A stretch of 64,000 nucleotides of DNA from Acinetobacter sp. GTDB lineage: Bacteria > Pseudomonadota > Gammaproteobacteria > Pseudomonadales > Moraxellaceae. The stretch spans positions 1 through 64,000 of the forward strand of contig JAITLL010000054.1 of assembly GCA_031277915.1 (NCBI GenBank), in the 5' to 3' direction. Each line of letters starts with the position of its first letter. The stretch's first letter is position 1. Both the position numbers and the translations under genes were made by a program. This document shows positions 1 to 64,000 of the stretch, piece after piece. The notes below the pieces were generated by a model. That model was not told the DNA's origin, searched no databases, and worked only from the letters and a program-made list of their open reading frames with translations.

Positions 1-266
<266 letters not shown>

Positions 267-317
267 TTAAATTAAAAAAATTCAGCCCAACCATCATTTG
301 ATAGTTAGGCAATACCA

Positions 318-1196
<879 letters not shown>

Positions 1197-1297
1197 TCAC
1201 ACCTGGTCAATGTCAATTACTAAAAAGAAGGGAAACGAACATCGGCGTACTGTCGATATCTCGCCACCCTCCAAAAAATCTTCAATTCTTCTTGTTT

Positions 1298-1696
1298 CTA
1301 TACTCGTTTTTGTAGACGTGAAACCCAAAAAGGAGCAACCCACGACATCGTTTGAACGAGGATAAAACCAAACAGCAATGCTAACGGTGATAAAGGTTTA
1401 ACATTGCTCAAAATCAAAATAAATCCAACGATCATAATTGCAAATTTACCTAACATGCCCCTATACATGTTAGACAGCACTTGTTTAGATGCTCTCGCAC
1501 CTGCCGTCCTGAAGGATTGCCACGCAAAATAACTGGTAGCAAGCCAGCAGACCAATGCACCAAGTGCTGCACTTAATGCTGCTGTCATGTCTTTTATGCT
1601 CCACGCCACGAGTGCGGAAACAGGGATCATGCATGCTTGTAAGAAGACCAAAGCTTTTGCTAATCGTCGGTCAATCAAGCGACTAGTTTGGCTCAT
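1298..1696 (-). CDS. atpI: ATP synthase subunit I (AtpI-like)
   Basis: A 132-residue protein with four predicted membrane helices, first gene of the atp operon. AtpI proteins are non-essential accessory factors proposed to help c-ring assembly or Mg2+ supply. Assignment relies on position directly upstream of atpB, size and the helix pattern (for example FAIMIVGFILILSN), because the family is poorly conserved. About 104 bp separate it from atpB. A sigma70-like -10 hexamer lies about 65 bp upstream of the start. Confidence 0.85.
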   Translation of the reverse strand: MSQTSRLIDRRLAKALVFLQACMIPVSALVAWSIKDMTAALSAALGALVCWLATSYFAWQSFRTAGARASKQVLSNMYRGMLGKFAIMIVGFILILSNVKPLSPLALLFGFILVQTMSWVAPFWVSRLQKRV

Positions 1697-1760
1697 TATT
1701 TATCCACTCACAGCATAAATGCTTGACAAGTTTAGCTGATGATCGCTTTTAATCGCAGGC

Positions 1761-1789
1761 ATTATAGAGTTACACCCCTGAACATGCAA
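1761..1789 (-). promoter_or_regulatory. Candidate atp operon promoter
   Basis: Read on the minus strand, a perfect TATAAT (1761-1766) lies 17 bp downstream of TTGCAT (1784-1789), a weak -35 match (3 of 6). It is about 65 bp upstream of the atpI start. The spacing is canonical; the -35 is poor, so this is a candidate only. Confidence 0.45.
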
Positions 1790-1795
1790 TCTTTT

Positions 1796-1848
1796 CCCGA
1801 CTTTAGTCGGGGTTTTTCGTGACAGGTGGTGCTGACGCTACAGTCAGC
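1796..1848. terminator. Two adjacent hairpins between znuA and atpI
   Basis: CCCGAC-TTTA-GTCGGG lies at 1796-1811, followed on the plus strand by TTTTT (1813-1817). A second stem, GCTGAC/GTCAGC, lies at 1831-1848. znuA reads leftward into this region, yet the T-run is on the plus strand, so the orientation does not suit a simple znuA terminator. The hairpins are clear; the termination role is uncertain. Confidence 0.45.
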
Positions 1849-1866
1849 CTTTGTTTACTTTTTATC

Positions 1867-2706
1867 TTACTTTTGCGTATTTAATACACATTTATCGGTT
1901 TTTATAGCCAGTTTCTTCCATGCTGTTACAAAATCATCCTCATTATTCATACTTTCATCAACGGGTTGGAAGGTAATAGTACCTAATTTCTGATATTGAC
2001 CTTTTGTTGTGAAACTTTCTGCAAGTAAACACATCTGAGGTTTTGGTCGATTATCATTAAGATACTTAATTTGAGCCGCTGTAGGAGCAACATGCGGATC
2101 ATCCGTTAAAGCACCAGCAAACTTTAAATTAAGCGAACGTTCCAAATATTGATAAGCATCATGATAAGACCAATAAGGCTTACCATTACTTGAGCTATCG
2201 TAAGCTTGAGCTGCCTGTAACATATTCCGAGCAAATGTATTAGCATTATTCCAATACTTTGCTTTATTTTCAGGATGCTGCTGCGAACGCAACGCTGCAA
2301 TAAAAAAACCAATGCGCACAGCATTGTTTGGCTCCAACCAAACATGAGTATCTACAGTATTTGATAAAGCAACACCACGCGTATTACGCTGTGGCAAAAC
2401 AGAAAGAATACCACTATCTAATAAGGCAATTGCTTTCTTATTGTTACTCAGCAATTTGTTTAGCGGAGCTTCATGGGCTTTTCCTAACCAGATTACTAAA
2501 GAAGCATCATTAATTGCTTTACGATGTGCCGGTGTGAGTTGAACGTCATGCCCACTTTGCCCTTGCAGCAATAACTGTGGTTCTTCAACGCCTTTAGTAA
2601 TTTCTTTTGCAATCAAATAGATTGGGTGTGTAGAGACAACCAAACCCTGACTCCAACCTAACGTACTCAAAAGAGAGAACATACTGAAAACAAAAACGCG
2701 GAACAT
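1867..2706 (-). CDS. znuA: Zinc ABC transporter periplasmic binding protein
   Basis: ZnuA captures Zn2+ in the periplasm and hands it to ZnuB. A signal peptide occupies about residues 1-19 (MFRVFVFSMFSLLSTLGWSQ). Candidate metal ligands seen are His27 (THPIY), the His of GHDVQLTP near 53, the His of DTHVWLEP near 121, and the His of SYHDAY near 183. The His-rich mobile loop of E. coli ZnuA is absent; instead Zur and ZnuC here carry His-rich ends. The gene is divergent from zur-znuC-znuB across a shared Zur box, so zinc repression is expected. Confidence 0.93.
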   Translation of the reverse strand: MFRVFVFSMFSLLSTLGWSQGLVVSTHPIYLIAKEITKGVEEPQLLLQGQSGHDVQLTPAHRKAINDASLVIWLGKAHEAPLNKLLSNNKKAIALLDSGILSVLPQRNTRGVALSNTVDTHVWLEPNNAVRIGFFIAALRSQQHPENKAKYWNNANTFARNMLQAAQAYDSSSNGKPYWSYHDAYQYLERSLNLKFAGALTDDPHVAPTAAQIKYLNDNRPKPQMCLLAESFTTKGQYQKLGTITFQPVDESMNNEDDFVTAWKKLAIKTDKCVLNTQK

Positions 2707-2735
2707 GACAGACCATCAATTAGTAATAGCTCGAA

Positions 2736-2757
2736 GCATGTTATAATATAACAAAGT
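2736..2757. promoter_or_regulatory. Zur box between znuA and zur
   Basis: GTTATAATATAAC at 2740-2752 is a perfect 13-bp palindrome matching the core of the known A. baumannii Zur consensus (GTTATANTATAAC); the flanks match only in part. It lies 34 bp upstream of znuA and 75 bp upstream of zur, so one site can control both transcripts. This implies Zur autoregulation. Confidence 0.9.
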
Positions 2758-2782
2758 TACAAAAATACCTAAGATTAATCGA

Positions 2783-2799
2783 ATGAAGCATCGCTTCAT
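2783..2799 (+). other. Small hairpin in the zur leader
   Basis: ATGAAGC-ATC-GCTTCAT, 7-bp arms with a 3-nt loop, lies between the Zur box and the zur start. There is no T-run, so it is not an obvious terminator. Function is unknown; it could affect leader stability. Confidence 0.4.
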
Positions 2800-2827
2800 G
2801 CTAATATTCCATTAAAAATTTGAGGTT

Positions 2828-3331
2828 ATGTCTATGAGTTCTTGCACGCATGAACATCATGATTCTTTGCATGGTGTGCATGATCACCATAATGTCGCAA
2901 GTCGTTTAGCTGAAGCAGAAACTTTATGTTCTGCAGTTGGTGCACGTCTTACGCCTTTACGTAAAGAAGTTCTTGAACTCATTTTAAATGCCTCAGGCCC
3001 GATGGGTGCGTACGATTTATTGGCGCGTATTAAAAGTCAAACAGATCGCCCTGCCGCCCCTCCTACTGTTTATAGAACTTTAGACTTCTTGTTAGAAAAA
3101 GGTCTAATTCACCGCTTAACCTCTATTAATGCTTATATTCCATGCTGTCATCCACGTGAAGGACATCAAGCTGCATTCTTAATTTGCACCGAGTGTCACA
3201 CTGTTAAAGAAGCATCCTCTCAAGGTCTGACTCAACAACTCAACCAACTTGCAGCTTTAGATGATTTCACAGCACAACACAGCATTATTGAAATTTCGGG
3301 GAAATGCCAGCAGTGCCGCACAGCTCGCTAA
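2828..3331 (+). CDS. zur: Zinc uptake regulator Zur (Fur family)
   Basis: Zur is the zinc-loaded repressor of zinc uptake genes. The 167-residue protein has a winged-helix region (TPLRKEVLELI, PTVYRTLDFLLEKGLIHRL) and a dimerisation half with the structural Zn cysteines CTEC and CQQC. HPREGHQ carries regulatory-site histidines. The N-terminus is unusually His-rich (HEHHDSLHGVHDHH). The start is ambiguous: ATG at 2828 sits 2 nt after GAGG, while ATG at 2834 has better spacing and loses only two residues. The 3' end overlaps znuC by 28 bp. Confidence 0.95.
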   Translation: MSMSSCTHEHHDSLHGVHDHHNVASRLAEAETLCSAVGARLTPLRKEVLELILNASGPMGAYDLLARIKSQTDRPAAPPTVYRTLDFLLEKGLIHRLTSINAYIPCCHPREGHQAAFLICTECHTVKEASSQGLTQQLNQLAALDDFTAQHSIIEISGKCQQCRTAR

Positions 3332-4092
3332 ATCCTGTATTGATTCAACTAGAACAGGTTTCTGTTCACCGTGATGATCGGGATATATTAAAGAAAGTTG
3401 ATTTTGATCTGCATCAAAATGAAATTGTGACCTTAATTGGTCCGAATGGTGCGGGTAAGTCGACTTTAATTAAAGTTCTACTTGGAATTTTAAAACCAAG
3501 TAGTGGACGTGTCATAAGCGACAAAAAACTAAAAATGGCTTATGTCCCTCAAAAGTTTAATCCCTCTCATAGTCTTCCTTTACGTGTTCAAGATTTATTA
3601 GACCTTGAAAAATGTAACCCTGCCCTTCGCCAAGAAATTATTCAAGATACTGGCATTGCGAAGCTACAACAATCAAAAGTACAACAGCTTTCTGGCGGAG
3701 AGCGTCAACGTGTGCTGCTCGCACGCGCTTTACTGAGAAAGCCAGATATCCTCGTTCTTGATGAACCTATGCAGGGTCTCGATATTCAATCTGAAGCTGA
3801 GCTTTATGAATATGTGCGTAGTCTGCCGGAACGTTATGGTTGCGCCATTTTAATTGTTTCACATGACTTACAATGGGTTATGCAAGGGACACACAGGGTT
3901 GTTTGTTTAAATAAACATATCTGTTGCAGTGGGTTACCCGAAAATATTCAGCAGCATCCTGAATATCAGGCAATATTTGGCACCCAGCGAGTTTTTTACC
4001 AACACCATCATGACCACTGTGCGCATGGTGATGCTCCACCCCCCTGCCCTCACAATAGTAAACCCCACATTCACCCAGAACCGGAAGCTTAA
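3304..4092 (+). CDS. znuC: Zinc ABC transporter ATP-binding protein
   Basis: ZnuC is the ATPase driving zinc import through ZnuB. Walker A GPNGAGKST (46-54), signature LSGGERQ near 130 and Walker B ILVLDEP near 150 are intact, with the H-loop in SHDLQW. The C-terminal 30 residues are rich in His and Cys (YQHHHDHCAHGD), as in other ZnuC proteins, and may sense or buffer zinc. The start overlaps zur by 28 bp, which suggests translational coupling; a slightly later start cannot be excluded. Three bases separate it from znuB. Confidence 0.95.
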   Translation: MPAVPHSSLNPVLIQLEQVSVHRDDRDILKKVDFDLHQNEIVTLIGPNGAGKSTLIKVLLGILKPSSGRVISDKKLKMAYVPQKFNPSHSLPLRVQDLLDLEKCNPALRQEIIQDTGIAKLQQSKVQQLSGGERQRVLLARALLRKPDILVLDEPMQGLDIQSEAELYEYVRSLPERYGCAILIVSHDLQWVMQGTHRVVCLNKHICCSGLPENIQQHPEYQAIFGTQRVFYQHHHDHCAHGDAPPPCPHNSKPHIHPEPEA

Positions 4093-4095
4093 GCC

Positions 4096-4905
4096 ATGAT
4101 GGAATGGTTACAATTATTGTTGCCCGCATGGATTATGGGAACCCTATTGGTCTTTTTGACCGCCCCACTTGGTTGTCTCATGCTATGGAGACGTATGTCT
4201 TTTTTTGCAGACACCATGGCACATGGAACCTTACTTGGGGTAGCAATTGCTGGTGCTTTAAGCCTCCCTCTGTGGCTTGGCGTAGCAGGTACGGCTATTT
4301 TATTAGTCGCTATTTTATGGGCACTACATGACAATCGTTTGCCAAACGATGCTTTACTTGCTTTATGCTCAGCAACATTACTATGTAGCGGTCTTTTATT
4401 TATTCAACATGTTCCAAGCTTAAGACCAGAGCTTTTAAGTTATTTGTTTGGTGACTTACTGAGTATCGACTGGCACGATTTACCTGTTTTCACATTAATT
4501 ATTGTGGTATCCCTGGTAATTCTTTATCGCTTTTGGCAGCCTCAAATTCAAATTGCAATTGATCCAGATATTGCAATTAGTGAAGGCGTAAATGCTAAAT
4601 GGCAGCGTCTCATTTTCATGTTACTGCTAGCCTTATTTACAGTATTAGCTTTACGTGCAGTAGGTTCATTATTAATGGGCGCATTACTAGTTATTCCTGC
4701 GTTGAGCGCTCGACTACTCGCTCATTCACCAAAACAAATGGTTATTTGGGCTTTTGTTTTAGCTCAACTAGGTGTCAGTGTTGGCCTTTGGTCAAGCGCA
4801 GCACTTAATATCTCAACTGGCCTTAGTATTGTTTTATGTATGGCTTTAACTTTTGCTCTTATTTTTATGCTTCAAAAAATCAAAAACCAAACTCAAGCGG
4901 CCTAA
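4096..4905 (+). CDS. znuB: Zinc ABC transporter permease
   Basis: ZnuB is the inner-membrane channel of the zinc importer (ABC-3 family). The 269-residue protein is mostly hydrophobic, with about eight membrane segments and the ABC-3 features FFADTMAHGTLLGVA near 35-50 and ALRAVGSLLMGALLVIPA near 182-199. It is the last gene of zur-znuC-znuB. Its stop lies one base from the stop of the convergent LysE-type gene. Confidence 0.95.
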   Translation: MMEWLQLLLPAWIMGTLLVFLTAPLGCLMLWRRMSFFADTMAHGTLLGVAIAGALSLPLWLGVAGTAILLVAILWALHDNRLPNDALLALCSATLLCSGLLFIQHVPSLRPELLSYLFGDLLSIDWHDLPVFTLIIVVSLVILYRFWQPQIQIAIDPDIAISEGVNAKWQRLIFMLLLALFTVLALRAVGSLLMGALLVIPALSARLLAHSPKQMVIWAFVLAQLGVSVGLWSSAALNISTGLSIVLCMALTFALIFMLQKIKNQTQAA

Positions 4906-4919
4906 ATCAGGACGCTTGA
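4893..4919. terminator. Inverted repeat across the znuB/LysE-type convergent stops
   Basis: TCAAGCG (4893-4899) and CGCTTGA (4913-4919) form a 7-bp stem with a 13-nt loop spanning both stop codons. No T-run follows on either strand, so it is a weak terminator candidate. Confidence 0.3.
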
Positions 4920-5533
4920 TGAACTGTGCTAAGCAATAAAGCTGCACAACTAAACATGACAGCAAAACCACGGTTTAAATATTTTTGTTGTTCAGGTGAG
5001 CGAAGCAATCTTAAAACTTTTGATGCTAACCCTGTATATCCGGCCATTACAATCAAATCAATCGTAATCATAGTTACTGCCATAATTAGATATTGTATCC
5101 ATTGAGGCTTACTCAAATCTAAAAACTGCGGCAAAACCGCCAATAAAAATACGATGGCTTTAGGATTACTAATATTGACCACAAACCCATTTAACAACAG
5201 AGCAGAAACAGATTTATCCTTTTTTTCATGCTGAATTTTGATGTCTTTTATAGGCGCGTTCCACTGTAAATAAGCTAAATACAGTAAATAGGCTACACCA
5301 AACCACTTAACCACCTGAAAAGCCAACGGTGTCGTTGCAAATAAAACACCTACGCCCGCCGCTACAATCATGATTTGAATTAACAAAGCAATTTGCAAAC
5401 CAATTGCATTCCAGTAGCCATGTCTAAGGCCATAATTTAAGCCACTTGACATAGAAGCAATCGCCCCTGCTCCCGGAGAAATACTAATGACCCAACAGGC
5501 CAGCATATAAGCAAACCAAATTTGCAAAGACAT
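4907..5533 (-). CDS. LysE/RhtB family amino-acid exporter
   Basis: An inner-membrane protein of about 208 residues in the LysE/RhtB superfamily, which exports amino acids and derivatives. The diagnostic N-terminal ISPGAGAIASMSSGLNYGLRHG is present, followed by about six membrane segments and NPKAIVFLLAVLPQFL. I chose ATG 5533 (MSLQIWFAYML) because the 21 residues upstream are polar and unlike the family N-terminus. The substrate cannot be told from sequence. The gene is monocistronic and convergent with znuB. Confidence 0.85.
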   Translation of the reverse strand: MSLQIWFAYMLACWVISISPGAGAIASMSSGLNYGLRHGYWNAIGLQIALLIQIMIVAAGVGVLFATTPLAFQVVKWFGVAYLLYLAYLQWNAPIKDIKIQHEKKDKSVSALLLNGFVVNISNPKAIVFLLAVLPQFLDLSKPQWIQYLIMAVTMITIDLIVMAGYTGLASKVLRLLRSPEQQKYLNRGFAVMFSCAALLLSTVHQAS

Positions 5534-5690
5534 AGTGAAATAGACAATAAAAGTGGAATTATACCGTTTTATAAAACTATCGCGGCGATAATTCAAACAA
5601 TAAAATCAATAAATAGACTACTAACAGCTCTTCGCATCAGGCACAATAATTGAAGCTCATACTAAATTATAATTGAGGAGATACCTTCCA

Positions 5691-6605
5691 ATGACTGCTC
5701 AATCTGTCATTTTACCATTGCCATCTGATCATGCCCGTTTTATTGTTCTTCGTTTAAAAGATTTAACAATTGCTGAATTAAAAGAACAACTCGAAGCTTT
5801 ATTTGAAGCACGTGACCGTCTCATGACTCAGCATTCAGACGCGCAAATTAAAACAGCAGTCGCTTTTGGTCCGGAACTTTGGAAACAGCTTTACAGTCAA
5901 TCTCCTGCTGGCTTTAAACAACTTGAACCAGAAAATGGCGCATTCAACATGCCTGCCGTACCAGCTGATGTACTTATTCACATTGCCAGTATGCGTTCAG
6001 ATATTTGTTTTGCATTAAGCCAAGCATTTTTTGAGGGTATTAAAGATAAAGTTGAAGTTCTAGATGAACGTGTTTGCTTCCGTTATTTCGATGGTCGCGA
6101 TATTACCGGCTTTATAGATGGTACTGAAAACCCTCAATTTCCAGATGACCGCGCAGAAACAGCTCTATTACCAGAGAGCACAGGAGTTTTTGCTGATGGT
6201 AGTTTTATATTTGCACAGCGCTATGCCCATGATTTAGAAAAATGGAAAAAACTTAAAGTCGATGCACAAGAAAATATCATGGGACGTACTAAGCTTGAAT
6301 CTATTGAATTAGATGATGATGTTAAACCCGAAAATGCCCACGTCGCGCGTACTGTTGTTGAAGATGATGAAGGTGAAGAAATGGAAATTCTACGCCACAG
6401 CTTACCGTACGGTGATGGTAATGGTGATCAAGGCTTATTCTTCATTGCTTACACTAAAGACCTGAATATTATTGATGCCATGTTAAAGCGTATGTTTGGT
6501 ACAAGTGGCGATGGCATTCACGACCGCCTATTGCATTTCGTAACACCGCTAGACGGCGCATATTACTTTGCACCAAGTGAAGAGTTACTAGAAGAAGTTT
6601 TATAA
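5691..6605 (+). CDS. Dyp-type haem peroxidase (YfeX-like)
   Basis: Dye-decolourising peroxidases use H2O2 and haem to oxidise aromatic substrates. The distal motif GFIDGTENP (GXXDG, catalytic Asp) is near 145 and the proximal haem ligand is the His of NAHVARTVVEDD near 220. Length (304 residues) and lack of a signal peptide fit a cytoplasmic YfeX-like enzyme rather than exported EfeB. The start is ATG 5691; the GAGGAG at 5674-5679 is its ribosome site, so the longer frame from TTG 5673 is unlikely. Confidence 0.9.
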   Translation: MTAQSVILPLPSDHARFIVLRLKDLTIAELKEQLEALFEARDRLMTQHSDAQIKTAVAFGPELWKQLYSQSPAGFKQLEPENGAFNMPAVPADVLIHIASMRSDICFALSQAFFEGIKDKVEVLDERVCFRYFDGRDITGFIDGTENPQFPDDRAETALLPESTGVFADGSFIFAQRYAHDLEKWKKLKVDAQENIMGRTKLESIELDDDVKPENAHVARTVVEDDEGEEMEILRHSLPYGDGNGDQGLFFIAYTKDLNIIDAMLKRMFGTSGDGIHDRLLHFVTPLDGAYYFAPSEELLEEVL

Positions 6606-6634
6606 AAAATAGGAGCTTAAGCTCCTATTTTTTT
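6606..6634. terminator. Bidirectional terminator (Dyp peroxidase / malic enzyme)
   Basis: The palindrome ATAGGAGCTTAAGCTCCTAT with A-run before and T-run after lies just past the peroxidase stop and 13 bp from the malic enzyme stop. It fits intrinsic termination in both directions. Confidence 0.85.
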
Positions 6635-6646
6635 ATTCTGTTCAAC

Positions 6647-8344
6647 TTAGAAAGGAATACGTTTATATTTACGGTATTCTGGCTTCCAGAATGACTGATC
6701 AATTTTCTGTTTCAACAAATCATCACTAATGGTTACAGCTACACCGTCTGCCATAGCAGCTTTGGCAACTTCAAATGCAATAACTCTAGAAACTTGCTGA
6801 ATCTCACCCAACGGTGGCAATAAATCAGCTTGTGGATCTTTCAGTAATGGTGAACAGTTCGCTAAAGCACTACTTGATGCCATGAGCATATTTTCTGTAA
6901 CACGTTTAGCACCCGATGCCACTACACCCAAACCAATACCTGGGAAGATGTATGAGTTATTGCACTGCGAAATATTGTAAAGCTTACCGTGATGATTCAC
7001 AGGTGCAAAAGGACTACCCGTCGCAATTAATGCTTTTCCTTCAGTCCACTCCACAATATCAGCCGGTACAGCTTCAACACGTGAAGTCGGGTTAGATAAA
7101 GGCATAACAATTGGTCGTTCACAATTGGCAGCCATGGTCTTAATAATTTCTTCGGTGAATAGACCTGGTTGACCAGAAACACCTATTAATACTGTAGGCT
7201 TAGCATTTTTAACAACATCAAGTAGTGAAATCACTTCCTCAATGTTGCCCCACTGATCAATCACTTCAGCTTTCTGAGCTAGCTTACGTTGGAAGTCTAG
7301 TAAGTTTGGCTGATTTTCAGTGATCAAACCAAAGCGGTCTACCATATAAACACGAGCACGTGCTTCAGCATCGGTTAGACCTTCTGAAACCATTTGCGCA
7401 ACAATTTGCTCGGCAATACCACAGCCAGCTGAACCTGCACCTAAGAAAGCAATTTTTTGGTCTTTTAACTGTTTACCTGCTGCACGGCTTGCAGCAATCA
7501 AACTACCAACAGATACCGCTGCCGTTCCTTGAATATCATCATTGAAGCAACAAATTTTATCGCGATATTTTTCCAAAAGTGGCATCGCATTTTTTTGTGC
7601 GAAATCTTCAAACTGGATGAGTGCTTTTGGCCAACGACGTTTTACAGCTTCAATCACCATATCTACAAAGTTATAATACTCATCACCGCTAATACGCGGT
7701 TGGCGCCACCCCATGTAGATTGGGTCATTTAATAATTGAGGATTATTGGTCCCTACATCAATTGTAATTGGCAATGTGTAAGCAGGGCTAACACCACCAC
7801 ATGCGGTATAAAGTGAAAGTTTCCCAATTGGAATACCCATACCACCAATACCTTGGTCACCAAGACCTAAGATACGTTCACCATCAGTAATGACGATGAC
7901 TTTGACATTGTTTTTATTTACGTTCTGCAAAATATCATCAATCACATCACGATCTGGATATGAAATAAAAACACCACGATGACGGCGATAGATATCAGAG
8001 AAACGTTGACATGCCTCACCTACGGTTGGGGTATAAATAATCGGCATCATTTCTTCAAGATGATTTTCGATTAAGTGATAAAAAAGAGTTTCGTTCGTAT
8101 CTTGGATATTACGTAAATAGATGTGCTTATTTATATCATCATTGAAAGCACAGTATTGCTGATAAGAGCGTTGGCTTTGCTCTTCGATAGTTTCAATAAT
8201 ATGTGGAAGTAACCCGTGTAAGTTAAAGTTACTTCTTTCTTCTTGAGTGAAAGCAGATCCTTTATTTAAAAGGGGTAACTCTAAAAGTGTATAGCCTGCA
8301 TAAGGGATATAAAGTGGGTGTTTACTTGGGTGTCCTGATATCAT
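6647..8344 (-). CDS. maeA: NAD-dependent malic enzyme
   Basis: It decarboxylates L-malate to pyruvate and reduces NAD(P)+. Length 565 is normal for the large bacterial type. The malate-binding N-terminal domain contains the catalytic Tyr in [13 protein letters not shown] near 105, [12 protein letters not shown], and [14 protein letters not shown] with metal-binding acids ending in FNDDIQGTA. The nucleotide-binding domain has [15 protein letters not shown] near 300. NAD preference is inferred from similarity to SfcA/MaeA, not from a decisive residue. It is monocistronic with a long A+T-rich upstream region. Confidence 0.93.
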
Positions 8345-8839
8345 TGCCTATCTCATTTTCCAGCTTAGAACTCCGAAAAGTACAGTTTCAGCACTCTCTA
8401 AAGCTCGTTGTATGCGTAAGCTTAAGACTATTTGATACGAAATAGGCATTTTAAACTGTGATATTAAAATTAAACACTATTTAGTAAATATATATAACAA
8501 AATAAATGTTAAAAATTAATTACTTATTATTTTAATGTTTTTCAAATGATTCATTCTTACCGTTATACCCGACTTAGAATCTTATATTTTTATGACCTCC
8601 AACATTTTCATAAAAAATACCAAGTGTTTTACTGTCTTATAATTTCAAAAATATTGTCCAAAAAGCCTATATTTACGGGCTTTAAGAATTTATTTGGGTT
8701 TATTTTTTAATATTTACAAAAAAAATAGTTGTAAGGAACTGAAAGAAAGAAATTCAGTTAAAGCGTTAAATGCACTCCCCCAACTCACAGGAAATTTGCT
8801 ATATTTGACGTTTTTCTGCGACATCTATTTTCGATTGAT
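8345..8839. other. A+T-rich intergenic region, maeA/argS divergent
   Basis: About 495 bp with no convincing open frame. It must hold the promoters of two divergent genes. A weak stem AAAGCC/GGCTTT at 8662-8683 is the only structure I noticed. I see no repeat or known operator. Confidence 0.6.
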
Positions 8840-10630
8840 ATGAATACGGCAATACAAGCAGCTCTCGACCATGCAGTGCAAACCCTTCAGCAAGAAGGCG
8901 TGCTTCCTTCGGATTGGAATAATTCAAGCAATTTAACGCGCACCAAAGACCGAAGCCATGGCGACTTTGCTTCTAATATTGCCATGATCGGCTCTAAAGC
9001 TGCTGGTATGAAACCACGCGATTTAGCTGAGAAAATTCTAGCAGCGCTACCAGAAGTTGCAGACATCAGTAAAGCTGAAATCGCAGGCCCTGGTTTTATC
9101 AATTTCTTTTTAAATGCAGATCAGCGTTTTGCGATTCTTGACCAAATTCAAGCTCAGAAAGAAAGCTTTGGTCGTAGCCAATCAAATGCAGCTAAAAAGA
9201 TTCAAGTTGAATTTGTTTCTGCGAACCCAACATCTAGCCTACACGTAGGTCATGGTCGTGGTGCTGCTTATGGTATGACTGTTGCAAACTTACTTGAAGC
9301 AACAGGTGCTAAAGTTGATCGCGAATATTATGTAAATGATGCTGGCCGTCAAATGGATATTTTGGCGACTTCTACCTATTTACGTTATTTAGAATTATTG
9401 GGTCAAAACCTTGTATTCCCAAAAAATGCTTATCAAGGCGACTACGTTAAAGAGATTGCTCAAAGCATTATCGACAAAGATAACAATGCATATGTACGTG
9501 ATGTAGCAGACGTCTATAAAGATGTGCCAGAAGATGTGCAATATGCAGATGAACTCGATAGCGAAGGCAATAAAGTCGTACTCTCTGGTGATAAAGAAAA
9601 GCACATTGATGGCCTTATTGCCAATTCACAACAGTTATTAGGTGAAGGCTACCGCGTTTTCCATCAAGCAGCACTTCATGCGATTTTAGATGACATTAAA
9701 GATGACCTTGCTGACTTCGGCGTAACCTTTAACCAATGGTTTAGCGAAGCATCATTGAGTGCAAAAATTGACGAAGCGTTAGAAACACTTGATCAACGTG
9801 GCTTCCTTTATGAAAAAGATGGCAACATCTGGTTCAAATCGACTGAATTTGGCGACGAAAAAGACCGTGTTGTTAAGCGTCGTAATGGTCAAACGACTTA
9901 CTTTGCCTCTGACATTGCTTATCACTTAAATAAACTACAACGTGGTTATACTGACCTTGTTGATATTTGGGGTTCTGACCACCACGGTTATATCTCTCGC
10001 GTAAAAGCTGCAATTGACGCAATGGGTTATGACTCGAAAAAATTGACTGTTCTTTTAGTTCAGTTCGTAAGTTTGTGGCGCGGTGGTGAGATGGTTCAAA
10101 TGTCATCTCGTTCAGGTCAGTTCGTGACTTTACGTGACTTACGCAAAGAAGTAGGCAACGATGCTGCCCGTTTCTACTATGTAATGCGTAAGAGCGAACA
10201 ACACATTGATTTTGACTTAGATCTTGCTGTGTCACAAAGTAAAGATAATGCGGTGTACTATATTCAATACGCTCATGCACGTATCTGCCGTATGTTAGAA
10301 AAAGCAGCAAGCACTGGCTTACAATTTGAAGTTAATGCTGCTCGTTCACATGCTGCCCGTTTATCTCTTGATGCAGAAACTGAAATTCTTGCTAAACTGG
10401 CTGCATATCCAGATGCAGTATTACGTGCTGCTAATGCTTATGAGCCACACCAAGTAGGTAACTACTTAAAAGAATTAGCTGCGCTATTCCACGGTTGGTA
10501 CAATGAACATAAAGTTTTAGGTGATGATGCTGAACTTACACAAGCACGCTTATTACTTTCAATGAATGTACAACAAGTGTTGTGCAATGGCTTAGAATTA
10601 CTTGGTGTTTCTGCACCTGAAGCCATGTAA
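8840..10630 (+). CDS. argS: Arginyl-tRNA synthetase
   Basis: It charges tRNA-Arg. The 596-residue class I synthetase has the N-terminal Add-1 domain (1-110), the HIGH motif as HVGHGRGA near 132, and a C-terminal helical anticodon domain with AHARICRML. The KMSKS loop is replaced by MVQMSSRSGQFVTL near 425, as is common in ArgRS, where the lysine function is supplied elsewhere. No strong Shine-Dalgarno is visible. The SPOR-domain gene follows 150 bp downstream. Confidence 0.97.
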   Translation: MNTAIQAALDHAVQTLQQEGVLPSDWNNSSNLTRTKDRSHGDFASNIAMIGSKAAGMKPRDLAEKILAALPEVADISKAEIAGPGFINFFLNADQRFAILDQIQAQKESFGRSQSNAAKKIQVEFVSANPTSSLHVGHGRGAAYGMTVANLLEATGAKVDREYYVNDAGRQMDILATSTYLRYLELLGQNLVFPKNAYQGDYVKEIAQSIIDKDNNAYVRDVADVYKDVPEDVQYADELDSEGNKVVLSGDKEKHIDGLIANSQQLLGEGYRVFHQAALHAILDDIKDDLADFGVTFNQWFSEASLSAKIDEALETLDQRGFLYEKDGNIWFKSTEFGDEKDRVVKRRNGQTTYFASDIAYHLNKLQRGYTDLVDIWGSDHHGYISRVKAAIDAMGYDSKKLTVLLVQFVSLWRGGEMVQMSSRSGQFVTLRDLRKEVGNDAARFYYVMRKSEQHIDFDLDLAVSQSKDNAVYYIQYAHARICRMLEKAASTGLQFEVNAARSHAARLSLDAETEILAKLAAYPDAVLRAANAYEPHQVGNYLKELAALFHGWYNEHKVLGDDAELTQARLLLSMNVQQVLCNGLELLGVSAPEAM

Positions 10631-10780
10631 TTAACTGCTTGGGTATATGGTAGAACTACATACTCAAGCATGTTGTAAAAATAACGCTTTGTAAGGGATA
10701 ACCCGATGCAAAGCGATGTTTTAAAGTAAACGAGAATTAAACTCGAAATAGAACAATCAAAAGACAGAGGAATAATCCAC

Positions 10781-11407
10781 GTGTTTGGCAAAACGCAACG
10801 CGGTGTATCTGAAAGACCTAATAAGCCTAAAAAGCCTTTAATTCCCAAATGGCTAGGGACACTTGTCGCTATTTTAACGGTCTTATGTATCGCAGTAATG
10901 CTCATGCTTTGGAAACCGTGGCAACCTGTTTCTTCAAAGAATCAGATTACTTCCGATCACTATAAAGAAGAAGAAACCAATAAAGACTACCGCTTTTATG
11001 ACCTGTTACCTCAGCAGCAAGTTACCCCTATTCCAGAACAAGCAATTCCGGAAAGCAAAAACCAAGGTACAGCTATGATTGTAGAGGCGCCTAGTACAGC
11101 TCAACCCGCTGTATCAGAACCTGTAAGTTCAAGTGCTGATGACAATACTGACTCAACAGCTGCTGCACCTCAACAGCCAAATTACATTTTACAAGTCCGT
11201 AGCTATGCTGACCCTGATCAAGCAGATGCTCGACGCGCAGAGATCATTTTAAATGGCTTATCGGCGGATGTAATTAAAAGCTCTGAAAATGGAAAGACCT
11301 GGTACCGTGTTATTTCTGGTCCATATGATACTCAAGAAGCTGCTCTTGCGGCTCAGCAAACATTACAGCATAGCGGCATTGACTCTATCGTGATTAAACG
11401 CAAATAA
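10781..11407 (+). CDS. SPOR-domain membrane protein
   Basis: SPOR domains bind denuded septal peptidoglycan; many such proteins act in cell division. The protein (208 residues, GTG start) has a short basic cytoplasmic part (1-27), one membrane helix (about 28-47, LGTLVAILTVLCIAVMLMLW), a Pro/Gln/Ser-rich periplasmic linker, and a C-terminal SPOR domain (about 130-208, NYILQVRSYADPDQADARR). GAGG at 10767-10770 supports the GTG start. The argS-SPOR neighbourhood is also common in other gammaproteobacteria (ftsN-like). Confidence 0.87.
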   Translation: MFGKTQRGVSERPNKPKKPLIPKWLGTLVAILTVLCIAVMLMLWKPWQPVSSKNQITSDHYKEEETNKDYRFYDLLPQQQVTPIPEQAIPESKNQGTAMIVEAPSTAQPAVSEPVSSSADDNTDSTAAAPQQPNYILQVRSYADPDQADARRAEIILNGLSADVIKSSENGKTWYRVISGPYDTQEAALAAQQTLQHSGIDSIVIKRK

Positions 11408-11420
11408 AACATAACTAATA

Positions 11421-11450
11421 AAAAAGGAACAAATATTTGTTCCTTTTCTT
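11421..11450. terminator. Bidirectional terminator (SPOR / GST)
   Basis: A near-perfect palindrome, AAAAGGAACAAAT/ATTTGTTCCTTTT, lies between convergent genes with A- and T-runs on both sides. Confidence 0.85.
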
Positions 11451-12119
11451 TTATATATCAGCACAATTTCTTTCGTTTGAACCCAAACCTTTCTGTCTTG
11501 CCTTTTGAAAAGCTAGTCTTTGTTGAATCCGATGTAAAAATGCTTGAATATGCGGATATTTCCCTTGAAGACGTGACTGTAAGGCTTCTAGTGGAAAGCT
11601 CATTTGAATATCTGCAAATGAAAACTCTCCAGCAAAATATTCATGGTCTGCCAAATAGTTTTCTAAAAAACTAATATGATCCTTCATACGTGGGCGAACA
11701 AAATTTGCCTTAACCCCTTCTGTAATTTTTTTAGCTACTGGTTGAATTAACCAAGGTACATGTTTGTTCACATTATTCATGACTAAAGTCATGACCAATA
11801 ATGGCATAAGTGAGCCTTCAGCATAGTGCATCCAGTAAATATACTGCTGCAAATCCTGAGCTTGCTTAGGCTTAAACTGTTGCTTCTGATCATACCGTTG
11901 CTGCAAATACTCTAAAATGACAGCGGACTCCGCAATGACTTGTTCATCATCTGTCAAAATTGGTGCTTTGCCGAGCGGATGGATACATTTCAATGTTTCT
12001 GGTGCTGAATAGTTGGGGAGCCGTTGGTAGTAATGAATATCATAATCCAAGCCTAACTCTTCTAAAGCCCATATGATTCGAAACGATCGCGAACATTCCA
12101 GGTGGTGTACAGTAATCAT
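11451..12119 (-). CDS. Glutathione S-transferase family protein
   Basis: The N-terminal thioredoxin-like domain (1-80: MITVHHLECSRSFRIIWALEELGL) and C-terminal helical domain (95-222, with FAGEFSFADIQM) are those of bacterial GSTs. The cis-Pro in GKAPIL and the ESAVILEYL glutathione-binding segment near 62-70 are present. It probably conjugates or reduces small electrophiles; substrate unknown. It is a single gene convergent with the SPOR gene. Confidence 0.88.
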   Translation of the reverse strand: MITVHHLECSRSFRIIWALEELGLDYDIHYYQRLPNYSAPETLKCIHPLGKAPILTDDEQVIAESAVILEYLQQRYDQKQQFKPKQAQDLQQYIYWMHYAEGSLMPLLVMTLVMNNVNKHVPWLIQPVAKKITEGVKANFVRPRMKDHISFLENYLADHEYFAGEFSFADIQMSFPLEALQSRLQGKYPHIQAFLHRIQQRLAFQKARQKGLGSNERNCADI

Positions 12120-12154
12120 GTTATTGCCTGCTTTTATTTTTATTTTTTACATAA

Positions 12155-12180
12155 AAAACAGCATGTGAACATGCTGTTTT
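12155..12180 (-). terminator. Terminator of the pirin-OsmC operon
   Basis: AAAACAGCAT-GTGAAC-ATGCTGTTTT, a 10-bp stem, is followed on the minus strand by a T-rich run. It sits 52 bp past the OsmC stop. Confidence 0.8.
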
Positions 12181-12232
12181 ATTCCATTTGTGGGATGGAT
12201 ATAAAATCATCCACCCCAACAAAATAGCATTT

Positions 12233-12640
12233 TTACGCTGTAACAAGCACAGTATGAATGTCTAAACTACGTAACAAAGTTTTAGTTACTGGCGTTTTAC
12301 TGCATACCGCTAGGATTTTTTGTTGAAGCTCTTCATTTGGTAGTTCTTTAAAAATAATACGGCGCTCGATATGCTCTTCATGCTCACGATTGGTATGAAA
12401 ATCAATTTCAACCGAGAATTCACCAAAGTCATAATCTTTATGCTTTGCATACATTCTTAACGTAATGAGTGTACAAGCTGCCAAGCTTCCGGTAAGCAAA
12501 TCATAAGGTGCCGGCCCTTGATCATGCCCTTCTAGCTTTTCTGGCTCATCACAAAAATATTGGTGACGCCCACTGGTAATCTCACCTTTCCACTGTTCAG
12601 CAAAAGGCTTAGCTTTACTACTCGCAATTACTACTGTCAT
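12233..12640 (-). CDS. OsmC family peroxiredoxin-like protein
   Basis: OsmC/Ohr proteins reduce organic hydroperoxides with a Cys pair. Here the candidates are Cys in LAACTLITLRMYAKH near 56 and Cys in LAVCSKTPVTKTL near 113. The 135-residue length is typical of the YhfA/OsmC branch. It starts 4 bp inside the end of the pirin gene (ATGA overlap), so the two are translationally coupled and probably act together under oxidative or electrophile stress. Confidence 0.87.
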   Translation of the reverse strand: MTVVIASSKAKPFAEQWKGEITSGRHQYFCDEPEKLEGHDQGPAPYDLLTGSLAACTLITLRMYAKHKDYDFGEFSVEIDFHTNREHEEHIERRIIFKELPNEELQQKILAVCSKTPVTKTLLRSLDIHTVLVTA

Positions 12641-13584
12641 TTTGAGGCCCTCATTTGTTCAGGAAGAACTGGCGCCTCTAAACGAGCACCCATATAATCT
12701 GGAATTTCACCAAAACGTACATCGTGACTAATCCACTGTTCACGTGCTTCTTTTAAGTCATCCATTGTACGTGCCACAAAATTCCACCATAGCAAAATTG
12801 GAGTTTCAAATGGTTCACCACCAATTAACAGCACACGATTACCTTTTTTGATTTCAATCTCAATTTCGCTTAGTCCAGTATCTAAAACCACCATATTGTC
12901 AGCCGTTAACTCATGACCATTCACATGGGCAACGCCATCTAACGCCATAAAACCATATTCATAGTTAGGGTTTAATGGAATACAAGTTTTAGTATCTTGG
13001 GTAGCAATAAGATCAACACCGACCAACGGTGTATGTACTACGACCGGAGAAGTAGTTGCCAAGTATTCACCGACAAGAACAGTAAATTCTAGACCGTCTT
13101 TTTCAACAATAGGTAACTCAGGATAATGTTCAAATTTCGGAGCCATGTTGCGCTTATCATCAGGTAAGGCAATCCACAGCTGTGCAGCATGCATTTGAGT
13201 TTCTGTATCAGGCGCAACTTCTGTATGCGAGATACCATGACCTGCTGTCATCAGGTTTACTTGTTTAGGGCGGATCAATTGCTTTGAACCTAAACTATCG
13301 GTGTGCATCATGGTACCTTCAATCATCCACGTGAAGGTTTGCAAACCGATATGCGGGTGTGGGCCTACATTTAAACCATCACCAGCAGGAAATGTTACTG
13401 GCCCTGCATGATCTAGAAAACACCACGCCCCAATCATGCGTTTTTGTCGGCTAGGTAAAGCCCGCTTAATCACTGTTCCCTGTCCAATTTCAGCAGAGCG
13501 AATTGGAAATTCCTGAATAAACTGATTGGCAAATTTCTCGCAATCCTTTGAATCAGAAATATCGTAATCATTATTATTGCTCAT
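12637..13584 (-). CDS. Pirin family protein (cupin)
   Basis: Pirins are bicupin metalloproteins; some bacterial members have quercetin 2,3-dioxygenase activity. The N-terminal cupin holds the metal ligands in GPHPHIGLQTFTWMIEG (about 76-92), LMTAGHGISHTE near 130 and Glu nearby. The C-terminal pirin domain follows. The 315-residue length is normal. First gene of a two-gene operon with OsmC. Biological substrate is unknown. Confidence 0.88.
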   Translation of the reverse strand: MSNNNDYDISDSKDCEKFANQFIQEFPIRSAEIGQGTVIKRALPSRQKRMIGAWCFLDHAGPVTFPAGDGLNVGPHPHIGLQTFTWMIEGTMMHTDSLGSKQLIRPKQVNLMTAGHGISHTEVAPDTETQMHAAQLWIALPDDKRNMAPKFEHYPELPIVEKDGLEFTVLVGEYLATTSPVVVHTPLVGVDLIATQDTKTCIPLNPNYEYGFMALDGVAHVNGHELTADNMVVLDTGLSEIEIEIKKGNRVLLIGGEPFETPILLWWNFVARTMDDLKEAREQWISHDVRFGEIPDYMGARLEAPVLPEQMRASK

Positions 13585-13726
13585 GATATTACTCTCTTTT
13601 ACCTATGCTTTTGCAATGAGTTGTTCTACTAATCTTAACAATACCCTCATTATTCAATATAGTCTTTTAGTAATACACAGAGTGTTATGAATGAGACAAC
13701 CGATTTTTAGTTACAGAAAATAATTA

Positions 13727-13745
13727 AAGCTGCTTCACGCAGCTT
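13727..13745 (-). terminator. Hairpin after the frameshifted small gene
   Basis: AAGCTGC-TTCAC-GCAGCTT, 7-bp arms, lies 8 bp past the stop of the broken gene and is followed by T-rich sequence on the minus strand. It implies that a real gene once ended here. Confidence 0.6.
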
Positions 13746-13752
13746 AAGATAA

Positions 13753-14009
13753 TTAGGTTTCAACGAGCCGTTTTAAGTTTTTCATAAATTGGCCAAATTG
13801 TGAAAAGAACTCTTCAAATAGTGGGTGGTCCCAATTTTCCAACATGACTTCACTAAAAAGCTTTAGACCAATCCCAAAGGATTTTGTAGTTTCATCATCA
13901 AAAAATCTGCTTTTTTTAAGCGTTCAACAATTTCAAAGATATCGTCATGATTTCCCACGTAGAATTCATCATAACTGCAATACCAAAGAGTATCTTTAGC
14001 ATCACACAT
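13753..14009 (-). pseudogene. Frameshifted small gene of unknown function
   Basis: From ATG at 14009 (AGGA and AAGG just upstream) the frame reads MCDAKDTLWYCSYDEFYVG through IVERLKKADF, then runs out of frame at a run of six T (minus strand; complement of about 13899-13904). In the next frame a continuous reading resumes as FDDETTKSFGIGLKLFSEVM and ends RLVET-stop at 13753. Adding one T gives 258 bp, exactly 85 codons plus stop. I do not recognise the family. It is either a true pseudogene or a one-base sequence error in a homopolymer. Confidence 0.65.
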
Positions 14010-14407
14010 TCCTAACCTTAAAACAGAAATTTTGCTAAGAGCTATTGTTTTAAAGAAAGATCATCCATTATTAATAACATTTATATGTAAATTGTCCGCA
14101 CTAAACATTAAAATGGCTTTTGTTTGAGAAGAACTTAAACACACATATTTAATTTTTATATAATTTTCAGCATGTGTTAAAGGAAACAGGAAATAAGTCA
14201 TACAAAATGAACTTAACTTCAAAATTATTTTAAGCACTAATTATTTCCCACTACGTTTATTACAAATTTTTTACTTTAAAAGTCTAAAAATATCGGTCTT
14301 TATTAATAGATAATTCTATATTTTTCTGCCTAATATAAAATCAGGGAGAAAATACTATCGAATCAATGTACTATTATGCTTTTGATATTATAAAAGCACT
14401 AAAAATT

Positions 14408-14803
14408 ATGCCTACAATAAGTATTGATATTAGAAATAAATATTCGCCCCAGTTTGAGCAAGAACTGATAAATGCTGTTTATCTTGCATGTAAACAGGTA
14501 TTAAAATTACCTGATCATGATAGAGATATACGCTTAAACATACATGAGCCACATTTATTTCTCTGCCCACCAAATTTGCAAAAACCCGAATGTTTTACTT
14601 TAATTCAGATTGACTGCTTTGTTGGTCGCTCAATAGAAACTAAAAGAACTTTATATCGGTCAATCGTTAAAAACTTATCCCTACTAAATATACCAGACGA
14701 CCATATCAAAATTCTTATTCGGGAACTCCCCGCAGAAAATTGGGGAATACGAGGGGGACAAGCTGCTTGTGATGTAAATTTAGGATTTGATATTCATATT
14801 TAA
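14408..14803 (+). CDS. Tautomerase-family protein
   Basis: 4-oxalocrotonate tautomerase-like enzymes use an N-terminal proline as base after Met removal. Starting at ATG 14408 gives MPTISIDIRNKYSPQFEQEL, with Pro in exactly that place, which is why I prefer it over the ATG at 14366. The protein is about 131 residues, longer than single 60-residue 4-OT and in the MIF/cis-CaaD-like size class. The end GIRGGQAACDVNLGFDIHI resembles the family C-terminus. Substrate unknown. Confidence 0.75.
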   Translation: MPTISIDIRNKYSPQFEQELINAVYLACKQVLKLPDHDRDIRLNIHEPHLFLCPPNLQKPECFTLIQIDCFVGRSIETKRTLYRSIVKNLSLLNIPDDHIKILIRELPAENWGIRGGQAACDVNLGFDIHI

Positions 14804-14836
14804 TAAAATTTACAAAGTTTGCCTCTGCTAAAACTA

Positions 14837-14874
14837 AGTAGGAGCAAGAGTATCTATACACTCTTACTCCTACT
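14837..14874. terminator. Long hairpin between tautomerase and DinB genes
   Basis: AGTAGGAG-c-AAGAGT ... ACTCTT-a-CTCCTACT forms a 14-bp stem with one internal mismatch and an 8-nt loop, 34 bp past the tautomerase stop. There is no clear T-run, so termination is plausible rather than shown. Confidence 0.55.
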
Positions 14875-14994
14875 AATATACAATAAATATGTATCTCTAA
14901 TATCTTTTTTAAAGTCTTGATAAATATATAACCATATAAAAATAATAATTTTAAATTAAGATAACAACTATTATGTTAAATGTGATGATTTTCT

Positions 14995-15483
14995 TCAATT
15001 AGCATATATCAAATCAAGCTCAGGACAATCATATCCCATTGAGGTTAGAACTGCTGTGACTTGCCCCCTGTGATGAGTTCCATGATTAAAAACATGTAGT
15101 AGTGTTTTAGCATATGGCAAGCTCATCTCTTTACCAGTAGATGTCTTGTACTGTAGATCGTATTTAAATTTTTCAACATCAACACACTTTAAAAAATTTA
15201 TCCAATTAGAAGCTTTGTCCTCCAACTGCAATATTAGCTTGTCTTTATCGTCCTCTATGATGGTATTTAACTTTAATACAGGTGAAGGTTTACCTAAAAA
15301 ACGAGGAAACCAAAGATAGTGTTCACCAACAAGTAAATGATTTAAGGTTCCGGCAATACTTTTGAAATAAAGTCCACATTCAGCATTAAAGTCGTCATTA
15401 GAAACATTCCTCAAAACCTGATTTAATTTTTGAGTAGCCCAAACGTTGTATCGAGCTAATAATTCAAAAGTCATTAAATCCAT
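14995..15483 (-). CDS. DinB family protein
   Basis: A 162-residue four-helix-bundle protein of the DinB/YfiT-like metal-binding superfamily. Putative metal ligands are the His of LNHLLVGEHYLW near 50 and the pair in HVFNHGTHHRGQV near 130, the classic DinB triad. Members include thiol-dependent transferases and damage-inducible proteins; the role here is unknown. It stands alone, convergent with the tautomerase gene. Confidence 0.85.
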   Translation of the reverse strand: MDLMTFELLARYNVWATQKLNQVLRNVSNDDFNAECGLYFKSIAGTLNHLLVGEHYLWFPRFLGKPSPVLKLNTIIEDDKDKLILQLEDKASNWINFLKCVDVEKFKYDLQYKTSTGKEMSLPYAKTLLHVFNHGTHHRGQVTAVLTSMGYDCPELDLIYAN

Positions 15484-15606
15484 TTTAAAGAACCGATTAT
15501 TAGTTTGCCTAAATTAACATAGCATGGCTTATACAAAATTAAGTTAAAGTTTTTAATAAAACTCAACAAATATTTAAGACTTTCATTTCATTATATAAAA
15601 CAGCAA

Positions 15607-15630
15607 AAGCCGACTTTTCCAAGTCGGCTT
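15607..15630 (-). terminator. guaA terminator
   Basis: AAGCCGACTT-TTCC-AAGTCGGCTT, a 10-bp perfect stem, is followed on the minus strand by TTTTGCTGTTTT. It lies 71 bp past the guaA stop. Confidence 0.8.
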
Positions 15631-15663
15631 AAATATCACTACCGCGAGCACAGCTCTTGGCTT

Positions 15664-15703
15664 AATTCAGGCAAGAAGCATTGCTTCTTGAAATATCTGA
15701 ATT
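15664..15703. repeat. Nested inverted repeat at the end of guaA
   Basis: CAAGAAGC-ATT-GCTTCTTG at 15672-15690 lies inside an outer pair AATTCAG/CTGAATT. It sits between the guaA stop and the stronger hairpin at 15607-15630. It may stabilise the 3' end of the mRNA. Confidence 0.5.
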
Positions 15704-17269
15704 ACTCCCACTCAATCGTTGCTGGTGGTTTAGATGACACGTCGTATACAACACGTGATACATCTTTAATTTCATTCATAATACGTGTTGAGATTTTATC
15801 AACTAATTCGTATGGTAAATGTGCAAAACGAGCTGTCATAAAGTCAACCGTTTCAACCGCACGAAGTGCAATCACCCATGCATAACGACGACCATCACCT
15901 ACTACACCAACTGACTTAACTGGTTGGAATACAGCAAATGCTTGAGCAGTTTTGTCATACCAGCCGCTGTCACGAAGCTCTTGCATAAAGATGTCATCAG
16001 CAAGACGAAGAATATCTGCATATTCTTTTTTCACTTCACCCAAAATACGAACGCCTAAACCAGGACCTGGGAATGGATGACGGTAAATCATGCTGTGTGG
16101 CAAACCAAGTGTAGTACCTAATTTACGTACTTCATCTTTAAACAAGTCACGTAAAGGTTCAACTAACTCAAACTCTAAATCGTCTGGTAAACCACCCACG
16201 TTGTGGTGAGATTTAATAACATGTGCTTTACCTTGTTTGCTTGCAGCAGATTCAATTACGTCTGGGTAAATCGTACCTTGAGCCAAGAATTTCACGCCAT
16301 CAAGCTTACGTGCTTCTTCAGCAAATACTTCAATGAATTCACGACCAATAATCTTACGTTTTTTCTCTGGATCAACTTCACCAGCCAACGCAGTTAAGAA
16401 ACGTTGTTCAGCGTCTGCACGAATCACACGGATACCCATGTTTTCAGCAAACATTTGCATCACTTGGTCGCCTTCGTTTAAACGAAGTAAGCCATTATCA
16501 ACAAATACACATGTTAACTGGTCGCCGATTGCTTTATGTAAAAGCGCAGCAACAACAGATGAGTCAACACCACCAGAAAGACCTAAAAGAACTTTTTCAT
16601 CACCAATTTGTTTACGTAATTGTTCTACACGTAAATCGATGATGTGTTCAGGTGTCCAAAGGCCACCACATCCACAAATTTTATGAACGAAGTTCGCAAG
16701 TAACTCTTCACCTTTTGCCGTGTGCGTTACTTCTGGGTGGAATTGCACGCCATAGAAACGACGTGCTTCATCACTTACAGCAGCAACTGGACAGCTTGGT
16801 GTGCTTGCAGTAATCGTAAAACCTTCTGAATCTGGCTCACTTTGTCGCCGTGGCTCATCCAAACGTGTAACTGGTTTTCACGGTCTTGTAAATTGCCAAT
16901 AAGTTGGTCACGTTTAACGATATCAACTTCGGCATAACCAAACTCATGTACAGTACCTGGCTCAACTTTACCGCCTAACTGTTCAGACATGGTTTGTAAA
17001 CCATAGCAAATACCCAATACTGGAACGCCTAATTCAAACACCACTTGTGGTGCTCGTGGGCTGCCCTCTTCATGCACACTCTCAGGTCCACCTGATAAAA
17101 TAATACCGTTTGGCTTAAAAGCACGAATGTCTTCTTCAGACATATCAAAGGCATACATTTCAGAGTAAACACCAGCTTCACGTACACGACGTGCAATGAG
17201 CTGACTATATTGAGAGCCGAAATCCAGGATCAGGATACGATCTTCAGTAATTTGAGTATTGGTAGTCAT
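15702..17269 (-). pseudogene. guaA: GMP synthase with an apparent one-base deletion
   Basis: GuaA converts XMP to GMP. The N-terminal glutamine amidotransferase half runs from ATG 17269 with LGICYGLQ (catalytic Cys), but the frame ends in unrelated codons and a stop at 16775. The rest, from [10 protein letters not shown] through GVQFHPEV, the PP-loop LSGGVDSS and KPPATIEWE, is in the next frame. The switch is near 16828, where SQIPEGFT is expected but SQIQKV is read; a single missing C (coding strand) explains it. The region is 1568 bp; one added base gives 1569, that is 522 codons plus stop, the usual GuaA length. It is either a sequence error or a true loss of function. Confidence 0.9.
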
Positions 17270-17644
17270 GACAAACCACTAAATGGCAAAAGAATTAAGC
17301 GCGCCATTTTAACATTTTTCACGCTTCGGCGCACCGCAAATCATCATATATCTTGTTTTTTTCATATCATAATCATTTTCATATTTAGATTGATTGATAT
17401 AAATATAAATTTATTGATATTTATCAATGCACTGCATGCCCATTAAAATCTTCATACACATTGATAAATTCATCACATTCTATGCAACATCCTCCTGAAT
17501 TTGATGTTAAGATGACCCGATAAAACAGGCATTACCATGGAAAGGTAAATACCATTAAGCGATATTTGTCTGTCCTTAAACAGTGATCCGTTTTTTATGG
17601 CTTGTTGCCCCATATCAAAATCAATAGAAATCTAAGGAACAACA
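17270..17644. other. Intergenic region, guaA/DUF445 divergent
   Basis: About 375 bp, A+T-rich, with promoter duty for two divergent genes. I see no open frame with a ribosome site and no clear operator. Confidence 0.5.
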
Positions 17645-18874
17645 ATGCTTCAAACTATGATTGCAGATTTCCAGCAACATTTTTGGTTGTATGTCTCTAT
17701 TCCTTTCATGAGTGGTTTAATTGGCTATATCACTAAAGTGATTGCCATTCAAATGATGTTTTCACCACTTGAATTTAAAGGTATTAAACCATTTTTTGGC
17801 TGGCAAGGTATTGTGCCTCGTAAAGCTGAAAAAATGGCAACCATTGCTGTTGAGCTCATGACAGCCAAGCTCATTAAGCCCGAAGAAATTTTTGCTCGCC
17901 TTGACCCAAAGCGTATTGCCAAAGAAATTGAAAAACCATTAATGGCAGCAGCGGAAGATATTACGCGAGAAGTCGCGCAAGAGTATCAACCCGGTTTATG
18001 GGAAGGTATGCCTGAATTTGCCCGCCAAAGATTGATCCGCAGAGTACAATCAAAAGCGCCTGAAATTGTCGAGCACATCATGAGTGAAGTGCAACGTGAC
18101 GTAAATCGGTATTTTGATATTAAGCACTTGGTGATTAGTAATTTGCTTAAAGATAAACGTTTACTGAACAATATTTTTAAACGTGTCGGTAAACAGGAAT
18201 TTAAATTTTTCAGTAACGTTGGTTTCGTATTCGGCTTTGGTATTGGTGTCATCCAGATGCTGTGCTGGATTGTCACTCAGGGTAAATATCCTTGGATGTT
18301 GCCACTGTTTGGTGGATTTGTAGGATTCTTCAGTGACTGGATTGCCCTACAAATGATGTTTAGACCGCTCTATCCTAAAAAAATATTAGGCTACACATGG
18401 CAAGGTCTATTTATTAAACGTCAAAATGAAGTAGCAGCGGACTATGCAGCCTTAATTTCCAAACAACTTTTGACTTCACGTCATATGATGGAAGAGCTAT
18501 TTTCCGGTACTCACTCTGCACGTGTGATTGATTTGGTTAACCGCCATGTTAAACAGGAAATTGACATGCAAGCAGGTGTGATTCGCCCACTTGTTGTTTA
18601 TGCAATTGGTGGAGAAAAGTACCAGAATATGAAAACCCAGGTTGCAGAACGTATTATGCAACAACTGCCAGAGACCATGAAATATGTTGAGTCTTATGCA
18701 GAAGATGCCATGAATATTCGTCACACCTTGATTGAACGTATGCAGAAATTAACACCATCTGAATTTGAAGGCATGTTACGTCCTGCGTTCAAAGAAGATG
18801 AGTGGGCACTCATTGCTGTAGGTGCAGTACTTGGTTTTGTTGTTGGGGAATTACAAATCCAGTTTATGCTTTAA
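17645..18874 (+). CDS. DUF445 family membrane protein
   Basis: The 409-residue protein has membrane segments at both ends and in the middle (about 14-34, 187-235, 385-405) separated by long amphipathic helical regions, the pattern of DUF445. The repeated motif IAIQMMFSPLEFKGIKPF / IALQMMFRPLYPKKILGY, near 30 and 235, suggests internal duplication of a membrane-plus-loop unit. Function of the family is not established. It is monocistronic. Confidence 0.8.
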   Translation: MLQTMIADFQQHFWLYVSIPFMSGLIGYITKVIAIQMMFSPLEFKGIKPFFGWQGIVPRKAEKMATIAVELMTAKLIKPEEIFARLDPKRIAKEIEKPLMAAAEDITREVAQEYQPGLWEGMPEFARQRLIRRVQSKAPEIVEHIMSEVQRDVNRYFDIKHLVISNLLKDKRLLNNIFKRVGKQEFKFFSNVGFVFGFGIGVIQMLCWIVTQGKYPWMLPLFGGFVGFFSDWIALQMMFRPLYPKKILGYTWQGLFIKRQNEVAADYAALISKQLLTSRHMMEELFSGTHSARVIDLVNRHVKQEIDMQAGVIRPLVVYAIGGEKYQNMKTQVAERIMQQLPETMKYVESYAEDAMNIRHTLIERMQKLTPSEFEGMLRPAFKEDEWALIAVGAVLGFVVGELQIQFML

Positions 18875-18893
18875 TTTTAAAATCCTAGAAATG

Positions 18894-18926
18894 AAAAAAC
18901 CGGATGCATTGATCATCCGGTTTTTA
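18894..18926. terminator. Bidirectional terminator (DUF445 / DoxX)
   Basis: AAAACCGGATG-CATTGAT-CATCCGGTTTTT lies between the convergent genes and is followed by T-rich sequence. Confidence 0.85.
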
Positions 18927-18940
18927 TTTTGTCTTGAATA

Positions 18941-19378
18941 TTATTTTTCAATTGCATGGTCTAGGCTAATACGTCCAGCGCCGTGAAGCATCAAGAAGAA
19001 TAAACCGCCGGCCATTGCAAAGTTTTTCATAAAATGGATGCCATTGTTATATTGCGCTGCGGCATCAGCACCACCTTGGTGGAACAAGAACGCAGTCAAG
19101 ATACTAAAGATTCCCAGACCCAAAGCTGCGAAACGCGCTTGGAAACCGAATAACAACGCTAAACCACCACCGAACTCAACCAAAATTACTAATGGTAGAA
19201 TTCCACCTGGAACACCCATAGCTTCCATATACCCTACTGTTGCTGCATAACCGGTAATTTTTCCCCAGCCAGCAACAAGGAAGATATACGCAATAAGTAC
19301 ACGAGCAACAAGGCTAATAAAACTATCTGCGCCTGGTTGCGTTACGATATTTTTGACCATCACATTTGGATTAAACAT
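18941..19378 (-). CDS. DoxX family membrane protein
   Basis: About 145 residues with four membrane helices typical of DoxX: VARVLIAYIFLVAGWGKITGYAATVGYME and VEFGGGLALLFGFQARFAALGL. Bacterial DoxX proteins are small inner-membrane proteins sometimes linked to redox or thiol stress. ATG 19378 (MFNPNVMVKN) is preferred over the upstream ATG because AAGGTGG lies at the right distance. It is a single gene. Confidence 0.85.
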   Translation of the reverse strand: MFNPNVMVKNIVTQPGADSFISLVARVLIAYIFLVAGWGKITGYAATVGYMEAMGVPGGILPLVILVEFGGGLALLFGFQARFAALGLGIFSILTAFLFHQGGADAAAQYNNGIHFMKNFAMAGGLFFLMLHGAGRISLDHAIEK

Positions 19379-19572
19379 ACAGCCACCTTTATTTAAATGC
19401 TTATTTGTTGATGAACTCATTCTAGGTTTGGGACATTGATAATTAAATACTCAAAATCCATATATATCGTTGCACAAACAGGATGATCAATTTGTATATT
19501 TTTGATGTTTTATACTGACTTTCTATAGGCTCACTGCTACGATTTGAATACGGTTTACCACTTAGTCATCTC

Positions 19573-20220
19573 ATGGAACTTCTTGATTTTATTCTACACG
19601 TTGACCAGCATCTCGCCGACTTTATTACAAATTACGGGACCTGGATTTATGGCATTTTATTTTTAATTATTTTTGTCGAGACTGGTTTAGTGGTTATGCC
19701 ATTTTTACCGGGCGACAGTTTATTATTTGCGGCAGGTGCTTTAGCCGCGTCTACAGGTAAGATGGATCCATGGTTGCTGGGTACTCTACTCTTCCTTGCA
19801 GCAGTTCTGGGCGACACAGTGAACTATCACATTGGACGTTTTATCGGTCCACGTGTGTTTGAAATGAACTCGCGCCTCATTAACAAGCAGCATTTAACCA
19901 AAACTCAAGAATTCTTTGCCCGCCATGGTGGCAAAACAATTATCTTTGCTCGATTTATTCCATTTGCTCGTACGTTTGCCCCTTTTGTGGCGGGTGCTGG
20001 TAGCATGAATTATAAATTTTTCATCACCTACAACCTCATTGGCGCACTGGGTTGGGTGGCTTCTTTTGTAACGCTAGGCTATCTATTTGGAAATATGCCA
20101 GTCGTTAAAGACAACTTTACTCATCTTATTTTCGGCATCATTATTATTAGTATTCTACCTGGTATTATTGGGTTTATCCGTGAAAAACTAAAGAATCGTA
20201 AAGCCAAAGCAAACGTTTAA
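19573..20220 (+). CDS. DedA family membrane protein
   Basis: DedA (SNARE-associated/VTT) proteins are inner-membrane proteins implicated in undecaprenyl-phosphate or phospholipid flipping. The 215-residue protein has the hallmarks ETGLVVMPFLPGDSLLFAAG near 38-57 and the Arg motif GKTIIFARFIPFARTFAPFVAG near 115-136. It stands alone, convergent with a LysE-type gene 8 bp away. Confidence 0.92.
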   Translation: MELLDFILHVDQHLADFITNYGTWIYGILFLIIFVETGLVVMPFLPGDSLLFAAGALAASTGKMDPWLLGTLLFLAAVLGDTVNYHIGRFIGPRVFEMNSRLINKQHLTKTQEFFARHGGKTIIFARFIPFARTFAPFVAGAGSMNYKFFITYNLIGALGWVASFVTLGYLFGNMPVVKDNFTHLIFGIIIISILPGIIGFIREKLKNRKAKANV

Positions 20221-20228
20221 GACTTCAT

Positions 20229-20819
20229 TTAGAAGAAACGGAATACCACTGGAAGCATACATACAATCAGCAACATGGCCGATCCTTTATACAAATGATC
20301 GGCTTTTATTTTTTTCATCGAACCTGTTAATAAAGCGCGTCCGAAAATCATCCAGAAACTTGCTGCTGGAATGAGCGTCAATGTAAATACTCCAAATACC
20401 AAGAGAAAGTTTTCAGGTGAATTCCATGTTTCGGCTGGGAAAATACCAGCTGCAAAAAGTAAAGATTTTGGATTTTTTAAGGTTGAGAAAAAGAGTTGGC
20501 GTGGACGAATATTACGGTGGTTTTGACTAAATTGTTGTAAGTGTGTGGTTTTCCATAAACGAAATGCCATCCAGAACACATATAATACGCTAGTAATATG
20601 CAAAATAAGTAATAGCGCAGGCCAAACCGGAGCAGCCAAATGGATGAACACGGCCCAAAAACTAATCCCATAGGCATAACCCAACCATTGCATTGGAATA
20701 AGCCAGAATGTTTTAGATAAACCTTGTGAGTGAGCTGCGGTTGCAAGTAATGCGTTTGTCGGCCCAGGGATAAGCAAAACAGCCAACATTGCTAATACAA
20801 AAAACCAGCTTTCAATCAT
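20229..20819 (-). CDS. LysE family exporter
   Basis: The 196-residue membrane protein has the LysE-type N-terminus LLIPGPTNALLATAAHSQGL (about 16-35) and NPKSLLFAAGIFPAETW in place of the usual NPKAxLFFxxFLPQF. About six membrane helices. The substrate cannot be inferred. It is a distinct branch from the exporter at 4907-5533. Confidence 0.8.
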   Translation of the reverse strand: MIESWFFVLAMLAVLLIPGPTNALLATAAHSQGLSKTFWLIPMQWLGYAYGISFWAVFIHLAAPVWPALLLILHITSVLYVFWMAFRLWKTTHLQQFSQNHRNIRPRQLFFSTLKNPKSLLFAAGIFPAETWNSPENFLLVFGVFTLTLIPAASFWMIFGRALLTGSMKKIKADHLYKGSAMLLIVCMLPVVFRFF

Positions 20820-20987
20820 AAAGTTTCCACATTGGTAAAGATGCGGCCACCTTAAACGAAATAGGCAAAATATAGCAAGTTTATAGGGACTTTTGATTGG
20901 AAAAAAATACAGCTCAGACCAAGTTTAATTTTAAAAAATTATTGATTTATATTCATTTTATTATGAAACATTTTGCTAAACTTTATT

Positions 20988-21021
20988 CATCACAATATGC
21001 ATTGATTAGCATATTGTGATG
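20988..21021. repeat. Inverted repeat with 13-bp perfect arms
   Basis: CATCACAATATGC, an 8-bp spacer (ATTGATTA), then GCATATTGTGATG. It lies 16 bp past the stop of the lipoprotein gene (minus strand). No U-run follows on the lipoprotein strand, so it may be a Rho-independent variant, an mRNA-stabilising hairpin, or an operator. Confidence 0.6.
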
Positions 21022-21037
21022 AAAAATTGACTATTAA

Positions 21038-21421
21038 TTAACCTTTTTTGCGAACAATTATTGGGCAACTCTTAAACTGAGCCGCCTGAACAATTGCTTC
21101 TTGCTGACCTAAAACACGTGAAAGTTCGGTATTTTTGGTTGAAGAAGATTGCCCCATATTTACAGAGATGGATGGACCGAATCCCCAACCGCCTCGTCCC
21201 CAGCCGCCGCCAAGTCCAAGCCCAACGCCCATACCTGTACTTTTTGGAGTCTGTACACCATTGTCGATATATTGTTGAATGCGATTATATTCACTTTGTA
21301 GCTGTTGGCAGCTCAAAGATTGATACTGTGTCGGAGACACATAAGTCGGTTTTACCGTTGTGGCACAAGCACCCAATAATAAAGTGGCTACTGCCAAAGG
21401 CACAATGTATAAGCCTTTCAT
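21038..21421 (-). CDS. Glycine-rich lipoprotein, function unknown
   Basis: ATG 21421 gives a lipoprotein signal MKGLYIVPLAVATLLLGACA with lipobox LGAC and Cys18. The mature part contains YQSLSCQQLQSEYNRIQQYI and a Gly/Trp-rich stretch (GMGVGLGLGGGWGRGGWGF) in the middle. Helical segments flank it. The start is 10 bp after the stop of the upstream ParA-like gene, so the pair is likely co-transcribed. I do not recognise a named family. Confidence 0.75.
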   Translation of the reverse strand: MKGLYIVPLAVATLLLGACATTVKPTYVSPTQYQSLSCQQLQSEYNRIQQYIDNGVQTPKSTGMGVGLGLGGGWGRGGWGFGPSISVNMGQSSSTKNTELSRVLGQQEAIVQAAQFKSCPIIVRKKG

Positions 21422-21431
21422 CGTTTTTCTC

Positions 21432-22274
21432 TTATCGTTTTGGTTCAATTTCGCTAAACAATGCCTCATAAGACTGAGTCAATTTATGTTCCGGTGCAAA
21501 ATGAGCCAAAGGTAAATTTTTCTGATGCGATTCTTTCATTAAAATTGAAGGTGGTAACATACTGTTCAGTACGGGTAACCCCTCATCTTTTAATTGTTGA
21601 ACCACTTCCCGAGGTAGTTTTGCTTGGGATTGGAATTGATTTACTACAATACCTTCAATTTCCAAGCGATCATTATGATCATCTTGCGTTTCGAGAACAT
21701 TTTCAATCAATGTTTGTAACGCGCGCTTTGAAAAGACATCACAATCAAAAGGAATCAAGACTTTATCTGCGGCAATTAGAGCCGACAAAGTAAAAAAGTT
21801 AAATGCAGGTGGCGTGTCTATATAAATACGATCATATCGTCCAACTAGACTTTGAACTGAATCACGTAATTTGTAAATTTTATGTTTACTTTCAAGTACA
21901 TGCTCAAGAGAACCAAGTGTTGGGCTTGCAGGAAGCACATCTAATTTTGAAAACGGTGTGGAATGTACAAAACTGTCAATATCTTTGTTACGAGGTGCTT
22001 TTAAAATTGAGCCGAGTGCATTACCAATTAAGCCCTTTTGTTGATTGTTCCCCAACACATCTTCAAAAAAGTTTTCAATATTTGGTTCTAAAACTGTTTT
22101 ATCAGCAGCATAGGTTGCTTCTTCGCCTAAAAGGTATTGGCTAGAATTGGCTTGAGGATCAAGATCGATAACCAAGGTCCTAAAGCCATGTTTGGCGCTA
22201 ATTGCAGCCAAATTTACAGTAATACTTGATTTCCCTACACCGCCTTTTTGGTTAAACACCACACGAGTTAACAT
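21432..22274 (-). CDS. ParA/MinD-type ATPase, orphan
   Basis: A 280-residue deviant-Walker ATPase: NQKGGVGKSSITVNLAA at 8-24 (Walker A with signature Lys), LVIDLDPQANSSQYLLG near 34-50, and YDRIYIDTPPAFNFFTLSAL for Walker A' and B. Such proteins position cargo such as chromosomes, plasmids or polar complexes. No ParB gene or parS repeat is visible beside it, and the next gene is a lipoprotein, so its cargo is unknown. Confidence 0.85.
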   Translation of the reverse strand: MLTRVVFNQKGGVGKSSITVNLAAISAKHGFRTLVIDLDPQANSSQYLLGEEATYAADKTVLEPNIENFFEDVLGNNQQKGLIGNALGSILKAPRNKDIDSFVHSTPFSKLDVLPASPTLGSLEHVLESKHKIYKLRDSVQSLVGRYDRIYIDTPPAFNFFTLSALIAADKVLIPFDCDVFSKRALQTLIENVLETQDDHNDRLEIEGIVVNQFQSQAKLPREVVQQLKDEGLPVLNSMLPPSILMKESHQKNLPLAHFAPEHKLTQSYEALFSEIEPKR

Positions 22275-22349
22275 GTTTCCCTCTGCATATTTTTTACTGT
22301 ATGCAGTTTAACCTAGAGCTTAATCAAAAAGGCAAAGAATGTAGAACAA

Positions 22350-22742
22350 TTAAGCAAAAACCGGTTTCACAATAACCAAAATAATAATGGCAATAAATGC
22401 AATCGCACTAATAGCTAAACCTGCACGGCGCTGAGCCAGCAAAATGGTGTCGTCCTTTTTGAAGGCTTTCATCAATGACGATAACAACACTAAAAACAGG
22501 ATAATTTTAGCGTAAAACCACGGTTGAACTTGAAAGTTCTTCATCACCAGTAAAATTGCACCAGTAATAAAAACCACAGTAAAAGACAAATGCTGTAAAG
22601 CAACTAATGCTTTACGCCCTGCTGGGTTAGGTTGTTGGCCTTGTACACTAATGAACAGTGTAGAAGCGCGTAAAACAAATACCATAAGTGCAGCAGCCAC
22701 CGCAGTCATATGAATAATTTTAGTGAGTAAATGTGCATCCAT
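22350..22742 (-). CDS. SirB-like integral membrane protein
   Basis: A 130-residue protein with four membrane helices, MTAVAAALMVFVLRA, ALQHLSFTVVFITGAILLV, FYAKIILFLVLLSSLM and ISAIAFIAIIILVIV, resembling SirB2-family proteins of unknown biochemical role. It lies 11 bp downstream of bolA and likely shares its transcript. Confidence 0.7.
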   Translation of the reverse strand: MDAHLLTKIIHMTAVAAALMVFVLRASTLFISVQGQQPNPAGRKALVALQHLSFTVVFITGAILLVMKNFQVQPWFYAKIILFLVLLSSLMKAFKKDDTILLAQRRAGLAISAIAFIAIIILVIVKPVFA

Positions 22743-22753
22743 TAAATTAGCCC

Positions 22754-23062
22754 TTAGCTTTTAGGTGCATGTGCACATTCTGGACTCGCAGGCGCTTGCC
22801 CTTGCCACTCACTTGGCAAATAAGCATGAATTGCTAAAGCATGGATTTGTCCCGGATTCATTAAATCAGAAGCCAAGGCATAAACTTTTTGATGGCGTTG
22901 CACCAAGCGTAACCCGTTGAATTCTTCACTCACTATAATCACTTTAAAATGAGATTCTTTACCTGGGAAATAACCACCGTGGCCAGCAGATTCATTAATA
23001 ACTTCAAAATGGCTAGGCGCAAGGGTTTGTAACCGCTCAATCAACTGTTGTTCAAGGCTCAT
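22754..23062 (-). CDS. bolA: BolA family protein
   Basis: BolA-like proteins work with monothiol glutaredoxins in Fe-S or iron regulation, or as DNA-binding regulators. ATG 23062 (MSLEQQLIERLQTLAPSHFEV) has AAGGAAAA just upstream and gives 102 residues, the usual length. Diagnostic are HFKVIIVSEEFNGLRLVQRHQKVYALASDL and IHALAIHAYLPSEW. The C-terminal tail holds His and Cys (CAHAPKS). Confidence 0.88.
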   Translation of the reverse strand: MSLEQQLIERLQTLAPSHFEVINESAGHGGYFPGKESHFKVIIVSEEFNGLRLVQRHQKVYALASDLMNPGQIHALAIHAYLPSEWQGQAPASPECAHAPKS

Positions 23063-23255
23063 AGCTTTTCCTTTTACGATTATTCGCATATTTGAACCTA
23101 GTATACCCTGTCTACACACAAACAAAAGTTGCTCTTGTATGCATTAACTTCAAACAAAATGTCTATTTATTCGGCAACTTATCAATAAAAATAGCTCTAA
23201 ATGCTCATTTCTGTTTTTATTTTATGCAATCAGCATAATTATTTGCATAAAGTTG

Positions 23256-23283
23256 TTGACCCTTGTTTTGCTTAATGTATTAT
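23256..23283 (+). promoter_or_regulatory. tRNA-Gly promoter
   Basis: TTGACC (23256-23261), a 16-bp spacer and TATTAT (23278-23283), each 5 of 6 to consensus, lie 9 bp before the first tRNA. The G+C-rich segment GCGGCACGC after the -10 resembles a stringent discriminator. Confidence 0.75.
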
Positions 23284-23292
23284 AAGCGGCAC

Positions 23293-23368
<76 letters not shown>

Positions 23369-23413
23369 AATTGGTTTTTTTTGAGAAAGTTTTAGTAAAA
23401 TCTGCTTATATAT

Positions 23414-23489
<76 letters not shown>

Positions 23490-23494
23490 AATTT

Positions 23495-23526
23495 AAAAGG
23501 CCCCAGTCGAAAGACTGGGGCCTTTT
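23495..23526. terminator. Terminator after the tRNA-Gly pair
   Basis: AAAAGGCCCCAGTC-GAAA-GACTGGGGCCTTTTT, a 14-bp stem with a GNRA loop and T-run on the plus strand. The minus strand also has TTTT after the stem, so it may also end the lipopeptide operon. Confidence 0.92.
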
Positions 23527-23665
23527 TCTTTTTATTGATTCATAATTTTTACGGATCATCGATACACCGTATACTTTTTTGAGAATGGCTCGTCTTAAGG
23601 CCAAGTAAAGATTTACTACTTCATACCAGATTCAGATTTTAAATCGTCAGTCATAACGATTTAGC

Positions 23666-24427
23666 CTAGTTAGATGTACACGGTACTGGAGTCATCCGAT
23701 GCTGAGAGATACAAGGCAATAATTGAAAACAATCCAAGTTAAAGCTTTCTAAGCGTTGACTCTGCTGTAGACATATAGAAAAAATAAAATTGCCATCATA
23801 AATATAACTTTGAAAATGATACTGCTCTGCATTTTGAGCATTCTTGGTTGAATCTGAAAACTGTATATGCTCAGGCGACACATGAAAGTTGAGCTTCTTT
23901 AAATGACTGCTCATCCCATGACCCGTACATTTAATATAGGCTTCCTTTAAAGTCCATATTTGAAAAAACCGCTGATATACACCAAATGGATCAATCTGTT
24001 CATTTTCTTGAATCCATTCAATTTCACTGGGTGCTAACACACTATCGACACGCATCCAGTCGAACTCTTGATCCACTCGTTCAACATCGACTCCTATTTC
24101 TCCTTCTTCACATACAGCAAGGACAATAACATCCGCTGAGTGACTCAGATTAAAATACGCAGGCTTGCTCCCTTGTATAAAAGGCTTGCCATTAGGTTGT
24201 AATTGAATGTTGATCTTATGCGGTGAAATACCTAGCCGATCTGCTAAAACTGACTTCGTTAAGGCCCTAGAAATCAAGAAAAGACGTGCAGCATGAGGAT
24301 GATATTGATCATATCTCAACTTTTCTGCCGGATTGAGAAAGCTGAGATAATGACTCAATATCAAGTGATCTTGTGGTACCCGTGAAACTGGGCAAATATA
24401 AACCTGCACTTGTGCTATATCAGACAT
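23666..24427 (-). CDS. Sfp-type 4'-phosphopantetheinyl transferase
   Basis: It would load the phosphopantetheine arm from CoA onto the ACP and the NRPS thiolation domain of this operon. Signatures are GVDVERVDQEFDW near 103-115 (Mg-binding acids) and IWTLKEAYIKCTGHGMS near 157-173 (W-x-x-KEA). Also EIEWIQENEQ. The 253-residue length fits the Sfp type. It is the last gene of the operon and overlaps the upstream gene by 8 bp. Confidence 0.92.
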   Translation of the reverse strand: MSDIAQVQVYICPVSRVPQDHLILSHYLSFLNPAEKLRYDQYHPHAARLFLISRALTKSVLADRLGISPHKINIQLQPNGKPFIQGSKPAYFNLSHSADVIVLAVCEEGEIGVDVERVDQEFDWMRVDSVLAPSEIEWIQENEQIDPFGVYQRFFQIWTLKEAYIKCTGHGMSSHLKKLNFHVSPEHIQFSDSTKNAQNAEQYHFQSYIYDGNFIFSICLQQSQRLESFNLDCFQLLPCISQHRMTPVPCTSN

Positions 24428-26285
24428 CGCTAAGCTGTGCTGTAGTGCTGATGTACTTTGTCAGAACTGGCGTGAGGTAGTCATAAACCGCCTCTACATG
24501 GGTAATGTGTGGATTATGACCTGCACCAGCGATGATATGAACAGGAATATCAGAGCTGATTGTGCTAACAATTGGGTCGTTTTCTCCCACAATGATTTCG
24601 ATTTTAGATCGAAGCTCAGTGAGCAAAGCTATCTGTATTGCACGCTGCTGTGGCAAATTAACGCGGTGCATATATTCACTAATATGCTTAGATACCGACA
24701 CGCGATGTAATGAGTCCATCGCATATCCCACTGACGGATTTTTTTGTCCATCTGGATGTAAGTCTTTAGCAATCACATCTTTTGGCACAAAACGGAAAAT
24801 CAGATTGGATACCGCTTGTATTCGAAATATTTTAGCGGCCTGTGCCTGAACAAAATAAGGCGATATAAGGATAATGCGTGCAACTTTATCTGGATGTCTT
24901 TTTGCAAGATTCAAGGCAAAGAAACAGCCTAACGAGTGTGCAATAACAATACTATTTGGAGCTAGAAGCTTTGCAGCAGCCTCAATAAACTGATGATTGT
25001 TATCCTCCATTACATCATAACCACCTGAACGTCCGAGTCCCGGTAGATCCATCATAGCGACCTGATCATATGTAATTCTATTGATGATTGGAGACCAACA
25101 TGCGCTATCGAATGGAATCCCATGTAAAAATAGTGCGGAAGATTTTTCCGAACCAACTGGCTGTTTCGTATAAATTTCTGTCCAGTAACGGTTCTGATAG
25201 CTGAAAGAGTTAGGCGTTGGCACTTGCATACGACCAAAGCGTGTAAGTACCAGACGATCAATCCAATGAGAGAAATAGGGACTAATATTAATCAGGTCCG
25301 CGATACCCATCTTCGCTGCCATGGCCTCTGCCCCAGCAACATGATAGTGCTCATTAGAAATGAAAGCGAGTTGCTCTTTAGAACCATCAAGCAATATCTC
25401 GGGTAATTTTTCGAGCAGAACTTTAGGTAGTTGTAAATGCGGTGTGCTAACTCCCAGATGCTCAGCAGCAATGTGAATTAAGGTATGAAACTTAGGTGTC
25501 GCAGGATCAAGCAACATATACTCCTGAGAAATGGTCTCAGGATAAAACATTGTTCGGATCAGAAAGCTAACAATATATTGCATATTGCACAGTGGTAGGA
25601 ATGTGTCCTGTCCACCTGGCAGTGCCAGCAAGCGACCCTGATACAACTTATCAATCATGTCGGCGATACCTATATATTGCATATCACCATACGTATAGAA
25701 ACCATCAATGACTGTAGCAGGATGTATTGCAGTCCATGGTACATTTAAACGCTTGCAGGCCTCAATGAATGCTTGATGACCCAAAAGTTTCGAAGCCTCA
25801 TAACCACCGTATTTGCGATACAAATCATCAGCCGATCCTTGTGGTGGAGTAGCCATGCGATATCCACCGATCCAGATGAATCGCTCAAGCTGCTTCAATG
25901 TCGCTGCCCACTCAATCAAGGCAAGACCTGATTTGACATTCGTAAGATGAGCTTCAGCTTTACCAATACCCCAATTAAATGATGCAGCAAGATGATAAAC
26001 AACATGGATCTTTGCCTGAGCATCTGATAGTAAAGAGTCCAGTTCAAAGTCCCGACTCAAATCATATTCGATAAAAGAAATAGATGGATCAGCCAGCCCC
26101 TGTATTGCAATGAAGCCTAATAGCTTATCTTTCTTTGTTGCAGCATTGCGCAGTGCAGCAATCACTTGATGACCTTCACGTAAAAGTTCAACGATCAGTC
26201 TGCTGCCGATAAATCCTGCTGCACCTGTTACTAATATGGTCTTCTGTGAAAAATTATCTTTTTTTGCGTTATTTAAATTATCCAT
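24420..26285 (-). CDS. NAD(P)-dependent reductase fused to alpha/beta hydrolase
   Basis: Two enzymes in one 621-residue chain. Residues 15-340 form an extended SDR / thioester-reductase-like domain: TGAAGFIGSRLIVELLREGH nucleotide loop and YEASKLLG (YxxxK) near 165. Residues 375-610 form an alpha/beta hydrolase: FLHGIPFDSACW, DLPGLGRSGG, nucleophile Ser in VIAHSLGCFFAL near 455, Asp in VGENDPIV and His in AGAGHNPH. It may reduce or hydrolyse a lipopeptide intermediate; that is inference from operon context. The two halves look complete. Confidence 0.8.
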   Translation of the reverse strand: MDNLNNAKKDNFSQKTILVTGAAGFIGSRLIVELLREGHQVIAALRNAATKKDKLLGFIAIQGLADPSISFIEYDLSRDFELDSLLSDAQAKIHVVYHLAASFNWGIGKAEAHLTNVKSGLALIEWAATLKQLERFIWIGGYRMATPPQGSADDLYRKYGGYEASKLLGHQAFIEACKRLNVPWTAIHPATVIDGFYTYGDMQYIGIADMIDKLYQGRLLALPGGQDTFLPLCNMQYIVSFLIRTMFYPETISQEYMLLDPATPKFHTLIHIAAEHLGVSTPHLQLPKVLLEKLPEILLDGSKEQLAFISNEHYHVAGAEAMAAKMGIADLINISPYFSHWIDRLVLTRFGRMQVPTPNSFSYQNRYWTEIYTKQPVGSEKSSALFLHGIPFDSACWSPIINRITYDQVAMMDLPGLGRSGGYDVMEDNNHQFIEAAAKLLAPNSIVIAHSLGCFFALNLAKRHPDKVARIILISPYFVQAQAAKIFRIQAVSNLIFRFVPKDVIAKDLHPDGQKNPSVGYAMDSLHRVSVSKHISEYMHRVNLPQQRAIQIALLTELRSKIEIIVGENDPIVSTISSDIPVHIIAGAGHNPHITHVEAVYDYLTPVLTKYISTTAQLSDV

Positions 26286-26338
26286 AAATCACCTTATTAG
26301 GGAGTGCGAACTCCAGCATTGTTTTGAAGCGAATTATC

Positions 26339-27616
26339 TTAAAAATTATATCGAATCTGGGCATACACCAGACTGTTATCTCTAAATTGTCCTAACACCG
26401 TATCATTTTTGCCCCAGAAACGGTCACCACCTGCATTCAACTGCCAGTGATCATTGAGGTTGTAGTTAATACGTACTCGGAGCATTTCATTAGGTTCTGG
26501 TGCAAAATAGAACCCTGTCACTTCTAATTTCAGATTGTCATTTAGTAGGTTAAGTGCATAGCGCAGCATAGCTCCATACTGATTCTGCTGATATTGATCA
26601 CTGATCGTTTGCTGATAACGGTAAACTTCTCTTAATAACGGATTGGTTAAGCTGTCGGCAGACCTTACATCTTCCGTATGTTTGTAGACACCTACCAAAC
26701 TCAGTGTGGAATTCTTTAATGACAACTCTGGACCCATGACCACAGTCAAATTATTTTTTTTGTGAGTAATATCTTCACTGCCATCCGAGTCAGTCTTTGT
26801 ATAGGCAGCTTCACCTCGCCACACGATATCATTATGGTTATAACTGAAATCAACTCCGTAGACAGACATAGGATTATTTTTCAGCTGTAATGTTGCTCCT
26901 GTTGGAGACAATGATTGCAGTGACAAATCAGGCATGTGATCCAAACCTGAAAAATACGATGCCCCAACATCTAGACCATCTACAGAATAATCCCAACGTA
27001 CTGCAAATGCAGGACGGCTGTTATGATCTATTTCATACTGGACACCCTCAACCTGACGCAATGGAATCACATCTGAACGGCTACGCGGATACCATAATGC
27101 TGTCCATTTATTAGTTCCAGATTCAGGAATATACGTCAATTTGAGTGCATCATTTCCAAGACGTTGATCCGTCTCGTCTGGTACTAGATGCGTAAAGTCA
27201 CGAGGCGATAGATTATCTGTCGGGTTAATTCCATCAGCTCGCCCCCACACAACAATCTGGCGACCAACATCGATATAGACTGTCTGGTCCCAGTTATAAG
27301 ACGCGTACAACTCACGTAAGTTACGATTTACCTTACTCACCTGATCTGGGTTCACTGTATGGTCCGTTTCGTCTGCAACTACTATGTCGTAATGCATCTT
27401 AAAAGCAGGATTAAACTTGAGCGTACCATTGGACCAGAAACTTGCTTGCCCAATGTTTTTTAACGAACTTAAATCACGATCTGATGACCACACATCGAGT
27501 CTGGCTGAGTTCTGGCTCACAAAACTCATTTCACTGTCATCTGCATAAGCATAAGCATGCTGCAGTAGCATAAAGCTACTGCAGCATGCAAATACCCAAT
27601 AGGCACCTTGCGTCAT
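26339..27616 (-). CDS. Outer-membrane beta-barrel protein (DUF1302-like)
   Basis: A 425-residue protein with a signal peptide ending near residue 25 (HAYAYADD) and a C-terminal Phe (YAQIRYNF), the hallmark of BAM-inserted barrels. Alternating amphipathic strands run throughout. The stretch VDVGRQIVVWGRADGINPTDNLSP resembles DUF1302-type proteins, which often accompany RND exporters with LolA-like domains. It overlaps the RND gene by 4 bp, so it may be the outer-membrane exit of the product. Function is inferred from context. Confidence 0.72.
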   Translation of the reverse strand: MTQGAYWVFACCSSFMLLQHAYAYADDSEMSFVSQNSARLDVWSSDRDLSSLKNIGQASFWSNGTLKFNPAFKMHYDIVVADETDHTVNPDQVSKVNRNLRELYASYNWDQTVYIDVGRQIVVWGRADGINPTDNLSPRDFTHLVPDETDQRLGNDALKLTYIPESGTNKWTALWYPRSRSDVIPLRQVEGVQYEIDHNSRPAFAVRWDYSVDGLDVGASYFSGLDHMPDLSLQSLSPTGATLQLKNNPMSVYGVDFSYNHNDIVWRGEAAYTKTDSDGSEDITHKKNNLTVVMGPELSLKNSTLSLVGVYKHTEDVRSADSLTNPLLREVYRYQQTISDQYQQNQYGAMLRYALNLLNDNLKLEVTGFYFAPEPNEMLRVRINYNLNDHWQLNAGGDRFWGKNDTVLGQFRDNSLVYAQIRYNF

Positions 27617-30600
27617 TTTTCAAGACTCTGCGGTGAGAAAAGCTTATCGGATAAGGTTTTTTCTGCCACAAAATCATTGACGATCACTTGCGTCATATGT
27701 TGAGTTTGCAAATTTTTCGCCATAGATTTCATGGCCTGCCATCTTGGCTTCACTTTGCCGTAAGGACGGATATCGGTGAACTCAATGTGTTTTAAAGGCT
27801 TACCTGCAGTGTCCCAAATGTCGATGGTTGCTGTAACAAAGTTGTCTTTGAGTATACACATGCGACGTTTGCTATAACCAAAGTCACTTTTCACAGTATT
27901 ATTAATTGGTGTTGCTTCAATCATGTAGCAATCTTTGCCATTAAATTTACCATCTGCCAGTTTCGTATACTTCCAGTCACTGAGCTTATAGCCAAGTACA
28001 TCACCATAACTAAAGTCCGTACCAATAAAAGCATCGCCTTTATTCGCCGATGCAAGACGACGTACTTTTTTCAATGCAGGCAAATAGACAAACATGCTAT
28101 CACTGCCTTTTGCATTCTCAATCAATAGCGTCGTAGTTCCTTGTACATCTGCAGGCGAGATAAACTCGGTTAAACGCATGTTGTTCTGAGTATTTCCAGC
28201 AAGCTTAGTCATATTTTTAGTCAAACGTACGCGCTGCTCACCATTTTTAGAGGTCAAAATAAATTTGGCGCTAGCGGTTGAAGACAAAAACTTAGAGGCA
28301 TCATCACTACGATTAACAATGTCTTGAACTTCATCTGCATGAGATGTTTTAGGCAATGAAAAAGTGAGTGCCGTACCCAACAAAAGGCTTGTCACCACTG
28401 TTTGTGCAACAGGAATACTCTTCTTATCTGAAGAAAAGATAAAACGAGGTTTCAATATTAGAATCATTGTAGGTACCATAATTAAGGTTGCAAACACACT
28501 GAAAAGCATCGCAATCACAATAAACATCGCTAGCCATTGATGCACATGGAAGCCTTGCGACAAAGACAATACGCCATACCCACCAGCAACCGCAGTCGCG
28601 ACAAAAAGAGAAGCCTTACCAGCCGTACTTAAAGTTTTACGAATAGCATCTTTGATATCTCCGCCTTCTTCGCGCAAGATTTCACGCAAGCGATAGAGGA
28701 AGTAGATGGCATAATCCGCACCAATACCTACAGCCATAGCCGAGATGAGTGAGTTCGGAATATTGAGCGGAATGTCGAGCCATCCCATCACGCCAAAGAT
28801 GGCAAGAATTGAGAACAGAAGTGGTGTTAGGACAATGAGTCCCGCTGAAATCGAACGAAAAACCAGTGCTGAAATAAAGAATACGGCAAATGAAATTTGT
28901 AGAATGTTCATAAGCTTGCCGTGAACCATCGTTTCAGTCAAAGCAATGGTCTGCGTCACATCACCGCCAAAACTCACGACAGCTTTATCGCCTAACTGAC
29001 CCGCCATATACGTTTTAAGCGACTCAAGAATTTCTTTGATACGATGATTACTACCTGTTTTCAGTAGAATCGTGATCTTGGCATAGCGCTGAGTCGTATC
29101 AATGTAGGATTCAAAATCAGTCGGTTCACCAGACATGGAATACAACAGCAAATACTGGGCAACTACATCTTTGGTTGCAGGGACCTGAAATGCCTGTGGC
29201 TGATCGGCATTCATTGCCTGATTCATCCGTTTGATATAGTCCACGATCGAGATTGTTTTACCGACCTCTGGAATCGAATTCGCGAACTTTTCTGTATTAT
29301 CAATCGCCTTTAGGATCTCAGGGTTTTCAATACCATCACGAACCTTAGTATCGACCATAATGTAAAGACTATTTGTGCCACCAAGAGACTGATTCAAAAA
29401 TCTGTCATCCTGCTGCATCGGTAGGTCACGTGAGAAGAAGTTGCGGCTATCGTTATCCACCACAATACGACTCGTGCCAATAGCAAGAAAGACACCCACT
29501 GTTGCAATCGCAGTCATTAACATCATTCGCGGACGAACTGACAGAATGACATCACCAATACGGTTTGGTATCCAATCCCAGATCGGTAAGCCTTTGCGTT
29601 TAACCTTAGTAGCCGAAGGTGGTGGCAACATCGAACGCAGTGCCGGAATGAAAGTCATCTCAATCACCAGCGTACTGATGATCCCGATTCCTGTAAAAAT
29701 ACCGAATGAACGAATAGTCGGAATATTAAAGGTCAACAGCGAGAAGAATCCTGCCGCTGCAATTCCGCCAGCCAATACCATAACTGGACCAACACGGACC
29801 AAAGACTGGACCACAGCTTCGCTATTGGCAGCTTTAGGCTCCATACCTTGGGCAATCAGACGATCAAAGTCTTCATAGTAGCGTTTGAGCAACTGCACAG
29901 CGTGCCCTGCCGCAATGGCCAGAATCAGAATTGGTGTAGGAGAATTAAAAATATCCATTGGCTGTTTGAACAGACCCATCATGCCCATACCCCATGCCAC
30001 AGACAACAAAGCTGTAACTAATGGCAGGATCAAACCTTGCTTGCTGCGGAATGCTTCGAAGTGCAACAACCCAATCACCAGCACGGCAATCGGGAATAAG
30101 ATATTGATACGCTTAGAGTAATCTTCAGCTTTATCCAGATAAACTGGGTTACCACCGACACTGATGGTCATATCCTTAGACTGTTCAGCCGCTACGATTT
30201 TGTTGATCGGGCTCATCATCTTTTGGAAGCCCTCTGGACTTTCTTCAAGCTCAAGCAAAATCGCAGCAGTTTTCTGATCTTTAGATACTACCGAATTCAT
30301 ATAGATGGGGTTCAGTGCAAGCAGTGTTTTCAAGTGATCAACATCACTCTCGGTCACAGAACTGTTCGGTAGTAGTTTCTTGGCATCAAATCCATCCGAA
30401 TTGGCTGTGATCCCTTTGGCCTGACGTGCGGCCAGACTCATCAAAGTGGACCGAACAACGCCTGGTGCATTATCAACTTCTTCGGTAATACGTTTGACTT
30501 TTTCCAACACTTGCGGCTGATAAATATCACCCTGCTTCGGCGTAATGCCAATCACGACCATGTACTTGGAGCCGAATTTTTTTTCGATCAGCTTGGTCGA

Positions 30601-31338
30601 GGTGATATAAGGATGTCCATTAGGTGCAAGTGCACCTGGATCAATAATAATTTTTACGCCAGATGCAAGATATGCCAAGGCAATTGTCAAGAGCATCACT
30701 ACCGTCAGCACAATACGGCGATGGCTAAGAATCCAGCGCGCATATTGCTCCATCACTGGATGAGTCTTGTGAACTGGCTTTTCGATCTCTTGCGATAGTT
30801 TTTCAATCTCCTGTGATGGCTTTTCGATTTCCTGTGATAGTTTTTCGATCTCTTGCGATGGTTCTTCAATTTCTTGCGTTTGCTGGCTCACTGCCTCATA
30901 GGTTCCACCCTTCTGAGCCAGTGCTTGGAGATTAATAAGATCTTTCTTGAACTGGGCAAGAACCATCTTTTTTAGCAGTGCATCGGGAAATACACCAAAA
31001 AAACCGCCAGGTTCTGCCTCAAAGAGCCACTCAATCCATGTGCCTTCAGGATGTGGTTTGAAGTGGTAAGTACCCTTATAAATAAAAGGTCCTTCTAGTA
31101 CTTGAAAGGCATACAATTCGTTCGGTACTAGATGTGTAATTTCACCTTTAAAGGCCAACTCACGACCAGCAAAACTCAAACCGATTTCATACTTGCTGCC
31201 CACATGCGGAGTATTATCTAACAGTTCAGAATGCTTACATGACAATTGCCAGCTTGCATCATTACCCGGATTTGCAAGATATTTAAAAACCTTATCAATT
31301 TCGCCTGGTATGAGGAAAGCATGTTCTATGGTCACCAT
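27613..31338 (-). CDS. RND-superfamily exporter with SRPBCC and LolA-like domains
   Basis: A 1241-residue fusion. Residues 1-150 are an SRPBCC lipid-binding-like fold (FLIPGEIDKVFKYLANPGND). Residues 153-188 are five seven-residue repeats (TQEIEEP, SQEIEKL, SQEIEKP). Residues 200-985 are an MMPL/RND transporter with two six-helix blocks and two periplasmic loops; GIGADYAIYFLYRLREIL is the typical fourth-helix region. Residues 1010-1241 are LolA-like (outer-membrane lipoprotein-sorting), starting after a signal-like segment SLLLGTALTFSLPKTSHAD. It probably exports the lipopeptide. Neighbouring genes overlap or nearly touch. Confidence 0.85.
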   Translation of the reverse strand: MVTIEHAFLIPGEIDKVFKYLANPGNDASWQLSCKHSELLDNTPHVGSKYEIGLSFAGRELAFKGEITHLVPNELYAFQVLEGPFIYKGTYHFKPHPEGTWIEWLFEAEPGGFFGVFPDALLKKMVLAQFKKDLINLQALAQKGGTYEAVSQQTQEIEEPSQEIEKLSQEIEKPSQEIEKLSQEIEKPVHKTHPVMEQYARWILSHRRIVLTVVMLLTIALAYLASGVKIIIDPGALAPNGHPYITSTKLIEKKFGSKYMVVIGITPKQGDIYQPQVLEKVKRITEEVDNAPGVVRSTLMSLAARQAKGITANSDGFDAKKLLPNSSVTESDVDHLKTLLALNPIYMNSVVSKDQKTAAILLELEESPEGFQKMMSPINKIVAAEQSKDMTISVGGNPVYLDKAEDYSKRINILFPIAVLVIGLLHFEAFRSKQGLILPLVTALLSVAWGMGMMGLFKQPMDIFNSPTPILILAIAAGHAVQLLKRYYEDFDRLIAQGMEPKAANSEAVVQSLVRVGPVMVLAGGIAAAGFFSLLTFNIPTIRSFGIFTGIGIISTLVIEMTFIPALRSMLPPPSATKVKRKGLPIWDWIPNRIGDVILSVRPRMMLMTAIATVGVFLAIGTSRIVVDNDSRNFFSRDLPMQQDDRFLNQSLGGTNSLYIMVDTKVRDGIENPEILKAIDNTEKFANSIPEVGKTISIVDYIKRMNQAMNADQPQAFQVPATKDVVAQYLLLYSMSGEPTDFESYIDTTQRYAKITILLKTGSNHRIKEILESLKTYMAGQLGDKAVVSFGGDVTQTIALTETMVHGKLMNILQISFAVFFISALVFRSISAGLIVLTPLLFSILAIFGVMGWLDIPLNIPNSLISAMAVGIGADYAIYFLYRLREILREEGGDIKDAIRKTLSTAGKASLFVATAVAGGYGVLSLSQGFHVHQWLAMFIVIAMLFSVFATLIMVPTMILILKPRFIFSSDKKSIPVAQTVVTSLLLGTALTFSLPKTSHADEVQDIVNRSDDASKFLSSTASAKFILTSKNGEQRVRLTKNMTKLAGNTQNNMRLTEFISPADVQGTTTLLIENAKGSDSMFVYLPALKKVRRLASANKGDAFIGTDFSYGDVLGYKLSDWKYTKLADGKFNGKDCYMIEATPINNTVKSDFGYSKRRMCILKDNFVTATIDIWDTAGKPLKHIEFTDIRPYGKVKPRWQAMKSMAKNLQTQHMTQVIVNDFVAEKTLSDKLFSPQSLEK
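30776..30880 (-). repeat. Five 21-bp tandem repeats inside the RND gene
   Basis: Five imperfect 21-bp units encode alternating EIEKL/EIEKP heptads between the SRPBCC and RND domains. The alternation of L- and P-ending units gives a 42-bp higher-order period, suggesting expansion by pairs. The linker is charged and helical with Pro breaks. Confidence 0.85.
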
Positions 31339-31362
31339 AGTGGTTCTACCTTCTTATATTTT

Positions 31363-34300
31363 TTATGCAGGAATTGGATACATCTGATCAATTGTCTGGG
31401 CCACAGCTACGACGTTCTCAGCGAACATAATCGATGAATGGTCACCAGGTAGATCCACCTGTGTAAGCGTATCTTTGATTAGTTGGTCCCAACCTAGACT
31501 TTCTCCAAAGTCTTCCTGCTCATCTTTAGCTTTAACCAACAGAATCGGGAAATCCTCAGGATCTGGGAAATAGGTCTGGAGTGCGACGCCATTAGCCAAA
31601 TAAGTATCAAAGTAAAGTCGGAAATCTGATGGGTTGGCATCCAGAGGTATGACATTGATAGCCTTGGCTTCTTTAAGCACGTGATCAAACATGTGATCTG
31701 GACTCAATTCACGCAAGTATTGAGCTGGAATCGTCAGCTTTTTGCCATAAGGCACAGCAAGATCACGAGCGAACCAAGATAAAAGCATGGCATCATCGGC
31801 ATCTTCAGGCACATTCTCTTGAATTGGAGCACGAGTATCGATCATGACAATGCCTGTTACCTGCTGCCCCATTTGACGCAACTGACGACTGATCTCGTAT
31901 GCAATTGCACCGCCAAAGCACCAACCACCGAGGAAATAAGGCCCCTGAGGTTGCATCTTTTGCATTTCAGCAATATAGAGCGTCGCCATTTCCTCAATCG
32001 CCACTTCAGCAGCATCTGCTTCAATCAGCCCAGGAGACTGAATAGCGCGTAAGGTACGACTCGGATTGAGATGACGCGAGAGCTCCATATAACAGAAGGT
32101 ACTGCCACCGATCGGATGGAACAACCACAGCGGTTGCTCATAGGTTCCACGGCGCAACTCAATTACGATGGAAGGTTTGATTTCTTTATTTTCACGGATG
32201 ATCTCACCCAAACTCTCTACGGTAGAGTACTGTGCCAGTAAGGCAACTGATAATTCGGTACCAAATGTCTTCTTGAGATGATTGACAAGCTTCACAGCTA
32301 GTAACGAATGCCCACCTAACTCGAAGAAATCATCATATATACCCACTCGCTTGACCGACAAGATCTGCTCAAAGGTAGTACATAGTTCGATTTCGATCGA
32401 ATCGCGTGGTGCAACATAATCACTGCTCTGCTCAAACACTGGCTCAGGAAATGCTTTACGATCTAACTTATTGTTAGCCGTCATTGGAAACTCATCCAAT
32501 CGAATAAACGTACTTGGCACCATATAAGCTGGGAGATGGATTTGTAGGGTCTTTTTCAAACCAGCAATATCAATCTCATGCCCAGTCACATACGCCACTA
32601 GTTTCTGATCGTTGTCCACTGTGGTCTTAACCAAGACTACTGCATCTGTAATACCTTCAATCTGTTTGAGAACATTCTCGATTTCACCCAGTTCAATACG
32701 GAATCCACGGATCTTGACCTGAAAGTCTAGACGTCCATGATGAGTCAAACGTCCATCCATCCGCAGACAGACTTTATCTCCTGTGCGATAGAGTCGACCA
32801 GCATTTGGCAGAGATGGTAAGGTTCTAAACTGCGCATCCGTCAGCTCAGGTCGATGCCAATAATCGACTGCCAGACCATCGCCTCCAATCCAGAGTTCTC
32901 CCATAACCCCCCGTGGGACCAACCGCTGTTGTTCATCAAGAACATAAAGCTGGGTGTTTGCCATTGGTTCGCCTAAATCAATATATTTTGCATCAGTGAT
33001 GTGGGCTGCACTGGACCACACAGTGGTTTCTGTCGGGCCATAGACATTCCATAGACAGCTGACTTTACCCAGCAGTTTTTCTGCCAGTATAGGATCCAGC
33101 GCTTCACCTCCGCTCAATGCTGTCAGATATGGGATGCCACTCCACTCACTGTCCAAAAGCATTTTCCAAGAAGATGGTGTCGCCTGCATAACATTGATCG
33201 ACTTCGTCTGCATGTAGTCCACCAGAAGGTTACCATCTAGTGATACCTCACGTGGACACACATGCACCACACCGCCGTACATCAACGGAATCAGTAGTTC
33301 AACAACTGAAATATCAAATGCATAAGTGGTGATCGCCAACAACTGAGTCTCAGTCGTTGCTTGCAGCCTATCATTCACAGACAACAAGAAATTGGCTATT
33401 GAAGGATGTCCAATACGCACACCTTTAGGTTTGCCGGTCGAACCTGAGGTGTACATCACATAAGCGGTATCACCAAAGGCAAGTGTCTCACGCACTTGCG
33501 CAAGGGGCACAACACCAGCTTGATTGATATCCAGACGTGGTACAGGGGCTGTGAGAGCATCCATCAGCTCGGTCTGAGTCAAGATCACTTTAGGTGCAGC
33601 ATCTTCTACGATGTTATGTAGACGTTCTCTTGGAAAACTAGGATCTAACGGTACATATGCTGCTCCTGCCGCCCAGATTCCGAGGATTGCCGCTGGCAAT
33701 AGCGCCGTACGCTCTACCATCAGACCTACACGATCACCATTGGTAATACCGTGTGCACGCAAATATTCAGCAATACCAGCGATATGCTGACCTAACTCAT
33801 AATAGCTAACCGCATGATCTTTAGAAATCATAGCGTAGTTGTCACCACGCTCATCGATCTGCTTTAGAATCATTGCTAATAAATCATGTCTAGGATAGTC
33901 ATTAACCTGACCACGTAAGTAGCCTAACTGGATACCATTCGCATAATCAGGTGCGATATCTAACTCAACGATCTTACATTCAGGATGAGCTACCATCTCT
34001 GATAGTACGACTTGGAGTAGTTGCACCATGTTCTCTGCAGACTCTGCAGAAAATAGCTCGGAGTTATATTTCAGTACACCAACCAGTTCACCCTGATATT
34101 CCCCGCCCATTTCCAGCATAATATCTAATTGACCTTCTTGCTGGCGAACCGGAAAACTTCCTAACGTCAGGTCTTGACCAACCAAAGTAGCTGGATTTTG
34201 GATTGGCAAAAGTAGTTCTTTAAACTCATCCATACCACCTAGACGTTCCCAGAACATTCCCACCTGAGCCAATGGATTAATACTGCCATCACGCTTTGGT

Positions 34301-35322
34301 GAGACAGCCTCAACCACTCTGGAAAAAGCAACCTTTTGATGCTTAAGGCTCTGTCTTAATTGTTCCTGAACCTGCTGTGTAAATTGACGTAAAGCCTGAT
34401 CAGCATCAATGTCCATGTGAAGAGCAATTGTATTGACAAACTGCCCTAACGCATTGCGCAAAGAACGTTCAAGTCTACCGGCTACTGCTGTGGCAATGAC
34501 TAAATTATTTTCATTCGATAGTTTGTTCAGCAGGATATAGAAACCAGACAATACAAGACCGAATAATGTGATCTCATAGTCTTTCGCCAAGTTCACAAGA
34601 CCAGACGATACTGACTCAGGCACACGAAAAATCACCGAGCTGCCTTTATGTTGCTGCATAGCTGGACGAGGGTAATCAAGCGGAATGCTATGCACATGTG
34701 GAGCATGCTTTAACGCATTTTTCCAGAAGAGTAGGCTTTCATCAGAATCATCAATCGCGTTGCTCTTCTGCTTATCAGCATACTGTGCAAACTCGATTCC
34801 GTTCACTACATTCGACTCTGTTACCAGTCCAAAACGCTTGCAGACATCGCGTAGCAATAGGCCAATCGACCAAAAATCCATTAAGGCATGATGAATCACA
34901 ACTGCAATCACATAGTGATTCTGACCACGTTCATAACAATGAATACGCCACAATGGTGGTTGAGTCAGGTCAAACGGCTGCTTGGTGTCCTGTTCAACCA
35001 ATTGGGTCAAATCAGAAGCTTCAACATGACGAGCATCAGAGAAAATGATATTAGGATATACGCGATCCCAAATGAATTGCTCAATCCCCTGATCATTGGC
35101 AGGCATGCTTACACGTAGTAACGGATAATCATGCATCACCGCTTCCAAAATCTCCATCGGCTTGTTGCCTAATGGTTGGTTAACCTTTACATCAAAAGCC
35201 ACCACCATATTGTAGGCACTGCAAGTTGGTTCAAGACGTTGGATATACCAAATACCGAGCTGCTCTGCAGAAATCGCGTGACGCGACAGAATTTTTGGTT
35301 CTAGGTGTGCAATGTTGTTCAT
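31363..35322 (-). CDS. Single-module nonribosomal peptide synthetase (C-A-T-TE)
   Basis: Condensation domain 1-440, adenylation about 475-970, thiolation about 985-1060 (FFELGGHSLLAVK), thioesterase 1075-1319. The C motif is HHALMDF at 144-150 rather than HHxxxDG. The A domain has YTSGSTGKPKGV, YRTGDKV and the final Lys of NNKLDRK; residues at the specificity positions read by eye as D-I-V-Q-L-G-V-V-W-K, close to a known glycine code. The TE nucleophile motif is GGWCFGG, with Cys replacing Ser. It probably joins the ACP-bound acyl chain to glycine. It overlaps the ACP gene by 4 bp. Confidence 0.93.
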   Translation of the reverse strand: MNNIAHLEPKILSRHAISAEQLGIWYIQRLEPTCSAYNMVVAFDVKVNQPLGNKPMEILEAVMHDYPLLRVSMPANDQGIEQFIWDRVYPNIIFSDARHVEASDLTQLVEQDTKQPFDLTQPPLWRIHCYERGQNHYVIAVVIHHALMDFWSIGLLLRDVCKRFGLVTESNVVNGIEFAQYADKQKSNAIDDSDESLLFWKNALKHAPHVHSIPLDYPRPAMQQHKGSSVIFRVPESVSSGLVNLAKDYEITLFGLVLSGFYILLNKLSNENNLVIATAVAGRLERSLRNALGQFVNTIALHMDIDADQALRQFTQQVQEQLRQSLKHQKVAFSRVVEAVSPKRDGSINPLAQVGMFWERLGGMDEFKELLLPIQNPATLVGQDLTLGSFPVRQQEGQLDIMLEMGGEYQGELVGVLKYNSELFSAESAENMVQLLQVVLSEMVAHPECKIVELDIAPDYANGIQLGYLRGQVNDYPRHDLLAMILKQIDERGDNYAMISKDHAVSYYELGQHIAGIAEYLRAHGITNGDRVGLMVERTALLPAAILGIWAAGAAYVPLDPSFPRERLHNIVEDAAPKVILTQTELMDALTAPVPRLDINQAGVVPLAQVRETLAFGDTAYVMYTSGSTGKPKGVRIGHPSIANFLLSVNDRLQATTETQLLAITTYAFDISVVELLIPLMYGGVVHVCPREVSLDGNLLVDYMQTKSINVMQATPSSWKMLLDSEWSGIPYLTALSGGEALDPILAEKLLGKVSCLWNVYGPTETTVWSSAAHITDAKYIDLGEPMANTQLYVLDEQQRLVPRGVMGELWIGGDGLAVDYWHRPELTDAQFRTLPSLPNAGRLYRTGDKVCLRMDGRLTHHGRLDFQVKIRGFRIELGEIENVLKQIEGITDAVVLVKTTVDNDQKLVAYVTGHEIDIAGLKKTLQIHLPAYMVPSTFIRLDEFPMTANNKLDRKAFPEPVFEQSSDYVAPRDSIEIELCTTFEQILSVKRVGIYDDFFELGGHSLLAVKLVNHLKKTFGTELSVALLAQYSTVESLGEIIRENKEIKPSIVIELRRGTYEQPLWLFHPIGGSTFCYMELSRHLNPSRTLRAIQSPGLIEADAAEVAIEEMATLYIAEMQKMQPQGPYFLGGWCFGGAIAYEISRQLRQMGQQVTGIVMIDTRAPIQENVPEDADDAMLLSWFARDLAVPYGKKLTIPAQYLRELSPDHMFDHVLKEAKAINVIPLDANPSDFRLYFDTYLANGVALQTYFPDPEDFPILLVKAKDEQEDFGESLGWDQLIKDTLTQVDLPGDHSSIMFAENVVAVAQTIDQMYPIPA

Positions 35323-35579
35323 GAAGCAACTCCCTGTTGCAACTCAGAAACAAGATATTCAGCCAACTCATTGATTGTTGGATAATCCCATAGTAATGTC
35401 GGTTCAAGTTCCAGTTTTGTCAGATCTTCTAAGTCCCCAGACACAGACAAAGCAACGATCGAATCAAGACCATAACTTGTAAATTTTTTCTCTGGATCAA
35501 TCGTCTCAGGCTCTACACGCATTTCTTTAGCTACGAGCGTACGAATGATCGTGCTCCAGTAAGCTTTATCTTTATTCAT
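35319..35579 (-). CDS. Acyl carrier protein
   Basis: An 86-residue carrier with the phosphopantetheine site Ser in YGLDSIVALSV near 35. It overlaps both the dehydrogenase gene and the NRPS gene by 4 bp (ATGA junctions), showing tight coupling. It likely receives the acyl group from the FAAL, is acted on by the dehydrogenase, and passes it to the NRPS condensation domain. Confidence 0.92.
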   Translation of the reverse strand: MNKDKAYWSTIIRTLVAKEMRVEPETIDPEKKFTSYGLDSIVALSVSGDLEDLTKLELEPTLLWDYPTINELAEYLVSELQQGVAS

Positions 35580-37369
35580 GGGGTAATCTCCTCTTTAACC
35601 GGTTTGGCATCACGTGGTGCCAGTGCAAAATCGATGACAGATAACATATGGTTGGTTGAAATTCGGTCTAGCAAATCTGCCAATGTGCTTTCACGTAATG
35701 ACGTCATAGGAGGAGCTGTCTGTCCTTCAATGGCATTTAAGAAAATGATCAGCCATGAACCATCTTGTAAAGCTGGTCTTAAGCCCTGACGGTTAAAGAC
35801 CCAGAAACCCAACACAGCAATGCGAGCAAATAACTCGGCGTAGCTACGGGCAAGACTAAAGCGCAACGTTTCAAACTCTTTGCTCTGCTCAGAATTTGAG
35901 AAATAATCTTGAATTTTTTGATCCAATGAATGCTGTTCAACCAGAAGCTGCTCTGCTCGCTCACGTAGCGTAGCAAGTGTCTCAGCAGACAATCCCACTG
36001 TGGCATCGGCATCGTGGAGCATTTCGATGATTGTGCTTAGTGACTCCATCACTAAGTCACCATCTCGGTTGAAAATCTCAAGATCGCGGAAATCAATAGC
36101 ACCTGTCTCTACCTGTAAGTCATACAGCTGGCGATAGCGTGCTTTAGCTTTGGCTTGGTTGAGATGGTCAGCTTTTTTGTTACGACCTTTATTGGCAGAT
36201 TTGAGCTGAAAACTCAGACTGTCTAGACAGACGGTGCTACTACCGTCAAACACACTAACGATCAGATGATCTCTGAAGGCTTTCTGGTACATTCCATCAG
36301 CATATGCATTTCTTAAGAAAAAACGTGACCCAAGTACTGAGGAAGTGATCTTAGCCAATGACTCGACATACTCAGGCACCAGTACCTTGATGATCGGTGA
36401 CCATGTGCTGAACTGATTGATACAAACGTGTAACCCACGCGCGCCAACGAGTGACAACACCTCAGCTGCTAACAGATAGGCATAGGCAGTAGCCAGTTGC
36501 TCACGTACGAGCGGAATGCTTATTACTTTTTTGTTATACAACTCACGTTCAATAGCAAACTCGGTCGCGATGCGCAGCATCGTATCGCCCGCACCCAAAG
36601 AGAAGCTGCTGCAATATGCACGCGTCACCTGTAACGTCTTGAGTCCAAGCTCTAAGCCCTGACCTTCTTCACCGATCAGAGCATCTTTGTGAATTTCAGC
36701 ATTGTTAAAGCCAATACCGCTGATATCTAGCCCACGCATACCCACTGTTGGCAGACGGTTCAGGCTATAAGTTCCCTTAGAAACCATATGGCGTTTATCA
36801 AGCCAGAATGCACTCAGGCTACGTGGTCCACGGTCATCTGACGTTTTAGCAATCAGACTTAAAGAGTCACCTAGAGTCGCGCGATTGATTGACCATTTTT
36901 CGCCATTTAAGACGTACTTGCTCTCGACAGATTGTGCTGTCACCTCACTAGATAACAAGTCAGCACCATGCGCTTTCTCACTATAAGCCAGCGCTGGAGC
37001 AGCCCCACTTAAAATTCGACTAGCGATGTTTTGGCATTGATTCGCATTACCGCCGATCCACACAATCACAGACCAAGCATTCGTGCTATAGGTCGAATTG
37101 ATTGTTAGATCACGTCGTGCCAACACACGATGCAGATATAGCAACTCTTCACCAATTTCCATGCGACCTCCGAGCTCTGAAGGCACATAGAAACGGTTCA
37201 TACCCACCGCGTTCAGAAAATCAACAGCACGCTGAGGGTACTGCTCCTTCTCATCACGCTCAATGGCAGCGGACCAAGAAAAATCATTATTGGTATCATG
37301 TACGGAGCCTAAAATTTGCTCCAGACGAGCAGCAGATTGAAACTGCCGCAAATTGGACGTAAGTGACAT
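35576..37369 (-). CDS. Acyl-CoA/acyl-ACP dehydrogenase family protein
   Basis: The N-terminal 390 residues follow the acyl-CoA dehydrogenase fold (LGGRMEIGEELLYLHRVLARRDL; AYSEKAHGADLLSSEVTA; NGEKWSINRA; FDGSSTVCLDS). A further 200 residues extend the C-terminus beyond the usual 380-residue size. Enzymes of this long type in NRPS clusters act on ACP-bound chains. The expected product is a 2,3-unsaturated acyl-ACP (inference). The usual catalytic Glu cannot be placed with confidence by eye. Confidence 0.85.
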   Translation of the reverse strand: MSLTSNLRQFQSAARLEQILGSVHDTNNDFSWSAAIERDEKEQYPQRAVDFLNAVGMNRFYVPSELGGRMEIGEELLYLHRVLARRDLTINSTYSTNAWSVIVWIGGNANQCQNIASRILSGAAPALAYSEKAHGADLLSSEVTAQSVESKYVLNGEKWSINRATLGDSLSLIAKTSDDRGPRSLSAFWLDKRHMVSKGTYSLNRLPTVGMRGLDISGIGFNNAEIHKDALIGEEGQGLELGLKTLQVTRAYCSSFSLGAGDTMLRIATEFAIERELYNKKVISIPLVREQLATAYAYLLAAEVLSLVGARGLHVCINQFSTWSPIIKVLVPEYVESLAKITSSVLGSRFFLRNAYADGMYQKAFRDHLIVSVFDGSSTVCLDSLSFQLKSANKGRNKKADHLNQAKAKARYRQLYDLQVETGAIDFRDLEIFNRDGDLVMESLSTIIEMLHDADATVGLSAETLATLRERAEQLLVEQHSLDQKIQDYFSNSEQSKEFETLRFSLARSYAELFARIAVLGFWVFNRQGLRPALQDGSWLIIFLNAIEGQTAPPMTSLRESTLADLLDRISTNHMLSVIDFALAPRDAKPVKEEITP

Positions 37370-37401
37370 GGATTTTCACTCAAATGATTAAAGGGTAAGG
37401 G

Positions 37402-39291
37402 TTAAAACAAAGCACTTTTCAGACGATTAAAAATCAGCGTGCGTACTTCACGTTCCTTGATCATTGAGTTGAGTAGATTGGAGCTATAACGAATCAGCTG
37501 CCCCCGCTGCTCACGATCACGGATGACTTCTAAGCCGTTCTTAACATAGTTTCGAGCTATCACCGTTCTACGGTTTGGATGGGTTAAACAGACCAATTGA
37601 CCGCGCTCAATCTGCTCTTTAATTTTTCTTCTTCTGATTTTGCCGCTAGTAGTCTTATTTATTCGGCCTTGGTGCAGTAAATAGACACCTTCTACAGGCA
37701 AGCCAATATCAGCCGCCACTTGTTCTTTAACCTGAGTTCTGATGGTTTCAAAATTAAGTGTCTTGTCTAGTGACTTCTTTTTGATCTCAAGTACAACTGT
37801 AACACCGTCAGAATCAGCGAAATTCACTGCTGCAACACAGCCCTTACGAACAGCGGGATGTGCCATTTCAACAGAACACTCGATATCTTGTGGATAATAG
37901 TTTTTGCCACGGATGATGATCACATCCTTAAGACGACCAGTCACATATAGGTCTCCATTTTTGACAAAGCCCATATCACCCGTTCTTAAGTAATGCACTT
38001 GGCTAGGTTGCCCCGCCTCATCAATGATAGTTGCCTCAAAGGTTTCCTGATTGACCTCTGGCTTCTGCCAGTAGCCTGCTGTAACACTCTCACCTGCTAG
38101 CCAGATTTCACCGACTTCATGAACCGCTACTTCTTTATGGGTATGCGGATTGACAATGCGGCAATCAATGTGCGTAGAGATTTTGCCACAGCTCACCACT
38201 TGCACAGCAGTCTGGTCATGACTGGTCTGTGCCAAGTTGGTGTTTAGCTTGTCACGATCCAGCGAAATCGCATTGAGAGGACCAGTCACACCACTGACTA
38301 AGAGCGTCACTTCTGCCAAGCCATAGCATGGCAAGAAAGTATCTAGTTTCAATTTTGACTGAGTATTAAACTTCTCCATGAAACGCTGCATGACGTGAGC
38401 TTTAATTGGCTCGGCACCGTTAAACAGCACACGGACACGGCTTAGATCAAGCGCTGCTGCATCCTCATCCGATATACGATGTAGGCACAATTCATATGCA
38501 AAGTTTGGCCCACCACTAATCGTGACACCTTTTTCACTGATAAATTGTAGCCATTTAAGAGGTTTACGAATGAAGTCCAGTGGTGACATTACATAGCAGG
38601 TCAGCCCCACATATACGGTCTGTAAAACTGAACCAATTAATCCCATATCGTGATAGACAGGCAGCCATGTAAGGCCAATATCATCAGGTTGCGTACAAAA
38701 GGCTTCGGCAATCATGACTTCATTTGCCATGATGTTTTTATGGGTGACGATCACACCTTTCGGCCAACCTGTTGACCCTGAAGTGTATTGAAGGAAGCAA
38801 ACATCATCTTCAGCAATATGCGGAAAATCCTTTTCCACCAAGTCACGCTGCAATTCGGCATCAACAGCATGCAATATTAAACTTTCATTTTGAGCTTTTA
38901 ATGTGATAAGACCCGATAGCTCAAGAATCTTTTTTGTTGTAAGTACTATTTTGGGTTCACAGTCATTCATAATATTCAAAATATTAGAAAAACCATTACG
39001 ATTAAACGGCAAGCTAACTGGTACTGCGATAATTTTGGCTTTCAGACAAGCAAAGAACGATACGATAAAGTCTAATCCTGGCTCGAACAGCAACACTGCG
39101 CGATCACCACTGTCTACAAGGTTCATTAATATCTGAGCTTGGTGTTGAACTCGCTCGTTCAGATCTGCATACGTTAGAGATTGAATACCATTAGATTGGC
39201 GCCCCAAATACTCGAAAGCGACTTTACCTCCCTGTAAGTTTGCATGGGATTCCAAAGTTGCAATGATATTATCCGTACACATTACAGCCAT
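37402..39291 (-). CDS. Fatty acyl-AMP ligase (FAAL)
   Basis: It activates a fatty acid with ATP and transfers it to an ACP rather than CoA. The 629-residue protein has FLQYTSGSTGWPKGVIVTHKNI near 165, the FAAL-like LTWLPVYHDMGLIGSVLQ near 205, YLRTGDMGFV and GRLKDVIIIRGKNYYPQDIE, and the Lys of RINKTTSGKIRRRK. ATG 39291 has GGAG six bases upstream. It is the first gene of the operon and lies 150 bp downstream of a perfect lux box. Confidence 0.92.
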   Translation of the reverse strand: MAVMCTDNIIATLESHANLQGGKVAFEYLGRQSNGIQSLTYADLNERVQHQAQILMNLVDSGDRAVLLFEPGLDFIVSFFACLKAKIIAVPVSLPFNRNGFSNILNIMNDCEPKIVLTTKKILELSGLITLKAQNESLILHAVDAELQRDLVEKDFPHIAEDDVCFLQYTSGSTGWPKGVIVTHKNIMANEVMIAEAFCTQPDDIGLTWLPVYHDMGLIGSVLQTVYVGLTCYVMSPLDFIRKPLKWLQFISEKGVTISGGPNFAYELCLHRISDEDAAALDLSRVRVLFNGAEPIKAHVMQRFMEKFNTQSKLKLDTFLPCYGLAEVTLLVSGVTGPLNAISLDRDKLNTNLAQTSHDQTAVQVVSCGKISTHIDCRIVNPHTHKEVAVHEVGEIWLAGESVTAGYWQKPEVNQETFEATIIDEAGQPSQVHYLRTGDMGFVKNGDLYVTGRLKDVIIIRGKNYYPQDIECSVEMAHPAVRKGCVAAVNFADSDGVTVVLEIKKKSLDKTLNFETIRTQVKEQVAADIGLPVEGVYLLHQGRINKTTSGKIRRRKIKEQIERGQLVCLTHPNRRTVIARNYVKNGLEVIRDREQRGQLIRYSSNLLNSMIKEREVRTLIFNRLKSALF

Positions 39292-40105
39292 AACTTACTC
39301 CGATTAATTATAATTAACCCTTAAAACCTGCTAATTCAAAAATTAAATTTCTAGCTGGGATTTTTAATAAAAATGAATATACTTTTTGTTTAAAATATAA
39401 ATTCACATTACATTTTATGTGTGAGTGTTTTTTATTACACCTGTAAGTGTTTACAGGTTAGATGACATTTATTGAAAATTAAGAAGACAGACCACTTTCA
39501 TAAATCTTTTTTTATTCAAATAGATATTTTAAATTCTTATAATTAATTAGAGTTAACATCTAATTTAGATAATTCTAAGCTAAAATTTTGATGTTTTTTC
39601 AATCTAAAAAAATCCTTACTCAATTTCTGTTTTTATTTTGTCGATCTTTTTATTTTAGACTTTTAGATGGGACATAATTTATCATTTTTTATGATGCCAG
39701 ATTATTCAAATATCAAACCCAACTCTCCCATACCCTTTATTTCCAAGGGTTAAGTATTGAATTAAACTCATTTACCCAGCATTTTAGTGTTTCAAAAGCA
39801 TATCCTCCACAGCTAAGATAAAAGTTCTTAATCTATTTCATTTGTGTGATTGTTCATAAATCATTAAGAGCTTACAACCACAAGCCCAATAAAAATAATT
39901 TATCACTTAAATAATCAAAAAATATATAAAACCCTCACATTTTATTTTAAAAATAAAACAGTGAAACTTCATAAAAACTAATTTAATAAATGATTCATTA
40001 AATCATCTTAAACTTAAAATCCATTTTAAATACTTAATTTAAAATATAAATTCCATACCCGCTTATTTCTTCCTACTCTAATATTTAATTTTCTATTAAT
40101 GATTT
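39292..40105. other. Long A+T-rich intergenic region upstream of the lipopeptide operon
   Basis: About 814 bp containing the lux box at 39439-39458 and its -10 candidate. Apart from an A/T-only inverted repeat near 39940-39958 after abaR, I find no gene or strong structure. The length and extreme A+T content would suit silencing by a nucleoid protein such as H-NS, which is a guess. Confidence 0.55.
39412..39458 (-). promoter_or_regulatory. lux box and promoter of the lipopeptide operon
   Basis: ACCTGTAAGTGTTTACAGGT at 39439-39458 is a 20-bp element with perfect 8-bp arms, the form of an AbaR/LuxR site. On the minus strand TAAAAT (39412-39417) begins 23 bp after the 16-bp core, the same spacing as at abaI. 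This places the box over the -35 region, as in class II activation. Confidence 0.85.
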
Positions 40106-40822
40106 CTATAAAAGCCCTAACATTACAGCCCGAATAGCTGCTGAAATTTTATTATTCACATTTAACTTTTGCATTGAGTTGCATAAATGAAAATTTACTG
40201 TTCTTTCGGTCACCCCAAGAATCTGAGCAATCTCTGCTGACGTTTTACCCTCAGCTGTCCAACGCAGGGCTTCTTTTTCTCGGCTCGTTAAATAAAGATT
40301 GAACTGAGAGAACTCGACAGCATTCACAATTTTAGCAATGCTAGAATGCACTGTTTGGGTCAACCAGTACATATTTGTATATTGTGCTTTTTGCTCTTTT
40401 TCTGATAACTGGTCGGTAGATCTTGCTAGTGTTAACATCCCTCTAGTCCCAATAAAATCACGGCCTGATTGAGCCCAACCGACATTTAAACCATAAGAAC
40501 GCGCTTCCTCCCAGAACTCTTTTTCTTCTTGTGTTTTTGCACATTGGCTCGACCAAACAAGAGGTTGAAGTGATACCATACAATGCTTCACTGTTGGATC
40601 TATCTTTACATAGCGCTGTTCCACATAACGCTTCTGCCATGCTTGAGGGTAATTATTCAGCATAATCGTTTTTGGTTCAGCAATAGATAATGGCGACTGC
40701 ATACCATAAGCACAGTAATCAAATCCAAGCCTTAAAGCTGTAGATTTAACAACCTCAAACAGCTCATCTTCATCTTTTACGATCAGAAACGCTGATAATA
40801 AATCCTCTTGCCAACTTTCCAT
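40106..40822 (-). CDS. abaR: LuxR-type quorum-sensing receptor AbaR
   Basis: AbaR binds 3-hydroxy-C12-homoserine lactone and activates lux-box promoters in A. baumannii. The 238-residue protein has the autoinducer-binding domain (about 15-160; LGFDYCAYGM, NNYPQAWQKRYVEQRYVKIDP, VGWAQSGRDFIGTRGMLTLA) and a C-terminal LuxR HTH (TSREKEALRWTAEGKTSAEI, VTERTVNFHL). It is divergent from abaM across 818 bp of A+T-rich DNA. Confidence 0.95.
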   Translation of the reverse strand: MESWQEDLLSAFLIVKDEDELFEVVKSTALRLGFDYCAYGMQSPLSIAEPKTIMLNNYPQAWQKRYVEQRYVKIDPTVKHCMVSLQPLVWSSQCAKTQEEKEFWEEARSYGLNVGWAQSGRDFIGTRGMLTLARSTDQLSEKEQKAQYTNMYWLTQTVHSSIAKIVNAVEFSQFNLYLTSREKEALRWTAEGKTSAEIAQILGVTERTVNFHLCNSMQKLNVNNKISAAIRAVMLGLL

Positions 40823-41640
40823 TTACGCTCGTTAGACTCCATTCACAAATCATTTTTTGTTCAGTTGTATATTGTGAATCCAAGTAATCAAATTGAAGTA
40901 TAGGCCTAATCTTTTACCTTTATTTCATAAAGTACGACGAAAATCTAAAAAGATTGAGGTTACTAAAATATTTTCAATACCTACTCTTCTTTAACCGACT
41001 TCTCAATTGCAGATTTTGAATTCATCATTTAATTAATAACTCTTTTAAGCTCAACATGGTTGCAAATTATTCAGATAAACTAAATTTTTGAAAGCTTTAA
41101 GGTTGTTATACTTCATATGTAGATTATGCTTGAAAAAATTTATTTTTACAGGATGTATTTTATTCCAAAAAACAAGTATTTTTTAATTAATAAAATGAGT
41201 CTATTATTTCTTCTTGAGATTATATTTTTATTAATTTAATTAAATAATATTTTTCACCTCCTCTAAAACCTATCTAAATTTACCACTCTTTATATATAAA
41301 AACTAAAGACCCCCACAATAATTCAACAAATCAAACAATTACATCATAGCTTTACTTACTTATAATTATTGTTTCAATAATGAGAATAGATACTATCTAA
41401 AAAGTCCAACACAAACCTATTCTATTTAGCATTTTTAAAAAGAAGTTTTCATATTAAAACTACAAAATTTTCAATTTTACATAAGTAAAGCTTAATAGCT
41501 GAATGACTCTCCAGTAAGAACAACTTAACGATGTAGGACATCAAATTACATTCAACCTGTTAAACATAACAGTATTTTATTGGCAATAATTTATGTTATT
41601 TATCCATTGAATCCCCATTCAGGTTACTTGAACAGGTAGC
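40823..41640. other. Long A+T-rich region between abaR and abaM
   Basis: About 818 bp without a credible protein gene. It contains a lux-box-like palindrome at 41557-41572 before abaM. I see no other clear operator or terminator, but a small RNA cannot be excluded from sequence alone. Confidence 0.5.
41557..41572 (+). promoter_or_regulatory. Lux-box-like palindrome upstream of abaM
   Basis: CTGTTAAACATAACAG has perfect 6-bp arms and a 4-bp spacer, the same size as the abaI box, but the inner bases differ (GTTA instead of GTAA). It ends 68 bp before the abaM ATG. A weak TTATTT is found 23 bp downstream. It is a candidate second-tier AbaR site. Confidence 0.45.
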
Positions 41641-42057
41641 ATGACCAACATCCTTCCTCACTTTCTAATCTCAACAGATGGTTTTATTCGCATGAATGAA
41701 AATCAACTCATGAATTATCCTTTCCAGCACGTCGTATCTATTATTGAATCTACACAAATTGAAGAATCTCAAATTCTCTATTACGGTTTTACCGAATGGG
41801 CGACATTAAAGACTCCTGCTTTAAGTACAGGGTGGGACTGGGAGTTCGTTGAACAAAATGGTTTTTCTACCTTAAAACGAATCGGTCTACCCAGAAGCAA
41901 TATTATGATTGTTGATGTATCTGGTACAGATATTGGATTTGATGTGACTGAAACACTGATCGAAAGGAAAATCGATACTTTGTTCTGGGAACAGTTCATT
42001 TATGCTCAAATCAATGCAACATTAGCAAAGACTAAGTTAAGTCTGACTTTCTCTTAG
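41641..42057 (+). CDS. abaM: RsaM-family quorum-sensing modulator AbaM
   Basis: RsaM-type proteins lower acyl-homoserine lactone output by an unresolved mechanism; in A. baumannii AbaM is known to restrain abaI activity. The 138-residue acidic protein has FQHVVSIIESTQIEESQILYYGFTEWA and GWDWEFVEQNG. It lies between abaR and abaI with the abaI lux box starting 5 bp after its stop, so abaI has its own promoter. Confidence 0.88.
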   Translation: MTNILPHFLISTDGFIRMNENQLMNYPFQHVVSIIESTQIEESQILYYGFTEWATLKTPALSTGWDWEFVEQNGFSTLKRIGLPRSNIMIVDVSGTDIGFDVTETLIERKIDTLFWEQFIYAQINATLAKTKLSLTFS

Positions 42058-42061
42058 AAAC

Positions 42062-42106
42062 CTGTAAATTCTTACAGTTACCGCCTTTCCAGCTGTTCAG
42101 TAAAGT
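42062..42106 (+). promoter_or_regulatory. lux box and promoter of abaI
   Basis: CTGTAAATTCTTACAG (42062-42077) has perfect 6-bp arms and is the lux box reported for abaI. After 23 bp comes TAAAGT (42101-42106), a -10 candidate, and the ATG is 29 bp further. The box lies over the expected -35. Confidence 0.92.
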
Positions 42107-42135
42107 CACATCAAAAATAAGTGGAAGCACTTGTA

Positions 42136-42687
42136 ATGAATATTATTGCTGGATTTCAAAACAATTTTTCAGAAGGCTTATATACCAAATTTAAAAGTTA
42201 CCGCTACAAGGTATTTGTTGAACATTTGGGATGGGAATTAAACTGCCCACATAATGAAGAATTAGATCAATTTGATAAAGTCGATACAGCTTATGTAGTT
42301 GCTCAAAATAGAGAGTCCAATATTATTGGCTGCGCCAGACTATTACCTACAACTCAACCTTATTTACTGGGTGAAATATTTCCTCAATTACTCAATGGAA
42401 TGCCTATTCCCTGTTCATCAGAAATTTGGGAACTCTCAAGGTTTTCAGCCGTAGATTTCTCAAATCCATCTACAACAGCTAATCAAGCAGTATCATCGCC
42501 AGTTTCTATTGCCATTCTGCAAGAAGCAATTAACTTTGCAAGGGAACAAGGCGCAAAACAACTTATTACGACCTCTCCTCTTGGGGTAGAGCGTCTATTA
42601 CGTGCTGCTGGTTTTCGTGCTCATCGTGCAGGCCCACCAATGACTATTGATGGATATTCAATGTTTGCATGTTTGATTGATGTGTAA
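42136..42687 (+). CDS. abaI: Acyl-homoserine lactone synthase AbaI
   Basis: AbaI makes 3-hydroxy-C12-homoserine lactone from SAM and acyl-ACP. The LuxI family residues are visible: YRYKVFVEHLGWEL near 23-36, the ARLLPT Arg, and EIWELSRFSAV near 102. The end LGVERLLRAAGFRAHRAGPP matches the long-chain LuxI class. ATG 42136 (MNIIAGFQNN) gives 183 residues, the known AbaI length; a GTG five codons earlier is unlikely. Confidence 0.95.
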   Translation: MNIIAGFQNNFSEGLYTKFKSYRYKVFVEHLGWELNCPHNEELDQFDKVDTAYVVAQNRESNIIGCARLLPTTQPYLLGEIFPQLLNGMPIPCSSEIWELSRFSAVDFSNPSTTANQAVSSPVSIAILQEAINFAREQGAKQLITTSPLGVERLLRAAGFRAHRAGPPMTIDGYSMFACLIDV

Positions 42688-42695
42688 TTTATTAT

Positions 42696-42733
42696 TTAGG
42701 CCTCATACCTTTTCGGCATGAGGCCTAATTTTT
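42696..42733. terminator. Terminator after abaI
   Basis: TTAGGCCTCAT / ATGAGGCCTAA, an 11-bp stem with an 11-nt loop and T-run on the plus strand, lies between abaI and the convergent transporter gene. Confidence 0.88.
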
Positions 42734-42773
42734 ATATAAGGTTAGCAATGTAACTAAGAAACTTTTACGCCTA

Positions 42774-44126
42774 TTAATCAATCTTGGTCTTTAAATTTAA
42801 GTTTACTTTTTTATGATAATTTTCATCTGTTTTAGTGTTCCAATCACGTGGCATAAATGATGTCGATATAATTGCAACGATAGCCATACTTCCAATATAA
42901 AGCATAATTAAGTAAGGATTACCCTGCCCAATACTGAGCAGTTTAGTAGCAATCATAGGGGCTAAACCACCACCCAACACACCTGCCAACTGTACCGAAA
43001 TCGAGATTCCGCTGTAGCGAATTTCCGCAGGAAACTGCCGTGCAAAAAGCTGAGCTTGCGGGGCATACATAATTGGAAACACGACGCCAATTGCTAAAAC
43101 AATTGCTGTCCAAACTAATACCGGATCTTTTGTGTTGAGCATAGTAAAAAATGGATAGCAGTAAAGTGCCAGCACGCATAGGCCAAACATAAACATATTA
43201 CGTTGACCGACTTTATCTGACAAATGCCCACATAACGGCGTCATAAATAAAATAACGACTGCCCCGCAAATGGTGGCAAATAAAATATCTTGGCGTGCGA
43301 TCCCAAGTTGTGCAGTGGTATAAGCCAATGTAAATGTTGAAGCAATATAGAACCATGCATTCTCGGCAGCACGCGCAAAAATAATGGTGATGAGTTGCTT
43401 CGGATGATTTTTAAAAACCTGTAAGGCAGGAACTTTAACTTCTTCAGACTGCTGTTTTACTTTTTCAAAATCTGGTGATTCAGGCACTTTTACACGAATG
43501 TACCAACCCACTGCCAGTAAAATAATGCTGGCAAGAAATGGTAGACGCCACCCCCAACTAAACAGTGCTTGCTCAGGCAATAACGACACCAGACCTAGTG
43601 CAATTGAGGCGAGCATTAGGCCCCCACCTGTACTGGCTTGAGGCAAACTTCCCCAAAAACCTTTACCGCCTTCGGGTGCATGTTCAACAGCCATAAGTAC
43701 AGCACCGCCCCATTCACCGCCCATTGCCATACCTTGAATAAATCGCAAGATGACCAGACCGATTGCAGCCCAGTAACCTATTGATTCGTAGGTTGGTAAG
43801 AGGCCAATCAGTACCGTTGGAATTCCCATGAGCATTAGAGTTAACAGCAACATCGACTTACGGCCAATTTTGTCACCAAAATGCCCAAAGACTAGGCCTC
43901 CTAACGGCCGTCCAATAAACCCAACAGCATAGGTTGCAAATGCAGCAAGCACACCTGTCAACGGGTCGAGATTTGGAAAAAACAACGTGTTAAAAATAAG
44001 AGCTGCCGCCGCACCGTAAACAAAAAAGTCATACCACTCAATGGTAGTACCAACCATGCTAGAGATGCCTGCTAATCGATGTGACGACTTTTTAGAATGT
44101 GAACCGTTTCCATGTACTGTTTGCAT
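42774..44126 (-). CDS. MFS transporter, metabolite:H+ symporter type
   Basis: The protein has 12 membrane helices and the MHS-subfamily motifs GTTIEWYDFFVYGAAAALIF near 25 and GFIGRPLGGLVFGHFGDKIGRK near 70-91, followed by GGEWGGAVLMAVEHAP. It probably imports an organic acid. ATG 44126 (MQTVHGNGSH) has AAGGA at good spacing, so the 23 upstream Lys-rich residues are probably untranslated. Position at the end of the branched-acid operon suggests an isobutyrate-like substrate (inference). Confidence 0.85.
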   Translation of the reverse strand: MQTVHGNGSHSKKSSHRLAGISSMVGTTIEWYDFFVYGAAAALIFNTLFFPNLDPLTGVLAAFATYAVGFIGRPLGGLVFGHFGDKIGRKSMLLLTLMLMGIPTVLIGLLPTYESIGYWAAIGLVILRFIQGMAMGGEWGGAVLMAVEHAPEGGKGFWGSLPQASTGGGLMLASIALGLVSLLPEQALFSWGWRLPFLASIILLAVGWYIRVKVPESPDFEKVKQQSEEVKVPALQVFKNHPKQLITIIFARAAENAWFYIASTFTLAYTTAQLGIARQDILFATICGAVVILFMTPLCGHLSDKVGQRNMFMFGLCVLALYCYPFFTMLNTKDPVLVWTAIVLAIGVVFPIMYAPQAQLFARQFPAEIRYSGISISVQLAGVLGGGLAPMIATKLLSIGQGNPYLIMLYIGSMAIVAIISTSFMPRDWNTKTDENYHKKVNLNLKTKID

Positions 44127-44244
44127 CGTAATGTCCTTTTTAGATTTTCTTGTTTTGTCTTTTTTATGCTTATGATCAGCCCTGACCATAAGCATTTTCA
44201 GGTCTCGCTTTATCTCCTTAAGCTTTTTAGAGTTGCGTAATGGC

Positions 44245-45270
44245 TTAGCTCAATTTTTCTAAAATTGGCTCAAATTTCGAATTACGTTCTTGCCACTGTG
44301 GCTGTTTGTCTTTATCGACAATGAGCGCGCGGACACCTTCAATAAAGTCACCATGCTCAAACCAGATATTCTGTAAATCGCGCTCAAGCTGCATACATTG
44401 CTGTAGTGAAAGTCCTCGACCTAAATGTTGCAGTTTTAGGCTGGTTTGTTTGGCAATAAATGAGCGCTGCTGCAAAATACTGAGCATCTTACTTGCCCAA
44501 GTTTTCAAGCCTTCATCTTGTTCATTTTCAAGACTTTGTTCGATTTCATCTAAATGCTGATATCCGAAGTGTTTACGAATACCTTCCGCCAATTGTTTGA
44601 GTTCACTTTCGGCAGGACGAGTAATAAATCGGGTAATGATGTGTTCAATTCCCTCTTTACTTAAACTTTGCGCATCAACCAGGGCATCTTGCAAAGCTTG
44701 TAATTGCTCGTTTGGCACATGGTAGTCAATTAAATCGAGGTAAAGCGCATCACTACTGCTGATCTGCTCACCCGTAATTGCCATATAAACGCCAATATCA
44801 TCAAGGCGAGACAAGAAATGAGTTGCGCCAACGTCTGGGAAAAAGCCAATCGCTGTTTCAGGCATAGCAAATCTGGACTTTTCACTGCTCACCACAATGT
44901 GACAAGCCTGAGCCAAGCCAAAACCACCACCTAATACATAGCCATCAAGCACAACAATGACTGGCTTTGCATATTCACGCAGTATATCTAGCATTTTATA
45001 TTCGGCACTAAAGTAGCCTTTATAATCAGCCGTGCCATTTTTATAACTGTCGTAGAGATAGCGAATATCGCCACCGGCACAAAAGGCTTTTGGACTATTT
45101 GATTTGATTAAAATTGCCTGAACAGCAGCATCATTTCGCCACAGTTCCAATTGGGCACCAATACTTTTAATCATATCTAGCGACAATGCATTGAGATGAG
45201 TCACACGATCTAAGGTAATAATGCCTAACTTACCTTGTCGCTCAATCATTAAGTGATTTTCTGTATTCAT
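44245..45270 (-). CDS. 3-hydroxyisobutyryl-CoA hydrolase (crotonase fold)
   Basis: It frees 3-hydroxyisobutyrate from CoA in valine breakdown. The 341-residue length and FCAGGDIRYLYDSYKNG, GGGFGLAQACHIVVSSE and ETAIGFFPDVGATHFLSRL match the HIBCH branch rather than short enoyl-CoA hydratases. The last third (about 220-341) is the extra HIBCH C-terminal region. It lies 12 bp after the enoyl-CoA hydratase gene. Confidence 0.9.
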   Translation of the reverse strand: MNTENHLMIERQGKLGIITLDRVTHLNALSLDMIKSIGAQLELWRNDAAVQAILIKSNSPKAFCAGGDIRYLYDSYKNGTADYKGYFSAEYKMLDILREYAKPVIVVLDGYVLGGGFGLAQACHIVVSSEKSRFAMPETAIGFFPDVGATHFLSRLDDIGVYMAITGEQISSSDALYLDLIDYHVPNEQLQALQDALVDAQSLSKEGIEHIITRFITRPAESELKQLAEGIRKHFGYQHLDEIEQSLENEQDEGLKTWASKMLSILQQRSFIAKQTSLKLQHLGRGLSLQQCMQLERDLQNIWFEHGDFIEGVRALIVDKDKQPQWQERNSKFEPILEKLS

Positions 45271-45282
45271 TTTATTGATCTC

Positions 45283-46056
45283 TTATTGATTTTTAAAATT
45301 TGGCTTTCGTTTTTCAACGAATGCCTGCATTCCTTCTTTTTGGTCAAATGTTGCAAATATTGAGTGGAACATACGTCTTTCAAAACGTAAACCTTCCGTG
45401 AGATTCACTTCAAAAGCTCGGTTAATGGTTTCTTTGAGCATCATATTTGCAGTTAAAGATCGTGCCGCAATTTTTTCAGCTGCTTGAATGGTTTGTTCAA
45501 GTAATTCTTCTTTAGTAAACACACGTGCAACCAGTCCACTTTGCTCTGCTTCTACAGCGCCCATTTGACGAGCGGTAAGGCACATTTCCATAGCTTTGGC
45601 TTTACCAATGGCATGGGTTAAACGTTGTGTGCCACCAATACCCGGAATTACCCCTAAAGTCACTTCGGGTAAGCCAAACTTGGCATTGTCAGCACAATAG
45701 ATAAAGTCACACATGAGTGCTAGTTCACAGCCACCACCTAATGCATAACCACTCACAGCAGCAATTAAAGGTTTACGGCGCTGCGCGATACGGTCTGCAA
45801 GATGAAAAAAGTCATCAAAATAAATATCAGGAAATGCTAAATCAGCCATTTCTTTAATATCAGCCCCTGCGGCAAAAGCTTTTTCAGAACCTGCTAATAC
45901 CATACAACCAATTTCGCGGTCTTTTTCGAGCTGATCTAATGCCTGATTAATTTCACTAATTAATTCGCTGTTTAAAGCATTGAGCGCTTGAGGGCGATTT
46001 AATGTAATCAGTCCAACCCCATTACGCTTTTCTAATAAAATACTTTGCCACTGCAT
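45283..46056 (-). CDS. Enoyl-CoA hydratase
   Basis: A 257-residue crotonase: oxyanion-hole motif FAAGADIKEMADL near 61-73, and catalytic Glu pair in ALGGGCELALMCDFI and FGLPEVTLGVIPGIGGTQRL. In this operon it would hydrate methacrylyl-CoA to 3-hydroxyisobutyryl-CoA. It sits between the acyl-CoA dehydrogenase and the hydrolase genes, matching pathway order. Confidence 0.92.
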   Translation of the reverse strand: MQWQSILLEKRNGVGLITLNRPQALNALNSELISEINQALDQLEKDREIGCMVLAGSEKAFAAGADIKEMADLAFPDIYFDDFFHLADRIAQRRKPLIAAVSGYALGGGCELALMCDFIYCADNAKFGLPEVTLGVIPGIGGTQRLTHAIGKAKAMEMCLTARQMGAVEAEQSGLVARVFTKEELLEQTIQAAEKIAARSLTANMMLKETINRAFEVNLTEGLRFERRMFHSIFATFDQKEGMQAFVEKRKPNFKNQ

Positions 46057-46077
46057 TATTTATTCCTTGTTCTGATT

Positions 46078-47205
46078 TTATAGACTACGTGCAATCACTA
46101 AACGCTGGATATCACTCGTGCCTTCGTAAATTTGACAAATACGTGCATCACGGTAAATGCGTTCAATTGGGAAGTCTCTGAGATAGCCATAGCCACCAAA
46201 CACTTGTAAGGCGTTTGAACACACACGCTCAGTCATTTCTGAGGCAAATAACTTGGCCATTGAAGCTTCATTAAGACACGGTTGACCTGCCTCTTTTAAA
46301 CGTGCAGCGTAATGAACCAATTGTCTCGCTGCTTCAATTTCAGTTGCCATACTGGCAAGGCGAAAAGCGATGGTTTGATGTTCAAAAATTGGTTTCCCAA
46401 AAGTAATACGCTCTTTGGCATAACGAGTCGCTTCTTCAAGCGCCGCACGTGCTAGACCGACTGCTTGTGCAGCAATACCAATACGTCCACCTTCTAAATT
46501 GGCAAGCGCGATTTTTAAGCCTTCACCTTCTTTGCCAAGCATGAGGCTTTTATGAATTCGTACATCTGTCAGTGCAATCTGACACGTATCTGACGCATGC
46601 AGACCGAGTTTTTCTTCAACACGAATCACTTCATAGCCCGGTGTCTCGCGTGGGACTAAAAATGCACTAATCCCCTTCTTGCCCGCGCTCGGATCGGTCA
46701 CTGCAAACACAATAATCACGCCAGCATTATCACCAGAGGTAATAAACTGCTTGGCACCATTTAAAATGTAATCATCGCCATCTTTCACCGCTCGGGTTTT
46801 AAGAGCTGCCGCATCTGAACCTGTATGCGGTTCGGTTAAAGCAAAAGCACCGATCATTTCACCTTGTGCCAAAGGTTTTAAAAAACGCTCTTTTTGTTCG
46901 TCAGTACCAAATTTTAAAATAGGCACACAGCCAACCGAGTTATGTACACTCATAATGGTCGAGGTTGCACCATCTGCTGCCGCAACTTCCTCGAGTGCCA
47001 GTACATAGGCTAAGTTACCCGTGTCTGAACCGCCCCATTGCTCTGAAACAAGCATACCCATAAAACCGAGTTGCCCCATTTGAGCTAAGGTTTCTTTCGG
47101 AAATGTCCCATCTCGGTCCCAATCACTGGCATGAGGCTTGATTTGTTCTTGGGCGAAACTTTTCGCCATGTCACGAATGAGTAATTGTTCTTCGGTAAAT
47201 TGCAT
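46078..47205 (-). CDS. Acyl-CoA dehydrogenase, isobutyryl-CoA type
   Basis: An FAD enzyme of 375 residues with [18 protein letters not shown] (flavin contact), [11 protein letters not shown], catalytic-region [30 protein letters not shown]. The Glu of YEGTSD near 364 is the base in short/branched-chain enzymes. Context suggests oxidation of isobutyryl-CoA to methacrylyl-CoA; 2-methylbutyryl-CoA is possible too. Confidence 0.9.
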
Positions 47206-47216
47206 TATTATTTCCT

Positions 47217-48866
47217 TTACCCTGCTTTAGCTTGTTGTTTAGCAATTTCTTGATTACGCAATAAAAAACGCTGAATTTTTCCACTTGGAGTTTTAGGTAA
47301 TTCACTCACAAATTCAACTAATCGTGGGTAAGCATGAGCAGAAAGTCGTCTTTTAACAAACTGACTAAGTTCTTCAGCAAGTGTTTCTGATGGTTGAGTA
47401 CTCGCAGCCAAAATTACAAATGCCTTAACCACTTCGGTACGGTCTGGGTCAGGCACACCAATCACTGCTGCTTCAATGACAGCATCATGTTCAAGCAGAG
47501 CACTTTCTACATCGAATGGACCAATGCGGTAACCCGATGTCGTGATTACATCATCACTGCGTCCTACAAAGCTCATACTGCCATCGGCATGTAACTCGGC
47601 AGTATCGCCCGTTAAATAGTAGTGACCAATAAAAGGCGATTTTCGGCTTTCTTTATAGCCACCGAACCACATCATTGGAGACTGGCTAATATCGACCGCT
47701 AAAATTCCCGGTGTATCTGGCGGAAGCTCTTCACCTTGTTCATTAACAATTGCAACACGATAGCCCGGACTTGGGAAGCCTGCTGAACCAGCATGAATTT
47801 CATGTTTTAAACCATGATGGTTACACACCACCATGCCTACTTCGGTTTGCCCATAGTGATCATAAATTGGAGCATCAAGCATTTGTTTAAACCAACGAAT
47901 TACTTCTGGATTAAGCGGTTCACCGGCACTGCTCACTACACGGAACTGACCTTTTAACGGCGCCATTTGTGCTGGATCGGCTGCCATCATCATGCGGTAA
48001 GCCGTTGGAGCTCCTGCCAAGTTGTTAACTTTATAATCTTTCACAATTTGGCATAGGCTATCTGTGCTGAAACCACCTTCGTAGAACAAAGTAGCGTGGC
48101 CCAAGAATAACGGTCCAGTAATTGCATAGTACAAACCATACGCCCAACCCGGATCGGCAATATTCCAAAACGAGTCTTCTTCGGTTAACCCAATGGCGTT
48201 TTGCATATATTGCCCAAAGGCAATCAGTGCTTTTAATGGCACTTCCAATGGTTTGGCAGGCCCTGTAGTACCTGAGGTAAACATAAGCAAGAAAGGATCT
48301 TGGATGTTACGCATGACCAACTCGCATTGATCTGACTGCTGCTTCACTTCATTCCAAAAGTTAAAATCACCTGCTTTAAGCGGAGTACCTTGTACATCGG
48401 CAACTGTCACAATTGCAGGGCAATTCTCAATTTCATCGAGCTTGCTACGGTTGCCCATATCAGTCACCACCAGCTTACTTTGTGCAAGCTGAATACGGTG
48501 CTCAATCGCTTTTGGACCAAATGCAGTAAATAGGGGTTGATAGACTGCACCAATTCGCCAAGCTGCCAAAATAGTTACGATCAGTTCTGGTGTTCTCGGT
48601 AACAGGCCTGAAATACGGTCACCCGTTTTCACACCTTGTGATTTTAAAAAGTTGGCAAACTGACTCGACCATTCTTTTAGTTCACGAAAGGTATACTGCT
48701 CTTTTCGTCCGTCTTTTCCTTGCCAGTACAGCGCAATTTTGTCGCCATCTGCATGTCGATCGCAGCATTCATAACATGCGTTAAGTGCATCGAGTGAACC
48801 TGACAACATCTGTTTTGCAGTACTTTCTAAATCGAAAGCTTGTGCGGCTTTTTGATAATCCATCAT
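47217..48866 (-). CDS. Acyl-CoA synthetase (AMP-forming, acetyl-CoA-synthetase-like)
   Basis: An ANL-family ligase of 549 residues: [18 protein letters not shown] (P-loop) near 193, [13 protein letters not shown] near 335, [23 protein letters not shown], and Lys of [11 protein letters not shown] near 530. It activates a short or branched carboxylic acid to the CoA ester. In this operon isobutyrate or a related acid is the likely substrate. ATG 48866 follows GAGGGAAAAG. Confidence 0.88.
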
Positions 48867-48947
48867 ATCTTTTCCCTCAGTCCGGATTTGTTGTTATTCA
48901 CGACAGGGTTTGATTTATTGGTTTAAAGCCATCCTTTGGCTTTACCG

Positions 48948-49838
48948 TTATGCTTCTTGTGGCAGGTATTGCTGAATAATGCTCGAAAAATCGAGATTGG
49001 CATTACCACGCATACACATTTGCTGATAAAGCTGCTGCACCATGCCACCGAGTAAAATTGGCTGTTTGACTTGGCCCGCAGCCTCTACAGCAAGTCCTAA
49101 ATCTTTTAGCATTAACTGAGTTGCAAAACCGTCTTGATAGCCTCGAGATGCTGGGGCATTTTCATTAATATGCGGCCATGGGTTACATACATCTGAACTC
49201 CAGCAACGACCGCTTGAGGTGTTAATGACACCTGCCAATGCTTGTGGGGCGATGCCCAGCTTTACACCGAGTGCCATACCTTCGGCAACAGCAGCCATTG
49301 AAATACCTAAAATTAGGTTATTACAGATTTTAGCAATTTGACCTGCGCCGACATCGCCACAATGAACAATATTTTTGCCCATGTGGTTAAGTACAGGTTT
49401 CACTTCGTTAAAGGTTTGTTCATCGGCACCCACCATAAAGGTGAGAGTTCCTGCCTGAGCACCAATGGTTCCACCCGAAACTGGTGCATCACAGATTTTA
49501 ATATTTTTGCTTTGCGCAACGGCGGCAATGTCTTTAATGGTTTGCGGGTCAATGGTACTGCTATCAATGCATAAGCTACCTGCTTTTAGCACTTCCAATA
49601 CACCATTTTCACCCAAGTAAACTTCTTTAACATGTTTTGCCGCAGGCAACATACTAATGACCACATCAGCTTGTTTTGCTGCTGCCTGTGGGCTGTCGCA
49701 GACTATGCCACCTGCCTCGGCGAAGTGCTGAATAGCAACTTCACTGAGGTCATAACCGTAAACTTTGATTCCGGCTTTAAGTAGGTTATAGGCCATTCTG
49801 CCGCCCATATTGCCTAGACCGATAAAGGCGATATTCAT
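48948..49838 (-). CDS. mmsB: 3-hydroxyisobutyrate dehydrogenase
   Basis: It oxidises 3-hydroxyisobutyrate to methylmalonate semialdehyde with NAD+. The Rossmann motif is FIGLGNMGGRMAYNLLKAG (5-23); the substrate motif DAPVSGGTIGAQAGTLTFMVG is near 117-137; the catalytic Lys is in GQIAKICNNLILG near 168. Length 296 is typical. It lies 11 bp after mmsA. Confidence 0.95.
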   Translation of the reverse strand: MNIAFIGLGNMGGRMAYNLLKAGIKVYGYDLSEVAIQHFAEAGGIVCDSPQAAAKQADVVISMLPAAKHVKEVYLGENGVLEVLKAGSLCIDSSTIDPQTIKDIAAVAQSKNIKICDAPVSGGTIGAQAGTLTFMVGADEQTFNEVKPVLNHMGKNIVHCGDVGAGQIAKICNNLILGISMAAVAEGMALGVKLGIAPQALAGVINTSSGRCWSSDVCNPWPHINENAPASRGYQDGFATQLMLKDLGLAVEAAGQVKQPILLGGMVQQLYQQMCMRGNANLDFSSIIQQYLPQEA

Positions 49839-49849
49839 CCGTGATCCCC

Positions 49850-51367
49850 TTAACGTAAACTAATGGTTGTATTTACACTGCCAACTTCATGGCTATCTTC
49901 AAACCAACGACTGGTAATCGTTTTGGTTTGCGTATAGAACTGTACAGCTTGTTTGCCATATGGTCCCAAATCGCCGAGTTTTGAACCTCTTGAACCCGTA
50001 AAACTAAAGAAAGGCACTGGCACAGGAATTGGAATGTTAATACCAACTTGACCTACATCAATTAAGTTTTGGAAAGTACGTGCAATAGCACCGCTTTGTG
50101 TGAATAGACCTACACCATTACCAAATGGATTGGCATTGATCAGAGCAATCGCCTCTTCAAGAGTGTCTACACAAATAATTGAAAGTACAGGGCCAAAGAC
50201 TTCTTCTTTATAAATACGCATGTCGGTATTTACGCCGCTAAAAATCGTTGCACCTACAAAGTTACCCGACTCATAGCCTTGAACTTGAACATCACGGCCA
50301 TCGAGTAGCAACTCTGCCCCTTGCTCAACACCGCTATTAATTAAATCAAGCACACGCGCTTTAGCACGTTTTGAAATGACTGGGCCAATGTCAGTATTTG
50401 GCTCATGGCCTGCATTTACTTTTAAGGTTTTCGCCTTTTCGACTAACTCTTGAATCCATTGTTTGCTTTCACCAACCATGACTGCAACCGACAATGCCAT
50501 ACAGCGTTGCCCCGCTGCACCAAATGCTGCACCGACCAAGGCATTTAGCGTTTGTTCTTTATTGGCATCTGGCATGACAGCCACATGGTTTTTTGCGCCC
50601 ATCATCGACTGTACGCGTTTGCCATGTTGCCCTGCAAGGTTATAAACATGTGTTCCAACAGCAGTTGAACCCACAAATGAAATCGCTTTAATGTCTTTAT
50701 GCGTACACAAACGGTCAACCACTTCTTTGCCGCCATGCACAACGTTGAGCACACCTGCTGGAACGCCTGCTTGAATCGCAAGTTCAACCAACATCATGGT
50801 TGATAAAGGATCTTGTTCTGATGGTTTTAAAACAAAGGTATTGCCACACACAATTGCCATTGGGAACATCCAAAGTGGAATCATGGCAGGGAAATTAAAC
50901 GGCGTAATACCAGCACATACGCCCAAAGGTTGCTGCAAGGTATACGTATCTACACCACGCGCTACACCTTCGACGTACTCGCCCATTTGTAGAGTACCAA
51001 TCGAACACGCATGTTCAACTACTTCTAGACCACGCTGAATATCGCCTTCTGCATCTGCCAAGGTTTTACCTTGTTCCGCAGTTAATACCTGTGCAATTTC
51101 CTTCATGTTGGCACGAATCAAGTCTTGCAACTTAAGCATGATGCGCATACGTGCCTGAATTGGAGTTTGGCGCCAAGAAGCAAAAGCATCTTGTGCAGCT
51201 TGAATAGCAGCGTCAACTTCTTGAACCGTAGCAAATGGTACACGACCAATCACTTCCTGAGTTGCAGGGTTAACAATGTCTTGCCATTCCTGTGTTTCAG
51301 ATTCGATAAACTGTCCGTTAATGAGTAATTTAGCAGTTTCCAATTCGATTTTTTGGATTGTGTTCAT
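49850..51367 (-). CDS. mmsA: Methylmalonate-semialdehyde dehydrogenase (CoA-acylating)
   Basis: It converts methylmalonate semialdehyde to propionyl-CoA. The ALDH fold shows [31 protein letters not shown], catalytic Cys in [14 protein letters not shown] near 284, and [20 protein letters not shown], a signature of the MMSDH branch. ATG 51367 ([13 protein letters not shown]) has GGAGAGG just upstream. It is the first gene of the operon, divergent from a LysR regulator. Confidence 0.95.
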
Positions 51368-51489
51368 AACCTCTCCGTAGGCCATATTTTTATTGTGTTC
51401 AGTTATTAGAAAATACTGATCTGTGTATTTTCTTTATTCAGGTTTTATTTGAGACTAACAAAGAAAGCTTTGACCACCAACGCAAATTC

Positions 51490-51517
51490 ATGCACGATTG
51501 TTGTGCAAATATGCACA
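51490..51517. promoter_or_regulatory. Candidate LysR operator between mmsA and its regulator
   Basis: TGTGCA-AATA-TGCACA at 51502-51517 is a perfect interrupted palindrome. A further half-site TGCAC at 51491-51495 forms a second, overlapping pairing with GTGCA. The cluster lies 16 bp before the regulator's ATG and 123 bp before mmsA. Spaced half-sites of this kind suit LysR-type tetramers. Confidence 0.55.
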
Positions 51518-51532
51518 GGGACAATAACAAAA

Positions 51533-52414
51533 ATGAAAGTGGATTGGGATCATCTACAGTTTTTTCTGGTTTTAGCCCGCACTAAAACCCTAACCAATGC
51601 TGCACGTATTATTGGTGTTGAACATAGTACGGTGGCTAGACGGATTCAGGCTCTAGAACTTGCTTTGGGCACAACACTGTTTAAGCGTGAAGCAACGGGC
51701 TATGAGTTAACTCTCGAAGGGATGGCTCTGGTTCCTCGAGTTGAGCAAATGGAACAAGCCTTTTTACAAATTGAAAAACCACATCAACCGTTGCAAGGTC
51801 GTGTGCGAATTGGCACACCTGAGGGCTTTGGAACTGCCTTTTTAGCACGCTTACTGGCTGAGTTCTCTATTCAGTATCCCTTACTCACCATCGACCTGAT
51901 ACCAGTACCAAAAATGATTAAGCTCTCACACCGTGAAGCAGACATTGTCGTGTCGATTGAGCGCCCAACCTCAGGCCCTTATATCATTACCCGCTTGTCA
52001 GACTACTGCTTAAAAATTTATGGCAGCCAAAACTATCTAGCACAAAACCCACCGATTCGCGGTTTAGAAGATTTAACCCAACACCGCTTTGTAAACTATA
52101 TTGATGATCTGGTGTATAGCCCTGAGCTGTATTGTTTAGAACGGTTACCTTTAAAGCTTAATGCCAATTTTCGTAGCAGCAGTATTTTGGCCCAACAAAT
52201 TGCGGTGAGTGCTGGTGCAGGACTTGCGATTTTGCCCAAGTTTTTAGCAGATGATAAACCAGAACTTGATGTCGTTTTAGAACAGCAAGTTCGTTTTACG
52301 CATACCTTCTGGATGCTGACCTTTGTTGATTTACAGCATGAACCGCGCATTAAGTTAGTTTGGGACTATTTGCGTAAACAAGCCGATAAATATCAGCATT
52401 TGTTGATTGATTAG
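51533..52414 (+). CDS. LysR-family transcriptional regulator
   Basis: The N-terminal HTH (WDHLQFFLVLARTKTLTNAARIIGVEHSTVARRIQALE) is typical of LysR proteins, followed by an effector domain from about residue 90. The start at ATG 51533 (MKVDWDHLQF) fits the family; the longer frame adds 28 unlikely residues across the operator. Divergence from mmsA implies it controls the valine-type operon. The inducer is unknown. Confidence 0.88.
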   Translation: MKVDWDHLQFFLVLARTKTLTNAARIIGVEHSTVARRIQALELALGTTLFKREATGYELTLEGMALVPRVEQMEQAFLQIEKPHQPLQGRVRIGTPEGFGTAFLARLLAEFSIQYPLLTIDLIPVPKMIKLSHREADIVVSIERPTSGPYIITRLSDYCLKIYGSQNYLAQNPPIRGLEDLTQHRFVNYIDDLVYSPELYCLERLPLKLNANFRSSSILAQQIAVSAGAGLAILPKFLADDKPELDVVLEQQVRFTHTFWMLTFVDLQHEPRIKLVWDYLRKQADKYQHLLID

Positions 52415-52425
52415 AGAGTGTAAAT

Positions 52426-52457
52426 AAAAAAGCCAATCATGATTGATTGGCTTTTTT
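52426..52457. terminator. Terminator between LysR regulator and permease copy A
   Basis: AAAAAAGCCAATCA-TGAT-TGATTGGCTTTTTT, a 14-bp stem that can act in both directions. Its 20-bp core is identical to the hairpin after permease copy B at 54239-54268. Confidence 0.88.
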
Positions 52458-52471
52458 TAAATTATGAATAA

Positions 52472-53905
52472 TTAATCAAAAGTTTCTTGGCCTAGTTTTT
52501 TCATGCGTGGCTTATAAAACACATGATAGCTAACGCCTAAAACAACTAACCACAATGGACTAACATATACCGCTTTTAATGTATCTGGCTCTAGTGCCAA
52601 AATCACTAAAGTGAACAAGAAAAATGCAATGACAACATATGCCATCAACACTCCGCCCGGCATTTTAAAGGTCGATTTAGCATGTAACTCTGGACTCAAC
52701 TTACGGTAACGTAAATAGCATGCCATGATCAGAAGCCATACACTAATAAAGAGAATCACACAGAGTGAACTTGCCAAAGTAAATGCTTCCATGGTGTTTG
52801 GAACAAAGTACTGAAGCACTGCCCCACCCATAATGAAAATACATGAGAAGATTAAACCATTTGAAGGTACGGCACGTTTTGATAAACGCCCTAATGCGCT
52901 CGGTGCCTGACCATCTTTCGATAAACCAAAAAGCATACGACTGGTTGAAAACACACCGCTGTTCATTGAAGACATCACTGAAGATAGCACCACCAAGTTC
53001 ATGATGATGGCTGAAACAGGAATACCCGCATTTAAGAACAACTCAACAAACGGGCTTTTATCTGCACGAATGTGATCCCATGGAGTCACTGACATTACAA
53101 CAAAGAGCGCCAGCACATAGAATAGAATAATACGTACAGGAATCGCGTTAATTGCCTTCGGTAGATTTTTCTCTGGATCTTTGGTCTCAGCGGCTGTTGT
53201 ACCAATCAATTCAACGCCAATAAAGGCAAACACGGCAATCTGGAAACCTGCCAAAAATCCGCTTACGCCTTTTGGAAATATGCCGCCATGCGACCACACA
53301 TTACTTACACTCACAACCTCACCATGCGGAGCTTGAAAATGTGTAAGGAGCATGTAGCCACCGACTCCAATCAGGCCAATAATGGCCAAAATCTTAATGA
53401 GTGCGAACCAAAATTCAACTTCACCAAACAACTTCACCGTAAGAAGGTTAAGCCCTAAAATGAATAGTACACAGCCTGCACTAATCATGGCCTGTTGCAT
53501 GGGTGAAAAACTGGTGCCTTCAGGCAGCCAGAAACTTAGATAGTTAATGACCGCAGACAAATCAGCAATACCGACCAGTACCCAGCCTAACCAATAAGTC
53601 CAGCCTATATAATAGCCAGCCCATGGTCCAATCAAATCATATGCCATATCGACAAATGATTTGTAATGTAAGTTGGCAAGCAGTAGTTCACCCAATGCAC
53701 GCATCAGAAAAAAGAACATGCCACCAATTATCATGTAGATAACGAGGATTGAAGGACCTGCAAGGGAGATGGTTTTGCCCGAGCCCATAAATAGGCCGGT
53801 TCCAATTGCACCGCCAATTGCAATCATTTGTAGATGGCGATTATTTAATTTCCGTTGTAAATGATCAGGGGAGCTTGCCTCATCGGGATGATGAACCATT
53901 GTCAT
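52472..53905 (-). CDS. Amino-acid permease, CycA-like (copy A)
   Basis: An APC-family symporter of 477 residues with 12 helices: MIAIGGAIGTGLFMGSGKTI near 27-46, ALGELLLANLHYKSFVDMA, and FAFIGVELIGTTAAETKDPEKN. It resembles the D-serine/D-alanine/glycine transporter CycA. It is about 90% identical by eye to the next permease, with differences clustered in termini and loops. A shared structured leader lies 36 bp upstream of the start. Confidence 0.9.
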   Translation of the reverse strand: MTMVHHPDEASSPDHLQRKLNNRHLQMIAIGGAIGTGLFMGSGKTISLAGPSILVIYMIIGGMFFFLMRALGELLLANLHYKSFVDMAYDLIGPWAGYYIGWTYWLGWVLVGIADLSAVINYLSFWLPEGTSFSPMQQAMISAGCVLFILGLNLLTVKLFGEVEFWFALIKILAIIGLIGVGGYMLLTHFQAPHGEVVSVSNVWSHGGIFPKGVSGFLAGFQIAVFAFIGVELIGTTAAETKDPEKNLPKAINAIPVRIILFYVLALFVVMSVTPWDHIRADKSPFVELFLNAGIPVSAIIMNLVVLSSVMSSMNSGVFSTSRMLFGLSKDGQAPSALGRLSKRAVPSNGLIFSCIFIMGGAVLQYFVPNTMEAFTLASSLCVILFISVWLLIMACYLRYRKLSPELHAKSTFKMPGGVLMAYVVIAFFLFTLVILALEPDTLKAVYVSPLWLVVLGVSYHVFYKPRMKKLGQETFD

Positions 53906-53940
53906 ATTAGAAGTCCTTTTTATATTTTGCTTAATTTAAA

Positions 53941-53987
53941 TCAGCAACCTATAGGGAGAAAACGAACCGTATATCGTGGGTTGCTGA
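53941..53987 (-). ncRNA. Leader hairpin of permease copy A (candidate cis-regulatory RNA)
   Basis: On the sense (minus) strand UCAGCAACC pairs with GGUUGCUGA, nine perfect base pairs closing a 29-nt loop, 35 nt before the start codon. The loop contains AUACGGUUCG, UUUUC and CCC, all shared with the copy B leader. AAAGGAC, the ribosome site, follows outside the hairpin. Confidence 0.6.
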
Positions 53988-54067
53988 GTCTATACCTCAG
54001 GACAAGATGTTCAAGTATATTTTTTCCTTAATTGATCTATCTGTTGTCCCAGTTTTTTTAAGTCACA

Positions 54068-54142
54068 TTATTTATGTAATGCCTTCACGGCAATTTTAAT
54101 TATCCAATCTCGATTCACCAGATTAGCCGAAGTTTAGCATGT
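54068..54142 (-). pseudogene. Decayed 3' end of a ridA gene
   Basis: Read on the minus strand, the last 19 codons before the stop at 54068 are ANLVNRDWIIKIAVKALHK, aligned without gaps to the true RidA end ADLVNPDWLIEIAVTAAPK at 55878. A stop codon interrupts the frame just upstream. It marks a lost second ridA copy. Confidence 0.85.
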
Positions 54143-54238
54143 GGTAATACGAGATGTCGCTTTTCTACCCCCCTCTAAACTGTGCTATTGATTCAAAAAC
54201 AAACAACATTATTCCGATAAAAAAACTGATGAAAATAA

Positions 54239-54268
54239 AAAAAGCCAATCATGATTGATTGGCTTTTT
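54239..54268 (-). terminator. Terminator of permease copy B
   Basis: AAAAAGCCAATCA-TGAT-TGATTGGCTTTTT lies 8 bp past the stop of copy B and duplicates the hairpin downstream of copy A. Confidence 0.87.
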
Positions 54269-54276
54269 AATAAAAC

Positions 54277-55716
54277 TTAATGATCGTTAACGAGTTCACG
54301 TCCTAGCTTTTTCATACGTGGTTTGTACAACATATGATAGGTAATACCTAAAATGATCAACCATACTGGGCTGACATACAAAGCTTTTAAAGTATCAGGT
54401 TCTAGCGCCAAGATGACCAAAGTAAAAAGCATGAATGCCAAAACTACATAGCTCATCCAAATGCCACCCGGCATTTTGAAAGTAGATTTTTCATGTAATT
54501 CAGGACGTAATTTACGATAGCGTAAATAGCACACCATAATGAGACTCCACACACTAATGAATAGAATCACACAAAGTGAACTTGCTAAAGTAAATGCTTC
54601 CATGGTGTTTGGAACAAAGTACTGAAGTACTGCCCCACCCATAATGAAAATACACGAAAAAATCAAACCATTTGAAGGTACTGCACGTTTTGATAAACGC
54701 CCAAATGCACCCGGTGCCTGACCGTCTTTTGATAAACCAAAAAGCATACGGCTAGTTGAAAACACACCGCTGTTCATTGAAGACATGACTGAAGACAGCA
54801 CCACCAAGTTCATGATGATGGCTGAAACAGGAATACCTGCATTTAAGAATAACTCAACAAACGGGCTTTTATCTGCACGAATGTGATCCCAAGGGGTTAC
54901 TGACATCACAATAAAAAGTGCTAGTACATAGAACAAAATAATACGTACTGGAATCGCGTTAATTGCTTTCGGTAAATTCTTCTCTGGGTCTTTAGTTTCA
55001 GCAGCCGTTGTACCGACAAGTTCTACCCCGACAAAAGCAAATACGGCAATCTGGAATCCAGCCAAGAAGCCTTCCGTACCTTTCGGGAATAAACCGCCAT
55101 GCGACCAAACATTACTAATGCTTGCAACAGCACCTTGAGGAGCTTGGAAATGGCTAAAAATCATGTAGCCACCCACTCCGATCAGGCCAATAATTGCCAA
55201 GATCTTAATCAGTGCAAACCAAAATTCAATTTCACCAAATAGGCGTACAGTCAGTAGGTTAAGGCCCATGACAAACAACACACAACCTGCGCTAATCATG
55301 GCTTGTTGCGTTGGCGAAAAGCTCGTGCCATCGGGCAGCCAGAAGCTCAAATAGTTAATGACCGCTGAAAGGTCCGCAATACCCACCAGCACCCAACCTA
55401 ACCAATAAGTCCAACCCAAATAATAACCAGCCCAAGGACCAATCAGGTCATGAGCCATATCAACAAAAGATTTGTAATGCAGATTTGCAAGGAGTAACTC
55501 ACCCATTGCACGCATTAAGAAAAAGAACATGCCTCCAATAATCATATAGATCAAAAGGATTGAAGGACCTGCGAGGGAGATAGTTTTACCCGAACCCATA
55601 AATAGGCCGGTTCCAATTGCACCGCCAATAGCAATCAGTTGTAAATGACGGTTAGACAGTTTTCGTTGCAGATGATCAGGAGAATTTTCCGTATCTGAAT
55701 GACGAGCCGTTGTCAT
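54277..55716 (-). CDS. Amino-acid permease, CycA-like (copy B)
   Basis: The 479-residue paralogue of copy A, with the same 12-helix plan and motifs (GTGLFMGSGKTI, FAFVGVELVGTTAAETKD). It is the copy that directly follows the dadA-racemase-ridA operon, so it is probably the ancestral position. Import of D-alanine or glycine would feed DadA; this is inference from context and similarity to CycA. The start is preceded by AAAAAGGAATTTTAAT and by the conserved leader hairpin. Confidence 0.9.
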   Translation of the reverse strand: MTTARHSDTENSPDHLQRKLSNRHLQLIAIGGAIGTGLFMGSGKTISLAGPSILLIYMIIGGMFFFLMRAMGELLLANLHYKSFVDMAHDLIGPWAGYYLGWTYWLGWVLVGIADLSAVINYLSFWLPDGTSFSPTQQAMISAGCVLFVMGLNLLTVRLFGEIEFWFALIKILAIIGLIGVGGYMIFSHFQAPQGAVASISNVWSHGGLFPKGTEGFLAGFQIAVFAFVGVELVGTTAAETKDPEKNLPKAINAIPVRIILFYVLALFIVMSVTPWDHIRADKSPFVELFLNAGIPVSAIIMNLVVLSSVMSSMNSGVFSTSRMLFGLSKDGQAPGAFGRLSKRAVPSNGLIFSCIFIMGGAVLQYFVPNTMEAFTLASSLCVILFISVWSLIMVCYLRYRKLRPELHEKSTFKMPGGIWMSYVVLAFMLFTLVILALEPDTLKALYVSPVWLIILGITYHMLYKPRMKKLGRELVNDH

Positions 55717-55749
55717 ATTAAAATTCCTTTTTGAATTCCTTTGTTAAGA

Positions 55750-55795
55750 TCAGCAACCTAGGGCGAAAATCGAACCGTATGCCATAGGTCACTGA
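55750..55795 (-). ncRNA. Leader hairpin of permease copy B (candidate cis-regulatory RNA)
   Basis: On the sense (minus) strand UCAGUGACCUA pairs with UAGGUUGCUGA: 11 pairs including U-G and G-U wobbles at exactly the positions that are C-G and A-U in the copy A leader. The same changes would be C-A and A-C mismatches in the opposite strand's RNA. The 24-nt loop shares AUACGGUUCG, UUUUC and CCC with copy A. It ends 33 nt before the start codon. Confidence 0.6.
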
Positions 55796-55877
55796 ATCTG
55801 TTCACCAAAAATGACTGGATAAACCGTATCTATCTTCCTTCTGTTAGATACATCATCATTTTTGGAGTAAAAACGAA

Positions 55878-56237
55878 TTACTTTGGTGCTGCCGTCACGG
55901 CAATTTCAATTAACCAATCTGGATTGACCAAATCGGCCTGAATTGTGGCACGCGATGGAGCAACACACCCTTTTAACCAGTCAACCCAAATTGCATTTAC
56001 GGTTGAAAAGTCAGAAAGATTTTTCAAATAGAGCTGTGCAGAGAGCAAGCGAGATTTGTCGGTATTGGCTAATGCCAAAAGTTCATCAATCGTTGCAAGA
56101 ATTTCACGAGTTTGGCCTGCCACGTCTTGCTCGGTATTTTTAGGTACCTGACCTGACAGATAAACCACTTTGTTAAAAACAGTCACGGCGCTCATGACTT
56201 CGTTAGTGTTAATCTTTTGTATATCTGAATTAGACAT
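55878..56237 (-). CDS. ridA: RidA family reactive-imine deaminase
   Basis: RidA proteins hydrolyse reactive 2-imino acids released by PLP enzymes or amino-acid oxidases, here likely the imine made by DadA. The 119-residue protein begins at ATG 56237 (MSNSDIQKINTNEVMS, AAGGAAA upstream). KVVYLSGQVP near 24-33 and the Arg of PSRATIQADLVNP near 95 (ligand carboxylate contact) are present. It follows the racemase gene by 10 bp. Confidence 0.9.
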   Translation of the reverse strand: MSNSDIQKINTNEVMSAVTVFNKVVYLSGQVPKNTEQDVAGQTREILATIDELLALANTDKSRLLSAQLYLKNLSDFSTVNAIWVDWLKGCVAPSRATIQADLVNPDWLIEIAVTAAPK

Positions 56238-56247
56238 TCGGATTTCC

Positions 56248-57351
56248 TTATACCTGATTAATAAATTGAACACGGGCGGTGACAGCACACATCAGTTCAT
56301 AGCCCACCGTACCGGATGAAACTGCAACATCATCAATAGGTAAAACGACACCTGTACTTGATTGGCCCCAAAGTACGACTTCACTGCCGACTTTGACACT
56401 CTCAATGCCGGTTAAATCGACTGCCAACATATCCATGCTGACGCGGCCAATTGTACGAGTGCGGACAGAGTCCACTAAAACCGGAGTATCTGTTGGTGAA
56501 ATACGCTGATAACCATCGGCATAGCCACAAGCGACAATCCCAATCGTCATGGGTTGCTCTGCGACAAAGTTTGAGCCATAACCTACGCTTTCATTCGGTT
56601 CTAAATGCTGAACTGAAATAATTTCGCTACGTAAGCTCATGGTCGGTTGTAAGCCCCAGTCCGTAATACTATGCGTCGGGTAGTCTGGCGAGCTGCCATA
56701 GAGCATAATGCCACTACGTGCATAATCTGATTTGAGCTGGTCTTGATAACGCAGAATTGCTGCGCTATTACTTACCGACCTTTCACCCGGTAAATCTTTA
56801 ATAATTTCTTCAAATGCAGTGATTTGATAATCAATGCCTTGCTGGCCGAAACGATCGCCATCTGCATCTGAAAAATGCATCATGTGCGTAATCTTGGACA
56901 CATTTGCCAAGCTATTTAAACGTTCCCATGCCTGAACATAGTGTTGTGGTTTAAAACCAAGACGGTTCATACCACTGTTCATTTTTAGACAAACATCAAA
57001 TTGGGCTGGATAAGGATGCTTTTCTACCCACTCAATTTGCGCTTCACTATGAATGGTGAAACTGAGTTGATACTGCACACAATCAAATAAGTCTTGAGGA
57101 GAAAAAACTCCTTCGAGCAATAAAATTGGACCTGTCCAACCTAAAGCACGAATGCGTTTTGCTTCATCAAGATCAAGTAAGGCAAAGCCATCTGCGGCTT
57201 TAAATGCTTCATAAACACGTTCAATTCCGTGTCCATAAGCATTGGCTTTTACAACGGCAAAGACCTTACTGTTTGGCATAGCCTTGCGTACCACCGCCAA
57301 GTTATTTTGTAAGGCTTGACGGTGGATCACTGCGGTAATAGGACGAGGCAT
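56248..57351 (-). CDS. dadX: Alanine racemase, catabolic (DadX-type)
   Basis: A PLP enzyme interconverting L- and D-alanine. AVVKANAYGHG near 31-41 holds the PLP Lys, and the second catalytic base is the Tyr of NESVGYGSNF near 253. The 367-residue length and RVSMDMLAVDLTG are normal. Its place between dadA and ridA argues for the catabolic enzyme that supplies D-alanine to DadA. Confidence 0.93.
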   Translation of the reverse strand: MPRPITAVIHRQALQNNLAVVRKAMPNSKVFAVVKANAYGHGIERVYEAFKAADGFALLDLDEAKRIRALGWTGPILLLEGVFSPQDLFDCVQYQLSFTIHSEAQIEWVEKHPYPAQFDVCLKMNSGMNRLGFKPQHYVQAWERLNSLANVSKITHMMHFSDADGDRFGQQGIDYQITAFEEIIKDLPGERSVSNSAAILRYQDQLKSDYARSGIMLYGSSPDYPTHSITDWGLQPTMSLRSEIISVQHLEPNESVGYGSNFVAEQPMTIGIVACGYADGYQRISPTDTPVLVDSVRTRTIGRVSMDMLAVDLTGIESVKVGSEVVLWGQSSTGVVLPIDDVAVSSGTVGYELMCAVTARVQFINQV

Positions 57352-57371
57352 GATTACTTTCCTAACGTCCG

Positions 57372-58637
57372 TTATGCAGCATGCGCGTGTGAATAACGCT
57401 GAATTGAAAGACCATCTGTACTGATTTCAGTCTTATGATTCAATACGATGTCACTGATTAATTTTCCTGAACCACATGCCATCGTCCAGCCTAAAGTACC
57501 GTGACCTGTATTCAAGAACAGATTTTTAAAGCGAGTCGCACCAATAATTGGGGTACTGTCTGGTGTCATTGGACGTAAACCTGTCCAGAAAGACGCCTGT
57601 GCCATATCGCCACCCGGGAATAAGTCCTGAGTCACCATTTGCAAGGTTGCACGGCGGTCTTCGTTCAGACCTAAGTTAAAACCACTTAACTCTGCCATAC
57701 CGCCTACGCGAATACGTTGATCAAAACGCGTAATCGCAATTTTGTAGGTTTCATCAAGCACTGTAGATTGCGGAGCAAAAGCAGGGTCAACAATTGGAAT
57801 CGTCAACGAATAACCTTTCACAGGATATACAGGCAACTGTAGATCAAGTGGTTTCAAGAAATCACGTGAATAGCTACCAAACGCTAAAACATAACGATCT
57901 GCGGTTAAGACCTTACCATTGACCTGAACGCCCTTAATTTCATCGCCTTCAACAATCAATTTTTCTACGTTCTGGTTGAACTGGAAGTTAACACCTAACT
58001 CTTTGGCAATTTGAGCTAAAGCATTGGTAAATAAATAACAGTCACCTGTCTCGTCATTTGGTAAATGTAAACCACCAACGAGTTTATCTTGCGCATTTGC
58101 CAAAGCTGGTTCTACACGACCAAGTTCGTTGCCATTTAATAATTCGTAGCTTACGCCGCACTCTTGTAGCACGCTAATGTCGCGTTGAACCGCTTCCATT
58201 TGCGCTTCTTTACGGAATAACTGCAAAGTACCTTTAGCGCGGTTTTCGTAATTAATGCCTGTATCTTTTCTAAGTTCACGTAAGCAATCACGGCTGTATT
58301 CAGCCACACGCATCATACGTTCTTTGTTCACAGCATAACTTTGTGGATTACAGTTTTTTAGCATTTGCGCCATCCACTGTAACTGCCACATGCTGCCATC
58401 TAAATTAATCGCAAGCGGTGCGTGATGTTGGAACATCCACTTCACAGCTTTAAAAGGGATTCCTGGTGCTGCCCAAGGGGTCGAATACCCTGGCGAAATT
58501 TGACCTGCATTACCAAAGCTTGTTTCTTCAGCAGGGCCTGCCTGACGGTCAAGAACAGTGACCTCAGCTCCTTGTTGAGCTAGATAATAGGCACTTGCCA
58601 CTCCGATAACGCCGCTACCTAATACAATTACGCGCAT
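57372..58637 (-). CDS. dadA: D-amino-acid dehydrogenase small subunit
   Basis: DadA is a membrane-associated FAD enzyme that oxidises D-alanine to pyruvate and ammonia. The FAD motif [22 protein letters not shown] is at 4-25; [22 protein letters not shown] and the C-terminal [19 protein letters not shown] are DadA signatures. ATG 58637 (MRVIVLGSG) gives 421 residues and has GAGGGA upstream. It is the first gene of dadA-dadX-ridA, divergent from an Lrp-type regulator. Confidence 0.95.
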
Positions 58638-58658
58638 TTCCATTCCCTCACGCACACC

Positions 58659-58720
58659 AGTTTATTTCACTAGTATATTTCTGCTTCAATAGTTTATTTC
58701 ACTGTTTTTCAGGGTATAAT
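58659..58720. promoter_or_regulatory. Lrp-type direct repeats and divergent promoters, dadA / lrp-like gene
   Basis: AGTTTATTTCACT occurs twice, at 58659-58671 and 58691-58703, 32 bp apart (three helical turns). TATAAT (58715-58720, plus) is the -10 for the regulator, and TATACT (58672-58677 on the minus strand) is a -10 candidate for dadA. Repeat 2 overlaps both -35 regions. Confidence 0.65.
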
Positions 58721-58773
58721 CTAGGTAAATTTATGTTTTTCTCGCGAGAATTTTAAAAAAAGAGGAAATATCT

Positions 58774-59241
58774 ATGCGCCCCCTAGATCGTATAGATCGC
58801 ATGATTCTGGACATTTTGCAGCGTGAAGGACGAATTGCGATTAGTGAATTGGCATCGAGAGTCAACCTATCAACCACCCCCTGTTCAGAGCGTGTAAAAC
58901 GCCTTGAACGCGATGGCATTATCATGGGTTATTACGCCCGTCTAAACCCAGCTTACGTAGACCGTAACCTGCTCGTCTTTTTAGAAATTAAATTATCTGC
59001 CAAATCTGGTGATGTATTTGATCAGGTGGCCAGAGACTTAGTTGAGATTCCTGAAGTACTCGAATGTCACCTTATTTCAGGTGAGTTTGACTATCTTGTA
59101 AAAGCTCGCTTAAAAGAAATGAGCGCATACCGCCGCTTATTAGGAGATCTTTTAAAGAAACTTCCCGCTTCGGCATCGTCACACAGTTATGTGGTCATGG
59201 AAGAAGTAAAAGAAACTCTGTATTTAGATGTAAGCAAGTAA
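58774..59241 (+). CDS. Lrp/AsnC family regulator (DadR-like)
   Basis: A 155-residue protein with N-terminal HTH (LDRIDRMILDILQREGRIAISELASRVNLSTTPCSERVKRLE) and C-terminal RAM ligand-binding domain (about 65-150, VLECHLISGEFDYLVKAR). Divergence from dadA points to control of D-alanine catabolism by L- or D-alanine, as with DadR/Lrp homologues. The direct repeats in its promoter suggest autoregulation. Confidence 0.9.
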   Translation: MRPLDRIDRMILDILQREGRIAISELASRVNLSTTPCSERVKRLERDGIIMGYYARLNPAYVDRNLLVFLEIKLSAKSGDVFDQVARDLVEIPEVLECHLISGEFDYLVKARLKEMSAYRRLLGDLLKKLPASASSHSYVVMEEVKETLYLDVSK

Positions 59242-59265
59242 AGCGAGCATTATTGAACTCGCTTT
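59240..59265. terminator. Terminator between the Lrp-type gene and the acyltransferase
   Basis: AAAGCGAG-CATTATTGAA-CTCGCTTT overlaps the regulator's stop codon and serves convergent genes. Confidence 0.7.
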
Positions 59266-59281
59266 ATTCACGTTTTAAAAA

Positions 59282-60427
59282 TTAGAAATATTTTAAAATC
59301 GAAATATGTTTATTTTGATGCTTAAACTTCGAGAACCACTTAACCGCTGGATAGAGTGCAAAAGACAGCACAATCGTAATTAACCACAGCATCCACACAT
59401 GGTTGACCGACAAGTAATTTCCGTAGTTGGCTCCCCATATACTGAGTGCAAGCACATACATTAGTTTCAGCACATATAAGTGCAGTAAATAAAAGAACAT
59501 AGGCACCGAGCCAAACACCACCAATGGTTTTAAAAACGAGTGCTGCTGCATACGTTCAAAAGCAACGAGCACAAGCAAGCCAATTCCAACATTTAGCAAA
59601 ATAAACAATAACGACGGCGGATACTTAGTGAGGTTAAAAAAGCTCATGAGGCTTTGTTGTAATGACTCAAAATGCTGCCACGGCTGGTCGCCATAGACGT
59701 TTATCAAACGCAATAAAACAAATAGCCCAATACTTGCCAAACCAAGACTGAGTAAAGCGCGGCTTCTTTGCTTTGCTATATATTTAGAACTAAAGAACTG
59801 TCCTAAAACGTAGCCTAATAAAATCACCCCAATCCAAGGTAAAACCGGATAGCTTGTACGAAGCTTGATGCCTGCAAATTCAATCCAACCACGCTCATGT
59901 AAAACGAACCATATATTTTGTAAGATGCCTTGTGAGAAGTGCACAGAATCTAGCAAGTTATGCCCAAAAATAATGACCAACGCTACACCTGCAAGAATTG
60001 GCAAAGGCAAACTTACACAGCAAGCTAACACCACCATGCTAATACCGATTGCCCAAATCACCTGTAAATAAATGACTTCAGGTGGAAAAGTGGCCGTCCA
60101 TGCAAAGTTAACGAGAGTAAGCTCTAACACAATCAAAAATAAACCACGTTTTAGTAGAAAGGCTCGCGTTTGCTGTAAATCTTGTTTTTTTGACTGAAAT
60201 AAAAAGGCAGAAATACCCGTTAAAAGTACAAAAACCGGAGCGCAAATATGTGCCAATAACCGACTGCCAAATAAGGCAGGTTCTGTTACTGTTACATCCA
60301 TTGGGTCGGTAACCTGTTTATGTAAATAGAAAGTTTCTCTTACATGGTCGAGCAACATAATGAGAATGACCAAACCACGCAATGCATCAATCGACTGTAA
60401 ACGTTCAATATTTTTTTCTATAGGCAT
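59282..60427 (-). CDS. DUF1624 / HGSNAT-type membrane acyltransferase
   Basis: About ten membrane helices in 381 residues. The start region RLQSIDALRGLVILIMLLDHVRETFYL (His in the second position of the LDHVR motif) marks the heparan-alpha-glucosaminide N-acetyltransferase-like / DUF1624 family, whose members move acyl groups across the membrane. ATG 60427 (MPIEKNIERL) is preferred over a TTG 15 bp upstream. No substrate can be inferred. Confidence 0.8.
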   Translation of the reverse strand: MPIEKNIERLQSIDALRGLVILIMLLDHVRETFYLHKQVTDPMDVTVTEPALFGSRLLAHICAPVFVLLTGISAFLFQSKKQDLQQTRAFLLKRGLFLIVLELTLVNFAWTATFPPEVIYLQVIWAIGISMVVLACCVSLPLPILAGVALVIIFGHNLLDSVHFSQGILQNIWFVLHERGWIEFAGIKLRTSYPVLPWIGVILLGYVLGQFFSSKYIAKQRSRALLSLGLASIGLFVLLRLINVYGDQPWQHFESLQQSLMSFFNLTKYPPSLLFILLNVGIGLLVLVAFERMQQHSFLKPLVVFGSVPMFFYLLHLYVLKLMYVLALSIWGANYGNYLSVNHVWMLWLITIVLSFALYPAVKWFSKFKHQNKHISILKYF

Positions 60428-60446
60428 AGCGGTAATCAACAAAATA

Positions 60447-60468
60447 ATGTAACGTTATACTATTACAT
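60447..60468. promoter_or_regulatory. Zur-like site upstream of the TonB-dependent receptor
   Basis: GTTATACTATTAC at 60454-60466 matches the Zur core GTTATANTATAAC at all but one position. It lies 35 bp before the receptor's ATG and 26 bp before the divergent acyltransferase ATG. The overlapping ATGTAA...TTACAT arms add symmetry. The flanks match poorly, so this is a candidate only. Confidence 0.5.
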
Positions 60469-60501
60469 AATACTTCTTTTGTCTTTTATGGCTGATTATT
60501 T

Positions 60502-62592
60502 ATGCAACACAGATTAGGATTGTTGTCTTCGTTAGGGTTATCTTTTATATCAACATTCTCTTGGGGAGACGAAACCTCAACAGTACTTGAAACCATACGT
60601 ATTCAGGCTGAAAGCACCCAAGAAGATGCAAACCAAAATAGCTCGGCGACTAAATTTTCTCACGATGTTCTAGATGTCCCTTTTAATCGTGCTTTTGTCT
60701 CTAAGCAAATGATGGAACAACAAGACGTTCAACGGATTGATGACGCATTAAGCTTGGTGAGTGGGGTTTTTCATCAAAATAGTTTTGGTGGCGGCTTTTG
60801 GGATAATTACTCTTTTCGTGGTTTTAGTACCGATCCCAATTTAGGTGCATCCATGATCCGCAACGGCTTGAGTGTAAACCGAGGGATTAGTGCTCCAAAA
60901 GATATCGTAAATATTGAATCTTTAGAGTTTTTAAAAGGGCCTATGGCGGCTTTATATGGCCGCGGCGAAACAGGTGGTTTGCTTAACCTCAACAGTAAAA
61001 AACCACAGTGGGAAAGCGAAAATGAAGTTAACCTACATGCCAATACCCAAGAACAATATCGAATTAGTCTAGAGCATACCGCGCCTATTAACGATGAACT
61101 GGCTTATCGTTTAGCAGTGGCTCATGAAGATAATCAAAGCTTTCGTGATCATGTCAGTAGTGAACGCTGGTTCTTTTCACCACAGCTCACATGGAAAATT
61201 TCAGATCAGACACAACTCGACTTTGACAGTGAATTTACAGAACATAAAGGAACCTTTGACCGTGGTGTAAGCACCGTCAATCACCAGTTTGTGATGAACC
61301 CTAAAACCTTTACAGGTGAACCTGACGATGGCGATTTAAAAATAAAAGATTACTTTTACCAATTACGTCTGAGCCATGAATTTAACCCTGACTGGAAGCT
61401 AAATAGTGCTGTCAGTTATAAAGATGCCAAAATGGTCGGCTTTGCAACCGAACCACGGCGTATGCAAGCCGATGGACGTACTTTAGAGCGTCAACGTCGC
61501 TATCGTGATTATACGAGTGAAGATGTTCTGGCTCAGACAGAGTTACTGGGTAAGGTTGATACGTCATGGGCTCGCCATGAAATTTTACTTTCAACCGAAC
61601 TTGGTCAACTTGACTATAAGCAAAACCAGCTTCGTCGTAATCATAGTGCGGGCATGCCTAACACAATTGATATTTACCAGCCTGAATACGGTAAATATTT
61701 ACCCAACCTAGTTCCATTTACCAACACCAAAGAACAGCAGCGTTACTTTGCACTTAATGTACAAGACCAGATCTTTTTTAATGACCAATGGAGCGTACTC
61801 TTCGGCAACCGTTTTGATCAGGTCGAACAAGACTTTAAAAATCACCTGACTCAGACTGAAAACAGCCAGACACTTCATCAAAATAGTCCGCGTTTCGGAG
61901 TAAATTTTAAAGCCTCTGAGCAATGGGCTTTTTATACCAACTATGGCCGCTCATTTGCCATGAATAGTGGTATGAACCGAAATGGTCAGACTTTTGCCCC
62001 TGAAAAAGGTGAAAGCTACGAGGTCGGCACCAAATATAAAATGAACGACCAAAGTGTGCTGAGTCTCGCTTTGTTTAAAATGAAAAAACAAAATGTACTG
62101 ACAACAGACCCCATCGACAGTAACTTTCAAACCGCAGCAGGTGAAGTGAGTAGTAAAGGAATTGAGTTTGACTTAAATAGCCAGATCAATGACCGCTGGT
62201 TCGTCAATGCCAACTATAGTTATACCGATGCTCAAATTGAAAAAGACCAAGACCTTGCCAAAGGTGCACGTCTGAGCAATGTACCCAAACATCAAGGTTC
62301 AGTAAGCACCAATTATGAATTTCTACAAGAAGGTGCAAGAAAAGCAGGTGTAGGAGCTAACCTTACCTATGTTGGCGAACGCAGCGGACATAATCTGGAT
62401 AATGGCTTTAATTTACCAAGCTATACCCTCCTAAACTTAAATGCTTACTATGCTCCATCTGAGCGTTTACGCTATCAGCTCAATGTAAACAACCTATTTG
62501 ATAAAACCTACTATGTCTCGAGCTATAGCGATTTGTGGGTTCAACCAGGTGAGTCGCTCAATGCTTCAATTTCAGCACAGTGGAAATTTTGA
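60502..62592 (+). CDS. TonB-dependent outer-membrane receptor
   Basis: A 696-residue receptor with a signal peptide (about 1-22, ISTFSWGDE), plug domain (about 50-165, RAFVSKQMMEQQDVQRIDDAL, EFLKGPMAALYGRGETGG) and 22-strand barrel ending in SISAQWKF. The plug motifs resemble siderophore receptors (FhuA/FpvA class). The Zur-like site upstream raises the possibility of zinc or zincophore uptake. Ligand unknown from sequence. Confidence 0.9.
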   Translation: MQHRLGLLSSLGLSFISTFSWGDETSTVLETIRIQAESTQEDANQNSSATKFSHDVLDVPFNRAFVSKQMMEQQDVQRIDDALSLVSGVFHQNSFGGGFWDNYSFRGFSTDPNLGASMIRNGLSVNRGISAPKDIVNIESLEFLKGPMAALYGRGETGGLLNLNSKKPQWESENEVNLHANTQEQYRISLEHTAPINDELAYRLAVAHEDNQSFRDHVSSERWFFSPQLTWKISDQTQLDFDSEFTEHKGTFDRGVSTVNHQFVMNPKTFTGEPDDGDLKIKDYFYQLRLSHEFNPDWKLNSAVSYKDAKMVGFATEPRRMQADGRTLERQRRYRDYTSEDVLAQTELLGKVDTSWARHEILLSTELGQLDYKQNQLRRNHSAGMPNTIDIYQPEYGKYLPNLVPFTNTKEQQRYFALNVQDQIFFNDQWSVLFGNRFDQVEQDFKNHLTQTENSQTLHQNSPRFGVNFKASEQWAFYTNYGRSFAMNSGMNRNGQTFAPEKGESYEVGTKYKMNDQSVLSLALFKMKKQNVLTTDPIDSNFQTAAGEVSSKGIEFDLNSQINDRWFVNANYSYTDAQIEKDQDLAKGARLSNVPKHQGSVSTNYEFLQEGARKAGVGANLTYVGERSGHNLDNGFNLPSYTLLNLNAYYAPSERLRYQLNVNNLFDKTYYVSSYSDLWVQPGESLNASISAQWKF

Positions 62593-62607
62593 TTCATCCA
62601 TAAATAA

Positions 62608-62633
62608 AAAAGCCCGAATCATTTCGGGCTTTT
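62608..62633. terminator. Bidirectional terminator (receptor / NTF2-like)
   Basis: AAAAAGCCCGAA-TCAT-TTCGGGCTTTT, an 11-bp stem between convergent genes. Confidence 0.85.
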
Positions 62634-62635
62634 CA

Positions 62636-63016
62636 CTAGAACATACCATTTTCATTGATGAGTGGGTCAGGTTGTACTTGACCGACATCCCAAAGCTCAG
62701 CAATTTTTCCATTTTCAAAACGGCAAATATGAACCACAGCCACAATAGTGGGTTTGTCGTTCATTTGCATTTCAAGTTTCGAATGTACAGCAACCAAAGT
62801 CCCATCTTCAATCACATGTTGAACGTCAAAGACTTTGTTGGGATTTGCAGCCGCACTTTCACGCATTCCTTCCTTCAACGAAGTCGCATCACCCGCATAA
62901 TAAGGATTGTGATGCTTGAAGTTAGGCGCGGTATAATTGCTATAAGCTTCATCAACTTCGCCTGCTGCGGCAAGCTCTAAAAACCGTACTGCAATTTGTT
63001 TTTGAGATAAGTTCAT
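62636..63016 (-). CDS. NTF2-like / SnoaL-type protein
   Basis: A 126-residue cone-barrel protein: YTAPNFKHHNPYYAGDATSLKEGM, VIEDGTLVAVHSKLEM and HICRFENGKIAELWDVGQ are typical of SnoaL-like polyketide-cyclase or NTF2-like proteins, which bind small ligands and sometimes catalyse isomerisation. AGGAG precedes the ATG. Function unknown. Confidence 0.8.
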   Translation of the reverse strand: MNLSQKQIAVRFLELAAAGEVDEAYSNYTAPNFKHHNPYYAGDATSLKEGMRESAAANPNKVFDVQHVIEDGTLVAVHSKLEMQMNDKPTIVAVVHICRFENGKIAELWDVGQVQPDPLINENGMF

Positions 63017-63044
63017 ATTTATCTCCTACTCTTTATTTTAGACC

Positions 63045-63428
63045 TTACTGTAACAGGTCATCTTCTTCGTCGTCTTCCTCGAAGACATAGGCCATACAGC
63101 CCCATCCATCATATTCGCCCTGAAACTTTTCAGCGATGCTGGCAAACCATTGTTCCAAGTCAACAATATCCGAATACTCAGGTTCCATATTCACAAAGAT
63201 GGTAATCACCCACTCGTTTGGCTCAACAGAGTCATCTTGGAAAAGTGAAACTTTTTGTTCTTGGTAAAGCAAATACAGCGCACATTGCTCTGCATTCTTT
63301 TGATCTTGAAAAGCAATAGAAAATTCAATTTCATGTAGCTCGGTTAAATCATCCCCATCTTCAGCCATTTGCCAAAGTACATTACCGTTATCGTCATCTG
63401 GAAATTGTTCGTAGTCACGAGTCATCAT
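63045..63428 (-). CDS. rraB: RNase E inhibitor protein RraB
   Basis: RraB binds RNase E and alters degradosome activity. The 127-residue, strongly acidic protein has the family pattern DDDNGNVLWQMAEDGDDLTE near 11-30, LEFSIAFQD-like strand and a C-terminal YDGWGCMAYVFEEDDEEDD tail. AAGGA precedes the tandem ATGATG start; either Met is possible. Confidence 0.82.
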   Translation of the reverse strand: MMTRDYEQFPDDDNGNVLWQMAEDGDDLTELHEIEFSIAFQDQKNAEQCALYLLYQEQKVSLFQDDSVEPNEWVITIFVNMEPEYSDIVDLEQWFASIAEKFQGEYDGWGCMAYVFEEDDEEDDLLQ

Positions 63429-63552
63429 ATGATCCTTGTTGTTGTCGCCGTATTAATATTATTCGGCCTTAGAATACCCGACTTTTATTGCAGTTTGGGT
63501 ATATATTCCGTTCCCAATTGCACCAAATTGAATTTTTAATTGTATATAAATT

Positions 63553-64000
63553 TTAAAAAGGCACTTGTGATTCAATGACCACATCTGTTCCTTTCAATGG
63601 ATGCTGAAAAGCGAGATACGCAGCATGTAAAGCCATTCGGTTTAAATGAAAACGTTTAGGCTCAGAGTGATAAAGCTTGTCGCCCATAATCGGATGTCCA
63701 ATATGCATCATGTGCACACGTAGCTGATGTGAACGCCCTGTGACTGGTTCAAGTAAAACACGAGTTTGATCTGTTTTTTCATCATAGGTGAGAGGTTGAA
63801 ATAAGGTTTTAGCGTGTTTGCCTAATTCAAAATGTACTATTTGTCTTGGGCGATTTTCCCAATCGGTAATGAGTGGAACTTCAACACTGCCCTCTTCTGC
63901 GACTCGACCTTGTACCAAAGCAATATAATGTTTTTTAACGGTTCTGGCCTGAAACATTTTACTTATAGCAACCTCTGCATCACGATGCTTGGCAAACATA
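63553..64000 (-). CDS. rluA: RluA-type pseudouridine synthase (5' end cut by window edge)
   Basis: The visible C-terminal 148 codons include VFAKHRDAEVAISKMFQ, the conserved KHYIALVQGRV, and EPVTGRSHQLRVHMMHIGHPIMGDKLY, which is diagnostic for RluA-family rRNA/tRNA pseudouridine synthases. The catalytic Asp (usually in RLDxxTSG) lies outside the window. The short size after the catalytic region fits RluA (23S U746/tRNA U32) rather than RluC or RluD, but this cannot be settled here. Confidence 0.82.
   Translation of the reverse strand, partial: MFAKHRDAEVAISKMFQARTVKKHYIALVQGRVAEEGSVEVPLITDWENRPRQIVHFELGKHAKTLFQPLTYDEKTDQTRVLLEPVTGRSHQLRVHMMHIGHPIMGDKLYHSEPKRFHLNRMALHAAYLAFQHPLKGTDVVIESQVPF

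Follow-up and report, generated by a model that had tools for sequence, protein, structure and literature searches.

A probable RNA structure in the leader of dad-operon permease genes of Acinetobacter, with CsrA as a candidate regulator

Two tandem permease genes lie at the end of a dad operon in the window, by which we mean the whole 64,000-nucleotide stretch of Acinetobacter DNA analysed here, and each of them is preceded by a hairpin. A sequence-only reading of this DNA had proposed that the hairpin is a selected RNA structure and had guessed that it binds either a ligand or a protein. The locus thus raises two questions, namely whether the leader is maintained as RNA and, if so, what acts on it.

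The permease locus and its two leaders

The genome was placed in the Acinetobacter calcoaceticus-baumannii complex (ACB), its permease B being 97-99% identical to that of eight named genomes of the complex. Along the minus strand, dadA, the alanine racemase gene (alr) and a ridA-like gene are followed by the two permease genes, and an Lrp-like regulator gene (58774-59241) lies beside the operon.

57372..58655, minus strand: dadA, D-amino acid dehydrogenase
56248..57351, minus strand: alanine racemase gene of the dad operon
55878..56288, minus strand: ridA-like gene, directly upstream of the copy B leader; scores under the curated threshold of the Rid family model
54277..55716, minus strand: permease copy B, CycA-like; best NCBIfam model D-serine/D-alanine/glycine transporter, 709 bits (cut-off 732)
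54240..54268, minus strand: terminator-like hairpin with a U-run after copy B (by eye; loose matches to sRNA terminators)
54080..54134, minus strand: remnant of the ridA 3' end from the tandem duplication (alignment)
52472..53905, minus strand: permease copy A, CycA-like; same transporter model, 695 bits

The two permeases are 89% identical, and both score just below the cut-off of the transporter model. The alignment indicates that copy A came from a duplication that took the end of ridA along. The stretch between the permease copies (54080-54276) holds the ridA remnant and the terminator-like hairpin left by this tandem duplication. Since a terminator-like hairpin with a U-run separates the copies, copy A probably has its own promoter.

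The leaders contain an upstream element (H1), the hairpin in question (H2) and several GGA motifs, including that of the Shine-Dalgarno (SD) sequence.

55805..55865, minus strand: H1 structure of copy B, outer stem CCAAAAAUGA/UCAUUUUUGG in the MFE fold; partly broken in some relatives
55827..55850, minus strand: inner hairpin of H1 in copy B, UAUCUAACAGAAGGAAGAUAGAUA, with unpaired AAGGA; GGA at -122 (55836-55838)
55750..55795, minus strand: H2 of copy B, stem UCAGUGACC/GGUUGCUGA plus further inner pairs, loop AUACGGUUCGAUUUUC
55737..55739, minus strand: extra GGA of copy B between H2 and the SD (-23)
55725..55727, minus strand: SD GGA of copy B (-11), partly paired in the model
53999..54050, minus strand: H1 region of copy A, arms GGGACAA and UUGUCCU with AAGGA between them; GGA at -122 (54025-54027)
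53941..53987, minus strand: H2 of copy A, stem UCAGCAACC/GGUUGCUGA, loop with AUACGGUUCG
53914..53916, minus strand: SD GGA of copy A (-11)

The hairpins described 33-35 nt before both permease starts were found there, H2 ending 35 nt (copy A) and 33 nt (copy B) before the ATG at 53905 and 55716, respectively. The hairpin region, between ridA and the permeases, is non-coding, which answers the alternative of a protein-coding stretch. The two pairs said to become U-G and G-U in copy B do so, and the loops of both copies keep AUACGGUUCG, UUUUC and CC(C), as had been noted. The ACGGU of the loop places its GG at -63 (copy A) and -60 (copy B) from the start codon. Isolated 51-nt hairpins gave z scores of -3.36 and -3.44, equally good folds occurring in 2 of 200 dinucleotide shuffles, and within the whole leader the outer nine pairs of H2 had a probability of 0.85-0.94 in copy A and 0.57-1.0 in copy B. 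The inner stem is longer in the other copy-B leaders compared, and a mismatch stands at that place in the window's copy B. The ACB loop, AUACGGUUC, is almost invariant in both copies, and a DNA pattern for it matched nowhere in the own genome beyond the two permease leaders. The copy-B form of this loop, GGUUC(G/A)AUU (53955-53971, 55762-55779), resembles a tRNA T-loop, the motif of which we take to be UUCRANU; the R position is among the few that vary.

In H1, the AAGGA of copy B is predicted to be unpaired (probability 0.98-1.00) and has identical letters in 10 copy-B leaders; in copy A the corresponding probability is 0.51-0.99. AAGGA lies at exactly -122 in both tandem copies, although the neighbouring H1 sequence has diverged.

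Selection on the leader as RNA

The sequence-only reading had recognised no known riboswitch, and comparison with Rfam bore this out, giving no match to the leaders. A cis-regulatory identity in Rfam was rejected for the hairpins at gathering and at loose E-values alike. At loose E-values, the best matches in the intergenic region of copy A fell on the terminator-like hairpin after copy B, none of them reaching the gathering score. Over the whole window, gathering scores returned only two tRNAs. These are tandem genes with equal scores, at 23293-23365 and 23414-23486.

Permease orthologues were found in 116 of 176 Acinetobacter genomes (E 1e-240 or better), with two copies in 18, and in none of 94 other genomes of the order at E 1e-190. 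The orthologous proteins are about 77-88% identical to copy B across the genus. A DNA search with the leader gave matches in 15 of 100 genomes at E 0.01: ten carry both copies, with strong matches, and the other five showed short, apparently unrelated ones. Judged by eye, many clades have a long hairpin at a similar place, the stem sequence being unrelated between clades, and in many of them a closing stem, P1, lies about 33-40 nt before the start and holds one or two small hairpins. Some clades fold as a three-way junction, and several leaders have a second long hairpin before P1, towards ridA. The leaders of Alkanindiges and of a Moraxellaceae MAG (L175-L177) were folded once, outside the main analysis. 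It is because stems turn over within the genus that family libraries miss this RNA element.

Folding was scored over the 120 nt before the SD, in 120-nt windows, as z against shuffled sequence. The mean z of 56 orthologous leaders was -3.09, 40 of them being below -2; that of 18 paralogue leaders elsewhere in the genome was -0.45, with two below -2. The antisense of the 56 orthologous leaders gave a mean of -2.59 (37 below -2), and the sense strand was better in 38 cases. It had been argued that the substitutions between the two copies keep pairing in the sense RNA specifically. The substitutions are real, but antisense sequences fold nearly as low, so that the choice of strand does not follow from folding scores alone.

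Covariation in homologous leaders, the check that had been proposed, showed strong two-sided changes in one clade of 22 leaders and none within the ACB. When the 13 distinct ACB hairpins of both copies were aligned, none of the 15 pairs had changed on both sides and six varied one-sidedly; four of six inner pairs (columns 12, 14, 16 and 17) are unpaired in the six copy-A rows, and all 500 of 500 shuffles scored at least as high for covariation as the real alignment. The two copies of the window by themselves prove little about selection on RNA.

The clade with strong changes is that of A. gyllenbergii, A. haemolyticus and A. junii. In its 22 leaders, 95.8% of cells were paired, as against 26-38% in slid versions of the structure. 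Two-sided changes occurred at 9 of 14 pairs vs 6.1 after shuffling (1/500) and in 39 cells vs 11.6 (reached by 0/500), figures that are not to be read as probabilities, since the pair-count shuffles leave the relatedness of the leaders in place and the structure had been drawn from the very alignment being scored. The two-sided pairs comprise 8 of 11 in P1 and one more in the inner helix. Leaders of this clade (L129, L135 and others) also have a second conserved element upstream of P1, ACGUAUUU...AUACGUAUUUUCUUGCA, probably another hairpin. Support was weaker in the variabilis/schindleri clade (seven leaders, larger structure), with seven two-sided cells vs 3.0 in shuffles (3/500) and pair types no more numerous than in shuffles. 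Three of seven pairs were two-sided in six hairpins of the towneri/pragensis type, around a constant AGGA. The three-way-junction alignment was left out of the counts because MAFFT had not kept the inner helices in register in two groups.

Because of the covariation and the folding controls, we conclude that the permease leader is very probably selected as an RNA structure. The original claim thus holds on grounds other than its own: covariation in another clade, the folding of 56 leaders and retention of the hairpin behind a ridA remnant or behind another gene speak for it, whereas the wobble-pair argument is not significant alone.

GGA motifs and possible control by CsrA

For motif counts, L098-L120 were first set aside as belonging to more distant paralogues or to copies at other loci, and identical leaders were merged, which gave 117 unique leaders in 34 sequence clusters. 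An apical loop was defined by a stem of at least 3 bp and a loop of at most 14 nt, a rule by which both ACB copies count as having no GGA loop, and a cluster was positive if at least half of its members were. The background consisted of 204 leaders taken from the window and from fifteen 20-kb stretches of a single genome, and hence includes the window's own leaders.

A GGA in an apical loop was present in 40 of the 117 leaders, dinucleotide shuffles predicting 9.0 and the antisense strand giving 2. Weighted over the 34 clusters, the count was 17.6, compared with 2.5 in dinucleotide shuffles and 0.29 in antisense. Shuffling the letters within loops gave 7.7 clusters (21.8 leaders), values that are already high because the loops are purine-rich. 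Elsewhere, apical-loop GGA was found in 7 of 204 background leaders and in none of the 18 paralogue leaders. The signal is positional: between -80 and -45, limits that were set with the loop positions already known, 17 of 34 clusters had such a loop, vs 1 of 204 background leaders (Fisher 1e-15). Without folding, GGA ranked first of the 64 trinucleotides by enrichment in this stretch, followed by CAG and AGG; the fold-free count was 26.8 of 34 clusters vs 13.0, and 19.6 vs 6.5 at -66 to -48. An SD GGA was present in all 117 leaders, the window's copies included (background, 85/204, with an SD stretch two bases shorter; starts were picked by SD score in both sets). A loop GGA was present in 19 of the 34 cluster representatives; it lies 35-64 nt from the SD GGA in 17 of these and at 109 and 122 nt in the other two.

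Some leaders have an extra GGA just before the SD. Fifteen clusters have the loop GGA only, nine the extra GGA only, two both and eight neither (p 0.026). Clusters with one of the two motifs tend to lack the other, an observation made after looking at the data and taken as a lead. The extra GGA itself is not significantly commoner in the 34 clusters (11) than in the background (36/204; p 0.06).

These motifs recall those of CsrA, which recognises GGA in hairpin loops with the consensus RUACARGGAUGU, dimers bridging sites 10-63 nt apart, according to a review (PMC7652899). Of the two guesses as to what the hairpin binds, a protein is the better reading. By analogy with known targets, CsrA control is the best explanation of the permease leader, and we consider it somewhat more probable than its converse. 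A CsrA dimer would bind the loop GGA with high affinity and, once bound, would bridge to the SD GGA 35-64 nt downstream, thereby blocking ribosomes. Uptake of the D-alanine/glycine type would be held down until CsrA is sequestered. The role of P1 would be to expose the loop and to fix its distance; if it does just this, the letters of P1 are free to change while pairing holds. In clades lacking the loop GGA, the extra GGA just before the SD may substitute for it.

The closest parallel is the E. coli glgC leader, which CsrA represses at a hairpin site and an SD site; as in the permease leaders, a loop GGA lies upstream of the SD GGA at a distance suited to a CsrA dimer (same review). Unlike in glgC, the loop here is surrounded by a long variable closing stem or a three-way junction, the gene closes an operon and encodes an amino-acid permease, the CsrA site is a predicted one, and the window's clade lacks the loop GGA. 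The loops also resemble the ANGGAN sites of RsmE/RsmA (PMC7652899), reading GAGGAU, AGGAA, AGGAC, UAGGAUUU and GAGGAA. They differ in that the stems are often longer than those of SELEX ligands, GGGAU or GCGGAA occurs in some loops, and a GGA loop is absent from several clades. The permease leader probably adds to the CsrA-controlled leaders, with an architecture of its own.

The regulator itself is widespread, csrA (PF02599) being found in 173 of 175 genomes, and the remaining two genomes are 64% and 80% complete. The window genome's own CsrA has L4 and R44, and also R6 and R7, for which we likewise presume a role. A figure legend of the review (PMC7652899) marks L4 and R44 as RNA contacts. 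A csrA deletion in A. baumannii ATCC 19606 caused poor growth on alanine and casamino acids, and succinate was of no help (PMC8567240, available sections). This defect would fit harm from uncontrolled amino-acid uptake or use. A. baumannii thus needs CsrA for growth on alanine and other amino acids, and the same sections of that paper (PMC8567240) name no direct target that explains this need. The leader of an alanine/glycine-type permease of the dad operon, with CsrA-type sites, is a concrete candidate target. Among the papers listed in literature searches on Acinetobacter CsrA, cycA/dadA, riboswitches and start sites, none has a title or abstract opening that describes the permease leader.

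Several findings speak against CsrA. Eight of the 34 clusters have neither a loop GGA nor an extra GGA, and many stems exceed the four pairs that, according to the review, are usual for SELEX hairpins. The gyllenbergii/haemolyticus/junii clade, the best one for covariation, has a loop GGA by our rule in just 2 of 22 leaders. The CsrA explanation fits the window's own two copies least well. There, the loop that had been highlighted in H2 reads GGU at the place where many other clades have GGA, and lies outside the CsrA consensus, while the GGA of H1 is about 108 nt from the SD GGA in both copies, beyond the reported 63 nt. In the window's clade, which retains the hairpin in both tandem copies, the putative CsrA site is therefore lost, moved or different. 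If CsrA acts in the ACB, its sites would be the exposed AAGGA at -122 together with the GGAs close to the start codon.

We also considered a more elaborate reading, in which the leader is a fast-evolving, genus-wide one that conserves little beyond its structure and the position of one GGA and whose CsrA site has switched repeatedly between the loop and the region ahead of the SD, and in which the loop of the baumannii complex, now ACGGUUC in both copies, recruits another factor or none. We put this forward tentatively, as possible though doubtful. If it were true, misregulation of the permease would be among the reasons why csrA mutants of A. baumannii are sensitive to amino acids.

Other explanations of the leader

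Stem-loops between cistrons stabilise operon messages, and the hairpin might be such an element, one that guards the dadA-alr-ridA mRNA from 3' decay, or sets the level of the last gene, with no specific protein involved and with loop letters that do not matter. The permease hairpin indeed lies between cistrons, its stems change freely between clades (by eye), the second long hairpin before P1 in several leaders points towards ridA, and the leader follows a ridA-like gene in 56 of the 57 named orthologous loci. However, a bare stabiliser would not be expected to have its loop GGA clustered at one distance from the start, nor does the hairpin depend on ridA as the upstream cistron: copy A keeps it with a mere ridA remnant, and the exceptional locus, L161, in which dadA precedes the leader, carries AGGAA in a loop closed by a 9-bp stem. 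We regard this explanation as unlikely, yet worth keeping in mind. As to an intrinsic terminator or attenuator, inspection by eye of both copies found H2 followed by UUUAAAUUAAGC or UCUUAACAAAGG, with no long U-run.

Alternative pairing around the SD, possibly opened by an sRNA or by temperature, appears improbable as the general function of the leader. It is suggested by copy A (53906-54050), in which UUGUCCU is predicted to pair either with the upstream GG(G)ACAA or with the AGGAC of the SD, the latter enclosing H2; the two are mutually exclusive, and the MFE folds of the window's copy A prefer the SD pairing. UGUCC(U/C), its upstream partner and the SD AGGAC are all retained in 13 of 13 distinct copy-A leaders. 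Yet an upstream TCCT is found in only about 9 of the 34 clusters, so that the arrangement is not general, and the main text of an Hfq RIL-seq paper (PMC12802169) mentions neither 'permease' nor 'cycA'.

The other guess of the sequence-only reading, a ligand-sensing RNA, is not supported by the comparison between clades. A metabolite riboswitch for alanine, glycine or D-alanine would suit a leader that precedes an amino-acid permease and forms a three-way junction in some clades. We nevertheless consider it very improbable: neither a junction nor a core sequence was seen to be conserved across the genus, stems and loops are unrelated between clades when judged by eye and by clustering, and loops differ in length and sequence while the protein remains about 77-88% identical, and the window's leaders and 20 loci of other clades had no Rfam match at gathering scores.

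Least credible of all is a palindromic DNA operator, for instance of the Lrp-like regulator whose gene adjoins the operon, or a chance similarity, part of which the paralogous copies would have inherited through the tandem duplication, given that the sequence of the arms differs between species, loops are at least 16 nt long and complementarity is kept by two-sided changes, and that chance does not yield a mean z of -3.1 over 56 leaders.

Control by CsrA, the explanation that we prefer, may extend to a further gene. The sole background leader with an apical GGA at -80 to -45 is L256 (start 1628, minus strand). The gene that follows it looks, by eye, like a GntP-type permease, which makes it a possible second target of the same control.
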